Of a stretch of 42,399 nt of DNA, positions 1 to 42,399 are shown piece after piece. The notes beneath the pieces are model-generated. The model searched no databases, was not told the origin of the DNA, and saw only the letters and a program-made list of their open reading frames with translations. Made by a program: the position numbers and the translations under genes. Source of the DNA: a virus. Within the stretch, counting starts at the first letter, position 1, and every line of letters begins with the position of its first letter. The stretch is from IMG/VR virus record IMGVR_UViG_3300050821_003356, positions 1 to 42,399 of that record. The stretch is one strand, 5' to 3'.

Positions 1-43
1 AGCAAAGTAACATGATCTACATTATCGGTTTCGTGATTGTCTT
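1..43. repeat. 43-bp direct terminal repeat, left copy
   Basis: The first 43 bases are identical to bases 42357-42399. The window therefore closes into a circle of about 42,356 bp. The repeat begins in the last codons of the gene at 42118 and runs into the first codons of the gene at 12, so it is coding sequence and not a dedicated terminal structure. The simplest reading is assembly overlap of a circular or circularly permuted genome. A real 43-bp packaged redundancy is possible but less likely. Confidence 0.9.
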
Positions 44-131
44 GGCGGTGCTCTGGCTGTGGTCTGACTACCCGAAGGACAGGAGAGAGCAATTCATGTC
101 GGAGATGGAGCGGCGCGAAAGGAAGCGCTAG
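12..131 (+). CDS. small single-span membrane protein, 39 aa
   Basis: A 39-codon gene from ATG to TAG. An N-terminal hydrophobic stretch of about 17 residues (IYIIGFVIVLAVLWLW) is followed by a charged tail rich in Arg, Glu and Lys, the layout of a single-pass inner-membrane peptide with a cytoplasmic tail. On the circular genome its start lies one base after the stop of the 82-residue gene at 42118, and the next gene begins at 135, so it is inside an operon. No family is recognised. Small membrane proteins of this type can be holins, superinfection-exclusion proteins or anchors, and nothing here decides between these. Confidence 0.6.
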   Translation: MIYIIGFVIVLAVLWLWSDYPKDRREQFMSEMERRERKR

Positions 132-134
132 CTA

Positions 135-293
135 ATGATGGCTCTCGAGGTTTACTTCTGGCGCATTCACAAGGCATCGAAGAAGCGCGCCGCCACGACT
201 CTGTATTGGTGGCTGGCGCTCATGCTGGCAGTAGCAAGCGAGGTATTCGGTGCCGTGGTGGAATTCTTTTGGCCGTTCGGAGCAAATAAATGA
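135..293 (+). CDS. small membrane protein, 52 aa
   Basis: Starts with two consecutive ATG codons four bases after the previous stop and ends in an ATGA overlap with the glycosyltransferase at 290. A basic segment (HKASKKRAA, about residues 12-20) precedes a hydrophobic segment of about 20 residues (TLYWWLALMLAVA and onward), then an aromatic-rich end. Placement between another tiny membrane protein and the glycosyltransferase block suggests either a membrane partner of glycan transfer or a lysis or exclusion function. No family was recognised, so these are inferences from position only. Confidence 0.55.
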   Translation: MMALEVYFWRIHKASKKRAATTLYWWLALMLAVASEVFGAVVEFFWPFGANK

Positions 294-1069
294 GTTACAG
301 CGTAATCATCCCCAGTCGCAATATCGCCAACCTGACCGCGTGTGTGCGGCAGATCCGCGCGATGGGCGAGACGTGCCGGGTGATTGTGGTGTGGGACGGC
401 GACTCTTGCGAAAACCTCCGCGAGGTTATCTTTGGCCCCGACTCGATTGCCGATGACACTCTGCGAATTTTGATCGGACAAAAGCCCTTCGTTTTCTCTC
501 GTGCTTGCAACGACGGCATCCGCGAGACGGGCACTGACGACGTGGTGCTGATGAATGACGACGCGCTGCTGAGGAAGCCGCGCGGCTTCGAGTTACTTCA
601 GCGCACCTTGCGAGCGCATCTTGACTACGGCGCGGTATGTCCAAGTTTCACGCACGGCTCGGTGGGCACGATCAATTTAGTTCAGCGCCGGGGTTGGCCG
701 AACGAAATCCGCGAAGAGCGCACCATGCTCGTGTTCGCGTGTGTCTATATCCCGCGCAGCACGATCGATTACGTTGGACTGCTCGACGAGCGGTTTGGCA
801 TTAACGCTGGTGGTCCCGGTGCCCGCGGCTACGGGCTCGAAGACGACGACTACTCGCTGCGCATCCGCCAGGCTGGCCTGAAGCTAGGCGTGTACGATGG
901 CGTGCTGGTCGACCACCTGCCAGAGTCCACGGGGCTCAAGTCCACGTTCCGGCACGATCCCGAGCACCCGCACGACGTGAGGGCGCACGAAGATCTGTTT
1001 ACCAAGATTCACGGCCACTGGCCGGAAGGGCACGGATTTGCGCCAGGAAAGTCGAGGTTGCCGAAGTGA
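290..1069 (+). CDS. family 2-like glycosyltransferase (GT-A fold), 259 aa
   Basis: Predicted to transfer a sugar from an NDP-sugar to an acceptor in the cytoplasm. The N-terminus has the GT2 signature VIIPSRN (residues 5-11). A hydrophobic strand runs into MNDDA (88-92), the position of the metal-binding acidic motif. A second acidic cluster EDDD (184-187) sits before the conserved SLRIRQAG helix, the usual place of the GT2 catalytic base. About 260 residues is normal for a single-domain phage or bacterial GT2. It overlaps the methyltransferase at 1066 by four bases. Together with GTs at 3569 and 40645 and the epimerase at 2437 it makes a glycan module. Donor and acceptor are unknown. Confidence 0.85.
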   Translation: MSYSVIIPSRNIANLTACVRQIRAMGETCRVIVVWDGDSCENLREVIFGPDSIADDTLRILIGQKPFVFSRACNDGIRETGTDDVVLMNDDALLRKPRGFELLQRTLRAHLDYGAVCPSFTHGSVGTINLVQRRGWPNEIREERTMLVFACVYIPRSTIDYVGLLDERFGINAGGPGARGYGLEDDDYSLRIRQAGLKLGVYDGVLVDHLPESTGLKSTFRHDPEHPHDVRAHEDLFTKIHGHWPEGHGFAPGKSRLPK

Positions 1070-1671
1070 GCAAGACAATATTCGATGTCTTTCCGAATGT
1101 GGCCAGTCCTCTAATCCCAGGCTGGTTTGACCAAGCTAATCGGCTTACGCTTACCCATCTAATCTGCGAACGCGGAATAAGTTCGGTCGTCGAGGTGGGT
1201 TCTTTCCTTGGCCTCTCTGCCGTCTGGTTCGCGCAGTTCGAATCAATCAAACAGGTTCACTGCGTTGACACATGGTTCGAAGGCGCGACTTACGAGAGCG
1301 AGAACAACCTCGTCGGCACACTACGTCGCTGGGACCTGCCGCGCGATTTCTTTCCGCTATTCCGCGACAACGTGATGCGCAGCGGAGTGTGGCACAAGAT
1401 CACGCCTATCAAGGGCGACTCGCACTATGTACACGGTGAGGTGCCAGTGGCGGACCTGGTGTATCTGGATGCGCGCCACGATTACGCGTCGGTGTGCCGC
1501 GACATCGAGATTTACCAGGACAAGGCGCGCGTCGTCCTGTGCGGCGACGACTACTCCGTGCGCTATGAGTCCGACGGGAAGACGCCGGCGTTTGGTGTCA
1601 TCGAGGCTGTCAACAAACTGCTGCCGGAAGCGCAGCACGTCGGGCCGTTTTGGTACTGGGTGCGGCCTTGA
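1066..1671 (+). CDS. class I SAM-dependent methyltransferase (MTase_24/TylF-like), 201 aa
   Basis: GTG start in a GTGA overlap with the upstream glycosyltransferase. SAM-binding motif I is EVGSFLG (residues 43-49) and the strand-2 acidic end is CVDTW (66-70). A strand YLDARHDY (about 131-138) and CGDDY (about 158) follow, which is the pattern of the MTase_24 superfamily, many of whose members O-methylate sugars. It is adjacent to and clearly paralogous with the methyltransferase at 1668: both have a GDSH motif, the YLD..H.Y motif, the C-G-D-D-Y motif and a C-terminal RFWY/PFWY-like end. Neighbours argue for methylation of a sugar or glycan, not DNA. Confidence 0.8.
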   Translation: MSKTIFDVFPNVASPLIPGWFDQANRLTLTHLICERGISSVVEVGSFLGLSAVWFAQFESIKQVHCVDTWFEGATYESENNLVGTLRRWDLPRDFFPLFRDNVMRSGVWHKITPIKGDSHYVHGEVPVADLVYLDARHDYASVCRDIEIYQDKARVVLCGDDYSVRYESDGKTPAFGVIEAVNKLLPEAQHVGPFWYWVRP

Positions 1672-2207
1672 AACACTTACCGCTCACGCCGTGGCACTAC
1701 GGCGAGCCGATGGACGCGTGGCTGTACCCGCACGTGGCCGAAAAGCTCGAAGAGTTGATCCGTAAGCACGACATCCGCACGGTGCTGGAGATCGGCACGT
1801 GCTACGGCTGCTCGGCGATCTGGTTTGCGCAGCGCGTTGAGAGCGTGACGTGCATCGACACGTGGGGCGACATACCAGAGCACGGACTGATCGGCATATA
1901 TGATGCCTTCGCGGACAACGTAGTGCGCGCTGGTGTGCAGCGCAAGATTTGCGCCATTAAGGGCGACTCGCATGCGCAAGAGTTGCTGGAGATGGTGGAC
2001 GAAGTGGATCTGGTGTACCTCGACGGCGACCACACTTACGAAGGCGCGAAGAAAGACATCGAAATGTACGGCCAGTTCGCGCGCAAGTTGTTGTGCGGCG
2101 ATGACTACGACGTCGAACTGCCGAGCGTGGCTGGTGTGATACGCGCGGTCGACGAGTGCGTGCCTGGTAGGCAGACGCACGGAAGGTTTTGGTACCTAGA
2201 AAAATGA
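1668..2207 (+). CDS. class I SAM-dependent methyltransferase, tandem paralogue, 179 aa
   Basis: I place the start at the TTG at 1668, in a TTGA overlap with the previous stop, although the frame is open back to 1650. Motif I EIGTCYG is at residues 41-47, CIDTW at 62-66, YLDGDHTY near 117-124 and CGDDYD near 144. This copy keeps the canonical YLDGDH, whereas its upstream paralogue has YLDARH. The pair probably arose by tandem duplication and then specialised for different hydroxyls or different sugars. The gene ends in an ATGA overlap with the small gene at 2204. Assignment to small-molecule methylation is from family and neighbours. Confidence 0.8.
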   Translation: MKHLPLTPWHYGEPMDAWLYPHVAEKLEELIRKHDIRTVLEIGTCYGCSAIWFAQRVESVTCIDTWGDIPEHGLIGIYDAFADNVVRAGVQRKICAIKGDSHAQELLEMVDEVDLVYLDGDHTYEGAKKDIEMYGQFARKLLCGDDYDVELPSVAGVIRAVDECVPGRQTHGRFWYLEK

Positions 2208-2440
2208 AACTCCTGATGATCTCCAATCCCGTCACATACCGCGAAATGTGCCAAGTTATAGCCGCGAACATGGAGTTCCGCAACAAACTGACCGGGGAGA
2301 GCGGCATTAGAATGACACCGGAACAGGTTTTCAATTATTCCCCCCATGGCGAGCTGTTCAACATTCCGTTTTGGTTTTGGCAATGCATTCACGCGATGGG
2401 TGGTAGTACTTACTATTCAGATAGGATGATTGAGACATGA
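2204..2440 (+). CDS. hypothetical protein, 78 aa
   Basis: Start chosen at the ATG in the ATGA overlap with the methyltransferase stop, and it ends in an ATGA overlap with the epimerase. The protein begins with a hydrophobic strand (KLLMISNPV) and has an aromatic-rich segment (FNIPFWFWQ, about residues 48-56). Its translational coupling between two sugar-modifying enzymes suggests a related or accessory role. I recognise no family and no catalytic motif. Confidence 0.6.
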   Translation: MKLLMISNPVTYREMCQVIAANMEFRNKLTGESGIRMTPEQVFNYSPHGELFNIPFWFWQCIHAMGGSTYYSDRMIET

Positions 2441-3312
2441 AACTCCTAATCACCGGCTCAGCCGGATTCATTGGTTCGTACGCGGTCAAGGCAGCAATGG
2501 CGCGCGGGTGGGAAGTCGACTCCCTGGACATCCGCGCACGACCGCCGCGCAACGCCGACGTGCGGCTGTTGACCCGCATGGAATGCGACGTGGTGCTGCA
2601 CCTCGCGGCGTACAGCAGCAACGCGGGCTTCGCCTGGACGCTGGCCGACAACTACGCGTGCAACGTGATGGGCACGTGGAACGTGCTGCGACTCGCCGCG
2701 CAGTCCGGTGCCCGCCTGGTGTACGCCAGCAGCAGCTCGGTGTACGGGACTTGTGCAATGGGAAGAGACGCAATGAACTCTCCTGTGCAGTGGGAAGGCC
2801 AAGGATTGTGGCCTAGCGCCAGCCATTACGGAAGATCGAAACTCATGACCGAACTAATGGCGGCGAGCTTCACGAACACCCTCGGGCTGCGCATCTTCAA
2901 CGCGTACGGCCCCGGCGACGAACTCAAACCGCCCGGTAAGCAAGCGCCGCCCACATGGATGCGCATCGCGAAAGAGCGCGGCGAGCCAATCGTGATCTAC
3001 GGCGACGGCACGCAGGCCAAGGACTTTATCCACGTGTCGGATGTGGTCGAGTGCATCATGCGGCTGATCGAGTCGGACGCTACCGGCATCGTCAACGTGG
3101 GCACGGGCGCGGCGACGAGTTTCAACGATCTGGCGCGCATTGTCGGCAGGTGGCCGAGCACTGATATCGCGGAGATGGCCGGGAATATTGAATATCGCCC
3201 GATCCCAGACCCGGCGAGTTATCAGCATTTCACGCGAGCGGACTGCACGCGGCTGCTGTCGATCATCGGGCCGTACGAGTTCAAGAGCATTGAGGAGGGC
3301 TTGGCGCTGTGA
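2437..3312 (+). CDS. NAD-dependent sugar epimerase/dehydratase (SDR, GalE-like), 291 aa
   Basis: An extended short-chain dehydrogenase that acts on NDP-sugars. The Rossmann motif TGSAGFIG is at residues 6-13. HLAAYSS is the conserved strand-4 motif, SSSSVYG near residue 100 carries the catalytic Ser region, and the catalytic YxxxK pair is Y131 and K135. RIFNAYGPGD and DFIHVSDV are the usual substrate-binding segments. Length is slightly short of typical GalE (about 340 aa) because the C-terminal substrate domain is trimmed. It would supply an epimerised or dehydrated nucleotide sugar to the neighbouring glycosyltransferases, with methylation by the two upstream methyltransferases. Exact substrate is not readable. 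Confidence 0.88.
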   Translation: MKLLITGSAGFIGSYAVKAAMARGWEVDSLDIRARPPRNADVRLLTRMECDVVLHLAAYSSNAGFAWTLADNYACNVMGTWNVLRLAAQSGARLVYASSSSVYGTCAMGRDAMNSPVQWEGQGLWPSASHYGRSKLMTELMAASFTNTLGLRIFNAYGPGDELKPPGKQAPPTWMRIAKERGEPIVIYGDGTQAKDFIHVSDVVECIMRLIESDATGIVNVGTGAATSFNDLARIVGRWPSTDIAEMAGNIEYRPIPDPASYQHFTRADCTRLLSIIGPYEFKSIEEGLAL

Positions 3313-3572
3313 CGGAATTTCAGACCAGAGTACACTTGGCGGGACAGCCCACAGGGCCTATTCAGAAATGCGCGCGGTGCGGCGTCACGTTGATCGATTA
3401 CCGAAACTCCGCAGGCATGGGCGAATGGTCTCCGTCTTGGTGGGCTGTTGGGGCATTCATTGGGGTCACAGAGCGCGCAGACGGCGGCGTGTGCAATCCG
3501 ACCGGATACGCGGTGCTCGCGATGGATGCCAGTGCTATTGATGAGATCCGTTGTGATGGAGTGCCGCAGTGA
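3309..3572 (+). CDS. hypothetical protein with a CxxC pair, 87 aa
   Basis: GTG start overlapping the epimerase stop by four bases and ending in a GTGA overlap with the next glycosyltransferase. One CARC motif is at about residues 21-24, with two more cysteines in the second half, so a small metal site is possible but incomplete by eye. The middle is Trp/Gly-rich (WSPSWWAVGAF). No family recognised. Location inside the glycosylation operon is the only functional clue. Confidence 0.55.
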   Translation: MTEFQTRVHLAGQPTGPIQKCARCGVTLIDYRNSAGMGEWSPSWWAVGAFIGVTERADGGVCNPTGYAVLAMDASAIDEIRCDGVPQ

Positions 3573-4330
3573 AGATACAAGCGTTTCTTCCCTGCTACCA
3601 GGAAGCCGACATCCTCCCGCACGCGCTGCGACACCTGCATCAGCAGGGCTGCGCGGTGCACGTGATCGACGGGTGGAGCACAGATAACAGCTACGAAATA
3701 GCGATGCAATTCGGCACCGTCGAGCGCTTCCCCGCGTCCGTGCCCGATCCAATCCAAAACTGCACCGCGATCCTGAAGCGCATTGAGGATCTGGCCGCGG
3801 AGTCCGACGCCGATTGGATTCTCTACACAGACGCGGATGAGTGGCGGCGCAGTTACTTTGACTGGGAGACTCTCGGGCAAGCCGTCGCACGCGTGCAATC
3901 TTCAGGTTTCAACGCCATCGACTTCCGCGTGTTCCAGTTCTACTGCGTCGGTCCAATGTGGGATGGACGCGCGGATTCAGAAAACCCAGAGCGTTACTTT
4001 CGCTACTACGACGAGGCCGACTGCATCTCGCGAATCCCCAACCGCAAGCTCTGGAAGAACGTGGGTCGCGTGCAGCTCGCCGGCGGAGGGCACGAGGTCA
4101 CCTTCCCCGGCATGCGCGTCTACCCGCAGAAATTCACGATGAAACACTACCCGTTCCGCACGCCCGAGCAGGCTCGGCGCAAGATCGAGACGCGGCTTGC
4201 ACGTCGCCGGATGGAGGAGCACGCCAAAGGCTGGGGCGTTCATTACGATCAATACCCGCCTGGGTTCGACTTCACCTGGGACCCGGCGAAGCTGCTGTAC
4301 TGGAAAGACGCGAGGTCGCCGCTGCCGTGA
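3569..4330 (+). CDS. glycosyltransferase family 2, 253 aa
   Basis: Starts with GTG in a GTGA overlap. The N-terminal strand is KIQAFLPCYQEADIL, the GT2 opening. The DGWSTDNS segment (about residues 35-42) is the nucleotide-binding loop of GT2 enzymes. DADEW at 88-92 is the DxD metal motif in the form typical of GT2/TuaG-like and GT92-like enzymes. The C-terminal half has many basic and aromatic residues, including a stretch with IETRLARRRMEEH. It is a distinct enzyme from those at 290 and 40645, so the phage appears to build more than a single-sugar linkage. Cytoplasmic; acceptor unknown. Confidence 0.85.
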   Translation: MKIQAFLPCYQEADILPHALRHLHQQGCAVHVIDGWSTDNSYEIAMQFGTVERFPASVPDPIQNCTAILKRIEDLAAESDADWILYTDADEWRRSYFDWETLGQAVARVQSSGFNAIDFRVFQFYCVGPMWDGRADSENPERYFRYYDEADCISRIPNRKLWKNVGRVQLAGGGHEVTFPGMRVYPQKFTMKHYPFRTPEQARRKIETRLARRRMEEHAKGWGVHYDQYPPGFDFTWDPAKLLYWKDARSPLP

Positions 4331-4578
4331 CGCAGTATCATCTGACCTGTTTTGGGGTGGCGATTACCGGCGTGCAGGTGTTCGTAGACGCCAACCTTCC
4401 AGGGCCACGGCAAATCAAGCACGCGACACGAGGACCATACTTCAAGCGCCGAGAAAAACGGCTGGCATCAGATCCAAAAAACTACACTCAGCCTTCGATA
4501 GTTAAGCTCAACGGCGCTTACTTCTGCCATCCGTCCGCGTTCGAAGCGCTCAAAATTGCGCTAAACTCAGCCACATGA
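4327..4578 (+). CDS. hypothetical basic protein, 83 aa
   Basis: GTG start in a GTGA overlap with the glycosyltransferase; its stop overlaps the portal start as ATGA. The N-terminal half is beta-like (LTCFGVAITGVQVFV) and the central segment is strongly basic (KRREKRLASDPKNY). This last gene of the accessory block is translationally coupled to the portal gene, so the block and head module are probably co-transcribed. Function unknown. Confidence 0.5.
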   Translation: MTQYHLTCFGVAITGVQVFVDANLPGPRQIKHATRGPYFKRREKRLASDPKNYTQPSIVKLNGAYFCHPSAFEALKIALNSAT

Positions 4579-6572
4579 AGGCCACGCTGAACCGCTGGCT
4601 TGCCGCCGCCTGGCGCAAGCTTAACCCGCGCAATCCTGTACCCGCACTTGTCGCGGAGAATCGCGCACTCTCGCAAGCCCTCGCCTCCCGCCAGTCGCGC
4701 CAAGACGAGCAGATGGAAAAGGCTCGCCAGTTTCTCGCGGAGATCGTCGAGGCGCAGAGCATGTGCGGGATTGGCCCGTGGCAAGCGCAGAACCTCGGCG
4801 CCCGCGACGTGCCCCAGGTACGGCTACCCGTGCGCGTGGCTGAATCTCTGGGGCTGCAAGAGGCCGGCCCGATTGGCGATGTGAACCCAATCGGCGCGTA
4901 CGGCATGTACGAGTTGATCTTACAAAACGTCCAGTGGCAGCGCGAGATAAATTACTCATGGCTCGAATTCACGCGTTGGGGAATCCAGCAAATCATTCTC
5001 ATCTGCCGCCTGTACTACATCAAGAATCCGATTCCGCGGCGGCTCGTGGATGTGATCGCGCAATACACGTTCGCCCGCGGGTTCGACGTCACGACGGACG
5101 ATGAGGACGCCAACGACGTAATCAAACAGATACTCCAAAACAACGCGAAGACATTCGGGCACGTGGCTCTCACTGCGCAGCAGCGATCCAAGGTTACTGA
5201 CGGCAATCTGTTCTGGGTCTATTTCACCGACCCTGGCACTGGCGAGTGCGAAGAGAGGCTGATCGACGCGACCGAAATCCAAGACATCTGGACGGACCCC
5301 GAAGACGCCGACGTGCCGCAGTACTATCAGCGCATCTGGACGCAGCGGGCACACGACGCGGCGAGCGGATCGCAGGCGAGCGTCACATTGCAGGCGTGGT
5401 ACCCGGCAATCAATTACGACCCGCCCGCAAAGCCCGCGACAATCAACGGACACCCGGTTAAGTGGGGTTCGCCTGTCTACCATCGCAAGATTGGCACGGT
5501 CGGCAAGTGGCTGTTCGGATGCCCGCCAATGTACCCCATGATCGACTGGGCCAAAGAATCGCGCCACTATCTGGAGTCGTGCGCATCAGTGGCGCAATCG
5601 CTGGCACAGTGGGCCACGGTGGTGACCACAAAGGGTGGCCAACAGGCTATCGAGGGCATCAAACAGCAGATGCAAACGCAGGTGGGGCCCGGTTCGCCGA
5701 TCTACGACACAAACCCGGAGGCGGTCGCGGGCGCGGGTTTCGTGTCGGGCCCTGGAACCACGCTGAAGGCATTCTCGACGCAGGGTGCTGGACTGGACCC
5801 CGAGAAGGTGCGCCGCTATCTGCTGTTCTGCTGCATGTGCCTGGGCATGCCCGAAACTTTCCTGGGCGACGTTTCAACCGGCAATCTGGCGACGGCAACG
5901 AGTCTCGACCGCCCGACAGAGACGGTTTTTCTCAGCATCCAAGAAGAGTGGATTGAAGATATCACCGTCCGAATGTCGTACATGTTGTCGCAGAGCGCGA
6001 AAGCACCTGGCGGGAAGCTCCGCGAGGCAGCGAAGGGCGTGAAGATCCGCATCGTGGCGGCAGAGCGAGAGATCATGACGAGTGCGGCCGGCGCGCGCTA
6101 TTGGGGATTCCGCGAGGCTAAGAAACAGCCCGACGTGATTAAGGTGCGCGTGCAGTTCCCCGCGATTCGCGAGGGCGACATGGCCACACTGATCGGCGCG
6201 GGTGTGCAGGCGCTAACCCTCGCCAATAAGGGCGGTCAGATCGTCGGCGTGGATGAGCGGGCCGGTATCCTCTGGTTGATGAAACAGCTTGGCCTGGAGA
6301 ATGCCGAGGAACTCATCGAGAAAATGTATCCGACGAGTGGCAAGGACAAGTACGACCCCGACCGGACGAAAGAAGAGTTGCCGCCGCCGATCCAAAAGGC
6401 TCAGCCTGTCGCGGGCGTGCAGCCGCAACCCGGCGCAGTGCAGGCGACGGTAGCGACACAGACCGGCGAACAGCCCGCGCAACCGCCGATGAAAGAGGCG
6501 ATCTTGCGAGCCACGGCGCGGCTGAATGAGGCGGTCGCGGTGCATCTGGCAGACGACGAGGAGGATGATTGA
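4575..6572 (+). CDS. portal protein, 665 aa
   Basis: The dodecameric ring at the capsid vertex through which DNA is packaged. A coiled-coil-like N-terminal helix (residues 25-60) precedes the portal core. The core contains YELILQNVQWQREINYSW, an RLYYIKNPIPRRLVDVIAQYTFARG segment typical of portal clip/stem entry, and later FCCMCLGMPETFLGDVSTGNLATATSLDRPTETVFLSIQEEWIED, a highly characteristic portal signature. The last 60 residues are Pro/Gln/Ala-rich. Its place before the head morphogenesis protein supports the call. Terminase is about 7 kb upstream on the circle, separated by the glycan block, which is unusual for a siphovirus head module. Confidence 0.9.
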   Translation: MKATLNRWLAAAWRKLNPRNPVPALVAENRALSQALASRQSRQDEQMEKARQFLAEIVEAQSMCGIGPWQAQNLGARDVPQVRLPVRVAESLGLQEAGPIGDVNPIGAYGMYELILQNVQWQREINYSWLEFTRWGIQQIILICRLYYIKNPIPRRLVDVIAQYTFARGFDVTTDDEDANDVIKQILQNNAKTFGHVALTAQQRSKVTDGNLFWVYFTDPGTGECEERLIDATEIQDIWTDPEDADVPQYYQRIWTQRAHDAASGSQASVTLQAWYPAINYDPPAKPATINGHPVKWGSPVYHRKIGTVGKWLFGCPPMYPMIDWAKESRHYLESCASVAQSLAQWATVVTTKGGQQAIEGIKQQMQTQVGPGSPIYDTNPEAVAGAGFVSGPGTTLKAFSTQGAGLDPEKVRRYLLFCCMCLGMPETFLGDVSTGNLATATSLDRPTETVFLSIQEEWIEDITVRMSYMLSQSAKAPGGKLREAAKGVKIRIVAAEREIMTSAAGARYWGFREAKKQPDVIKVRVQFPAIREGDMATLIGAGVQALTLANKGGQIVGVDERAGILWLMKQLGLENAEELIEKMYPTSGKDKYDPDRTKEELPPPIQKAQPVAGVQPQPGAVQATVATQTGEQPAQPPMKEAILRATARLNEAVAVHLADDEEDD

Positions 6573-6573
6573 T

Positions 6574-6786
6574 ATGGAATATTTCATTGACTTCACGACG
6601 ATACCAGGCGACAAGCCAAACACGGTGAAAGCCATCGATGCCGTCAAGGTTCGCATCGACATGGTGCGAATCACTGATATGGACGCGCCGATGTCGATTA
6701 ACCTGTGTGACCATCCGCTGTACGATGAGCTCGAGCGCTACGTGCTTTCCAATCCTAGCCGCAAATCGACGAGGGCGCGGCAGTGA
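6574..6786 (+). CDS. hypothetical protein, 70 aa
   Basis: ATG one base after the portal stop, with a GAGGAGG Shine-Dalgarno inside the portal's last codons. Acidic/neutral protein with two strand-like segments (EYFIDFTTI and VKVRIDMVRITDMD). Stop overlaps the next GTG. Location after the portal suggests a head accessory protein. No family recognised. Confidence 0.6.
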   Translation: MEYFIDFTTIPGDKPNTVKAIDAVKVRIDMVRITDMDAPMSINLCDHPLYDELERYVLSNPSRKSTRARQ

Positions 6787-7346
6787 CTCTGACGCCCGTT
6801 GAGTCCTCGCACATCGCGGCAATCGGCTACCTGGAGGCAGAGCGCGTGCTGCTGGTGCGGTACAAGGACGGCGCGCTGTGGGCGTGGGGTGGCGTCCAAC
6901 CGCCGAATTGGGAATCTCTCCAGATAGCCGCGAGCAAAGGCCGATGGATGGCCACTTGGGCGCGCGTCACGGCGATGCCGGGAATCATGATATCGAAAGG
7001 GGTGATGCCAACTGAACGGCCAAACGATGCCGATCCCGTTTCAGTAGCTGAGCCGGGCGGCAATGCAGCGCCGTCGCCCGGCCCGCTCAACGAACAGCGC
7101 GCCCACATGCAAGACGCAGAGCGCGTGCCCGGCCCGCTCAATGTGATGGACGAGGACGCGGATGCGTGTTGTCGGAAGGCGTTTGGCCACATCAGCAACA
7201 ACTCTGTGCCTTACCAGGGCGACGTGTTCGTTTGTCCAGATTGCGGACAACGATTCAGGGCGCACACGGTTGGCCCGTCGCGGCTATGGCGGTGCGTGCC
7301 GGAATTCGCTTTCATTCCTGCATTCGGATCGTGGGGTAGAAGGTAA
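6783..7346 (+). CDS. KTSC-domain protein with C-terminal zinc-ribbon-like segment, 187 aa
   Basis: GTG start in a GTGA overlap. Residues about 5-52 match the KTSC domain pattern: a V-SS-I-AIGYL opening, then RVLLVRYKDGALWAW, then GGVQPPNWESLQIAASKGRW. KTSC is a small domain of unknown function found in phages and beside lysyl-tRNA synthetases. A Pro/Ala linker with a repeated PGPLN motif (twice, about 20 residues apart) leads to a C-terminal part with CC at about residue 137 and CPDC at about 154, possibly one metal site. This fusion is uncommon in my knowledge of the domain. Role in the virion unknown. Confidence 0.6.
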   Translation: MTLTPVESSHIAAIGYLEAERVLLVRYKDGALWAWGGVQPPNWESLQIAASKGRWMATWARVTAMPGIMISKGVMPTERPNDADPVSVAEPGGNAAPSPGPLNEQRAHMQDAERVPGPLNVMDEDADACCRKAFGHISNNSVPYQGDVFVCPDCGQRFRAHTVGPSRLWRCVPEFAFIPAFGSWGRR

Positions 7347-7564
7347 TGAAAGTCAAAGGCAATTTGCGGCTTTATCTTTGTGTCGTGGAAGGCATCCCGA
7401 CGGAGTATGAAGGCGGTTATCCGTTTCGTAACGGAGACACGGTGTTGATGCTGGGCGAGATTACGAACATGCCCGGTCACGTGGCAGTCGCGTTGTCGGA
7501 CGGTCGCGTTGTCCACGGATTCCACGCAGAGTGGTTCCGTGAGTTGACAGAGGACGAAACGTGA
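7346..7564 (+). CDS. hypothetical protein, 72 aa
   Basis: The ATG shares its A with the preceding TAA (TAATG). A compact beta-rich sequence (LRLYLCVVEGIP, DTVLMLGEI, HVAVALSDGRVVHGF) ends in an acidic tail. The segment GDTVLMLGEITNMPGHVAV resembles a small SH3-like or KOW-like barrel, which is only an impression. Ends in an overlap with the GTG of the next gene. Confidence 0.55.
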   Translation: MKVKGNLRLYLCVVEGIPTEYEGGYPFRNGDTVLMLGEITNMPGHVAVALSDGRVVHGFHAEWFRELTEDET

Positions 7565-7788
7565 ACCTCCGCGCCATCACCGAAGCCGCAAACAAGTGGG
7601 CGTGTTGGTTGTTCGGTCACAGATATCATGTGGTGCAAGCGTTTGACAGGCATGACCGAAAATTGTGGTGCTGTCGATGTGGCAGATATTTTGCAATGAG
7701 CGACAGGTGGCAAATGCTCTTTGATTGGGACGCGGACTTCGAGCAGGCTTACTGTCAGATGTACGATTTACCGAGAACTAACAAGTGA
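7561..7788 (+). CDS. small cysteine-rich protein (DUF1660-like), 75 aa
   Basis: GTG start overlapping the previous stop. The first 11 residues closely match the first 11 of the head morphogenesis protein starting at 7785 (eight identical), and the underlying DNA agrees at 26 of 33 bases. This indicates a duplicated gene start. After that the protein has CWLFGHRYH and a CCRCGRYF metal-binding-like motif, a layout seen in short phage proteins of the DUF1660 type. It probably arose when a small module was joined to a duplicated start of the next gene. Confidence 0.6.
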   Translation: MNLRAITEAANKWACWLFGHRYHVVQAFDRHDRKLWCCRCGRYFAMSDRWQMLFDWDADFEQAYCQMYDLPRTNK

Positions 7789-8696
7789 GCCTACGCGCTG
7801 TCACCAAGGCCGCGAACGATCTCGCCGCGCTGCTCGAAAAGAGCGCGCCAAAAGGCCTGCGCCATCCGAAGCACGCGGTGCACATCAAGCCAGCGCGCGC
7901 CGCGATCAAGCGCGTGATGGTGCATTTCTTCGAGCGGCAGCGCAAGGCCGTTCTCGCGGCGGTCAAGCCTCACATCGAGCGGCAGTTGATGTTGCATCCG
8001 GAGCCGATCAGGGAGGCCGCAGCGGGCCGACAGGTGGATTACGACGCGCTAAAAGCCTCAGTGGTGAATGCGATGTGGGATCATCCGCTTATTGAGGCAT
8101 CCTCAGGCGGTAAGACGTTCGCTCGCTCGCTCATGCCGACATCGCTGCACCCGCTGTCATTCTCCGCGACAGCCAGCGAAACGTCCGAGTACAACGAGGC
8201 CATCACGGATCTGATCGGCGCCGCGGCGAAGAGTCTGGGCACCACGGCAGGTCCCGACTTCGCGGGCGACTATCTGGCCGAGCACTCGCTGTCGAAGCTG
8301 ACTGGCGGTCTCGACCGGACCAGCATCGAGCGATTGCAGGACGCGCTGGCGACCAGTTGGGACGCGGGCGGCGACTACGATTCGATGGTCAAGGCGATCA
8401 CCGACACGTTCGACGATTTCTCGACTACGCGGGCTGAGTTGATCGCGAGGACTGAGAGCGCAGACGCGTACAATGCGGCCCGTCATCAGATAGCCACTGA
8501 TGCGGGATTTGACGAACATGCCTGGGAGACAGAGAGCGGGGACCCATGCCCAGAGTGCGAAGCAAATGAGGCCCAGGGATTCATCGATATAGACGAAGAC
8601 TTTCAGTCCGGTGACGATGCCCCGACGGCTCATCCAGGATGTTTGTGCCTGACCAATTTTAGAAAATCGTCAGTCTCTGACGATGAAGAGGGGTAA
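7785..8696 (+). CDS. phage head morphogenesis protein (SPP1 gp7/Mu F-like), 303 aa
   Basis: Minor head protein thought to be packaged in procapsids and associated with the portal. GTG start in a GTGA overlap. The N-terminal half is helical. The C-terminal domain has the family hallmarks: DDFSTTRAELIARTESADAYNAARHQIATDAGF, then an E-S-GD-CPECEANEAQG segment with paired Cys, then the APTAHPGCLCLT motif (H-P-x-C-x-C), likely a metal site. The gene directly follows the portal group, as expected. Its last codons contain an inverted repeat at 8666-8684. Confidence 0.85.
   Translation: MSLRAVTKAANDLAALLEKSAPKGLRHPKHAVHIKPARAAIKRVMVHFFERQRKAVLAAVKPHIERQLMLHPEPIREAAAGRQVDYDALKASVVNAMWDHPLIEASSGGKTFARSLMPTSLHPLSFSATASETSEYNEAITDLIGAAAKSLGTTAGPDFAGDYLAEHSLSKLTGGLDRTSIERLQDALATSWDAGGDYDSMVKAITDTFDDFSTTRAELIARTESADAYNAARHQIATDAGFDEHAWETESGDPCPECEANEAQGFIDIDEDFQSGDDAPTAHPGCLCLTNFRKSSVSDDEEG
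8666..8684. promoter_or_regulatory. perfect 8-bp inverted repeat with 3-base spacer
   Basis: ATCGTCAG-TCT-CTGACGAT overlaps the last codons of the head morphogenesis gene, ten bases before a TAAAAT -10-like element (8694-8699) that precedes the HNH gene. It could be an operator for that promoter or an mRNA hairpin. No T-run follows, so it is not an intrinsic terminator. Confidence 0.45.
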
Positions 8697-8764
8697 AATA
8701 GAAAGACCGGGCAGCGCTCGTAACGCCGACCGGCCAAGACCTTGCGAACCCTGGAGGTGTTCAC
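8694..8764 (+). promoter_or_regulatory. 5' region of HNH gene: -10-like element, hairpin and strong RBS
   Basis: TAAAAT at 8694-8699 is a plausible -10, but no good -35 lies 17 bases upstream. A leader hairpin pairs CCGGGCAGCG (8707-8716) with CGCCGACCGG (8724-8733) with two mismatches and a 7-nt loop. A strong GGAGGTG Shine-Dalgarno lies five bases before the ATG at 8765. The arrangement gives this mobile gene its own expression inside the late operon. Confidence 0.4.
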
Positions 8765-9376
8765 ATGGCCAAACTTAATCGTAGCAAAAGACCTGTACCT
8801 TACGGCACGGCTACCATAGATCGAATCATGGCCAAAGTTTCGATGGAACCAAACAGTGGCTGCTGGCTGTGGCTTGAAGCGACCGACTTGAAGGGCTACG
8901 CCTTAATGATCGTCAATGGCAAGACAAAGAGAGTTCATCGACTCGCTTATGAGTCGCTTGTAGGTCCGATCCCTGACGGATTGCAACTTGACCATCTGTG
9001 TCGCGTACGCTGCTGTGTCAACCCAAAGCACCTTGAACCCGTGACGAATAGAGAGAACGGAAGACGCGGGATCGCGTCCCAAGTTAACAGCGATAGACAG
9101 AAGGCAGCAACGCACTGTCGAAGAGGCCATCCGTACGACTCACAGTCAAAGCGGACGAATGGCAGTCGCGAATGCAAAGTATGTGCCAAAAATAATCAAG
9201 ACAAGATGCGCGGGAGGCGCAAGCGGGTCGACGGCGTCCTCCACACCTTGATGCCAGATGGCACACTCAGACCGCCAAAGCCGAGGCTATCGCATCAACC
9301 GTCTGCTGTCGGCCAATATCCAGAGCCCCGCGACAGAAACCAAACCCAGCAAAGCCAGTTCCCTTGCTGTAGCTGA
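8765..9376 (+). CDS. HNH homing-type endonuclease with C-terminal zinc finger, 203 aa
   Basis: Free-standing mobile endonuclease. A conserved SGCWLWLEATDLKGYA opening, then LDHLC (D76, H77), then CCVNPKHLEPV (with H89) form the ββα-metal HNH core. It is followed by a second metal motif CRRGHPYD...SRECKVC near residues 118-140. The recognisable protein ends near residue 160. Residues 168-203 are encoded by the antisense strand of the gp10-like gene (9267-9665) and look like read-through sequence with no domain character. The gene sits exactly between the late genes and the inverted gp10 island, so its arrival or a later rearrangement may explain the inversion. Confidence 0.85.
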   Translation: MAKLNRSKRPVPYGTATIDRIMAKVSMEPNSGCWLWLEATDLKGYALMIVNGKTKRVHRLAYESLVGPIPDGLQLDHLCRVRCCVNPKHLEPVTNRENGRRGIASQVNSDRQKAATHCRRGHPYDSQSKRTNGSRECKVCAKNNQDKMRGRRKRVDGVLHTLMPDGTLRPPKPRLSHQPSAVGQYPEPRDRNQTQQSQFPCCS

Positions 9377-9665
9377 AGGGACCGGCCCACTCTCCAGCCG
9401 CGCCACGTTCACGTACCCCGAACTCAACAAACGCGCTGTAGGGTGCCGAGTAGGTTATAAATCCACTGACGCGCATTCCCGTCCAGACAACAGAATAAGA
9501 CCCTGAGGCCTTTAATCGCCCGGTGTCTACCGGTGTGCGGTCCTGCGAGATCTCAAAGACCGCCTGTGTCGCAGCGGTCACTCCGGCAACGAGTTTCGGC
9601 ACGAGTAGCGCTTCGAGACGGCTGAAGTCTCCAGCTTTGAACGTCGATTGCGCGCGAAAATTCAA
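9267..9665 (-). CDS. HK97 gp10-like tail-completion protein on the minus strand, 132 aa
   Basis: Small protein that helps join head to tail in siphoviruses. The hallmarks are DRTPVDTGRLKASGSY (about residues 43-58), then SAPYSAFVEFGV, then a terminal helix with a conserved Ala (CRGALDIGRQQTVDAIASAL). Length matches the family (about 130 aa). TTG start in a TTGA overlap with the upstream minus-strand gene; no ATG lies nearby. It is encoded opposite to every other head and tail gene, and no second gp10-like gene lies at the usual slot between the stopper (15370) and terminator (15795). Its 3' end overlaps the HNH gene tail by 110 bp. Confidence 0.85.
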   Translation of the reverse strand: MNFRAQSTFKAGDFSRLEALLVPKLVAGVTAATQAVFEISQDRTPVDTGRLKASGSYSVVWTGMRVSGFITYSAPYSAFVEFGVRERGAAGEWAGPFSYSKGTGFAGFGFCRGALDIGRQQTVDAIASALAV

Positions 9666-9832
9666 CCGTTCAGCTCCGGCGAGCGACGCTTGGCTTCATT
9701 GACAAGCGCGGCGGCAGTGTCGAGGGCCATATTTACTTCACTTTGCCGAGATGCTTCGCTCTGGATTTTGCTAACGCGGTCGATCATCAAAATCGCCGCG
9801 ATAAAAAGTACCGCGATTCCTTCGTCTTCCAT
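9662..9832 (-). CDS. small protein, 56 aa, minus-strand operon
   Basis: ATG to TGA. Hydrophobic N-terminal part (GIAVLFIAAILMIDRV, about residues 5-20) followed by a polar helical tail with KRR near the end. It looks like an N-terminally membrane-anchored or signal-anchored helix. The gene lies four bases after the 53-residue membrane protein gene and overlaps the start of the gp10-like gene, so these three form one minus-strand operon. No family recognised. Confidence 0.65.
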   Translation of the reverse strand: MEDEGIAVLFIAAILMIDRVSKIQSEASRQSEVNMALDTAAALVNEAKRRSPELNG

Positions 9833-9836
9833 CCGG

Positions 9837-9998
9837 CTATCGTAGCACCGACACCGCGCCTTCGGTGACGCGCAGCAGAAACGCCAGCAGACCGCATCCG
9901 AAGCAAATCCGCCCGATCTCCGACAGCTTGGGACTCGCGGCGAAAGCGTACATCAACAGGCCGATGAGCGCGATCAAGAGCGACAAGTAGATAATCAT
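9837..9998 (-). CDS. small two-span membrane protein, 53 aa
   Basis: First gene of the minus-strand operon. The first helix is IIYLSLLIALIGLLMYAFA, then a short polar loop (SPKLSEIGR), then a second hydrophobic helix (ICFGCGLLAFLLRV). This two-helix pattern with an SEIGRI-type loop is common among small conserved phage proteins of unknown role and would be compatible with a holin. A TACGAT -10-like element lies only five bases upstream of the ATG, so its mRNA is probably leaderless. Confidence 0.75.
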   Translation of the reverse strand: MIIYLSLLIALIGLLMYAFAASPKLSEIGRICFGCGLLAFLLRVTEGAVSVLR

Positions 9999-10003
9999 GC
10001 CTC

Positions 10004-10009
10004 ATCGTA
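10004..10009 (-). promoter_or_regulatory. -10 element for the minus-strand gp10 operon
   Basis: On the minus strand TACGAT is followed by five bases and then the ATG at 9998, with little room for a Shine-Dalgarno apart from the GAGG in those bases. The same TACGAT hexamer serves the divergent plus-strand gene at 10188. I found no convincing -35. Confidence 0.45.
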
Positions 10010-10020
10010 TCGCGTGGCAG

Positions 10021-10049
10021 TTGCACGGACGTGGACGTTGCGATACACT
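10021..10049 (+). promoter_or_regulatory. promoter of a candidate small RNA
   Basis: TTGCAC (10021-10026), 17-base spacer, TACACT (10044-10049). This is a good sigma70-type match, and transcription would begin near 10056. No open reading frame of note begins before the terminator ending at 10155. Confidence 0.5.
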
Positions 10050-10055
10050 TCGGGG

Positions 10056-10155
10056 GTTGTAAGCGATTCCTCCGAATCGACTGTGGAAAACGACTCTACA
10101 CGCCGCCGGGCGCGAATCGAGGTGAAATTCCTCGGGGCGCTCGGCGGTTTTTTTT
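10056..10155 (+). ncRNA. candidate phage small RNA, about 100 nt
   Basis: Lies between the promoter at 10021-10049 and a strong intrinsic terminator. The predicted transcript has a small hairpin CGATT-cctccg-AATCG near its 5' part and an unpaired A/C-rich middle. It ends in a GC-rich terminator stem followed by eight T residues. Promoter, non-coding body and U-rich terminator are the layout of trans-acting sRNAs. Since the genome also encodes an Hfq/Sm-like protein (35085), an Hfq-type partnership is a reasonable hypothesis. It could instead be simply a terminator that insulates the gene at 10188. Confidence 0.4.
10103..10155 (+). terminator. strong Rho-independent terminator
   Basis: CCGCCGGGCGC (10103-10113) pairs with GCGCTCGGCGG (10137-10147), 11 pairs with one G-U. 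An inner hairpin CGAGG (10118-10122) pairs with CCTCG (10130-10134). Eight T residues (10148-10155) follow. It stops plus-strand transcription coming from the HNH side or from the local promoter at 10021. Confidence 0.8.
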
Positions 10156-10187
10156 GCGGTCGACCGCAAATCTGATACGATTCCCCA
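10153..10187 (+). promoter_or_regulatory. promoter of gene 10188 with an 18-bp perfect palindrome over the -35
   Basis: TTTGCGGTCGACCGCAAA (10153-10170) is a perfect palindrome. It contains TTGCGG (10154-10159) as -35, followed after 16 bases by the -10 TACGAT (10176-10181) in an extended TGA-TACGAT context. Six bases later comes the ATG, so transcription would start at or next to the start codon. The palindrome is well placed to be a repressor operator. Confidence 0.5.
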
Positions 10188-10484
10188 ATGCAGATTTATT
10201 CTTTGCCCGACATCACGCCCGCTGGATCTGTGGTCAACCTCGGCACTGCTGCGACGGCGGCCGGCGCTCCGACCCGCGCGATCTGGGTCAACATGACGGC
10301 CAGCGGTACGAGCATCCGCTACGGCGATGCGAACGTCGGCGCGACTCGTGGGCAAGCGCTCACCACCGGCGTGCCGTTTCTCGCGTGCCCTCGCGGTGAC
10401 AATCCACAGACGCCGTACGACCTGAACAAGATCAACGTGTACGGTGCCAGCACGGACAAGGTGTCAATCACGTACGGTTATTGA
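10188..10484 (+). CDS. probable small virion protein, 98 aa
   Basis: ATG at the predicted transcription start, with no Shine-Dalgarno. A beta-rich, Ala/Thr/Gly-rich protein (SVVNLGTAATAAGAPTRAIWVNMTASGTSIRYG) that ends in a hydrophobic VSITYGY strand. This composition resembles small capsid decoration or head-fibre proteins, but no family is recognised. It stands alone between a terminator and a convergent minus-strand gene, with which it overlaps by seven bases. Confidence 0.65.
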   Translation: MQIYSLPDITPAGSVVNLGTAATAAGAPTRAIWVNMTASGTSIRYGDANVGATRGQALTTGVPFLACPRGDNPQTPYDLNKINVYGASTDKVSITYGY

Positions 10485-10783
10485 GGCTTGGCGCTCTCGT
10501 CTGCCACGCCGGGCCCTGGCAGTGATCCAACCACAGCCACCACTTCTGCGCCCATAAACGGGCGCCCGCCCCACTGACTGAAGTGCGCGGCGATGTGCTC
10601 GCGCATCGCCTGGATACCGCGGATAATGCCCCGGCGCTCGGCGCGCCATTCACCCTTTTTGCGATACTCGGCCATGTAATCGGCCAGACATTTGGTGCAC
10701 CACGGGTTTGAGGAATCCTCGGCGGCGCGCGGGTTTTCCTTGCATTTCGAACAGAGCTTTTGCTCTTTTTCGGCTGTCGGCAT
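10478..10783 (-). CDS. zinc-finger-like protein, 101 aa, minus strand
   Basis: The N-terminal part has CSKCKENPRA and, after about 19 residues, CTKCLADYMAEYRKKGEWR, together a CxxC...CxxC zinc-binding layout like short HNH-associated or ribosomal-type fingers. The C-terminal half is helical and then Gly/Pro-rich. ATG start preceded at seven bases by a TAATAT -10-like element and no Shine-Dalgarno. It diverges from the capsid protease gene. Probably a DNA- or RNA-binding accessory protein carried as a self-expressed module. Confidence 0.65.
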   Translation of the reverse strand: MPTAEKEQKLCSKCKENPRAAEDSSNPWCTKCLADYMAEYRKKGEWRAERRGIIRGIQAMREHIAAHFSQWGGRPFMGAEVVAVVGSLPGPGVADESAKPQ

Positions 10784-10852
10784 GAAAGCTATATTACATT
10801 ATTCTGCTGCCATTTCTTGGACTGGTGGAAACAATACGCTTATCATCCCCGT
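10784..10852. promoter_or_regulatory. divergent promoter region between the zinc-finger gene and the capsid protease gene
   Basis: Leftward: TAATAT (complement of 10791-10796), in an extended TG context, lies seven bases from the ATG at 10783. Rightward: TTGGAC (10817-10822), 18 bases, TATCAT (10841-10846), then a GTG at 10853 and an ATG at 10859. Both transcripts would be leaderless or nearly so. The rightward promoter would drive the protease, decoration and capsid genes as far as the terminator at 14491. Confidence 0.5.
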
Positions 10853-10858
10853 GTGAGC

Positions 10859-12619
10859 ATGCTCCGTGCGACCACGCTGATTTTGGCGCAAACCCTGCAA
10901 GAAGCCGCTGAATCCCTCTCTTCCAACGAACTGCGGAGTAAGTTGTCCGACGCTGTTTCGAAGGCGCACTCGGGTTCGCAATCCGGCTACTATCAGGACC
11001 ACGTTGGCGATGAGGATTCCGGTGACTGCATCTACCAGTGCTACGGCGGTGGCGAGTCCAACACGATGAAGGCTCCGTATTCCAAGGGAACCGATTCGAG
11101 CGACGAAGACTACACGCTGCACACAGACAAAGCCGTCAAGGTCGTTCCGCGAACCACGTACGTCGAGCAGCCGGACGAAGCGGACCACTACAGCGCGATG
11201 GAGTCCGCGAAGCTCTACACCAAGGGCGCGGTGCCCATCTGCGAGCGGTTCGTGAGCAAGAAAGAGCGTGACGCGGCAGGCAGCGGAGACTTCGCGGGCA
11301 AAAACAAAAGCTTCCCGATCCTCAAAGCGGCGGATGTGAGCGCGGCGGCCAGTAGCATCGGTCGCGCCGGATCGGACAATTACTCTACCGACGTCATCAA
11401 GAAAAACATCATCCGCATCGCAAAGGCGAAGGGCTGGGCGAGCGAGCTGCCGAAAGCTTGGCAGGATGGCGGGACGGACAGCAGCGAATCGCGGCGCACT
11501 CGCGAAGCGCGAAAGCCGATGAAGGATTGCCCCGACTGCGAAGGCACGGGCGATGGCAAAGACGATGAGGATTGCGACACGTGCGGGGGCACCGGCAAGG
11601 TCCCCATGTTCGCGAAGTCGAAGGAATCGCGCGCTTCCACTGCTGGTGGACTGAAGCTCGTTGAGACTACCATGCGCGCGTCGGATGCCGTGCTCGAATT
11701 GATCGAGTCGGCGGCGGGTGCTGAGATGGAAGTCAAGCTCATTGCTCCTGGTAAAGGTTCGTCTGCTTTCTACACACCCGAAGCCCTCAAGCAATCTGTG
11801 GCGGATGGCATTTTCGACAATGCGCAAATTTATATCAATCACGCCACCAAAGCCGAAGAGTCGGCGCGGCCCGAGGGCGATTGGCACGATCTGGCCGGCG
11901 GAATCAAGGGCAAGCCTTATTACCTCGAATCCCACAAACAGGGTCCGGGGTTGTACGGCAAGGCCGTTTTCACGCCGCAGTATGCGCCCGAGGTTCGAGC
12001 GAAGGCAGCGATTTCCGGGATGTCGATTCGCGCGAATGGCGATGCCGTGATGGAATCCAGCGGGCGGCCGCAATTGCGCCAGGGCGTTCCCGTCCTCAAG
12101 AAATTCACCAGTGCCGAGAGCGTGGATATCGTCACTCGCGCCGGCGCAGGTGGAATGATTTTGACCGAATCGGCGCGCGGCGCCCAACAACAGGAGCCCA
12201 GTATGAACGCAGAAGAGAAGTTGCACTTGCAGCGACTCGTCGAAAAGGACATTCGCCGCGAAGCGATCGAACTCGGCGCGCGCACACTCGAAGGCGTGTC
12301 GCTCAACGAGTCGGCAAAGATGTACATCATCGAAACGGTGGTGGACAAGGGCGTGCCGAAAGAAGCGGGTGCGCTCGACAGCAAGAAATTCGTCGAGGCC
12401 GTCAATGCCGAGGCTCGCCGCTTCGGTGGCGCTATCGGCGCGGGGCCGCGGGTAACCGGCATGGGCACACCGCCACCGGTCGAACTGACCGAGGCGCAAC
12501 GCGTGCAACTCACCGAACGCCGCAAGGCTGAGGACGAGCAGTACAGAGAGGCATGGGCGGGACTCTTCGACGGCGATGTAAAGCTCGCTGAAGTCGTGAT
12601 GAAAGGACGGGCGAACTAA
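10859..12619 (+). CDS. capsid maturation protease/scaffold fusion with DnaJ-like zinc motif, 586 aa
   Basis: Start chosen at the ATG (a GTG at 10853 is an alternative). Residues about 120-190 match a conserved phage head segment: ICERFVSKKERDAAG, FPILKAADVSAAASSIGRAG, then IRIAKAKGW. C224-PDCEGTG and C239-DTCGGTG are two CxxCxGxG motifs as in the DnaJ zinc centre, though only two of the four seen in DnaJ. Residues about 260-440 look like a prohead protease domain, including YINHATKAEE and FTSAESVDIVTRAG. The last 150 residues are helical and charged, like a scaffold. It precedes the decoration and capsid genes, as expected. Confidence 0.7.
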   Translation: MLRATTLILAQTLQEAAESLSSNELRSKLSDAVSKAHSGSQSGYYQDHVGDEDSGDCIYQCYGGGESNTMKAPYSKGTDSSDEDYTLHTDKAVKVVPRTTYVEQPDEADHYSAMESAKLYTKGAVPICERFVSKKERDAAGSGDFAGKNKSFPILKAADVSAAASSIGRAGSDNYSTDVIKKNIIRIAKAKGWASELPKAWQDGGTDSSESRRTREARKPMKDCPDCEGTGDGKDDEDCDTCGGTGKVPMFAKSKESRASTAGGLKLVETTMRASDAVLELIESAAGAEMEVKLIAPGKGSSAFYTPEALKQSVADGIFDNAQIYINHATKAEESARPEGDWHDLAGGIKGKPYYLESHKQGPGLYGKAVFTPQYAPEVRAKAAISGMSIRANGDAVMESSGRPQLRQGVPVLKKFTSAESVDIVTRAGAGGMILTESARGAQQQEPSMNAEEKLHLQRLVEKDIRREAIELGARTLEGVSLNESAKMYIIETVVDKGVPKEAGALDSKKFVEAVNAEARRFGGAIGAGPRVTGMGTPPPVELTEAQRVQLTERRKAEDEQYREAWAGLFDGDVKLAEVVMKGRAN

Positions 12620-12620
12620 C

Positions 12621-13019
12621 GTGAAAAACCAAGTCTATCAAGGCACGCCAACCTCGCCGCGCTTCGTGCTCTTGCCTTCGACCGTGCTGCCCGGCGATTT
12701 GATTTTGGTCGGCAACGAACCCGCCTGCTCGTTCAACGGCTACCAGGCGAACAGCGGTGGCGGAACTTGCTACTTCACTGGCACGTTCACCGGCACCGTC
12801 ATTGGCTCGTCGAGCCACTCGCCGTACACTCCCGAGGCTCTCGGACCCGGCGCGAAGCTCTACGCCAGCGGGACGCTCGACAGCGCCACCAACGTGACGA
12901 CCGGACTGCTGATTACCGGCACCACGACTGACACGCCATTCGGCTACATCGACCCGAGCGGCCCCGGCGTGACTTCCGGCGCAACCAACACTCAGACCAA
13001 TATCAAGATCGGAGACTAA
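12621..13019 (+). CDS. capsid decoration/stabilisation protein (DUF2190-like), 132 aa
   Basis: GTG start one base after the protease stop. A beta-rich protein with VLPGDLILVGNEPACSF, GTCYFTGTFTGTV and ALGPGAKLYASGTLDSATNV segments, ending FGYIDPSGPG. The order of a lid strand, a Thr/Gly-rich core and an L-Y-A-S-G turn resembles the DUF2190/gpD-type decoration proteins that sit on HK97-fold capsids. Its slot between scaffold/protease and major capsid gene is the usual one. An Asn/Gly-rich surface makes it a possible acceptor of the phage's own glycosylation. Confidence 0.65.
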   Translation: MKNQVYQGTPTSPRFVLLPSTVLPGDLILVGNEPACSFNGYQANSGGGTCYFTGTFTGTVIGSSSHSPYTPEALGPGAKLYASGTLDSATNVTTGLLITGTTTDTPFGYIDPSGPGVTSGATNTQTNIKIGD

Positions 13020-13025
13020 CCCACT

Positions 13026-14468
13026 ATGCCCATGCGAATGATTACTGTCGGCGAACCCGGCGCAGACCAATTCGGTCCGATCTCTGGCGGCGAGGTTGCG
13101 TTCTCGCCCATGGCGGAATGGAGCTCCGACGCGCTCTCTTCGCACGTGCAGGGATATCAGCAGGCGCGGCGCAACTACGATGACCACCACACCAAGCGCG
13201 TCAACGAAGCCGCGCGGTTGTGGGCGGATGTCGTAAAAGGACGTCTCGATCCTGTGTTCCTGCGCGAGGCACGGAACCCGCGGAATCCGGTCCTGGTCGA
13301 GCATCTGCGTCAGACCTATCCGTACATCTACCGCGACACCAGCGGACGTACGTTAGGACTGCGCGAAACGATGTCCTCGCAGGACTTTCAGGCGCTGTAC
13401 GCCGATGTGATCGACCGCCTGTACTACGGCTACTGGAAAGCGTGGCCGATCGTCAACATGCCGCTGGTCAAACAAGCCGACCTGCGCGACTTCCGTCAGG
13501 TCAAGCGGTACATGTACGACAATCTCTCGTCTCCCTACGTGGGCAGCGATCCCGGTGCGCCACCTTCGCAGAGCGCGCTGTTGGGCCCGGCTCCGCAGTT
13601 GGGCACGGTGCCTCCGACTTCCGCAACGAGCACGGCCGCTGTCACCTACACACCGTGGCTTTTCCAGGCTGGCGACTCGATCAACTGGGCCGCATTCGTT
13701 GGCGACGATCTTGGCATCTTCAAGGATTGCCCCATGCGACTCGCCATGAAAGCGAACCGCGGCAACGCCAAATTCATCACCGGCTTGTACGCCGACGTGA
13801 ACGGCCCCAACACTTCCGGCGCCTACGTGGGCGTGCCGAATGCCCCCGACAGTTCCGTGCCGCTGTTCAAGACCGGCTTCAACAACATGTTGACCATCGC
13901 GAATGGGGCAAGTTCGAACAATCCCCGGCTCAGCGTGCAGGCGCTGGTCGACGCGTACAACATCCTTGCCGGCCAGACCGATTCCGGCGGCGACCCGATC
14001 ATGCTCGGCGGCCCGATGTATCTGGTCTACGGTCGCTACGACTACGGCACCGCCAAGAACTTGGCCAACATGATCGAGGTGCTCGCATCCAATCAGGGCG
14101 GCGTGGCGGGCACTTCCGCGAACCTCATCGGGCAGTTGGTGCGCGTGAAAAACTGGGCCATGGAAAATCTGACGCTCATCTACGATCCGTACTTGAGCAT
14201 CGTCGCGGCTAACAACCCATACACCTGGTTCCTCGCGCTCGACCCCAGTTCGCAACTTCGTCCCGGCGTCGAGTGGGGCACGTTGACCGGCTTCAAGGAG
14301 CCGCAGTTGTTTACCGAGATTCCGACCACTCAGCGGATGGGCGGTGGACCCGACCCGACTCTTGGCAACTTCTGGAGCAATAACCAGAACATGAAAGTGA
14401 TGGGCGTGCAAGGCGGAACGGCTATCGACGGTAGATCATGGGTCGGCAGCACCGGCGCAGGCGTCTAG
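13026..14468 (+). CDS. major capsid protein (HK97 fold), 480 aa
   Basis: The shell protein. The N-terminal region is helical and charged (YQQARRNYDDHHTKRVNEAARLWADVVKG), then LREARNPRNPVLVEHLRQTYPYIYRDTSGRTLGLRETMSSQDF. The body has a Pro/Ala/Ser insert (about residues 180-210) and a segment SRYDYGT-like for the A-domain. AMENLTLIYDPYLSIVAANNPYTWFLALDPSSQLRPGVEWGTLTGFKEPQLF is typical of the C-terminal P-domain strands. It is the largest head gene after the protease and is closed by a strong terminator, as expected for the most abundant late product. Confidence 0.85.
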   Translation: MPMRMITVGEPGADQFGPISGGEVAFSPMAEWSSDALSSHVQGYQQARRNYDDHHTKRVNEAARLWADVVKGRLDPVFLREARNPRNPVLVEHLRQTYPYIYRDTSGRTLGLRETMSSQDFQALYADVIDRLYYGYWKAWPIVNMPLVKQADLRDFRQVKRYMYDNLSSPYVGSDPGAPPSQSALLGPAPQLGTVPPTSATSTAAVTYTPWLFQAGDSINWAAFVGDDLGIFKDCPMRLAMKANRGNAKFITGLYADVNGPNTSGAYVGVPNAPDSSVPLFKTGFNNMLTIANGASSNNPRLSVQALVDAYNILAGQTDSGGDPIMLGGPMYLVYGRYDYGTAKNLANMIEVLASNQGGVAGTSANLIGQLVRVKNWAMENLTLIYDPYLSIVAANNPYTWFLALDPSSQLRPGVEWGTLTGFKEPQLFTEIPTTQRMGGGPDPTLGNFWSNNQNMKVMGVQGGTAIDGRSWVGSTGAGV

Positions 14469-14490
14469 CACTTAGTAAGATTGCGGTAAC

Positions 14491-14537
14491 AAGCCGCTAC
14501 GTCATCTCGTAGGAGGCGGCGTAGCGGCTTTTGTTTT
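14491..14537 (+). terminator. strong Rho-independent terminator after the major capsid gene
   Basis: AAGCCGCTACG (14491-14501) pairs perfectly with CGTAGCGGCTT (14520-14530), 11 bp, followed by TTGTTTT. It separates capsid from neck and tail genes, so the latter would need read-through or their own promoter. The AGGAGG in the loop is not at a useful distance from the next ATG. Confidence 0.85.
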
Positions 14538-14546
14538 GAGTAAGTC

Positions 14547-14999
14547 ATGGCATTCACTTACACACCAGGAACGCCGATATTCTATGTCAGGTTACTAATA
14601 CCTGACACGGTTTCCCCTGGAATATTCAGCGACGACGAAATCACCGGGCTGATGCAGATCAACTCTCTCACATGGCAGAGCTCGATGTACTACAGCTACC
14701 AGGGTGGCGCGCTCAATCTGCCGCAGTGCCCGAGCAACTTCCTTCGCGCGGCGGCGCTCGCACTAAACACACTGGCTGGGAATCAAGCGCGGCTCGCGGC
14801 AGTGACGCAGTTGCTCGACGTCAAACTCAACCCCGCAGCGGCAGCAACGGCTCTCAAGGCGCAGGCGCAGGCCTACCTCGACATGGACGATAACTCGGGG
14901 GCGTTCGCGATCTATGAGCAGTGCGGGACTTCGTGGGCATTCCGCGATCGCTGGCTTAACCAGCTACAGCGGCAAACGGGAGGAGGCGCGGTTTCTTGA
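14547..14999 (+). CDS. head-tail adaptor (neck) protein, 150 aa
   Basis: First gene after the capsid terminator. A helical protein: FSDDEITGLMQINSLTWQSSM, then CPSNFLRAAALALNTLAGNQARLAAVTQLLDVKLNP, then AQAQAYLDMDD. This helical bundle with a conserved D-x-E-I opening is typical of HK97 gp6/SPP1 gp15-type adaptors that bind below the portal. Its position fits. The stop overlaps the TTG of the next gene. Confidence 0.7.
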   Translation: MAFTYTPGTPIFYVRLLIPDTVSPGIFSDDEITGLMQINSLTWQSSMYYSYQGGALNLPQCPSNFLRAAALALNTLAGNQARLAAVTQLLDVKLNPAAAATALKAQAQAYLDMDDNSGAFAIYEQCGTSWAFRDRWLNQLQRQTGGGAVS

Positions 15000-15373
15000 A
15001 CAATGCTCTGGCTATCATCGGGCTTGCTCTATCGCTCCTAACTTCCGTGGTGGCAGTTACAGCCGTCATTGTGCAGATGAGAACGAACATGGGTACCCTT
15101 TCCGAGCAGACCAAGAAGCATGAGGAGAGGGAGGATAAAGCCGCGAAGGACGTCGCGGAAATGTTCGTCTTGTTGAAGACGTTTATCTCCGAGCAGACGG
15201 TGACTAACAAAATGGTCAACATGGCTCTGGAGAGTTGCATTAAGAAGCTCGAAGAGATGGACAAGCGCACAGTCGAGGCTGCGACGGTGGTTAGTCTGCT
15301 GACCGAGATTCTGGGCCGCAAGTCCGTCGAGATCCGTGGGCTGACCATAGAGCCGCAAGAGGTCAAAAAGTGA
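14996..15373 (+). CDS. membrane-anchored coiled-coil protein, 125 aa
   Basis: TTG start in a TTGA overlap, with a GGAGGAGG Shine-Dalgarno upstream. Residues 4-26 form one hydrophobic segment (ALAIIGLALSLLTSVVAVTAVIV). After it comes a long charged helix, about residues 30-110, with heptad-like spacing (QTKKHEEREDKAAKDVAEM, then CIKKLEEMDKRTVEAATVV). This is a signal-anchor plus periplasmic coiled-coil layout seen in spanin-like, holin-accessory or anchoring proteins. It occupies the neck slot where a stopper or gp10-like gene would be expected, which is unusual. Function unknown. Confidence 0.65.
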   Translation: MNNALAIIGLALSLLTSVVAVTAVIVQMRTNMGTLSEQTKKHEEREDKAAKDVAEMFVLLKTFISEQTVTNKMVNMALESCIKKLEEMDKRTVEAATVVSLLTEILGRKSVEIRGLTIEPQEVKK

Positions 15374-15798
15374 ATCAGGACGCGATAGCTCTGGCCATCG
15401 CTGGCGTGATGCCCGCCGCTATCGCTACGGGTCTGTTCGTGTCGCTGTTCACGGCGATGGAGCCAGTACCCACCATCGGCCCGACTGGCGCTGTGGAATT
15501 CGACTACACCCCTGTGTCGGGACTGATCGACATCCCGTGCATCGCGGCGCCAGAGAGTCCCGCGAATATCGTGGCGACCGAGGTGCGGGCGCTGACTGAG
15601 ATAACAGCGTCCGAAATCCGCCACGTGCTGCTGGATGCGTGGTACCCACAACTCGACGCCGGGTGGCGCGGCGAAAACAGCGACGACAAGGGCGCATGGA
15701 TCGCGACGATCGATGGCTTTAACTACGAAATCAGTGGCGTTGAGTCCGACTCGCAAACCACTCAGACGCGCGTAAAGGTGACGCTGGCGACCGTATGA
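15370..15798 (+). CDS. probable head closure (stopper) protein, 142 aa
   Basis: GTG start overlapping the previous stop. After an N-terminal helix, the sequence contains EFDYTPVSGLIDIPCIAAPESPANIVATEVRAL, HVLLDAWYPQLDAGWRGENSD and a final FNYEISGVESDSQTTQTRVKVTLATV. The last part is the strand-turn-strand pattern of phage head-tail joining/stopper proteins. The position between adaptor and tail terminator supports it. Confidence 0.65.
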   Translation: MNQDAIALAIAGVMPAAIATGLFVSLFTAMEPVPTIGPTGAVEFDYTPVSGLIDIPCIAAPESPANIVATEVRALTEITASEIRHVLLDAWYPQLDAGWRGENSDDKGAWIATIDGFNYEISGVESDSQTTQTRVKVTLATV

Positions 15799-16259
15799 GC
15801 AGCCCAATGCCCCTACAACAGAAACTTCGAACGCTGGCCATGGCCGACGCCGGCATGCAGAGCTACCTGCTCGGGACGAACGGGACATTCCGATTCTTTG
15901 ACGCGCAGCTTCCGAAGGGCTACGTCGGCCAGGGCACGTGCGTGACCGCCATGGTTGTGTCGAGCGCGCTCGATTACGTGCAGTCCGGACCGCTCGCGCT
16001 CGAATGGGTGCGCGTGCAAATCAACGTGTGGGACATGGACAGCGTGGTGGCCAAGAACCTCGCGAATTACATCCAGAATTCGTGGATGCCGCGTGTGGAC
16101 TGTGTGACCGATTCGCAATTCCAGTCGCCGCCTGGACCGCCGTTAAGCGCGGCAAACTTCAAGCTTTCGCAACGAGGAGTACTCGATTACAGTGTTATGC
16201 CAACGCCCGCATGGACCGAGATCCTCGATTTCCGTGTTGCCAACAACACGAACATTTAA
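15795..16259 (+). CDS. tail terminator protein, 154 aa
   Basis: Overlaps the stopper stop (ATGA). Contains an N-terminal helix (QQKLRTLAMADAGMQSYL), a central strand region ALEWVRVQINVWDMDSVVAKNLANYIQN that resembles the DUF3168/tail terminator core (strand then helix with conserved V-Q-I-x-V-W), and ends WTEILDFRVANN. In this fold a hexamer caps the tail tube. It immediately precedes the tube gene, which is the conserved order. Confidence 0.7.
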   Translation: MSSPMPLQQKLRTLAMADAGMQSYLLGTNGTFRFFDAQLPKGYVGQGTCVTAMVVSSALDYVQSGPLALEWVRVQINVWDMDSVVAKNLANYIQNSWMPRVDCVTDSQFQSPPGPPLSAANFKLSQRGVLDYSVMPTPAWTEILDFRVANNTNI

Positions 16260-16301
16260 CCGCTTCACGAACCGCACCACCTTTGAACAGGAGATAGCAC
16301 A

Positions 16302-16757
16302 ATGGCATCACTCGCACTTCCGGCAATCGCATCTTTCAACTCCGAGTTGTACCTCGGAGGTCCGACCTCGCCACCGACCTACGTGCTGCTGGCGCGCATC
16401 GGAGACATCAAATTCGCCGGACTCGCAATCGACATGGTTGACGTATCCAACCAGACTAGCGTTGCGCACCGCATGCTCGGCACGCTACTCAAGCCGGGCG
16501 ACCTGACGTTCGTTCTCTACCTGGAGCCTGCCACGGCGCAGGACACTGGATTGCTCGACGTGCTGTTGACGGCGCCCCCTGCGCTGCAGCAGTGGAAGGT
16601 TATAGTAGCGGCCGGAACTGACGGATCGATTCTGCTGTTCAACGGCTACCTGTCCGCTATGCCGATCGATCTCAGTATCGGAAAAGCTGTGACCGTGCAA
16701 TGCAAGATCTCGATTGACAACACGGTCACCTTCGTTGCCGGCGCGGGTCCACTCTAA
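16302..16757 (+). CDS. tail tube (major tail) protein, 151 aa
   Basis: ATG with a CAGGAG Shine-Dalgarno 10 bases upstream. Beta-rich, with the tail-tube pattern: YVLLARIGDIKFAGLAIDMVDVSNQ, DLTFVLYLEPATAQD, WKVIVAAGTDGSILLFNGYLSAMPIDLSIGKAVTVQCKISI. The strand around DLTFVLYL and the SIG-KAV-TVQCKI ending are typical of siphovirus tube subunits. It is followed directly by frameshifted chaperone genes, the standard order. Confidence 0.85.
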   Translation: MASLALPAIASFNSELYLGGPTSPPTYVLLARIGDIKFAGLAIDMVDVSNQTSVAHRMLGTLLKPGDLTFVLYLEPATAQDTGLLDVLLTAPPALQQWKVIVAAGTDGSILLFNGYLSAMPIDLSIGKAVTVQCKISIDNTVTFVAGAGPL

Positions 16758-16771
16758 ACTGAGGCGATGCG

Positions 16772-17209
16772 ATGACAGGAATCGACTACCCTACCATCAG
16801 TGTCGGTGAGCACAAAGACCTCACCGTCCGGTTCTCTCTCGCGGCCCAACTGCTTATGCGCCGCCGCGGGATCGACCCCGGAAACATCGGCCAAGCATGC
16901 GCACCACGGAAGACCATCGAGAATCCCAACCGCCGCTTGCAGTCGGATCCGCTCACAATCACCATCGCGAATCCAGATTGCGTGGGCAACCTGATCACGG
17001 TATTTTCGTGCTGCGTTGCCGAGAATTTCATCGACCTGAAGCAACCCACGCGGGTCGATCTCAACGCCGCACCAACCGCCGACTACTGGGCCACTCAAAT
17101 CGACGATGTCGCGGAAATCGACAAGGTGGTCGGGGCGGCAATGGGAAAATGGTCGGAGGAGCGGAGGAAGACTCTGGCGCCGACTCCTCCGGTGGAAGCG
17201 GCCAGCTAG
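16772..17209 (+). CDS. tail assembly chaperone (gpG-like), 145 aa
   Basis: The zero-frame product. It begins ISVGEHKDLTVRFSLAAQLLMRRRGI, the chaperone N-terminal pattern, and ends with an acidic/basic tail. Near its end the message carries G-GGA-AAA (17143-17149). In lambda the equivalent G and G-T proteins coat and space the tape measure during tail assembly. Position between tube and tape-measure genes is diagnostic. Confidence 0.85.
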   Translation: MTGIDYPTISVGEHKDLTVRFSLAAQLLMRRRGIDPGNIGQACAPRKTIENPNRRLQSDPLTITIANPDCVGNLITVFSCCVAENFIDLKQPTRVDLNAAPTADYWATQIDDVAEIDKVVGAAMGKWSEERRKTLAPTPPVEAAS

Positions 17210-17499
17210 ACCCGCCGTACTCCGAAGCGTATTGGCTGCAGCTCTGGGCGTTCGGGACCGGTCGCGATGGTCTCGGGCTCTCAGAGCTTCAGTTTTGGCT
17301 TCTTACGTACTCCGAATTCGTCGCGCTCAAACGCGTGTGGGAAGCCGCCCGCGGAATCAAACCGCCTCCGACCAAGGCACAGCTTGAGCAGTACGGCAAG
17401 AATCAGGCGGCCGTTCTCGCGGCGCAGGTGCGCGTGTATAACAAGCAAGTGGAGGAGCGCCGGCGCAAGTCCGGCATAAAGCTGGTGCAAAGTGGCTGA
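16772..17499 (+). CDS. tail assembly chaperone frameshift product (gpG-T-like), about 242 aa
   Basis: Made if ribosomes slip one base back at 17143-17149: 126 residues of the first frame continue into the frame ending at 17499 (116 further residues). The extension opens with a Gly/Ser/Asp linker and then has the T domain: DPPYSEAYWLQLWAFGTG, ELQFWLLTYSEFVALKRVWEAARG, and a basic helix up to RRRKSGIKLV. The downstream frame has no convincing independent start: the ATG at 17149 has no Shine-Dalgarno. Its stop overlaps the tape-measure start. Confidence 0.8.
17143..17149 (+). promoter_or_regulatory. programmed -1 ribosomal frameshift site GGGAAAA
   Basis: The heptamer reads G-GGA-AAA in the zero frame, an exact X-XXY-YYZ slippery site like lambda's GGGAAAG. 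The downstream reading frame opens exactly as a -1 shift requires. Confidence 0.85.
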
Positions 17500-20400
17500 T
17501 GTGAACGAAGAGATCATTGGTGCAATCGGCGTATCGGTAACCGGCGACTATTCGTCGCTGGCCGCAAGCTACAGCAGCGCGCAAGATCAGGCCTCGGCGG
17601 CCGGCGAAGCCATCGCGGATGCGTTCAATGAGGGAGTCTCGGGCGTTGCGGACGCGGCGGATGTCGTCACCGATTCGCTGTCGGGCATTGGCCCGGCTGC
17701 GGACGATGCTGGCGGATCGCTCGAGGATTTCGCGGACGATGCCGGAGACGCCGGCGAAGCGGCTGAAGGCGCATCGAGCCAACTCGCGGAGATGGCTGAG
17801 CAACTCACCGCAGTGGGCGAAGCGCTGGTCATCACCGAAGGGCTCACGGAACTCGGCAGCGAGGCGCTATCGGCTGCTGACGGCATCACTAAAGCGTCGA
17901 TCGCGCTGACCAACATCACTGGGTCGGGCGATGTGGCTCACGAGACGATCGAGGGGCTCGAGCAGCTCGGCATGTCCGATGGGTTGGCCATGCCGTCGCT
18001 GCTGTCCGCTGCCACCCGCATGCAGCAGATCCTAGGACCCTCGGCGGATGTCGTCGAGGAACTCGGGCAGGTGGCCAACGGCGCGGCCATCATGGGCACC
18101 GACATCGAGACAGCGGCCACCAAGTTCGACCAGATGGCCACGGCCGGCACAGCGAGCGCGCGCACTCTGACCTCACTGGGCATATCACTATCTGGACTGG
18201 CGACCGCTTTCAACGTCGTCGAGGGCGGCAGCGACGCGACCGCCGATAGTGTGGCGGCGATGTTCAAGGCGCTCGACCAATCGCAGCGCGTGGAGGTGCT
18301 TAACCAGGCGCTGAGCACTCTCGGTGGCACGGCGCAGCAGGTTGCTGAGCAGACCTTCGGTGGCCAGTGGCAGCAACTCGCCAACGCCTGGGAAGGCATC
18401 ATGGTCCAGGTCGGACAGGCGATCCTGCCTGTGGTATCCGACATCCTGCAACTGACCAAGACAGAGATTGTGCCGTTTTTGCAGGGCGCGATATCTGAAT
18501 TCAACTCACTACCAACGCCGATTAAAGATGCGGCAGTAGCGGTTGGACTTCTCGCTGCTGCCGTTATTCCCGTCACTGGCGCACTCGCTGCCGTGGGGCT
18601 GGCCGTTACCGGGCTTGAGGGGTTGCTCCCCGCGCTCGGCGCGCTCATGGCCACGATCGGCGGCGAAGCCGAAGTGGCAGCGGTGGCTGAGCACGCGCAG
18701 GCGGCCGCTACCGCCGAAATGGGCATTGCGGCGGCCGCTGCCGCACCCGAAGTCGAAGCGCTCGCCGTTGCCGAGCAACAACTCAGCTTCGGATTCGCAA
18801 GTGAGCTTTTGCCTGCCATCGGCTTGGTTGGCGAGCAACTCAGCCTGGAATTACTGCCGGGAATCGAGGGAGTGGGAACTGGACTCGCGGCACTCACTAC
18901 CGATGTGGGAGCGGCAGGACTCGGGCTCATGGCGCTCGGTCCGATCACTGGCTTGCTGGTGCTCTCCGTAGCCAGCCTCAAGGATGGCTGGAATCAGGCC
19001 GCTTCGACCTTCGCCAATGTGTCCGGCACGATTCAGCAGTTGCCTGGATACATGTCGGCGGTTTCCTCGGCAGGAGGAACTCTCGGGACGGTCGCCACCG
19101 ATCTCAAGGGCGCATGGGACACCGTGCTGACGGCGTTCGAGAACTACAACACTTACTCGCTCGTTGCGAAGGGCATCAACGAAATCGTAGACGCTGTGGA
19201 CTTGCTCACCGGAATCGTGCCCGGTGCCACCGCCATGACAGCGGGCATGACGGCTGAAATCAACAAGCTTCAGACGGCGGCCACCACTAGCAAAGTCGCC
19301 ACTGACGCAATGGCCGCATCCTTCCAAGCGGCGGCTCTGGCGGCACAAGACGGCGGCAACGCACTCACGCCGGTGCAGTTGGCCATTGGAAATATTGTTG
19401 TTGCGCAAGACAAGGCCACGGCGGCCTATCAGACGGCCAGGGCTGCGTATGATGTCCTGAGCAACTCACTGGCTACCGGGACGGCGATCTATAACGGATC
19501 TGCTGCCAATGCCAACGAGGTAGCCAAAGCTCTCAGCAACATGCAGACCGCCGCGGCCGCCGCTGGAATCGGGCTCGCTCCGATCCCAGGATCCATGCAA
19601 GCAATCTCGGACATGGCGAATAAGCTGGCCAACTCCGGGACAGCGGTCGTAAGCTCGCTCCAGGAACAGGCGAACGAGCAGGCCGTGGCGAACGCCAGTC
19701 TGGATCTCGCACAGCGGGCGTACATCGCCAGTGATGCCGCGCTCGACGCCTACGTGTCACAGTTGCACGATGCGCAGACGGCCAACGACGGATCGGCGAC
19801 CGCGGTAGCGGCTGTCGTAACGGCTGAGCAGAACGTGCAGAAGGCTTACGCCGCTAGCCAAAAGGCGAGCGACGCGTACACCACCACGGTGCAGAATTAC
19901 ATCTCCACGCTGCCGGACATGGCGGCAGGTGAGACGACAGCGGTCAAAGGACTGGAGACTTTCCAGGATGCGCTGGGGCCGGCTCTGTCGGCTCTCCTGG
20001 GCCTGGATGCGGCGGTCAATCGGTTCGGCTCGGACCTGCCGAACTTCGGCGTCCAGACGGTCGCCCTCAGCACGGGCCCGCTGGCCGGGCTGCAATCGGC
20101 CTATGCCGAGGCGACGGACAAGGTAGCCAAGTTCCAAGCGCAGATGGCGGCCGGGCAGAATGTTGGCGCGCAGTACGAGAAGGCGCTCAGTCAGCAACTG
20201 ACGGATCTGATAAACCTGAATGTCGCGACTGCGGAACAGGCGACCGGACTCCAGGGTGCGACGGACGCCTACTCTCTAGCGACCATCGCGGTGGCGGCGG
20301 CGCAGGCCAAGCTCGACACTCTGAACCAAGCTGTCCAAACGAACATTACGCTTTCGCCACAGGTGACTCAAGCCCAGAACGCGCTAGCCACAGCGCAGGC

Positions 20401-22255
20401 GCACTTGGCCCAACTCACCGGCGCCACGACCACAGCGACGAACGCGGCCACGGCTGCGAATCAGAATCTCGCGGCCAGCGCGCCGTCTGTCGTTGGCGGA
20501 CTCAACGCGATAGGAACCGCCGCACAGAACGCGACCTCTCAGCTCAACGATGTAGCCCAAGCCGTGCAGGGCGTCCAGGCCGACATGCAGGCTGCTTTCG
20601 GCAGCACGGCGACCAGCGGAGGAAGCGTCGGCGCCCCAGCTGGATACACAATCGGGCAGAATCCTCTGCTGACTGGCGTTGGCGATTTCGGCACCGAGTC
20701 TTTTGACTACAGCTATATCCCGCTGCCAGGGACCACGTACAAGCAAGCGCTGGCTGCGGCGCAAGCGCTGATGCCTGCAAAAGGCACCAGTCCCACGGCG
20801 TTGGCACAGGACGCGCTGGCGCAGGCGCAAGCCGTCCTGGACGTCGATACGCAGTACTTCGGCCAGACATTCTCGGGTGCGCCGACAGCTCAGGATATCC
20901 AGACCGCGCAGCAGGCCGTGACTACAGCACAGTCGGCACTGTCGGCGCTGACAAGTGGATCAGCGGCAGCCGGCGGCGCGACGAGTACAACTCCACAGCC
21001 GCTCAACTCCACGTACTCCGGGAGCAGCTCGACGAGCGCCAGTGCAGTCTCTGCGATCACAGACCCGACAGCGGCCGCGCAGGCAGTCGTCAACGCTCTC
21101 AATTCCTTATCTGGTGGGGGACCGACAAGCGCGCTCGCTCAACAGATAGACCAGCTCGAAAACATCATCCTGAACGGCGGCGGACTTACTGTCTCGCAAG
21201 CGGGGCAACTCCAAACGCTGCTCAGCCAAGCTGGATTGTCGGCCAACGGGACGTGGAACAATGGTAGCGGTGGCAGCACGACCGGTACGGCAGGTTCGTC
21301 AACGCCGGTCGCATCGAGCTCCAGCGGCTCGGGTACGAGCGCCATCGATGGCGGATCTTACCCAGCAGTCACCGCGCACCAGGCGTCCGGCGAGATTTGG
21401 GCGGTGGACGCAAGCGGCGTTGCATCATCTGGCGGGGGTACGGTATCGGCACCTAGCGACAGCAGCAGTTCACTGACGACGGCCGCTGGTGCGACTACGG
21501 ATGCGGCCAACGCAACGAGCGATGCTGCGGGCGATACCATGAGCGCGGCTGGCCAATTATCTTCTGCTGCTGGATCGCTTCTGAGTGTCGCCGCGACCTT
21601 GGGACCGCTTCTCCAAGGCACGTCGCTGAATTCTATAGGGGGGGGCGGAACTGCGGCTGCTGGCGCAGTTATCGCTAGTGGTGGAGGTGGGACTTCCGGT
21701 AGCGCCAGTTCTGGGACTGGCCTAGAAGGCACGTCACTAAATTCTACTGGCGGAGGTGGCACGGCGGCCGCTGGCGGCGCCATCACCAACCTATTTCCTT
21801 CCGACCCTTCGGTAGGCACCGCCTTATCTATATCCGCCGCTCAAGCTGTCGAGGCGGCCCTGGCCACGCTCCCCGCGAGCGATGCGGCAATCTCGGCACA
21901 GATCAAGAGTCTGGAGGATGCATTTATCAAGGGCGGTGGAGGAGGTCTGACGCAAGCGCAAGAAAATGAACTGCTATCGTTGCTGTCTGAGGTCGGACTT
22001 ACGCCGAACGGCACTGCTGCCACGTCGGCCAACTTGCCGTACCAACCGGCGGTGAATCTTCCGAACTACAACCCAGTTGGCGGACCTACATCGTCCACGG
22101 GTGGCACCAGTGGAACCACGACGGTCAATGTGACCATCGATGCGCGCGGTTCGGTCGGACTCAACACTGCGCAGGTGCAATCGCAGATTACCACCGCAGT
22201 TACAGCCGCGCTTGTCCGGCAGTTATTCACGAATGGGGCCCGTCTTACTCAATGA
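17492..22255 (+). CDS. tape measure protein, 1587 aa
   Basis: Sets tail length and is probably ejected with DNA. GTG start overlapping the chaperone stop. Very Ala/Ser/Gly-rich helical protein with Q/A-rich helices typical of tape measures. Hydrophobic segments near residues 348-390 (AAVAVGLLAAAVIPVTGALAAVGLAV) and 470-495 are probable membrane-inserting parts. The C-terminal 450 residues are low-complexity Gly/Ser/Thr with duplicated modules. No lysozyme or peptidase motif was seen. At the usual 1.5 Å per residue it implies a tail of roughly 240 nm, by family rule only. Confidence 0.9.
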   Translation: MADVNEEIIGAIGVSVTGDYSSLAASYSSAQDQASAAGEAIADAFNEGVSGVADAADVVTDSLSGIGPAADDAGGSLEDFADDAGDAGEAAEGASSQLAEMAEQLTAVGEALVITEGLTELGSEALSAADGITKASIALTNITGSGDVAHETIEGLEQLGMSDGLAMPSLLSAATRMQQILGPSADVVEELGQVANGAAIMGTDIETAATKFDQMATAGTASARTLTSLGISLSGLATAFNVVEGGSDATADSVAAMFKALDQSQRVEVLNQALSTLGGTAQQVAEQTFGGQWQQLANAWEGIMVQVGQAILPVVSDILQLTKTEIVPFLQGAISEFNSLPTPIKDAAVAVGLLAAAVIPVTGALAAVGLAVTGLEGLLPALGALMATIGGEAEVAAVAEHAQAAATAEMGIAAAAAAPEVEALAVAEQQLSFGFASELLPAIGLVGEQLSLELLPGIEGVGTGLAALTTDVGAAGLGLMALGPITGLLVLSVASLKDGWNQAASTFANVSGTIQQLPGYMSAVSSAGGTLGTVATDLKGAWDTVLTAFENYNTYSLVAKGINEIVDAVDLLTGIVPGATAMTAGMTAEINKLQTAATTSKVATDAMAASFQAAALAAQDGGNALTPVQLAIGNIVVAQDKATAAYQTARAAYDVLSNSLATGTAIYNGSAANANEVAKALSNMQTAAAAAGIGLAPIPGSMQAISDMANKLANSGTAVVSSLQEQANEQAVANASLDLAQRAYIASDAALDAYVSQLHDAQTANDGSATAVAAVVTAEQNVQKAYAASQKASDAYTTTVQNYISTLPDMAAGETTAVKGLETFQDALGPALSALLGLDAAVNRFGSDLPNFGVQTVALSTGPLAGLQSAYAEATDKVAKFQAQMAAGQNVGAQYEKALSQQLTDLINLNVATAEQATGLQGATDAYSLATIAVAAAQAKLDTLNQAVQTNITLSPQVTQAQNALATAQAHLAQLTGATTTATNAATAANQNLAASAPSVVGGLNAIGTAAQNATSQLNDVAQAVQGVQADMQAAFGSTATSGGSVGAPAGYTIGQNPLLTGVGDFGTESFDYSYIPLPGTTYKQALAAAQALMPAKGTSPTALAQDALAQAQAVLDVDTQYFGQTFSGAPTAQDIQTAQQAVTTAQSALSALTSGSAAAGGATSTTPQPLNSTYSGSSSTSASAVSAITDPTAAAQAVVNALNSLSGGGPTSALAQQIDQLENIILNGGGLTVSQAGQLQTLLSQAGLSANGTWNNGSGGSTTGTAGSSTPVASSSSGSGTSAIDGGSYPAVTAHQASGEIWAVDASGVASSGGGTVSAPSDSSSSLTTAAGATTDAANATSDAAGDTMSAAGQLSSAAGSLLSVAATLGPLLQGTSLNSIGGGGTAAAGAVIASGGGGTSGSASSGTGLEGTSLNSTGGGGTAAAGGAITNLFPSDPSVGTALSISAAQAVEAALATLPASDAAISAQIKSLEDAFIKGGGGGLTQAQENELLSLLSEVGLTPNGTAATSANLPYQPAVNLPNYNPVGGPTSSTGGTSGTTTVNVTIDARGSVGLNTAQVQSQITTAVTAALVRQLFTNGARLTQ
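21064..21255 (+). repeat. tape measure internal module, copy 1
   Basis: Encodes about residues 1191-1254, including AAAQAVVNALNSL, then AQQIDQLENIILNGGG, then GQLQTLLSQAGLSANGT. The same module is encoded again at 21837-22014. The two copies are separated by a Ser/Thr/Gly-rich spacer. Confidence 0.7.
21837..22014 (+). repeat. tape measure internal module, copy 2
   Basis: Encodes about residues 1449-1507, including AAQAVEAALATL, then SAQIKSLEDAFIKGGG, then ENELLSLLSEVGLTPNGT. It is a diverged duplicate of the module at 21064-21255. Just upstream a GTSLNS-x-GGGGTAAAG motif also occurs twice (near 21618 and 21732). Confidence 0.7.
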
Positions 22256-25200
22256 GTTACACGCCGTCAGTAAATGCCGATACCTTGACCCTTTATCTGG
22301 GAGTCTGCGCGACTGGCCGCGCCACGGCGAGCAGTACAACCCTCGACATGGTGAGCTTCGGAACTGTCTACAATCCACTGCCGGGCATCACGTTCGAACC
22401 GTCTGACGAAGGCATGCCGATTGCAATCGTCGGCGGTGGTCCTGTTGACGCGCTCATGCCTCCGGTATACTTCGTGCAGGGCGCGCTGTTCCACACCACG
22501 ATCGCGGCGTACGTTTCTCCGACGGAAGTTACTCTGGCGGCCGCGCCAGACACCTCGATTTTCAACACCGGCTTTGCGACGGTGATTCTCTACCGCCCGT
22601 GCCCGATGGCATCGGACGTTGCCGACGTTCCGACCGCGTTTCAGTTTAATTCGTCGATCGCGCCGGGCACAGCCGATACGCTGCAATTCAGCGTCCTCAA
22701 CTCCAATCTCGCCGGACCACTCGGCGCGGACAATCCGTACGTGGATCGGTTCGGCGCGCTCAAAAACGGGCAGCCGGTGTATCTGTACAGCAGCGTGACG
22801 GGCGATGTTTTCGGCGGTTATATAGACACGCTCACGACGTCGAGCTATCCGGGTGTGCCCGGAACTCCGTACTGCTGGTCGGCAACGTGTGCATCGTGGC
22901 AGGGACTCGCCAAGCGGCGCGTGGTACCCCCGGCAAATCCGCAGACGTTCACGGCGATCGACGCCGACGTTGTGTTCCGCACGACCGTGCTCGACTATCT
23001 GAGCGATGATGGCGTGGCCGTGACGACGCCGAGCGGTCTGCCGACCATCACGCTGGCGGCGGCGGTAGGCGCGAACATCGGCCAACTGCTCGATCAGGTG
23101 GTCAGTCTCATCACTACCGCCGACACCGCGTACTACTGGACTACGGACGCGTGGCGCACGTTCATTCTCGCCACTCGCGCGGCGACGAGCGCGCCGTGGA
23201 ACGTTTCGGACGGCAGTGACCTATTTGCCGGCGACACACCGTACCAGCAGAGCATCGTGGTTTCGCACAATCAACTGGCCAATCAGGTCTATTTCATTGG
23301 CCAGGAAACGCTGCTCAACGCGCTGAACGCGACCTTCATTGGCGATGGCACGACAACGGTGTTCAACACGCCTCTCGACGTCGGCGCCGCCCCGACCATC
23401 ACCCTCAATTCCACCGCGCAGACGGTTGGAATCCTGGGCGTCGATAGCGGTAAAGATTGGTATTGGTCCCAGGGGTCTACCGCGATTACGCAGGACGCGG
23501 CAGGACCGATCCTAACGAACACAGACACGCTGGTAGTCTCGTACCTCACTGCGACTCCAGGCGTGGCGCAGGCACCCGTGGCGGGTTCTCTTCAGCAACT
23601 GCAGGCGATCGAGGGGACCAGCGCGGAGTATGATTACTCGACGTCGCTCACGTCTCCGATTCTGCCGGACGATTTACTCGCGCTGGCGCAAGGCTACGCG
23701 GCAGAGTACGGAGAGCCCGCAACCACCTGTCAGTTCTACACGCTGAGGCCGGGACTCGCGACGGGCCAACTCCAGACCATCGCTTTGCCGGACGCCGGGA
23801 TTCCCAGCGGCACATTTCTGATCGCGACAATCCAGATGACGACGGTAAATAACGTGATTGTCTGGCAGTACACCGCGTTCGGCGGCGCGAACATCGGCAA
23901 CGCGATCACCGCGCTTACTCAGTTCATCAATCGCGGACAGGGAACTCTTAATATCGTCACGCCGGTGACGCCGATCACTGGCGCGGCGACTCCCGGAAAC
24001 GCCAACAACACAGTGATGACATACGGTCCAGGGTCCAACATGCTGGCCTTTCCTGGAAATGTTACGCAAGGCGATCTGCTCGTGTGTGTGCTCCAGCAGC
24101 AGGCTTTCCTTGCAAATCCGCCGATCTTATCCGACACGATGGGCAACACGTGGGCGCTGGCAAAGTTTCAGTCGGCTACGGGCATAGTGCCTATCGAGGT
24201 CGCGATTCTGTGGACTATAGCAATCGGCGGTGGTCCAAACACGGTCACCTTTACCAACGCCATCGGCGGTACAACCATCACGATGGGACTGGCGGAATTT
24301 TCAGGAGTCGCGCCAACGAGTCCGGTCGACACAACTGGCGGCGCGATTGGGGCGACGCCTCCGACGATCACCACGACTCAGGACGCGGATATCATCGTCA
24401 CTGTTGTCGGCGGACTGACGGGGACCGCTGGCGTCACAAGCCCCGAGGTTCTACTCGACTCGACGCCTCCAGCAGACGGAGGAGGGACTGCTTTCTCTTT
24501 TGAGGTCCAATCGAGCGCGGGGAGTTTCGCCAGCAGCATCGTGCCAGCATCGGCGAGTGATCCGGCAGCTTGGGCGACGGTGGCGTTCAAGCGCGCTCCC
24601 GCGACTTCGCCTCCATCGCAGACCATCACCGTACAAGGTAACCCCACTGGCACAGTCACCAACTCGCTGGGCAATCTGACCAGCGGAGAGCCGGTAATCG
24701 GCCATGGCGGCGCTGATGTGACTGTAGGCAGCAAGACTGGCGCTACCACGGAATTTGCTACTTCGTCCGGGGCGGGGGCGAACGGGACGCCGGCACTCTG
24801 GCAAACCAGCGGAGATCTTGGCGCTGGCACCACGGGTCAACTTGTCCCACCTGGTGGTGGTACTGGGCAAGTGCTGACCAAAAATAGCGCTGCCAATGGC
24901 GACACTAAGTGGGCACCGGGCGGCGGGGGGGGAAGCGGAAACATCACCACTCTTGGCACTTATGCTGGCGCGTCAAGTTGGGTGCCGTCAAACGCTGGAG
25001 ATGCTTACATATGCACAGACTGCGGATACAGCTTCGTTTTTGACGGGTCGGCGAATGACGCATTTTTCCGCGGCAGTCCCACCACGGTTTTGCCGGCCGT
25101 AATCACTCCTCTTACCGTCTCCGCCCTCGATGTGTGGCTCTCCGCAGATATGATCACAGGATTGTCTAGCGGCGCTACTGTCAACGAGTGGCCAAACCTC

Positions 25201-25770
25201 GCTGACCCGGCTAACGCACGAGGCGTGGCGGCGCAGTATACGAGCCCAGCGACATATCAGACTGGCGTCGTCAACTCGTTGCCTGTCGTGCGCCTGGGCG
25301 GTGCGGCCTGGTTCCGCGGGCGAGTCAACATCCCTGGAGAAATGACCCTGTTTATGGTCATCAGCCCGACAGCTCTCAGCAACGCGTACAGCGGTCTGCT
25401 CGGCTTCGATTGGGCTGCTGACCAGGGCGGTTACTTTCTCAAGTCGAACGGTAAGACCGCACTCTATGTGGCTGCCGGACTATACGACGGAACCGGGAGT
25501 GCCACGCTTAGTACGGGAGCGTTTGTCGTGCTCTCGATGGTAGTTGGACCGGTCGCGTATGCTACGCAAGCGGCGCTGTCGGCCGACGCCAGCGGCGCAT
25601 TTACAAACACGCCTTTTACATGGGACGGAAATTATTTGCTCGGTGCGCAGGCTGCCGGAAGCCGCATCCTCGACGCCGATATAGCCGAGGTGCTCATGTA
25701 CAGCCGAGGGCTGAGCTCCGCGGAAATCTCGACCGTGAGCAATTATCTGAAAACTAAATACGGGCTCTAG
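22252..25770 (+). CDS. tail tip/receptor-binding protein with C-terminal LamG-like domain, 1172 aa
   Basis: Starts in an ATGA overlap with the tape measure. The N-terminal 560 residues are beta-rich tail-tip-like sequence (for example NPYVDRFGALKNGQPVYLYS, then SWQGLAKRRVVPPANPQTF). About residues 583-783 form a beta-sandwich (GDLLVCVLQQQ, SDTMGNTWALAKF, MGLAEFSGVAPTSPVDTTGG). A Gly-rich fibre hinge follows, with GTGQVLTKNSAANGDTKWAPG (about 866-886). From about 955 to the end is a concanavalin/LamG-like domain (VNEWPNLADPANARG, TLFMVISPTAL, GNYLLGAQAAG, DADIAEVLMYSRGLSSAEI) that probably binds a surface glycan. It is the only large gene after the tape measure. Confidence 0.75.
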   Translation: MSYTPSVNADTLTLYLGVCATGRATASSTTLDMVSFGTVYNPLPGITFEPSDEGMPIAIVGGGPVDALMPPVYFVQGALFHTTIAAYVSPTEVTLAAAPDTSIFNTGFATVILYRPCPMASDVADVPTAFQFNSSIAPGTADTLQFSVLNSNLAGPLGADNPYVDRFGALKNGQPVYLYSSVTGDVFGGYIDTLTTSSYPGVPGTPYCWSATCASWQGLAKRRVVPPANPQTFTAIDADVVFRTTVLDYLSDDGVAVTTPSGLPTITLAAAVGANIGQLLDQVVSLITTADTAYYWTTDAWRTFILATRAATSAPWNVSDGSDLFAGDTPYQQSIVVSHNQLANQVYFIGQETLLNALNATFIGDGTTTVFNTPLDVGAAPTITLNSTAQTVGILGVDSGKDWYWSQGSTAITQDAAGPILTNTDTLVVSYLTATPGVAQAPVAGSLQQLQAIEGTSAEYDYSTSLTSPILPDDLLALAQGYAAEYGEPATTCQFYTLRPGLATGQLQTIALPDAGIPSGTFLIATIQMTTVNNVIVWQYTAFGGANIGNAITALTQFINRGQGTLNIVTPVTPITGAATPGNANNTVMTYGPGSNMLAFPGNVTQGDLLVCVLQQQAFLANPPILSDTMGNTWALAKFQSATGIVPIEVAILWTIAIGGGPNTVTFTNAIGGTTITMGLAEFSGVAPTSPVDTTGGAIGATPPTITTTQDADIIVTVVGGLTGTAGVTSPEVLLDSTPPADGGGTAFSFEVQSSAGSFASSIVPASASDPAAWATVAFKRAPATSPPSQTITVQGNPTGTVTNSLGNLTSGEPVIGHGGADVTVGSKTGATTEFATSSGAGANGTPALWQTSGDLGAGTTGQLVPPGGGTGQVLTKNSAANGDTKWAPGGGGGSGNITTLGTYAGASSWVPSNAGDAYICTDCGYSFVFDGSANDAFFRGSPTTVLPAVITPLTVSALDVWLSADMITGLSSGATVNEWPNLADPANARGVAAQYTSPATYQTGVVNSLPVVRLGGAAWFRGRVNIPGEMTLFMVISPTALSNAYSGLLGFDWAADQGGYFLKSNGKTALYVAAGLYDGTGSATLSTGAFVVLSMVVGPVAYATQAALSADASGAFTNTPFTWDGNYLLGAQAAGSRILDADIAEVLMYSRGLSSAEISTVSNYLKTKYGL

Positions 25771-25856
25771 CGCACCAGCGCGAGCGGGTTGATCCCGAGC
25801 GCGTGGAACGTCGCCCAGGCAATGAAGATCGTGATTGCAAGTCCGTAGAGTCGCAT
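25767..25856 (-). CDS. tiny membrane protein, 29 aa, minus strand
   Basis: ATG with a strong GGAGG Shine-Dalgarno five bases upstream. One hydrophobic helix (LYGLAITIFIAWATFHALGI) and a short end. Its stop overlaps the stop of the convergent tail-tip gene. It is downstream of the zinc-finger gene at 25898-26119 and probably in its transcript. Possibly a holin-like or regulatory membrane peptide. Its small size keeps confidence moderate, but the RBS and overlapping stops favour a real gene. Confidence 0.55.
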   Translation of the reverse strand: MRLYGLAITIFIAWATFHALGINPLALVR

Positions 25857-25897
25857 TTGGCCTCCGGTTAACAATTTGCGTCGGCGCGGCATAAAAT

Positions 25898-26119
25898 TCA
25901 ACGCTCTCTTTGGTTATGTACAGCTTGGCTCACGTGGTACCCCTCCGAAGGAGGGGAACTCTCAACGTCACAATAGAGCACTCGGCGCGCGGGAATGCCG
26001 TTTTCCCGCGCCTTGTTGCGCGCTCGGTCCCGGCGGCACTGTTTGCACTCGCGTTGCCCGTTGGTCCGGTAGTAGAGGTTGTCGCCGGCCATCAGGTGTC
26101 CAGCGTGACATCGTTGCAT
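25898..26119 (-). CDS. HNH-type C-terminal zinc-finger protein, 73 aa, minus strand
   Basis: The sequence CHAGHLMAG...NGQRECKQCRRDRARNKAREN matches the second metal motif of the HNH endonuclease at 8765 (CRRGHPYD...NGSRECKVC) and lacks the HNH core. Start chosen at ATG 26119 because the longer frame (to 26179) runs through the divergent promoter. It could be an isolated DNA-binding finger, a degenerate homing endonuclease, or a compact nuclease of its own. It is a minus-strand island inside plus-strand tail genes. Confidence 0.6.
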   Translation of the reverse strand: MQRCHAGHLMAGDNLYYRTNGQRECKQCRRDRARNKARENGIPARRVLYCDVESSPPSEGYHVSQAVHNQRER

Positions 26120-26158
26120 GGGTGAGATTTTCCCACGTTTCGCATTCCCGCGTGGTAC

Positions 26159-26171
26159 TATAACCATCGAG
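26159..26171 (+). promoter_or_regulatory. -10 element for the Ig-like gene, leaderless arrangement
   Basis: TATAAC (26159-26164) is followed by seven bases and then the ATG at 26172, with no Shine-Dalgarno. The symmetric core (GGTACTATAACC) also reads TATAGT on the other strand and might serve the minus-strand finger gene. Confidence 0.4.
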
Positions 26172-26729
26172 ATGAACATCTTGCTCTTGATTTACACCGC
26201 AATCGTCAACGGATTCGCGGTGCTGAAATCTCAGATCGAGTCCGCAAACGCGAAGCTCGATCAGATCTTGGCAATTCTCAATGAGTCGCCCGACTCCACG
26301 CTATCGGGCATTTCCATAACCCTCACCGAAGGAGCACCAAACATGAGCGCACACGCACACAAACTCGCGGTCAAGGCCGCGATCACCGATTTCACGATCA
26401 ACGACGACGGCACCGCGACCGGCACGATCAGTTTTATCGACAAGGTCGGCGCGCAGACTGGCCCTCCTGTTGGCGCGACTGTCGCGACCAACGCAACCTC
26501 CAGCGACCCCGGCATCGTGCCGAGTCTCGATAGCACAGGGCTCATCGTCACACTGACGCCGCTCAACCCGGCGCCGACTCCGCTGCCGACCGGCGTAACG
26601 GTGACCGCCGTAACCACCGTCACCAATCCCGACGGTACCGTGCAGGGCCCGTTTACGGCCGTGACTGTGCCGATCGACCTCGTGGCCGATCCCGACGCAC
26701 TGGCCGGCGCTTCCATCTCGCTGAGTTAG
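26172..26729 (+). CDS. Ig-like secreted or virion protein with N-terminal anchor, 185 aa
   Basis: Start at ATG 26172, because upstream codons overlap the promoter. Residues 1-20 are hydrophobic (NILLLIYTAIVNGFAVL), then a short helix (KSQIESANAKLDQILAILNE). From residue 58 (MSAHAHKLAVKAAITDF) begins a beta-sandwich with a TATGTISFIDKVGAQ segment and repeated Thr/Val strands typical of phage Ig-like domains. The internal ATG at 26344 has its own AAGGAG Shine-Dalgarno and may give a shorter Ig-only product. Such domains often decorate tails or bind surface carbohydrates. Confidence 0.65.
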   Translation: MNILLLIYTAIVNGFAVLKSQIESANAKLDQILAILNESPDSTLSGISITLTEGAPNMSAHAHKLAVKAAITDFTINDDGTATGTISFIDKVGAQTGPPVGATVATNATSSDPGIVPSLDSTGLIVTLTPLNPAPTPLPTGVTVTAVTTVTNPDGTVQGPFTAVTVPIDLVADPDALAGASISLS

Positions 26730-26734
26730 GGCTA

Positions 26735-26896
26735 GTGGACTCGATCTATCCATCCTACAGCCGGGTTCTGACTGACCTCAGAGCCCGGCTAACGCACATC
26801 AACGCCGCAATCGCGGCCCTGGAATCGCTCGAAATCAATCGAGCAGAGGACATCCTACCTTGGCCAGACACGCCCACCACATCGCAGCCGTCCTGA
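26735..26896 (+). CDS. small helical protein, 53 aa
   Basis: GTG start five bases after the Ig-like gene stop. The first 40 residues are amphipathic helix (SRVLTDLRARLTHINAAIAALESLEI), then a Pro/Thr-rich end. It overlaps the following lipoprotein gene by 37 bases in a different frame, an embedded arrangement reminiscent of spanin pairs, although neither protein has a clear spanin signature. Real-gene evidence is the tight packing and helical coding character. Confidence 0.5.
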   Translation: MDSIYPSYSRVLTDLRARLTHINAAIAALESLEINRAEDILPWPDTPTTSQPS

Positions 26897-27381
26897 TAAT
26901 CCTGATCCTCCTTTCCTCCTGCACGAGCAGCCAGATCGTTTCCAATCTGGAGATCGCGCTCGATGCCATCAGCGCGGGTCTGCCGATCCTGGCCACTGTG
27001 TCTAGCGTCCCGGCCGATGTCGTCACCTCGGCAGAAACCTACCTGACGGCGGCCAACTCCGCGCTCGGGCAGGCATCCACGATCCTGGCGGGCGGTGGGA
27101 CGGATGCCGAAAAGTCGGCGCTGATTATCGCGGCGTTCGCCGGCATCGCGGCCCCAGCCATCCCCGCACAGTACCAAGCCATCGCGCAGCTCGTGAGCGT
27201 GGTCGCGGCCGACGTGGCCAAGTTCCTGGCCGGGCTGCCGTCGGCGCAGGGCGCGGCCAACGCGGCCAAGTACGGCGACCCAACCACCAAGTGGTCAGAT
27301 CGCGACCGGGCGCGCCTGGCGCACGCGCTGAGCGTGGCCAACGCAAACTCCGTCGCCCTTGCCAAACTGCGCGGCAAGTAG
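26860..27381 (+). CDS. lipoprotein, 173 aa
   Basis: TTG start with an AGAGGA Shine-Dalgarno. The signal peptide has basic start residues and a hydrophobic core (IAAVLIILIL), then the lipobox LSSC with the lipidated Cys at about residue 21. The mature part is Ala-rich helical with hydrophobic stretches (LIIAAFAGIAAPAIPAQYQAIAQLV). Last gene before the terminator at 27407. Phage lipoproteins at this place act in superinfection exclusion or as outer-membrane spanins. It is larger than a typical o-spanin and lacks its Pro-rich style, so exclusion or envelope modification seems as likely. Confidence 0.65.
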   Translation: MARHAHHIAAVLIILILLSSCTSSQIVSNLEIALDAISAGLPILATVSSVPADVVTSAETYLTAANSALGQASTILAGGGTDAEKSALIIAAFAGIAAPAIPAQYQAIAQLVSVVAADVAKFLAGLPSAQGAANAAKYGDPTTKWSDRDRARLAHALSVANANSVALAKLRGK

Positions 27382-27406
27382 TACCATCGTCAAAATCCTG
27401 AATCGC

Positions 27407-27453
27407 AAAGCCGTTTGTCACTCCGGGGGAGGGGCGAGCGGCTTTCGTGTTTT
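27407..27453 (+). terminator. candidate intrinsic terminator at the end of the tail operon
   Basis: AAAGCCG (27407-27413) pairs with CGGCTTT (27439-27445), with an inner CTCC/GGAG hairpin, then CGTGTTTT. It is weaker than the terminators at 10103 and 14491, but it sits exactly between the late and early regions. Confidence 0.55.
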
Positions 27454-27474
27454 CATGGAGTTATGAGTTGCCGT

Positions 27475-27490
27475 GTTCTGATTTCAGAAC
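27475..27490. promoter_or_regulatory. operator candidate, copy 1: GTTCTG-ATTT-CAGAAC
   Basis: Perfect 6-bp arms around ATTT (7-bp arms if the flanking A/T pair is counted). It is followed by ATTTTCAGGAATTTTCC, similar to the sequence after copy 2 at 30873. It lies about 80 bases before the first gene of the early operon. Confidence 0.6.
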
Positions 27491-27571
27491 ATTTTCAGGA
27501 ATTTTCCTACCGCTCGATTGATCTCCTGCATACTGTGTTTGTCAGCCACCAACTGACAGGAGAAAAAAGAG

Positions 27572-28048
27572 ATGGCTTGGTACACAATCAATTACGTTTG
27601 CGGGCACACTGGCAGCGAGCAACTGTACGGAAAAACATCAGATCGCCAATCGCGCATCGCATGGGCCGAACGCAACAAAATGTGCCCGGACTGCTATCAA
27701 AAAGAGCGCGACCGCGAGCGCCTGGAGGCCACCGCGAAGGCCATGGAGGCGAACGCCGACCTTCCGGCGCTCAAGGGGTCCATTGCTCAAGTCGCATGGG
27801 CTGAGCGCATCAGGGCCACCGCCAAAGGCTGCATCGAGCTCGCCGTTGGCGGCTACAAAGGGCAAGTCCCCACTGAGCAGGAGATGATCGATCAAGCGCT
27901 CACAATGCTCAAGCGCGACGATGCCAAATACTGGATCGATTACCGGGACGAGTTGACAACAGTTTCCGGGTGCCTAGCGAGGATGGCCCGCAAGATCGCA
28001 GAGCGCCGCGCCCGCGAAGAAGGAAAAGCAGTTCTTGGGCTCCGCTGA
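27572..28048 (+). CDS. conserved phage protein with N-terminal zinc-like motif, 158 aa
   Basis: ATG with an AGGAG Shine-Dalgarno. Opens YTINYVCGHTGSEQLYGK and has CPDC at about residues 46-49, so C-x-H...C-x-x-C could bind zinc. The rest is helical and charged (ERDRERLEATAKAMEAN). I recall this opening (short strand, C-G-H, then L-x-G-K, then C-P-D-C) from many phage and plasmid proteins of unknown function. First gene of the early operon downstream of operator copy 1. Confidence 0.65.
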   Translation: MAWYTINYVCGHTGSEQLYGKTSDRQSRIAWAERNKMCPDCYQKERDRERLEATAKAMEANADLPALKGSIAQVAWAERIRATAKGCIELAVGGYKGQVPTEQEMIDQALTMLKRDDAKYWIDYRDELTTVSGCLARMARKIAERRAREEGKAVLGLR

Positions 28049-28085
28049 TTGCCTCGGCAACTCAGCCCTCCGTGATCAGCGGAGC
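28039..28085 (+). promoter_or_regulatory. 11-bp perfect hairpin over the stop of the preceding gene
   Basis: GCTCCGCTGAT (28039-28049) pairs with ATCAGCGGAGC (28075-28085) around a 25-nt loop. No T-run follows, so it is not a standard terminator. The next gene has a TAAAAT -10-like element at 28125-28130 and an AGGAG Shine-Dalgarno. The hairpin may protect the 3' end of the upstream message or regulate read-through. Confidence 0.4.
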
Positions 28086-28144
28086 GTCCGGGGTGGTACT
28101 CGGGACGGGCTACGCAACGCCCGATAAAATCATAGGAGATTCAC

Positions 28145-28426
28145 ATGGCACTACTAGACGTTTCCATCCACACCGTGCATTCGTACGGTCCCGATCAATT
28201 TCCGATCACTATCGAGGCCGTCGAGGCACACAGCGGCATGCCGGCTTACTACCGCATCGATCTGGCGGGCGTGCGCGTGGTCATCACCGACGCGCACCGG
28301 CGGCAGATTCTCGACTGCCTAGCGAGCGCGCCACCGCTGCCGAAGTCCGACGCGCAGATCGATGCCGAGCGCGAGGACAGCGCGTACGCGATCGGACAGG
28401 GCGATTGCGAGGTGTTGCGTGGATAA
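28145..28426 (+). CDS. hypothetical protein, 93 aa
   Basis: ATG with an AGGAG Shine-Dalgarno. The N-terminal half is beta-like (LLDVSIHTVHSYG, FPITIEAVEAH, YYRIDLAGVRVVITDAH) and the C-terminal half is helical and acidic. It overlaps the small zinc-finger gene by eight bases. First gene after a 96-base intergenic region with a promoter-like TAAAAT. No family recognised. Confidence 0.6.
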   Translation: MALLDVSIHTVHSYGPDQFPITIEAVEAHSGMPAYYRIDLAGVRVVITDAHRRQILDCLASAPPLPKSDAQIDAEREDSAYAIGQGDCEVLRG

Positions 28427-28619
28427 GTGCCATCACGTAGGGAAAATGACAGCTACAGGGCAATTCTGCATGAAGTGCGGAGCCAAACTGGCGAAGGCCA
28501 ACAGTTGCCCGTGGAAAGATGGTGCTTTCGTCACTTCCAACGGGCACGGCGCTATGCGGGCGTATGACGAGCAGCCTGCTGGCGTACGCATGTGCGGGAG
28601 GCAAACCAATGCCCAGTGA
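28419..28619 (+). CDS. small zinc-finger protein, 66 aa
   Basis: GTG start within the end of the preceding gene. It has CHHVG near the start, then CMKCGAKL (about residues 17-24) and two later cysteines (CPW, MCGR). The FCMKCGAKL segment is a zinc-ribbon knuckle. It overlaps the ERF gene start by 11 bases. Possibly a nucleic-acid-binding accessory protein. Confidence 0.6.
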   Translation: MDKCHHVGKMTATGQFCMKCGAKLAKANSCPWKDGAFVTSNGHGAMRAYDEQPAGVRMCGRQTNAQ

Positions 28620-29370
28620 CCTCGTGCGCAGCGCCCCAAGCACTGTCGCAAGTTGCGACGTGATCTCGCCACACGCGCCGACCCCCATGGAGATGATCGC
28701 CGCGATCGCGCGAGACCCGAGCATCCCGATTGAGCGGTTGCAAGCCGTCATGGGGCTACAGCGGCAAGTCCAGCTATGGAATGCCGAGACGGCCTTCAAT
28801 CAGGCCATGCGAGACGCGCAAGCCGAGATGCGCCCGGTCGTGCGTGACGCCACAAACGAGTCCAACAAGAGCCGTTACGCACGTCTTGAGACGATCGACG
28901 AGTCGATTCGACCGATTTACACTCGGCACGGGTTCGCTCTCACATTTACTTCGCCGCGAACAGATGCCGGCGGAGTGACTGTGGAATGTGTAGCCCTCCA
29001 CTCAGAGGGGCATTCCAAGACCTACACGTTAGCCGGCGGCCTCGACACCGCAGGCCCTGCTGGGAAGCCCAACAAAACGCCGATTCAAGGGCTCGGGTCA
29101 TCTGTGTCGTATCTCAAGCGGTACCTCACGATGATGGTATTCAACATCCAGTTAATAAACGAGGACGACGACGGAAACAGCGCGGATCCGATCAGTGAGC
29201 AGCAAGCCTGGGGCATCCGCGACATGCTCGACACGCTGGCGATGGAACCCAAGCGCCTAGCGAAGTTCTGGGCGTGGGCTGAGGCCACGAGCCCAGAGAA
29301 TATCCAGCGGCGCAACTACGACCGGATCCACGCGGAGCTGGCGAAGCAACTCAAGGCAGGTGGCAGGTGA
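28609..29370 (+). CDS. erf: ERF-family single-strand annealing protein, 253 aa
   Basis: Homologous-recombination annealase related to P22 Erf and functionally analogous to lambda Beta. Start at the ATG with GGGAGG eight bases upstream. Family signatures are AFNQAMRDAQAEM, then a conserved YARLETIDESIRPIYTRHGFALTF, then GGLDTAG-x-GKPNKT-x-IQGLGSSVSYLKRYL and the acidic INEDDDGNSAD near residue 185. It pairs with the YqaJ exonuclease downstream. The start region lacks the long N-terminal extension present in some homologues. Confidence 0.9.
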   Translation: MPSDLVRSAPSTVASCDVISPHAPTPMEMIAAIARDPSIPIERLQAVMGLQRQVQLWNAETAFNQAMRDAQAEMRPVVRDATNESNKSRYARLETIDESIRPIYTRHGFALTFTSPRTDAGGVTVECVALHSEGHSKTYTLAGGLDTAGPAGKPNKTPIQGLGSSVSYLKRYLTMMVFNIQLINEDDDGNSADPISEQQAWGIRDMLDTLAMEPKRLAKFWAWAEATSPENIQRRNYDRIHAELAKQLKAGGR

Positions 29371-29558
29371 TAGATCGACTCAAACGCGAAATCCTCCTGA
29401 CACTGCACGCCGAATTTTTACGGTGGGCTCAATATGTGATGCCTCCAGGCGACGAGCAGATCGAATTCGCACGCGCTATCTATCCATACTGCCGATGGCT
29501 TGTCGAGAGGACGCGCGATGAGGTAAAGGCGGCAGAGTTGGCGAAGGAGGGAAGATGA
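29367..29558 (+). CDS. small helical protein, 63 aa
   Basis: GTG start in a GTGA overlap with the ERF gene. Two helices (DRLKREILLTLHAEFLRWAQYV and CRWLVERTRDEVKAAELAKEG). Sits between the annealase and exonuclease genes and may be a partner of them. No family recognised. Confidence 0.55.
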   Translation: MIDRLKREILLTLHAEFLRWAQYVMPPGDEQIEFARAIYPYCRWLVERTRDEVKAAELAKEGR

Positions 29559-29734
29559 TTTACGTGGTGTGCGTGAACCCAGAGAGCAACTATCACATGG
29601 CCTATAGGAATGGCGATGAGCGCGGCTGGGGATATTCCGTCAACGACGCTGTCGTTGACTTGCTGGTCAACGCGGGGGAAATTGAGATCGAGGAGATACA
29701 ACTGCCATCAGTAAAGGAGCACAAGAGTGCCTGA
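29555..29734 (+). CDS. small protein, 59 aa
   Basis: ATG to TGA in an ATGA overlap with the previous gene, and its end overlaps the exonuclease GTG by eight bases. It opens with a strand (IYVVCVNPESNYHMAY), has a GWGYS turn, and ends in an acidic helix (EIEIEEIQ). No family recognised. It is certain only as part of the tightly packed recombination operon. Confidence 0.55.
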   Translation: MIYVVCVNPESNYHMAYRNGDERGWGYSVNDAVVDLLVNAGEIEIEEIQLPSVKEHKSA

Positions 29735-30449
29735 GTACCATTTTGGTTTCGCGCAGGGTTCGGATGACTGGCTGGCCGCGCGCCTGGGAATTCCGACAGC
29801 ATCGGAGTTTGACCGCATCGTCACGCCAAAAAAACTACAACTGGCCGAGACTGCCAGCGTGACCTACATGCACAAGCTGCTGGCCGAGTGGATGTATGGC
29901 GCGCCGCTCGAAGCGTTCGACGGCGGGTGGGTAAAGCGCGGCAAAGAGTTGGAACCCGAAGCGGCGCGGTATTACGAGATGGAAAAGGATGTAGAGACTC
30001 AAGCCGTCGGTTTCGTCACGCTGGATGACGGGACGGCCGGCGCTTCGCCAGATCGGCTGGTAGGCGACGTGGCGCTGGTAGAGTTTAAGTGTCCCGCGCT
30101 TGAAACGCACGTGGGCTACATGCTCGATCCGCAGTCCCTGCTCGTGGAATACCGGATCCAGCACCAGGGCCAACTCTGGGTGTGCAGCGACCGGGAGTAC
30201 GTGGACATGGTTTCGTACTATCCGGGGTTCCCGGCGGTAATCGTGCGCACCTACCGCGACGAGTTAGTGCAGAGAGCACTCTCGACCCACGTGCCGGCTT
30301 TCGTCGCGACCATGCAATCGTGTCAGGTCGCGTTAGTCCAGCGTTACGGCGAGTTGCGGCGCGAGAGAACAACCGCCGAACAGCGCACCGCGGCGAGTCA
30401 CGCGGCGTTCGCAGAATTCATGGAGTCGGGGATCGGGGGTGCGGTGTGA
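29727..30449 (+). CDS. YqaJ/lambda-exonuclease family recombinase nuclease, 240 aa
   Basis: Degrades one strand of double-stranded ends to give substrate for the ERF annealase. Opening QGSDDWLAARLGIPTASEFDR is the family signature. ASPDRL (about residues 112-117) supplies the metal-binding Asp, E119-F-K121-CP the catalytic ExK, and Q145-HQGQLWV the QxQ motif. About 240 residues is normal. GTG start within the end of the preceding gene, and GTGA overlap with the ASCH gene after it. The catalytic set is complete, so an active enzyme is expected. Confidence 0.92.
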   Translation: MPEYHFGFAQGSDDWLAARLGIPTASEFDRIVTPKKLQLAETASVTYMHKLLAEWMYGAPLEAFDGGWVKRGKELEPEAARYYEMEKDVETQAVGFVTLDDGTAGASPDRLVGDVALVEFKCPALETHVGYMLDPQSLLVEYRIQHQGQLWVCSDREYVDMVSYYPGFPAVIVRTYRDELVQRALSTHVPAFVATMQSCQVALVQRYGELRRERTTAEQRTAASHAAFAEFMESGIGGAV

Positions 30450-30844
30450 AGGCTATATCCGTCAGGCAGCCGTGGGCGTACTGTCTCTTCCACGGCAAAC
30501 CAGTCGAGAATCGGGACTATGCTTCGCCCTGGTCGCGAGCGGTTGGAACGCGAATATGGGTTCATGCCTCTGCTGGCTGCACGAAGGTAGAGTATGAGGA
30601 TGCTATAGACTGGATACGCCACGTAATCGGTGCCGATTTCATCGTGCCCGCTTTGGCCGATTTGCCGCGTGGAGCAATCATCGGTTCAGCCTTCCTGGAA
30701 GACATCACGACAAAATCTGATTCCCCGTGGTTCTGTGGCCCGTGGGGATTGATTTTGACTAAGCACACGGAGTGTGTTCCAGTCCCAGCCAAAGGAATGC
30801 TGGGACTGTGGGAGTACGTCGAAGGAAGATCGGGCCGTGTGTGA
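30446..30844 (+). CDS. ASCH-domain protein, 132 aa
   Basis: GTG start. MKAISVRQPWAYCLFHGKPVENRDYASPW is the classic ASCH opening (ISVRQPWA...G-K-x-x-ENR). It is followed by RIWVHASAG, a PRGAIIGSAFLEDI strand pair and a W-x-CGPWGLILT segment. ASCH domains are PUA-like barrels that bind or process RNA or nucleotides; some are ribonucleases or amidohydrolases. It ends the recombination operon just before the second operator copy. The specific role is not readable. Confidence 0.85.
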   Translation: MKAISVRQPWAYCLFHGKPVENRDYASPWSRAVGTRIWVHASAGCTKVEYEDAIDWIRHVIGADFIVPALADLPRGAIIGSAFLEDITTKSDSPWFCGPWGLILTKHTECVPVPAKGMLGLWEYVEGRSGRV

Positions 30845-30872
30845 GGGCATGGGGGCGTTGATAAAGTAGCTT

Positions 30873-30888
30873 GTTCCGCTTTCGGAAC
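30873..30888. promoter_or_regulatory. operator candidate, copy 2: GTTCCG-CTTT-CGGAAC
   Basis: Same architecture as 27475-27490: 6-bp arms, central xTTT, then ATTTCACAGATTTTCC, which matches copy 1's following sequence except for a deletion and a few changes. It lies 50 bases before the next operon's first gene, in the only sizeable gap of the early region besides copy 1's. Confidence 0.6.
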
Positions 30889-30938
30889 ATTTCACAGATT
30901 TTCCGCACAGGAGAGCCGGAAGGGAGCAAGGTTAACTT

Positions 30939-31106
30939 ATGAAGCTCAGGCAGATGATAAGCGAGGTGGCGCGGGCCATGAAGGGCAAGCCCGAGCTGGC
31001 CGAGGCGCTCACGGACTTGGCTGACAACGGCTCGGGCGACGACATCTACAGTTTCCTCGGCGCCGTGCGGAAGCTGGCCAAATACGCAGAGGAGGTAAAA
31101 GCATGA
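30939..31106 (+). CDS. small helical protein, 55 aa
   Basis: First gene after operator copy 2. ATG to TGA with an AAGG/AGGGAG Shine-Dalgarno region. Sequence is helical: MISEVARAMKGKPELAEALTDLADNG, then IYSFLGAVRKLAKYAEEVK. It ends in an ATGA overlap. No family recognised. Confidence 0.55.
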   Translation: MKLRQMISEVARAMKGKPELAEALTDLADNGSGDDIYSFLGAVRKLAKYAEEVKA

Positions 31107-31327
31107 TCCCAGACCAAACGAGCAATGCGGGCCCCGACCGCGAAGACAAGCGGGACTGGCGAGATTGGCTGTACGAGGCTGAGGAGGCCTCCGCGCGGGC
31201 GCGGCGTGCCATGACCGCCACCACGGTGCCGGACGCCGCGGGCGAGTTTCGGAACGCCCTGCGATTGCGCCACATCAGCGAGGCCATGGAAGCCTTGCAG
31301 CAGGCTAAGGAGCTATTATGCCGATAG
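31103..31327 (+). CDS. small helical protein, 74 aa
   Basis: ATGA overlap with the previous gene, and it overlaps the next by 10 bases. Polar, charged N-terminus (Asp, Arg, Lys) then a long amphipathic helix (WLYEAEEASARARRAM, then RHISEAMEALQQAKELL). Possibly a partner of the adjacent small genes. No family recognised. Confidence 0.55.
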   Translation: MIPDQTSNAGPDREDKRDWRDWLYEAEEASARARRAMTATTVPDAAGEFRNALRLRHISEAMEALQQAKELLCR

Positions 31328-31584
31328 AGACTGTGGAGCAAATCGTCGAACGGACGGAGCCTGACCCGGTGTCGGATTTGGATCGCGTATTGACCGATCT
31401 GAAAATATGGATGCTCCGTACGTTAGAGCGCAAGGAGTACCGCGGCGAAAGGGATCGCTCTGGGCATCCGCACGGGTACACTGTGTGCACTTGCCCTGAG
31501 TGGGAGTTGCGCCAGAAACTAGATGTGATGCAAATGGCCAAGGATCTCGTCGTTGAGATCGGAAAGAGGCTCCCGTGCCGATGA
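31318..31584 (+). CDS. hypothetical protein, 88 aa
   Basis: ATG within the end of the preceding gene. Acidic helical N-terminus (VEQIVERTEPDPVSDLDRVLTDLKIWML), basic centre with HPHGYTVCTCPEW (one CxC), then a helix. Ends at an ATGA overlap with the next gene. No family recognised. Confidence 0.55.
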   Translation: MPIETVEQIVERTEPDPVSDLDRVLTDLKIWMLRTLERKEYRGERDRSGHPHGYTVCTCPEWELRQKLDVMQMAKDLVVEIGKRLPCR

Positions 31585-31778
31585 TAGACGACGCCGCCAT
31601 GCGCGCGTGGTGTGATTACCACCCAGTTATTTTGGCCGAGCAAGAAGAGGCCTTCGTGGTCCGCGCGATGGCTGCGCAAGCGATCGATGATGGAGATTGC
31701 CTCGGCGAGATGTTGGCGGCCGGATGCAACAAGCACGAATGCCGTGCGGCGTTCAGCGACGGCAAGGTGGTCAACTAG
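31581..31778 (+). CDS. hypothetical protein, 65 aa
   Basis: I place the start at ATG 31581 in an ATGA overlap (the frame is open to a GTG at 31575). Acidic, helical sequence with DYHPVILAEQEEAFVVRAMAAQAI and two later Cys (GCNKHEC). Its stop TAG overlaps the GTG of the next gene. No family recognised. Confidence 0.5.
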   Translation: MIDDAAMRAWCDYHPVILAEQEEAFVVRAMAAQAIDDGDCLGEMLAAGCNKHECRAAFSDGKVVN

Positions 31779-32035
31779 TGGCACTAATTCACCATTACCA
31801 GAGCGCCTTCCCCTATCTGACGCTCTCTCATGTACACACGGACGCCTGTTGCGGAATCGATGAATTGACTGGCAAGCCATCATTCATTTGCAATTATGAA
31901 TTCAACGCCTGCACAACCTGCATGGCAACAGGAGCAAGCAAAGAGGATATGGCGGTGTGCGTTGGTATTCGACGAGAGAACGCGCGGAAGTCCGGCAAGG
32001 ATGAGCGGCGCTATAACGTGAGGGGGTGTTTCTGA
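31778..32035 (+). CDS. cysteine-rich protein, 85 aa
   Basis: GTG start sharing its first base with the previous stop. Cysteines at HTDACCG (about residues 22-23), FICNYEF, ACTTC and AVCVG suggest a compact metal- or disulfide-stabilised fold. The end is basic (RRENARKSGKDERRYNVRG). TGATG overlap with the next gene. No family recognised. Confidence 0.55.
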   Translation: MALIHHYQSAFPYLTLSHVHTDACCGIDELTGKPSFICNYEFNACTTCMATGASKEDMAVCVGIRRENARKSGKDERRYNVRGCF

Positions 32036-32247
32036 TGGCCGATCCAACCCCGCCACCGCTATCCGGCATCGCCCGCCGCAAGCGCAAAGACGCCGGTATC
32101 CCGCGCCGATCCACACTCGACGCCATGTACGACACGTTCGCCGATCTGACTCCAGCACAGCAGCGCGGCGTGCTGGAGATCCTCGGCGTGATCCACCGAC
32201 AGGCCGCGCGCAGCGAACTTACCCAAAAAATCGAAGTCAAGGAGTAA
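32035..32247 (+). CDS. small helical protein, 70 aa
   Basis: Starts at ATG in a TGATG overlap. Pro-rich opening, then SGIARRKRKDAG and a helix pair (TFADLTPAQQRGVLEILGVIHRQAARSEL). The LTPAQQRGVLEIL segment resembles DNA-binding or capping helices but no family is recognised. Confidence 0.55.
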   Translation: MADPTPPPLSGIARRKRKDAGIPRRSTLDAMYDTFADLTPAQQRGVLEILGVIHRQAARSELTQKIEVKE

Positions 32248-32248
32248 C

Positions 32249-32443
32249 ATGCCGAAACTCATATTCCGCGCAGCACTCATCCGCTATGTGGACTTACGAT
32301 ACGACGAAAAGGCCAAAGCTAAGTACGTCAAGATCAACTTTACAGCCTCCTTCGGCGATCAAAGATATCCCGCTGGCGGCCGCTGTCACGATGGGCGGAA
32401 CGCATCAGAAGCGCAAGCCCCGCGCTGGATCGGGCACGGTTAA
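32249..32443 (+). CDS. conserved phage protein, probably frame-altered at its 3' end, 64 aa
   Basis: ATG with a GGAG Shine-Dalgarno. Residues 1-36 (KLIFRAALIRYVDLRYD, AKYVKINFTASFGDQ) match an opening I recall from a family of small phage proteins of unknown role. After about residue 37 the sequence becomes a Gly/Arg/His-rich string unlike a folded protein and stops at 64. A different frame (32286-32445) reads an alternative Ala-rich tail (KDIPLAAAVTMGGTHQKRKP). The gene may be truncated or carry a small indel, or the region may contain a sequence error. Confidence 0.5.
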   Translation: MPKLIFRAALIRYVDLRYDEKAKAKYVKINFTASFGDQRYPAGGRCHDGRNASEAQAPRWIGHG

Positions 32444-32448
32444 CTGAA

Positions 32449-32940
32449 TTGGTCGAAGTGCCTGGGTTCGTGATTCGATCCGCTCCGCGCACCAAGAAAG
32501 GTCACGGCCGGATCATCACGATCCCCAACCGCAAGCCCGCGTGTCGCTGCTGCGGTCACAAGCCAGGGTTCCCGAAGTTGTTGCCGTCCGAAGCGTACGA
32601 GAAGTGGGAAGCCGACGCCATCCGCCAGTGCATGGCGATCAAACCGAAACTGATCGCGGCCGGCGTCGAGCTTCCCATCGTGCATCCCATCGGCATCGAG
32701 GCGGTATTCTACTTATCGCCGACCAAAGAGGGACTTATGCGCCTCGACTGCCCAGACTTATCAAACTTACTCGAAGCGGTAGGCGACATGTTACAGGAGG
32801 CTGGTATCATCAAGAATGATCGACAGATTTCCGACTGGGACGGCAGCCGTAGGTTACTAGGTGAACCACGCGTGGAGATCTACATTACGATACTGGAAAC
32901 GATCCCCATACAGGAGAACTTACTTGCAACAACCGATTGA
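32449..32940 (+). CDS. RusA-family Holliday junction resolvase, 163 aa
   Basis: Resolves recombination or replication junctions. TTG start assumed; the frame is open further upstream with no ATG. RTKKGHGRIITI near the start and LDCPDLSNLLEAVGDMLQEA (about residues 102-121) followed by IIKNDRQISDWDGSRR are the RusA core with three acidic positions. Relative to E. coli RusA the Asp-x-Asp has become Asp-x-Ser and the following active-site Lys is Glu, as in some phage subfamilies. An added CRCCGHKPGF stretch (about 30-40) may bind metal. It overlaps the next gene's start by 17 bases. Confidence 0.85.
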   Translation: MVEVPGFVIRSAPRTKKGHGRIITIPNRKPACRCCGHKPGFPKLLPSEAYEKWEADAIRQCMAIKPKLIAAGVELPIVHPIGIEAVFYLSPTKEGLMRLDCPDLSNLLEAVGDMLQEAGIIKNDRQISDWDGSRRLLGEPRVEIYITILETIPIQENLLATTD

Positions 32941-33190
32941 GCAGCGCATCTTAGACGAGCAGGGATACCTCGTGTTCCCGTCACCTTTCAGGATAGACAT
33001 AGGCAGCCCGGTGCCGGTGGCACTTGCTTACACAGTAGATGGGCCGCGCTTCGCGGAGCCAGGTAGCGCTGTCGTTATTGCTGAGACGGATTGTGCGGAG
33101 TGGTTGGCGCAGCATGCCAGGTACGGCCCCCCGTACGAGGGCGAGCCGTATGAGGGAGTTGTGGCATACTATCGCGTGGTCGCTGAATGA
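32924..33190 (+). CDS. hypothetical protein, 88 aa
   Basis: I choose the TTG at 32924 because an AGGAG Shine-Dalgarno lies seven bases upstream inside the RusA end; a longer frame begins at 32861 but lies fully inside RusA. Beta-rich (YLVFPSPFRIDIGSPVPVALAYTVDG, SAVVIAETDCAEWLA) with a Tyr/Glu/Pro-rich end. Overlaps the next gene by four bases (ATGA). No family recognised. Confidence 0.55.
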   Translation: MQQPIEQRILDEQGYLVFPSPFRIDIGSPVPVALAYTVDGPRFAEPGSAVVIAETDCAEWLAQHARYGPPYEGEPYEGVVAYYRVVAE

Positions 33191-33477
33191 GCAAGAGCAA
33201 CTTACCCGACAGTCGCCTCAAGTGCCTATGTGGACTGTGTAACCTGTGCCGCAGTCGCAAGGCCCGGCGCAGGGTCGCGGAGGGAAAGCGCACTGGCGTG
33301 CCATACGTCGGCCCTCGCACGGGACCGCGGCGGGTGAAAGGCGATGGAGTGATCGAGCACGCGTTGAACAACCACGGCGGATGGGATGCGGTGATATCGC
33401 GGCAACGTCAGGAGGCTATGTTCGTCTGGCTGAACGAGCGTTTCGCGGCGCGGGTCGCGGGGGTGATCGGTGGGTAA
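33187..33477 (+). CDS. zinc-knuckle protein, 96 aa
   Basis: ATG in an ATGA overlap. Four cysteines in the segment LKCLCGLCNLCRSRKARRR (about residues 12-30) with Arg/Lys-rich flanks strongly suggest a zinc- or nucleic-acid-binding element. The rest has GDGVIEHALNNHGG and a helix. Its stop lies inside the start of the cytosine methyltransferase. Possibly a DNA-binding accessory to the neighbouring enzyme, which is inference from position only. Confidence 0.6.
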   Translation: MSKSNLPDSRLKCLCGLCNLCRSRKARRRVAEGKRTGVPYVGPRTGPRRVKGDGVIEHALNNHGGWDAVISRQRQEAMFVWLNERFAARVAGVIGG

Positions 33478-34552
33478 GCCGCTGTGCATCGATCTCTTTT
33501 GCGGGCTCGGGGGTTGGTCGGAAGGCTTCCTCGCGGAAGGTTGGGACGTGGTGGGATTTGACATTGAGCGCCACGTGTACGGCGAACAGCACTACCCCGC
33601 GCAACTCGTAATCCAGGACGTGCTCACATTGAACGGTCGGCAATTCCGCAATGCCGATTGCATTGTAGCTTCCCCACCCTGCCAAGAGTACTCCTACATG
33701 GCGATGCCCTGGAGTCGAGCAAAGCAGATTGCGGCGGCGTTGAGGGGGCACGGCGCGTTTCCAGAAGAGTATGCAGGCTCGCGCACCATCCCTGAACTGA
33801 CGGCCCTATTTGACGCCTGCTTTCGCATACAGCGGGAGGCGTGCGAAGCTGTCGGCCGCTACATCCCGATGGTAGTCGAGAATGTGAAGGGCGCCCAACC
33901 GTGGGTCGGTAGAGCGAACGCGAACTTCGGAAGCTTCTATTTCTGGGGCGACGTGGCCATGGTGGGTGGGCAGGTAGTCGCAGGGCGTCCGCAGTTCGGG
34001 CAGACGGTAAAGGCGGCGCGCCGAACGCGGAAACAGGCCGGCCGGAATTTCCACTTCCCCGAAAAGTACGGCATTCCCTCGCCAAGCTTCCACGGGGCCG
34101 AGCACGAAGAGAGCGTGGCGGCCGCCCTCCAGATCGCAGGCTCGAAGAATAGCGGGGGCTCCTGGTTCGATGTGGCGCACAACACGGAATCAGGCACGGG
34201 ACAGAACCCCGTGAACGGCGCGAAAACGGAAGGCCACGCCAACATCAGAGACGGACACTCGCACACTCGCCACCTGACGAATCAGCGAGAATCGGACGCG
34301 CTGAAAGTTCCCGGTATCAGCTTCAGCGGATATGGAGAGCCGGGATACAAGCCGCAAGGGTTTAACGTGACAGCAGCGCAGCGGTACCGGGGAGAGAACG
34401 GCACCAAACAGGAAGGCAGCGGACCAGAGTGGTTCGATAACGGAATCGCCAAGCATTCCTCCCGTTCCGACTCCCGCAAGGCAGCAAGCGCCCAAATCGC
34501 GAAGATTCCCTTTCCTCTGGCGAGTTACATCGCGCGGGTTTTCAAGCCATGA
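33470..34552 (+). CDS. C5-cytosine DNA methyltransferase, 360 aa
   Basis: Methylates cytosine C5 in a short target. Motif I is D8-LFCGLGG, motif IV is PPCQ at 69-72 with catalytic Cys71, and motif VI is E137-NV. The last 20 residues (AQIAKIPFPLASYIARVF) are motif X. Between about residues 170 and 330 is a target-recognition region rich in Gly/Asn/Ser that differs from usual restriction-type enzymes. No restriction endonuclease lies nearby, so it is an orphan, probably protecting phage DNA from host restriction. GTG start inside the previous gene. Confidence 0.9.
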   Translation: MGKPLCIDLFCGLGGWSEGFLAEGWDVVGFDIERHVYGEQHYPAQLVIQDVLTLNGRQFRNADCIVASPPCQEYSYMAMPWSRAKQIAAALRGHGAFPEEYAGSRTIPELTALFDACFRIQREACEAVGRYIPMVVENVKGAQPWVGRANANFGSFYFWGDVAMVGGQVVAGRPQFGQTVKAARRTRKQAGRNFHFPEKYGIPSPSFHGAEHEESVAAALQIAGSKNSGGSWFDVAHNTESGTGQNPVNGAKTEGHANIRDGHSHTRHLTNQRESDALKVPGISFSGYGEPGYKPQGFNVTAAQRYRGENGTKQEGSGPEWFDNGIAKHSSRSDSRKAASAQIAKIPFPLASYIARVFKP

Positions 34553-34824
34553 CGAACGCCGAGAAAGAGCGAACCTGCGCGCTGGCGAGAGAGGAAGACT
34601 CCGAGGCTAACTTATTCGCTATGTGCCTACTCATGCCAGAGAAGTTCGTCCGTAAGTGGATTAGAGAAAATTGGCCGGACGGATTTGATTTGACCGATGA
34701 CCGTCAACTGAAGAATTTCGCCAAGGCTTTCGCGGTTTCCGATGGCGTAGCGGCATGGAGGCTGGCCGATCTAGGGATAATCGGGAGGCCCGTCAAGCGC
34801 CACGGTCATGGTGATCTGGAGTGA
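34549..34824 (+). CDS. ImmA/IrrE-like C-terminal fragment, 91 aa
   Basis: Overlaps the methyltransferase stop (ATGA). The sequence EDSEANLFAMCLLMPEKFVRKWI, then LKNFAKAFAVSDGVAAWRLADLGI matches the segment that follows the HExxH zinc-protease motif in ImmA/IrrE (DUF955) enzymes: EANxFAxxLLMP and a C-terminal FxVSxxAxxxRL helix. The catalytic HExxH and the preceding half are absent. It may be a decoy, anti-repressor or substrate-binding module rather than a peptidase. Similar short versions occur in other phages to my knowledge. Confidence 0.65.
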   Translation: MTNAEKERTCALAREEDSEANLFAMCLLMPEKFVRKWIRENWPDGFDLTDDRQLKNFAKAFAVSDGVAAWRLADLGIIGRPVKRHGHGDLE

Positions 34825-34967
34825 GCAACGCCGAAAAGGAAGCGATAATCAAGACCGCACGCGCGCTCGACCGCATCGCGATTCCGCTAATCTACGCCGG
34901 CGCCAGCCCGGCAGAGGCGTACCGCGCGGCGCTGAAATCCCTTGATGCCGCGGCGAGAGCGCGGTAA
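34821..34967 (+). CDS. small helical protein, 48 aa
   Basis: GTG start in a GTGA overlap with the previous gene. Helical sequence with two segments (AEKEAIIKTARALDRIAIPLIYAG and SPAEAYRAALKSLDAAARAR). The stop TAA at 34965-34967 is part of a TAAAAT element. No family recognised. Confidence 0.5.
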   Translation: MSNAEKEAIIKTARALDRIAIPLIYAGASPAEAYRAALKSLDAAARAR

Positions 34968-35084
34968 AATGGATGTGCGAGATATTTCGCTCGGGTAGCT
35001 CCTGAGCGCTGCACCGCTCGATGGGGGCGTTTTCCTTGTCCGCCGCCCATCGACGGTGTAAAATCCGCAGAAAGACAAAGGACA
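34968..35084 (+). promoter_or_regulatory. promoters and structured leader of the Hfq-like gene
   Basis: TTGTCC (35036-35041), 17 bases, TAAAAT (35059-35064) is a good promoter about 20 bases before the ATG, with an AAAGGA Shine-Dalgarno. A second TAAAAT (34965-34970) lies upstream. Its transcript would contain a GCTCGGG/CCTGAGC hairpin, a GAGCG/CGCTC hairpin and a longer CGATGGG...CCCATCG pairing (35018-35053 region). The hairpins share bases, so alternative folds are possible. No protein is encoded here. Confidence 0.5.
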
Positions 35085-35411
35085 ATGACTAACTCAACGC
35101 CAGTTAGGCCCCCTCTTATCGCCTCACTAACAACGGCTCCCAAGCCAACACCAGCACCAATCACAACCAAAACGCCTGAACCTGCGGCAGAAAAGCCGAC
35201 TTATTCGGACCCGGACAGGCACGAGCCGGACCGTCATCTCTGGAATGACGCCAAGCACTCAAGGAGAACCACCAGGTTTACTCTCTTGACGGGGCAGGAG
35301 ATTGACGGGGTGGTCTACGAATTCGGACGATTCTCCATCGCCGTCGAGACCGCCCTCGGTCGGCGAGTTGTGATCTTCAAGCACGCACTGATGAGCGCCG
35401 AAATGGTGTAG
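35085..35411 (+). CDS. Hfq/Sm-like RNA chaperone, 108 aa
   Basis: The C-terminal half reads as a divergent Hfq: an N-terminal helix-like HLWNDAKHSRR (51-61), then TLLTGQEIDGVVYEFGRFSIAVETALGRRVVIFKHA (66-101). In Hfq the equivalents are a strand ending in NG, then L-x-G-x-I-x-x-FD-x-F and the (Y/F)KHA Sm2 hallmark; here F98-KHA is intact. The first 45 residues are Pro/Thr-rich and disordered, so its tail is at the N-terminus, unlike E. coli Hfq. Expected to form a ring that binds sRNA or mRNA, host or phage. It has its own promoter and structured leader. Confidence 0.75.
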   Translation: MTNSTPVRPPLIASLTTAPKPTPAPITTKTPEPAAEKPTYSDPDRHEPDRHLWNDAKHSRRTTRFTLLTGQEIDGVVYEFGRFSIAVETALGRRVVIFKHALMSAEMV

Positions 35412-35420
35412 GATTCCACG

Positions 35421-36158
35421 ATGGAATGGTTCCGTTGCTACACTCGCACCCTGGACTCAGCGAAGGTCCAGGGATTACCTTTGGAGCTTTTTAAGGGCTG
35501 GTTCAACCTCTGCTGTCTGGCGCGAGTCCACGACGGCCCCTTGCCGCCATTCAAAGAAATCGCCTTTCGCCTGCGCGTTAGTGAATCCAAAGCTCAGAAC
35601 TTAGTGCTCTCCCTGGAATCCTGCAATCTCATAGATAGGAACGAAGATGGAACGTTTTATATGCACGACTGGAACGAACACCAACGCGTTTCAGATGACG
35701 TTGCGCAGCGTGTCGCGAAACACCGCGAGAAACGAAGAGGTAACGTTACTGAAACGCCCTCAGAGCAGAGAGAGCAGAAACAGAGCAGAGCAGACACAGA
35801 AACCGGCGCTGTCGCGCCGACTGTGCGCGTGCGCGCCGACCGCTTCGCGGAGTTCATTGCTCCGTGGCCGCGCGTTGCAAAGCCCGATCAAGCCGCGCGC
35901 ATGTGGCTCTCGGTAATCGACACCCCGGCGGATGAGGATCTCGCATTTCTCGCGCGCGACAGATACCTGGCTAGCGATGAGGTTGCGCGTGGAGTGGTCG
36001 GCGACCCGGCGAAGTGGTTGCAGGACCAGAAGTCCGCGAAGTGGGGCGGTAAGTGGCCTGCAGCGGTAGCGAGAGCACCGAACGGCAAAGCGAGCACAGG
36101 CGACCGCGTGCTGGCGAAAATGGTGCAACGGATTGCGAACGGAGAAAAACCCCTATGA
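35421..36158 (+). CDS. winged-helix replication initiator-like protein, 245 aa
   Basis: ATG nine bases after the Hfq-like stop. The first 95 residues look like a winged helix: WFNLCCLARVHDGPLPPFKEIAFRLRVSESKAQNLVLSLESCNLIDRNEDGTFYMHDWNEHQ, similar to phage replisome-organiser/DnaD-type N-termini. A basic Gln/Glu/Arg-rich linker follows, then a helical C-terminal half ending KWLQDQKSAKWGGKWP. The next gene is a small helical protein, the usual initiator plus helicase-loader pair. No polymerase or helicase is present, so host replication enzymes would be recruited. Confidence 0.6.
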   Translation: MEWFRCYTRTLDSAKVQGLPLELFKGWFNLCCLARVHDGPLPPFKEIAFRLRVSESKAQNLVLSLESCNLIDRNEDGTFYMHDWNEHQRVSDDVAQRVAKHREKRRGNVTETPSEQREQKQSRADTETGAVAPTVRVRADRFAEFIAPWPRVAKPDQAARMWLSVIDTPADEDLAFLARDRYLASDEVARGVVGDPAKWLQDQKSAKWGGKWPAAVARAPNGKASTGDRVLAKMVQRIANGEKPL

Positions 36159-36643
36159 ATCCGAAACGTGTGCTCGATTTACTCGGGAGATTGGCGATGC
36201 TCAAATACTTCCCGGCGAACAATGAAGCCGTGCTCGAAGGTTTGCTCGATCTCGTAAGCGAGATGTGCAGCAACGAGGTGCAAGTGGAATGGCTGGTCAA
36301 GCGCATGATCAGCGGGCTGTACGCTGAGTGGCCGGGACCGCAAGAGATGCGCGCCGTGTTGTGTTCGCGATTTCGGCCGAAGGATGGCATAAACGCATAC
36401 TCGACCGTCTACCTAGACGGGATCCCGGCGAGTAGAGAAGCAATTCTCGCCATCGGCCCGGGCGACCAAAAGTTACTGCCTCTGCCTGAAGGAAAAGTCG
36501 CGAGTGCCGATGAAAGAATCGAAGCTGGCGTTCACATCTTGGCCAAAGCAAACAAGCTCATGAACAACTTGGGCGGTCCCGCAACTCCTGAGGAGATTCG
36601 CACGGCGCCGCGTTGGTTGCGCCAACTGGAGGGCTACGAATGA
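36155..36643 (+). CDS. possible helicase-loader or replication accessory protein, 162 aa
   Basis: Start at ATG 36155 in an ATGA overlap, although the frame is open further upstream inside the initiator gene. Helical: RVLDLLGRLAMLKYFPANNEAVLEGLLDLVSEMCSN, then WLVKRMISGLYAEWPGPQEMRAVL, the form of small phage loader or inhibitor proteins (Y-E-WPG-P-x-E-MRAVL repeats are seen in such genes). A flexible linker and a helix with KANKLMNNLG follow. Assignment is by position and general form, not by a diagnostic motif. Confidence 0.5.
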   Translation: MNPKRVLDLLGRLAMLKYFPANNEAVLEGLLDLVSEMCSNEVQVEWLVKRMISGLYAEWPGPQEMRAVLCSRFRPKDGINAYSTVYLDGIPASREAILAIGPGDQKLLPLPEGKVASADERIEAGVHILAKANKLMNNLGGPATPEEIRTAPRWLRQLEGYE

Positions 36644-36774
36644 GAACCACCGAAACCTACGAGACGTTCTGCCGGCGATGTCTGGCGCGTTTCGAGCGCC
36701 GGACGCTGGCCGAATCGCTCAAGGCGACCGAGGAGCATGAGCGCGAGTGCGGGAAAGCGAAGGTTGGCGAATGA
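36640..36774 (+). CDS. small zinc-finger-like protein, 44 aa
   Basis: ATG in an ATGA overlap. FCRRCLARFERRTLAESLKATEEHERECGK gives C-x2-C...H-x3-C spacing, a probable C2HC metal site, in a charged helical peptide. It is 44 residues long and easy to miss. Overlaps the next ATG (ATGA). Confidence 0.6.
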   Translation: MRTTETYETFCRRCLARFERRTLAESLKATEEHERECGKAKVGE

Positions 36775-37004
36775 CGCGCGCCGAGTATGTCGCGCTGCAC
36801 GGCTGCGAACCGCATGACGAGGGCTACTGGGGCCCCGGCGGCGTTGACGTTGCCGGCCGGTGGGGCAACAAGGTCCACATGCAGCGCGGCTGCGATTACC
36901 ACGTGTCTGGGGTCGACCACGGAGGCCCGGGCCAAGTGCGGAAGATCTCGCAGGGACGGAAATCGTATCGCGGATACTCCAGCGGATCGGACGGAAAATT
37001 ATGA
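36771..37004 (+). CDS. hypothetical protein, 77 aa
   Basis: ATG in an ATGA overlap. A basic, Gly/Tyr-rich protein (GYWGPGGVDVAGRWGNKVHMQRGCDYHVSGVDHGG) with histidines and cysteines that might bind metal. Ends GRKSYRGYSSGSDGK. No family recognised. Confidence 0.5.
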   Translation: MTRAEYVALHGCEPHDEGYWGPGGVDVAGRWGNKVHMQRGCDYHVSGVDHGGPGQVRKISQGRKSYRGYSSGSDGKL

Positions 37005-37240
37005 TCGTGACTGACCCAGTGCCGCGAGAGCCGCGGCGGTCTGAGATTATTCACGGTTTGATCACTCTCCGTAAGTCCGGCGAACTGCAGGGAGTGTGGG
37101 TAGACTCTGACGTAATCCGCGTTCGCGAGTCTGGGCTGTTTACCGGGGCGCCGTCAAGGTTGACGTGGAAACGAGCGGCTGAGATGATCGAGCGCGCCGC
37201 GATCGCCGCGGCAGAGCGCCAAGCGAGGGAGCGCGCGTGA
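37001..37240 (+). CDS. hypothetical protein, 79 aa
   Basis: ATG in an ATGA overlap. Contains RSEIIHGLITLRKSGELQGVWVDSDVIRVRESGLF, beta-like, then SRLTWKRAAEMIERAAIAAAERQ helix. Overlaps the DNA methyltransferase GTG by four bases. No family recognised. Confidence 0.5.
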   Translation: MIVTDPVPREPRRSEIIHGLITLRKSGELQGVWVDSDVIRVRESGLFTGAPSRLTWKRAAEMIERAAIAAAERQARERA

Positions 37241-37905
37241 AGCCGTATTTCGAGCAAGATGGAATCACGATCTATCACGGCGACTGTCGGGAGATCCTAC
37301 CAACACTGTCTGTCAAGGCCATCGTCTCCGACCCGCCGTACGGAATGGCTTACGTGCCTCTCCGTGGGTCGGACGGCTCGAAGCGTTGGAGCGATCGGCT
37401 AACGCGCCGGGTCCAGGGAGATGAGAAGGCGTTTGACCCCGCACACTTGCTGGGCGATTGGCCGTGTATTCTGTGGGGCGCGCACTGGTATGCGGACAAG
37501 CTTCCGGCTTCGGGCGGTTGGCTCGTGTGGAACAAGATTCCGAACGGGCGCAAGGAAGGGTTTTTCGCTTCCGATTGCGACATGGCTTGGACAAACGTTC
37601 GTCAATCGACCCGCATGTTTGAGTTGCAATGGGGCGGCGAGGCGCGAGGCGGCGAGATGTTCTACCACCCGACTCAGAAGCCCGTTTCGTTGATGAGTTT
37701 CTCAATCCAGCAACTCGGCAAAGTTGGGTCGATTGTTGATCCCTATTGCGGCTGCGGTCCCACACTGGCCGCTGCGCGCATGTGGAATATTCCGGCCATC
37801 GGAATCGAGATCGAGGAGCGCTACTGCGAGATCGCCGCGAATCGGCTGCGTCAGGGTGTGCTCTTCGCAAATGACGCGGTTTGCGGTAGGATGGGCGCAG
37901 AGTAA
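37237..37905 (+). CDS. DNA N-methyltransferase (N6-adenine or N4-cytosine), 222 aa
   Basis: GTG start. Motif IV D32-PPYGM is near the N-terminus, ILWGAHWYADKLP and the FYHPTQKP motif follow, and the SAM site D168-PYCGCGPTLAA is near the C-terminus, so this is the beta-class order (catalytic before SAM). IGIEIEERYCEIAANRL is the end of the class. The usual DPFxGSGT is DPYCGCGPT here. Orphan enzyme, no endonuclease nearby. Together with the C5 enzyme at 33470 it gives two independent modifications. The target is not readable. Confidence 0.88.
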   Translation: MKPYFEQDGITIYHGDCREILPTLSVKAIVSDPPYGMAYVPLRGSDGSKRWSDRLTRRVQGDEKAFDPAHLLGDWPCILWGAHWYADKLPASGGWLVWNKIPNGRKEGFFASDCDMAWTNVRQSTRMFELQWGGEARGGEMFYHPTQKPVSLMSFSIQQLGKVGSIVDPYCGCGPTLAAARMWNIPAIGIEIEERYCEIAANRLRQGVLFANDAVCGRMGAE

Positions 37906-37910
37906 ACCCT

Positions 37911-38357
37911 TTGCCACCAACAATCATTGACAGTAGTAGGCACCAAAAGCGATTCCTCGCCGCATTTAGCGCGTGTGCCTCGGTCATCCAGGCGGCGCGA
38001 TGGGCGAAGATCAACCGCCAGTGCCACTACAACTGGCTGAGAGAAGATCCGACCTACCCACAGCGCTTCAAGGACGCCACGGAAGCGGCGTCCCGAACGC
38101 TGGAGGATGAAGCCGTACGGCGCGCCCACGAGGGCCTTAGAAAGCCTGTACGCTACAAAGGCAAGATAGTCGGATATGAGACCGAATTCAGCGACTCACT
38201 GCTGATCGAGGTACTGCGGGCCAACAGCGCAAAGTTCCGGCCTGCCCAGCGGATTCAGCACGAAGGTGCTTCCGAAGGCGGCGCGCCAGTAAAGATCATT
38301 GTCGAGTATGAAGACCGTCCAGCTAAGGCTACCGCGACCACACCCCGCGCAGAGTGA
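37911..38357 (+). CDS. terminase small subunit, 148 aa
   Basis: TTG start five bases after the methyltransferase stop (TTG-CCA-CCA). A TAGGAT element at about 37888 with TTCGCA 17 bases upstream could be its promoter. FLAAFSACASVIQAARWAKINRQCHYNWLRED is the helix-turn-helix of small terminases, followed by helices (AASRTLEDEAVRRAHEGLRKPVRYKG, then FSDSLLIEVLRANSAKFRP). It recognises phage DNA for packaging. The gene overlaps the large subunit start by 50 bases. Confidence 0.85.
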   Translation: MPPTIIDSSRHQKRFLAAFSACASVIQAARWAKINRQCHYNWLREDPTYPQRFKDATEAASRTLEDEAVRRAHEGLRKPVRYKGKIVGYETEFSDSLLIEVLRANSAKFRPAQRIQHEGASEGGAPVKIIVEYEDRPAKATATTPRAE

Positions 38358-39552
38358 AGTGCTGGCCAACCGCCGGCGCTTCAACGCGCTCTGTTGCGGG
38401 CGCCGGTGGGGCAAGACCACCATCGCTATGGAGGTGATCGTCAGACTGCTGCTGGAGGGCAAGCCTGCGGCCTGGTTCGCTCCAACCTACCGCCTGCTGA
38501 AAGATGCCTGGGCACAGATCAAGCAAACCCTGGAGCCCGTCACAGAGCGCAGCCTAGAGGCCGAGCGGCTCGAGGTGATCGGCGGTGGATCGCTGGAATG
38601 CTGGTCGCTCGACAAGCCCGACGCCGGACGCGGCCGCGCGTATGCCGGCATCATCATCGATGAGGCTGCTATCGTGCCGAACTTCGAGGCCGCTTGGGAG
38701 CAATCCGTTCGCGCGCAGCTTTCCGACTATCGCGGCGAAGCGTGGTTTCTCAGCACGCCGAAAGGAACCGCGAGTTACTTCCACACACTCTACCAGAGAG
38801 GCCAAGCGCACGAACCGGGATGGGCGAGTTGGCAGATGCCGACGGCAACAAATCCGTTTATCGATGCGCAAGAGATTGCGGACGCCCAGGCGGATCTGAC
38901 GGATCTGGCGTTCGCTCAAGAGTACCTCGCGCAATTCGTAGTCTGGGCCGGCGCCGTCTTCCGTCGCATCACCGATTGCGTTGGCGAAATCTCGCGCGCA
39001 CCGGCGGCGATGATCGGCGTCGATTGGGGGCGCACGGGAGATTACACGGTGTTCGTCGCGCTGGGTCCGACTGGACAGGTGGTGGACATCGATCGATTCC
39101 GCGGCATCGAGTACGGAGCGCAGCGCGCGCGGCTGATCGAATTCTGGAAGCGCAACGGCGCCCGCTGTTGGATCGTGGCCGAAACCAACTCGATGGGTGG
39201 TCCCGTGGTGGAGCAACTCCAGGCGGATCGATTGCCAGTAGCCGGATTTCTGACCACCGGCCCGAGCAAGGCATCGATCATTCAGGGCCTAGCCCTGGCT
39301 TTCGAGCGCGGCACGATCCGCATTCCGAATGACCCGGTTCTGATCGGCGAGCTTCAGGCATTCGAGGGCACGCGGTCGCCATCCGGCAATATGCGATACA
39401 GCGCGCCGGCTGGCTTGCACGATGACACTGTGATGGCTCTGGCGATTGCCTGGCAGGCGCTCACTGGTCCGCGAGAGGAGACGCGCTATATTGATCCGCG
39501 ATCCGGCGCGATGAGCGCCGCACCTCAACGCTACACCATCAGCCCGATCTAA
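38308..39552 (+). CDS. terL: terminase large subunit, 414 aa
   Basis: Packaging motor and DNA-cutting nuclease. I choose ATG 38308; a TTG at 38299 is possible. Walker A is G31-RRWGKTT, Walker B is IIID118-E119-AA, and the coupling motif is STPKG near residue 148. The nuclease domain has D239 (GVDWGRTGDYT), an ETN near residue 292 and the D372-D373 pair in HDDTVMAL. Short for a terminase (many are 450-600 aa) but all catalytic motifs are present. Cutting style (cos, pac or headful) cannot be decided here. Confidence 0.92.
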   Translation: MKTVQLRLPRPHPAQSEVLANRRRFNALCCGRRWGKTTIAMEVIVRLLLEGKPAAWFAPTYRLLKDAWAQIKQTLEPVTERSLEAERLEVIGGGSLECWSLDKPDAGRGRAYAGIIIDEAAIVPNFEAAWEQSVRAQLSDYRGEAWFLSTPKGTASYFHTLYQRGQAHEPGWASWQMPTATNPFIDAQEIADAQADLTDLAFAQEYLAQFVVWAGAVFRRITDCVGEISRAPAAMIGVDWGRTGDYTVFVALGPTGQVVDIDRFRGIEYGAQRARLIEFWKRNGARCWIVAETNSMGGPVVEQLQADRLPVAGFLTTGPSKASIIQGLALAFERGTIRIPNDPVLIGELQAFEGTRSPSGNMRYSAPAGLHDDTVMALAIAWQALTGPREETRYIDPRSGAMSAAPQRYTISPI

Positions 39553-39769
39553 CGGCACGAAGCACAGCTAGCTGGTCGCGTCGGCGGTGTGCGCCGGAGA
39601 AGAACACAAGAGTATTAAATCTCCAAGGTTGATGCGCGCGAACCCGCGATTATATCGGCGTGCTGGCGCGACCGTCAAATCACAAAAACTTATAGCCATA
39701 TAACGGGTGGTACTTTTCCAGAGATGTGGCCATTGCAATCTTGTGAGTGTTTAGGGCATTATTGGACTC
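39553..39769. other. 217-bp non-coding gap with a long stem structure and promoter
   Basis: No gene fits here. GGTCGCGTCGGCG (39574-39586) can pair with TGCTGGCGCGACC (39661-39673): 13 pairs including three G-U, which favours an RNA structure. A 10-bp palindrome CAGCTAGCTG (39565-39574) abuts it. The right half is locally AT-rich. A promoter TTGCAA (39733-39738), 18 bases, CATTAT (39757-39762) ends seven bases before the ATG at 39770. A packaging or replication site is possible because the gap follows the terminase genes. Confidence 0.45.
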
Positions 39770-39937
39770 ATGAAATTACTGAGCGTCATGATTTCCGACG
39801 ACGCGTACATGGCGGCCAAGGTGGCGACAGCCAAATCAGGCCTGTTGTTGCGGCTGTGGGTGGAGCGCGCCGTCGAGACGCAAGCTGGCGTTGAGGAGCA
39901 TGACCGCAAGCACGTCGAGCGAAAGGCGGCGAAGTGA
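39770..39937 (+). CDS. small helical protein, 55 aa
   Basis: First gene of the accessory block. ATG seven bases after a CATTAT -10-like element, with no Shine-Dalgarno. Sequence [42 protein letters not shown] is a helical, charged peptide with a ribbon-helix-helix-like look (no clear family match). It ends with a TGATG overlap to the next gene. Confidence 0.55.
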
Positions 39938-40113
39938 TGCCGTTCGCATTCTACTGCGCGCTGTTCGCCTTCCTGGTCGCCACGCTGATCGTGCCCGCCG
40001 GCGCGCAGATGATCGGGCGACTGATCGAGATGGCCGGCCAGGCGCTGCAACTGCACGGCGAGGGATTGCAGGACGCGTACGCGATCTACCGCGAGAGGTG
40101 GAAGGCGCGATGA
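39937..40113 (+). CDS. small membrane protein, 58 aa
   Basis: ATG in a TGATG overlap; a GTG at 39934 is possible. Hydrophobic start ([23 protein letters not shown]), then an amphipathic helix ([30 protein letters not shown]). One membrane span with a cytoplasmic or periplasmic helix. A holin or a surface-exclusion peptide is possible. Ends in an ATGA overlap with the HNH gene. Confidence 0.55.
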
Positions 40114-40655
40114 GTGTAACCCACCAAGATTTATCTGGACGCATGTTCGGGGCGTGGCTGGTATTAGAGCGAATCCCCAGAAAAGGCAGAGAAGCTGCGT
40201 GCCGCTGTGCATGTGTGTGTGGCGCGATAAGATTGATTGCTGGGGGCTCTCTCAAGAATGGACACTCATCTAGCTGTGGGTGTGTTTCTAGGGCCTTTCA
40301 TAGCATCCTTAAACGTCGCCACGGAATGTCCGATACTCGCTTGTATCACGTTTGGGGATCAATGGTGCAGCGATGCAGAAATCCAAAATCTGGCGGGTAT
40401 CAGCACTATGGAGGCCGCGGAATCAAGGTCTGTGAGCGGTGGCTCTTGTTCGATAACTTCCTCGAAGACATGGCTCCACGACCGGATGGGATGACGCTGG
40501 AGCGAATCGATAATGACGGGCCGTACTCGCCGGATAATTGCCGATGGGCCACTCGCAAAGAGCAGCGCGCCAACCAAAGGCCAGTGGATCGCGCGCTCAG
40601 AAGCGCCTCCATGAAAGCGGTGTGGGCAAGGATGAGAGGTGCCAGTGCATCCTAA
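40110..40655 (+). CDS. HNH/AP2-type homing endonuclease, 181 aa
   Basis: N-terminal zinc domain: [23 protein letters not shown], then [11 protein letters not shown]. The HNH/AP2-type half follows: [34 protein letters not shown], then [29 protein letters not shown], a very common free-standing homing endonuclease architecture in phages. It lies between a membrane protein gene and a glycosyltransferase, so it is probably a recent insertion in the accessory block. Its end overlaps the next gene's start. Confidence 0.88.
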
Positions 40656-41364
40656 GGTATCGGTCGTAATGCTGTTATCATCGGGCCGCGATGCGATGCA
40701 AGTTAGGGCAAGAAACTCCATACAGGCGCAGACTTACCCCAATCTGGAACTTGTCGCGTTGGACACCGCGCCGTACGTTGGTCACACAATCGGCTACATC
40801 CGTAATGTTGCGAACGCATACGCCACTGGAGAAATGATCGCGCATGCTGATGACGATGACATTAGTCATCCTCGCAGAATTGAAGAGCAGGCTGCACTTT
40901 TGCTCGCGTCCGGCAAACAGTGCGTCGGCTACCGCGAGCTGCTTTTCTGGGACACGCGCAACAAGTTCCCCAAGTCCACCATCGGCGGAATGCCAGCGAA
41001 TGAAGCGTGGCTCTACCGCAACCACCAGGCGAACTGGGCCGCGGGAGCGAGCCTGCTCTACAGGCGAGAGCTCTGGGAAAGGCAGCCATTCGACGACGCG
41101 CCGCACGAGGACATGCGGTGGATGCGCACGCCGCTGGTGAGTCGCGAGTGTCTGAGCGTCGGCACGCACATTCCCCTGCTGGCAGGCAGCGAATTCGGAA
41201 GGGAGCCCGATCCGCACCCGAGGCCAGCAGAACCCCGCATAGTGTGCGGTATCCACGCTAGCAACACCGAGGGCTACGACCGCGCGGTGATGCTGCGCAA
41301 CCCGGACGTGTGGCGACGGGCACCCGAGTTTGACGCGTACTGTGAAAGGGCGATGAGACTGTGA
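40645..41364 (+). CDS. family 2-like glycosyltransferase, 239 aa
   Basis: Start uncertain between GTG 40639 and GTG 40645; GAGAGG spaced six bases from 40645 favours the latter. The opening [17 protein letters not shown], a [14 protein letters not shown] segment and D69-DDD ([15 protein letters not shown]) are GT2 features. The middle has [25 protein letters not shown] and the end has [16 protein letters not shown]. It belongs to the circularly contiguous glycan module with the GTs at 290 and 3569. Donor unknown. Confidence 0.85.
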
Positions 41365-41510
41365 CAGTTAGCCAACTAATAGCGGAGTTAGAAAGGCTTG
41401 AGGGAAGCGCGGAGGCTGTTGTCTGGCATCAAAGCGGGGATTGTGTGCCGCTGACCAGCGTGCGCTATCGCTTTGACGACCGGGAGCAGGTGGTGTTGGA
41501 ATGCGATTGA
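41361..41510 (+). CDS. small acidic protein, 49 aa
   Basis: GTG start in a GTGA overlap with the glycosyltransferase. Helix (QLIAELERLEGSAEAVVW), a short beta segment, then VRYRFDDREQVVLECD. It overlaps the following methyltransferase start by 10 bases. No family recognised; it is probably part of the same operon. Confidence 0.5.
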   Translation: MTVSQLIAELERLEGSAEAVVWHQSGDCVPLTSVRYRFDDREQVVLECD

Positions 41511-42121
41511 ATCTTGGCTGTTCGACGGATCTGCGCGGCGGCGATTGGGTCAACGTTGATCTCGTTGCGCCGACACAGAGCACTTCCAGAGTCCCCATCG
41601 CTACCGCCAAGTTCGAGCGCGCCGACCTCGCGCTACCGTGGCCGTGGGAAGACTCCAGCGTTGAGGAGATCTACGCTGCGGATATCTTCGAGCACATTTC
41701 AGATTGCGTGCACGTGATGCCACAGGAGTGCGCACGGTGTATTCCAAAGGGCGCTTACCCGTACGGGTCTGGCAGGAAAGAGCGTCACTGGTCTGGCCGA
41801 ATCCACGTAATGAACGAGGCGCACCGCGTGCTCAAGCTTGGCGGCATCCTGACAATGGAGTGCCCCGACGCGGCGAAGGGAGCGGGGCACTTCCAAGACC
41901 CGACACATGTGACGCCGTGGACGCCGAACGCGCTCCAGTATTACACCGACGGCTCGCCGGCACACAAGCGGTTCGCCGAGGCGTACGGCATCACGGCACG
42001 GTTCAAGATGCTCGGAGTGACGGAGCGTATGTATACCGAGTTCGCTGGCAACTCGCGATCTCGTTATGTGGTGTGCGATGTTTGGAAATTCACGGCTGTC
42101 CTGGAGGCGGTGAAATCGTGA
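41501..42121 (+). CDS. class I SAM-dependent methyltransferase, 206 aa
   Basis: ATG with a GGAG-like region in the previous gene. It opens RLNLGCS (motif I, residues 2-8) then GGDWVNVDLVAP, and the YAADIFEHIS segment (about 59-68) is the methyltransferase_11-type catalytic loop. Cysteines (about 82-85) form an inserted possible metal site in CARCIPKG. MNEAHRVLKLGGILTMECPD is the post-motif region. It is unlike the paralogues at 1066 and 1668, so it methylates something else. Neighbours suggest a sugar or glycan substrate. Ends at a GTGA overlap. Confidence 0.8.
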   Translation: MRLNLGCSTDLRGGDWVNVDLVAPTQSTSRVPIATAKFERADLALPWPWEDSSVEEIYAADIFEHISDCVHVMPQECARCIPKGAYPYGSGRKERHWSGRIHVMNEAHRVLKLGGILTMECPDAAKGAGHFQDPTHVTPWTPNALQYYTDGSPAHKRFAEAYGITARFKMLGVTERMYTEFAGNSRSRYVVCDVWKFTAVLEAVKS

Positions 42122-42366
42122 TCACGTATTCGATCGATAAGTCTCTGCCTGTGATCCACCCTGATAAATGCTGCGTGGAGTGCGTTCACATGGCGATAAG
42201 CGTAGCCATCCCTGGTTACTCAGAATCCACTCCCGGCGAAAACTTCTCGATGGAGTGCGCAAAGGATGTCTGGGATTACTGGCACGGCGCAACAGAAGAC
42301 GAATACCGCGACTGCGTGCTATCAGCGAAGCGGTGTGTTCTTTTCGAAGAGAGGGGAGCAAAGTAA
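42118..42366 (+). CDS. hypothetical cysteine-containing protein, 82 aa
   Basis: GTG start in a GTGA overlap with the methyltransferase. Contains DKCCVECVHMAISVAIP (Cys at about 18, 19 and 22), CAKDVWDYW and two later Cys, so a small metal or disulfide-bonded fold is likely. The segment C-x2-C...C...C is not a named family to me. It ends one base before the ATG of the 39-residue gene that crosses the circle junction. Confidence 0.55.
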   Translation: MITYSIDKSLPVIHPDKCCVECVHMAISVAIPGYSESTPGENFSMECAKDVWDYWHGATEDEYRDCVLSAKRCVLFEERGAK

Positions 42367-42399
42367 CATGATCTACATTATCGGTTTCGTGATTGTCTT
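42357..42399. repeat. 43-bp direct terminal repeat, right copy
   Basis: Identical to bases 1-43. It contains the end of the 82-residue gene and the first codons of the small membrane protein gene. See the left copy for interpretation. Confidence 0.9.
42368..42399 (+). CDS. start of the 39-aa membrane protein gene, cut by the window end
   Basis: The first ten codons and two bases of the gene at 12-131 recur here because of the terminal overlap. Not a separate gene. Confidence 0.85.
   Translation, partial: MIYIIGFVIV

Follow-up and report, generated by a model that had tools for sequence, protein, structure and literature searches.

The gene under study lies on the plus strand at positions 35085..35411, stop codon included, of a phage genome from soil; all positions refer to the window, which is the whole 42,399-bp virus record. 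The open reading frame encodes 108 amino acids (ORF list) and is preceded by a probable Shine-Dalgarno sequence at the short spacing of 2 nt (AAAGGA, 35077..35082, plus strand). Positions 1-43 of the window recur at 42357-42399 as a direct terminal repeat of 43 nt, so that the record probably represents a complete phage genome (~42.36 kb). A tRNA scan found no tRNA genes. Downstream follows the gene of a 245-aa replication initiation protein (35421..36158, plus strand), which matches phrog_3926 (E=3.2e-12), phrog_9474, the replisome organizer family phrog_13246 and Pfam Phage_rep_org_N (E=6.7e-4). Its start lies 9 bp past the stop codon of the upstream gene, which bears out the placement just before a replication gene in the sequence-only reading that had proposed a phage Hfq here. 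The stop codon overlaps the initiator Shine-Dalgarno sequence (gTAGGA, with TAGGA at 35409..35413, plus strand), and we infer that the two genes are probably translationally coupled.

Two sigma70-like promoters were located upstream of the Hfq-like gene by a promoter scan, in line with the earlier proposal of a promoter of its own: P1 (TTGATG-17-TAAAAT, 34942..34970) and P2 (TTGTCC-17-TAAAAT, 35036..35064), both on the plus strand, where they make up two of the seven sigma70-like sites of the whole 42 kb. Folding predicts two hairpins on the plus strand of the leader, the 8-bp hairpin I (34988..35008) and the 19-bp hairpin II (35010..35060), the latter at -31.5 kcal/mol (z=-5.4 relative to shuffled sequences) and with the U-rich loop UUUUCCUUGUC at 35030-35040, which contains four consecutive U at most. 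The structured leader that had been proposed thus stands for transcripts from P1 only, while transcripts from P2 would have a leader of ~14 nt without the hairpin. Hairpin II doubles as an inverted repeat spanning P2, and because of this overlap a role as a DNA operator is an alternative. The 3' arm of hairpin I can alternatively pair with 35015-35029 to form a weak terminator-like hairpin followed by UUUUCCUU, and when folding is followed along the growing transcript, this alternative forms before hairpin II is completed. A separate sRNA of ~60 nt ending at this weak terminator was considered as a possibility only, its folding being no better than that of shuffled sequences (z=-1.05). After correction for G+C, the leader region ranks fifth in structure among 1,057 sampled segments of 129 nt. 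Two intergenic regions with very strong hairpins are more structured, one followed by a T-rich run and terminator-like (14481-14560) and one ending in TTTTTTTT inside the structured region (10041-10150). No Rfam matches were obtained for the leader or the whole genome. The leader has one other known copy, in the sole close IMG/VR copy of the Hfq-like gene, IMGVR_UViG_3300021406_000036, which is identical across the 10,324 bp compared and is apparently the same virus; no diverged copy was found.

According to our profile searches, the 108-aa protein is related to Hfq, but at a distance. The NCBIfam Hfq model TIGR02383 matches residues 52-103 with E=7.9e-6, at 25.7 bits against a curated cut-off of 61.7 bits, and the Pfam model PF17209 matches with E=1.2e-4, at 22.0 bits against a cut-off of 27 bits, so that the protein falls under the curated Hfq threshold in both. 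A PHROGs profile search assigned it to no Hfq family. When the single sequence was searched against the PDB, the Hfq matches were weak (best E=0.074). A five-member phage profile (A5) returned B. subtilis Hfq as the best match (E=1.5e-10), together with 30-odd further Hfq chains, and its alignment to four canonical Hfqs by hhalign reached 97.1% probability (E=5.4e-11). By profile-profile comparison the protein is homologous to the Sm/LSm superfamily, and within it to the Hfq branch.

The AlphaFold2 monomer, computed from a shallow alignment of five sequences with 15-29% identity to the window protein, consists of a helix (47-59) and five strands (62-67, 72-80, 84-89, 94-98 and 102-107), with a pLDDT of ~90 over residues 61-108. 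Every one of the 50 PDB matches listed by Foldseek is an Hfq, and for most of them the rmsd is 0.6-1.2 A across ~60 residues. We place the Hfq-type Sm domain at residues 47-108 (35223..35408, plus strand). The Hfq/Sm-like fold read from the sequence is supported by these profile and fold matches, including the two points on which that proposal had been staked: LSm profile matches were obtained with NCBIfam, Pfam and hhalign, and the model is a five-stranded Sm barrel behind an N-terminal helix.

The residues of the domain allow a more specific prediction. Both motifs recognized earlier were recovered in place, G75-x-V77-x-x-F80-x-x-F83 as well as the intact Sm2 motif F98-K99-H100-A101 (canonical Y-K-H-A; 35376..35387, plus strand). 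The protein was aligned with Hfq of E. coli, S. aureus and B. subtilis. With canonical Hfq it has in common the helix and five-strand Sm fold, the glycines G70 and G75, F83 and K99-H100-A101. The proximal pocket is mostly retained in this alignment (Phe42 corresponds to F83, Tyr55 to F98, Lys56 to K99 and His57 to H100), and some basic residues of the rim are kept (K57, H58, R60). Gln41 is replaced by R82, and an arginine is common to the Aeromonas relatives described below. Further replacements affect the Gln8-Asp9 pair at the start of helix 1, which is H46-E47, and Asp40 of Sm1, which is G81; the histidine in place of Gln8 is common to the aligned phage relatives. The distal A-R-N site is lost (Tyr25 is T66, Ile30 is Q71, Gln52 is R94 and Thr61 is S104). 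Since the proximal pocket is retained and the distal site is not, its predicted ligand is U-rich RNA and not A-R-N RNA. Hfq identity in the strict sense did not survive this comparison: the Hfq/Sm-like fold and family hold, but scores below the cut-offs, a lost distal A-R-N site and a lost Gln8-Asp9 pair are features, judged by sequence, of a divergent Hfq-like subfamily and not of an Hfq orthologue.

The tail sets the protein further apart, as canonical Hfq has no tail at the N-terminus and the window protein has none at the C-terminus. Residues 1-46 (35085..35222, plus strand) include 11 Pro and 9 Thr and have no predicted secondary structure, and the pLDDT is ~54-60 over residues 1-50, consistent with the disordered N-terminal rather than C-terminal tail that had been proposed. 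K37-P38 and H46 are common to the Aeromonas and Nickievirus relatives in the alignment. In place of the C-terminal tail of bacterial Hfq, the N-terminal tail may provide a flexible linker or an arm that carries charge or binds proteins. One match in a bacterial genome (Ruminococcus) was confined to residues 13-38 in the low-complexity tail and was dismissed as spurious.

The state of the pocket bears on two alternative functions. Oligomeric sponges are a known counter-defence strategy of phages, and the protein might be an Sm ring that does not act on RNA at all; it could, for instance, be such a sponge and take up a nucleotide immune signal or some other small ligand. Hfq binds adenine nucleotides, and the ATP complex 4j5y is among the listed fold matches. 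However, the pocket that is retained is the U-RNA pocket and not the adenine-binding distal face, and the gene is set in a replication operon rather than in a counter-defence island, so that we regard this function as extremely improbable. Alternatively, the ring might intervene in the RNA network of the host, either by sequestering host sRNAs by their U-rich 3' ends, the distal mRNA face being absent, or by mixing dominant-negatively with host Hfq, so that host metabolism or defence would shift to the advantage of the phage. A retained proximal pocket together with a lost distal A-R-N site is what would be expected of an sRNA holder unable to anneal mRNA, and it is established that there are phage sRNAs which need host Hfq or compete for it (review PMC12197685). 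Against this stands the coupling to replication genes across unrelated elements, which better fits a role on the phage's own transcripts. Mixing with host Hfq may moreover be blocked by the N-terminal tail and the altered interface. We consider an action on the host RNA network doubtful.

Relatives were found among other mobile elements. A tblastn search of INPHARED with the window protein gave no match, and no close host homologue was found in one scan of bacterial genomes, the reach of which is close relatives. A further tblastn search identified Aeromonas elements of ~110 kb with phage tail genes, in which a protein annotated as 'RNA chaperone Hfq' is 35% identical over residues 31-102. With the Aeromonas proteins as queries, Pseudomonas phage hairong was reached, and from there five further Nickievirus records, including Nican01, the gene of which had already been named hfq by its depositors; Hfq is not mentioned in the papers published on Nican01 and on a further Nickievirus, psageB1. 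With 31.4 and 38.2 bits, respectively, the hairong and Aeromonas proteins score above the Pfam threshold for Hfq. Among viral proteins, the nickie protein matches the window model best by fold, a link that is independent of the sequence search.

The placement of the gene recurs in these relatives. In Aeromonas and hairong, 8 nt separate the Hfq-like gene from the next gene (TGAGGTGA, TGAGGT), and in nickie, Nican01 and phiK7B1 the two genes overlap by 8 nt; the next gene encodes a DnaB-like helicase in all of them. We propose to group such proteins as N-terminally extended, replication-operon Hfq-like proteins of mobile elements, with an N-terminal extension before an Hfq-type Sm domain and an initiator or helicase gene next to them at a gap of -8 to 12 nt. 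The window protein belongs here with its extension of residues 1-46 and its 9-nt gap to the initiator. A member of phrog_2500 is encoded two genes upstream of Hfq in Aeromonas and directly upstream in the Nickievirus-like loci, and on the basis of this common neighbour we count Aeromonas and Nickievirus as one lineage. The window phage, with a different replication protein, would be a second lineage, and published archaeal plasmids a third. Judged by its context, namely the coupling to replication genes in the window and in other phages, the protein is at least as likely to target phage transcripts or replication as host sRNAs.

Known systems share some features with the window protein and differ in others. 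The proteins of the Aeromonas phage-plasmids (for example NZ_AP024137) have an extension that contains KKP...HE, an FKHA motif and a replication gene 8 bp downstream, but they differ in the DnaB-like helicase partner, in an Sm domain that scores above the Pfam cut-off and in their phage-plasmid lifestyle. The Nickievirus proteins (nickie CNR34_00048; Nican01 'hfq') likewise combine a short extension containing KKP...H(E/Q) with an Hfq-type Sm domain and coupling to a replicative helicase, yet mostly have FKS for FKHA, carry a long loop insertion in some cases and are 15-22% identical to the window protein. In Thermococcus plasmids pIRI48, pP12-1 and pCIR10 and in Methanocaldococcus plasmid pMETVU01, the genes of N-terminally extended, C-terminally Hfq-like proteins directly follow helicase genes, and the authors suggested in 2013 that these proteins take part in plasmid replication (PMC3543421). 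These share with the window protein the C-terminal Hfq-like domain, the N-terminal extension, the mobile element and a transcription unit with a replication gene, in their case a helicase (PMC3543421). They differ in the N-terminal zinc finger of most (not pIRI48), as opposed to a disordered Pro/Thr-rich tail, in gene order, since the archaeal gene follows the helicase and the window gene precedes the initiator, and in their carriers, which are archaeal plasmids and not a bacterial tailed phage. Among mycobacteriophages, Adephagia gp39 is a predicted Hfq-like protein (PMC11373665), and the BFVD fold matches include entries from Tonenili and Phabba; all three are phage-encoded with a predicted Sm/Hfq fold and are likened to the window protein by fold alone. 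Hfq3 of Bacillus anthracis plasmid pXO1 also belongs to the Hfq family and lies on a mobile element, where it has been studied as an extra host Hfq, and no link to a replication operon is reported in the part of the source consulted (PMC5348863).

Canonical Hfqs occur in phage-like settings as well. Records in INPHARED that appeared to be canonical phage Hfqs proved to be either host-type hfq genes on bacterial scaffolds or entries that are short or lack annotation, and one of them looks chromosomal because of its miaA-hfq pair. Three IMG/VR loci (L036:2956-3237, L038:1344-1583 and L040:3031-3216) contain short Hfq genes of canonical type in phage-like, possibly temperate surroundings with HTH genes nearby and no obvious adjoining replication gene in the stretch read. 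In view of these contigs, a phage Hfq as such is not unique, and together with Adephagia gp39, Tonenili, Phabba and Nican01 they mean that Hfq-like proteins of phages are already known. On the small Macrococcus plasmid pMP8659_3 (L005:3935-4141), a 68-aa hypothetical protein with GREITIFKHAV is encoded beside a type I toxin-antitoxin gene and is a possible minimal Hfq-like protein (Pfam E=0.088, a weak match). Our searches of an open-access library turned up neither a study of an Hfq-like protein from a bacterial phage nor a description of phages with the gene of such a protein in a replication operon.

The proximity to replication genes could also mean a direct part in the replisome instead of RNA regulation, with the ring binding ssDNA, origin DNA or primer RNA, or with the tail docking to the initiator or helicase. 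The gene adjoins the initiator here, DnaB-like helicases in Aeromonas and Nickievirus and helicase genes in the archaeal plasmids (PMC3543421); Hfq can bind DNA, with the solved complex 5uk7 among the listed fold matches, and the 19-bp inverted repeat lies directly upstream of the gene. On the other hand, no DNA-binding feature specific to the protein was seen, the partner replication proteins differ in family, which argues against a single conserved protein-protein contact, and a sister phage replicates without an Hfq-like gene. We therefore hold a replisome function to be unlikely.

This sister phage (IMGVR_UViG_3300044529_000016, 42.7 kb) is colinear with the window, with structural proteins 42-68% identical and an initiator 42% identical. 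No Hfq was found in it with the Pfam model, and an HNH endonuclease gene precedes its initiator. The Hfq-like gene is not conserved in either of the initiator relatives L021, which belongs to the sister phage, and L022, and since the sister with its 42%-identical initiator does without it, the gene is non-essential for replication in this phage group. That both the sister and a further initiator relative lack it at this position would fit a moron, that is, an accessory gene captured from the host with little function in the phage. Such a gene would hardly be expected to keep an intact reading frame, a complete fold, a retained pocket and a stop codon overlapping a Shine-Dalgarno sequence; the same placement occurs in unrelated elements, and the one scan for close relatives in bacterial genomes yielded no host homologue. 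We judge this origin very improbable.

In the sister phage, an 88-aa protein is encoded ~0.75 kb farther upstream of the initiator (L021:2998-3261). It belongs to a family with 68 IMG/VR loci (L021 and L052-L118), a length of 80-90 aa and the consensus NYIYTGKL...IVYETG...IESFG, for which no confident sequence match was found in Pfam, PHROGs or the PDB. Its AlphaFold model (pLDDT 94) is a small barrel; most of its listed PDB matches are Sm/LSm proteins from archaea and eukaryotes (E from 7e-4), and the family is possibly an unnamed phage Sm/LSm family. Both sisters would thus have Sm-fold proteins of different families upstream of the same initiator, the Hfq-like protein here and the 88-aa protein there. 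This is suggestive of a common function but no proof, and at other loci the neighbour genes of the 88-aa family vary.

We posit that the window protein forms an RNA-binding ring that acts on early or replication transcripts of the phage and thereby tunes expression of the initiator, a reading to which we assign a probability of about 0.5. By analogy with Hfq, the protein would assemble into a ring, probably a hexamer, the proximal pocket of which (F83, F98, K99, H100) would bind short U-rich RNA. It would be made in the early operon, with its translation coupled to that of the replication initiator, and would act post-transcriptionally on the phage's own early transcripts; its own mRNA might also be controlled via the structured leader with the U-rich loop. 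The Hfq profile matches, the five-strand model, the retained pocket, the recurrent placement and the two promoters with the hairpin count in favour of this action on phage transcripts. The sub-cut-off scores, H46-E47, G81, the loop of only four U and the sister without the gene count against it.

The recurrence of this arrangement in unrelated phages and in plasmids of archaea suggests that certain mobile elements supply an RNA chaperone of their own to control their replication. If true, the link between Sm/Hfq proteins and the replication of mobile elements proposed for archaeal plasmids in 2013 would reach bacterial phages, and an Hfq-like ring supplied by the phage and tied to a replication gene would be a strategy different from that of phages' own sRNAs, which borrow or compete for host Hfq (review PMC12197685). 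More speculatively, and as a tentative idea at best, tailed phages and archaeal plasmids may repeatedly have equipped their replication operons, or the vicinity of these, with private Sm-fold rings, Hfq-like or of the second Sm/LSm-like family of the sister phage, for a dedicated control of replication at the post-transcriptional level that works with a cis-encoded leader RNA. The arrangement is directly testable in isolated, culturable Nickieviruses, which have it as well.

Some further genes of the window were recorded. The replication region is flanked by two DNA methyltransferase genes (33470-34552 and 37237-37905), one of the C5-cytosine type and one of another type. Two genes upstream of the Hfq-like gene, a 91-aa protein (34549-34824) shows borderline similarity to the ImmA/IrrE metallopeptidase domain (21.9 of 22 bits). 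Genes resembling glycosyltransferases and sugar epimerases were noted by reading in the terminase-portal interval (290-1069, 3569-4330, 40639-41364 and 2437-3312). Two of them (290-1069 and 3569-4330) are kept in the sister phage with 52-60% conservation, and the set may serve sugar modification of DNA or capsid.
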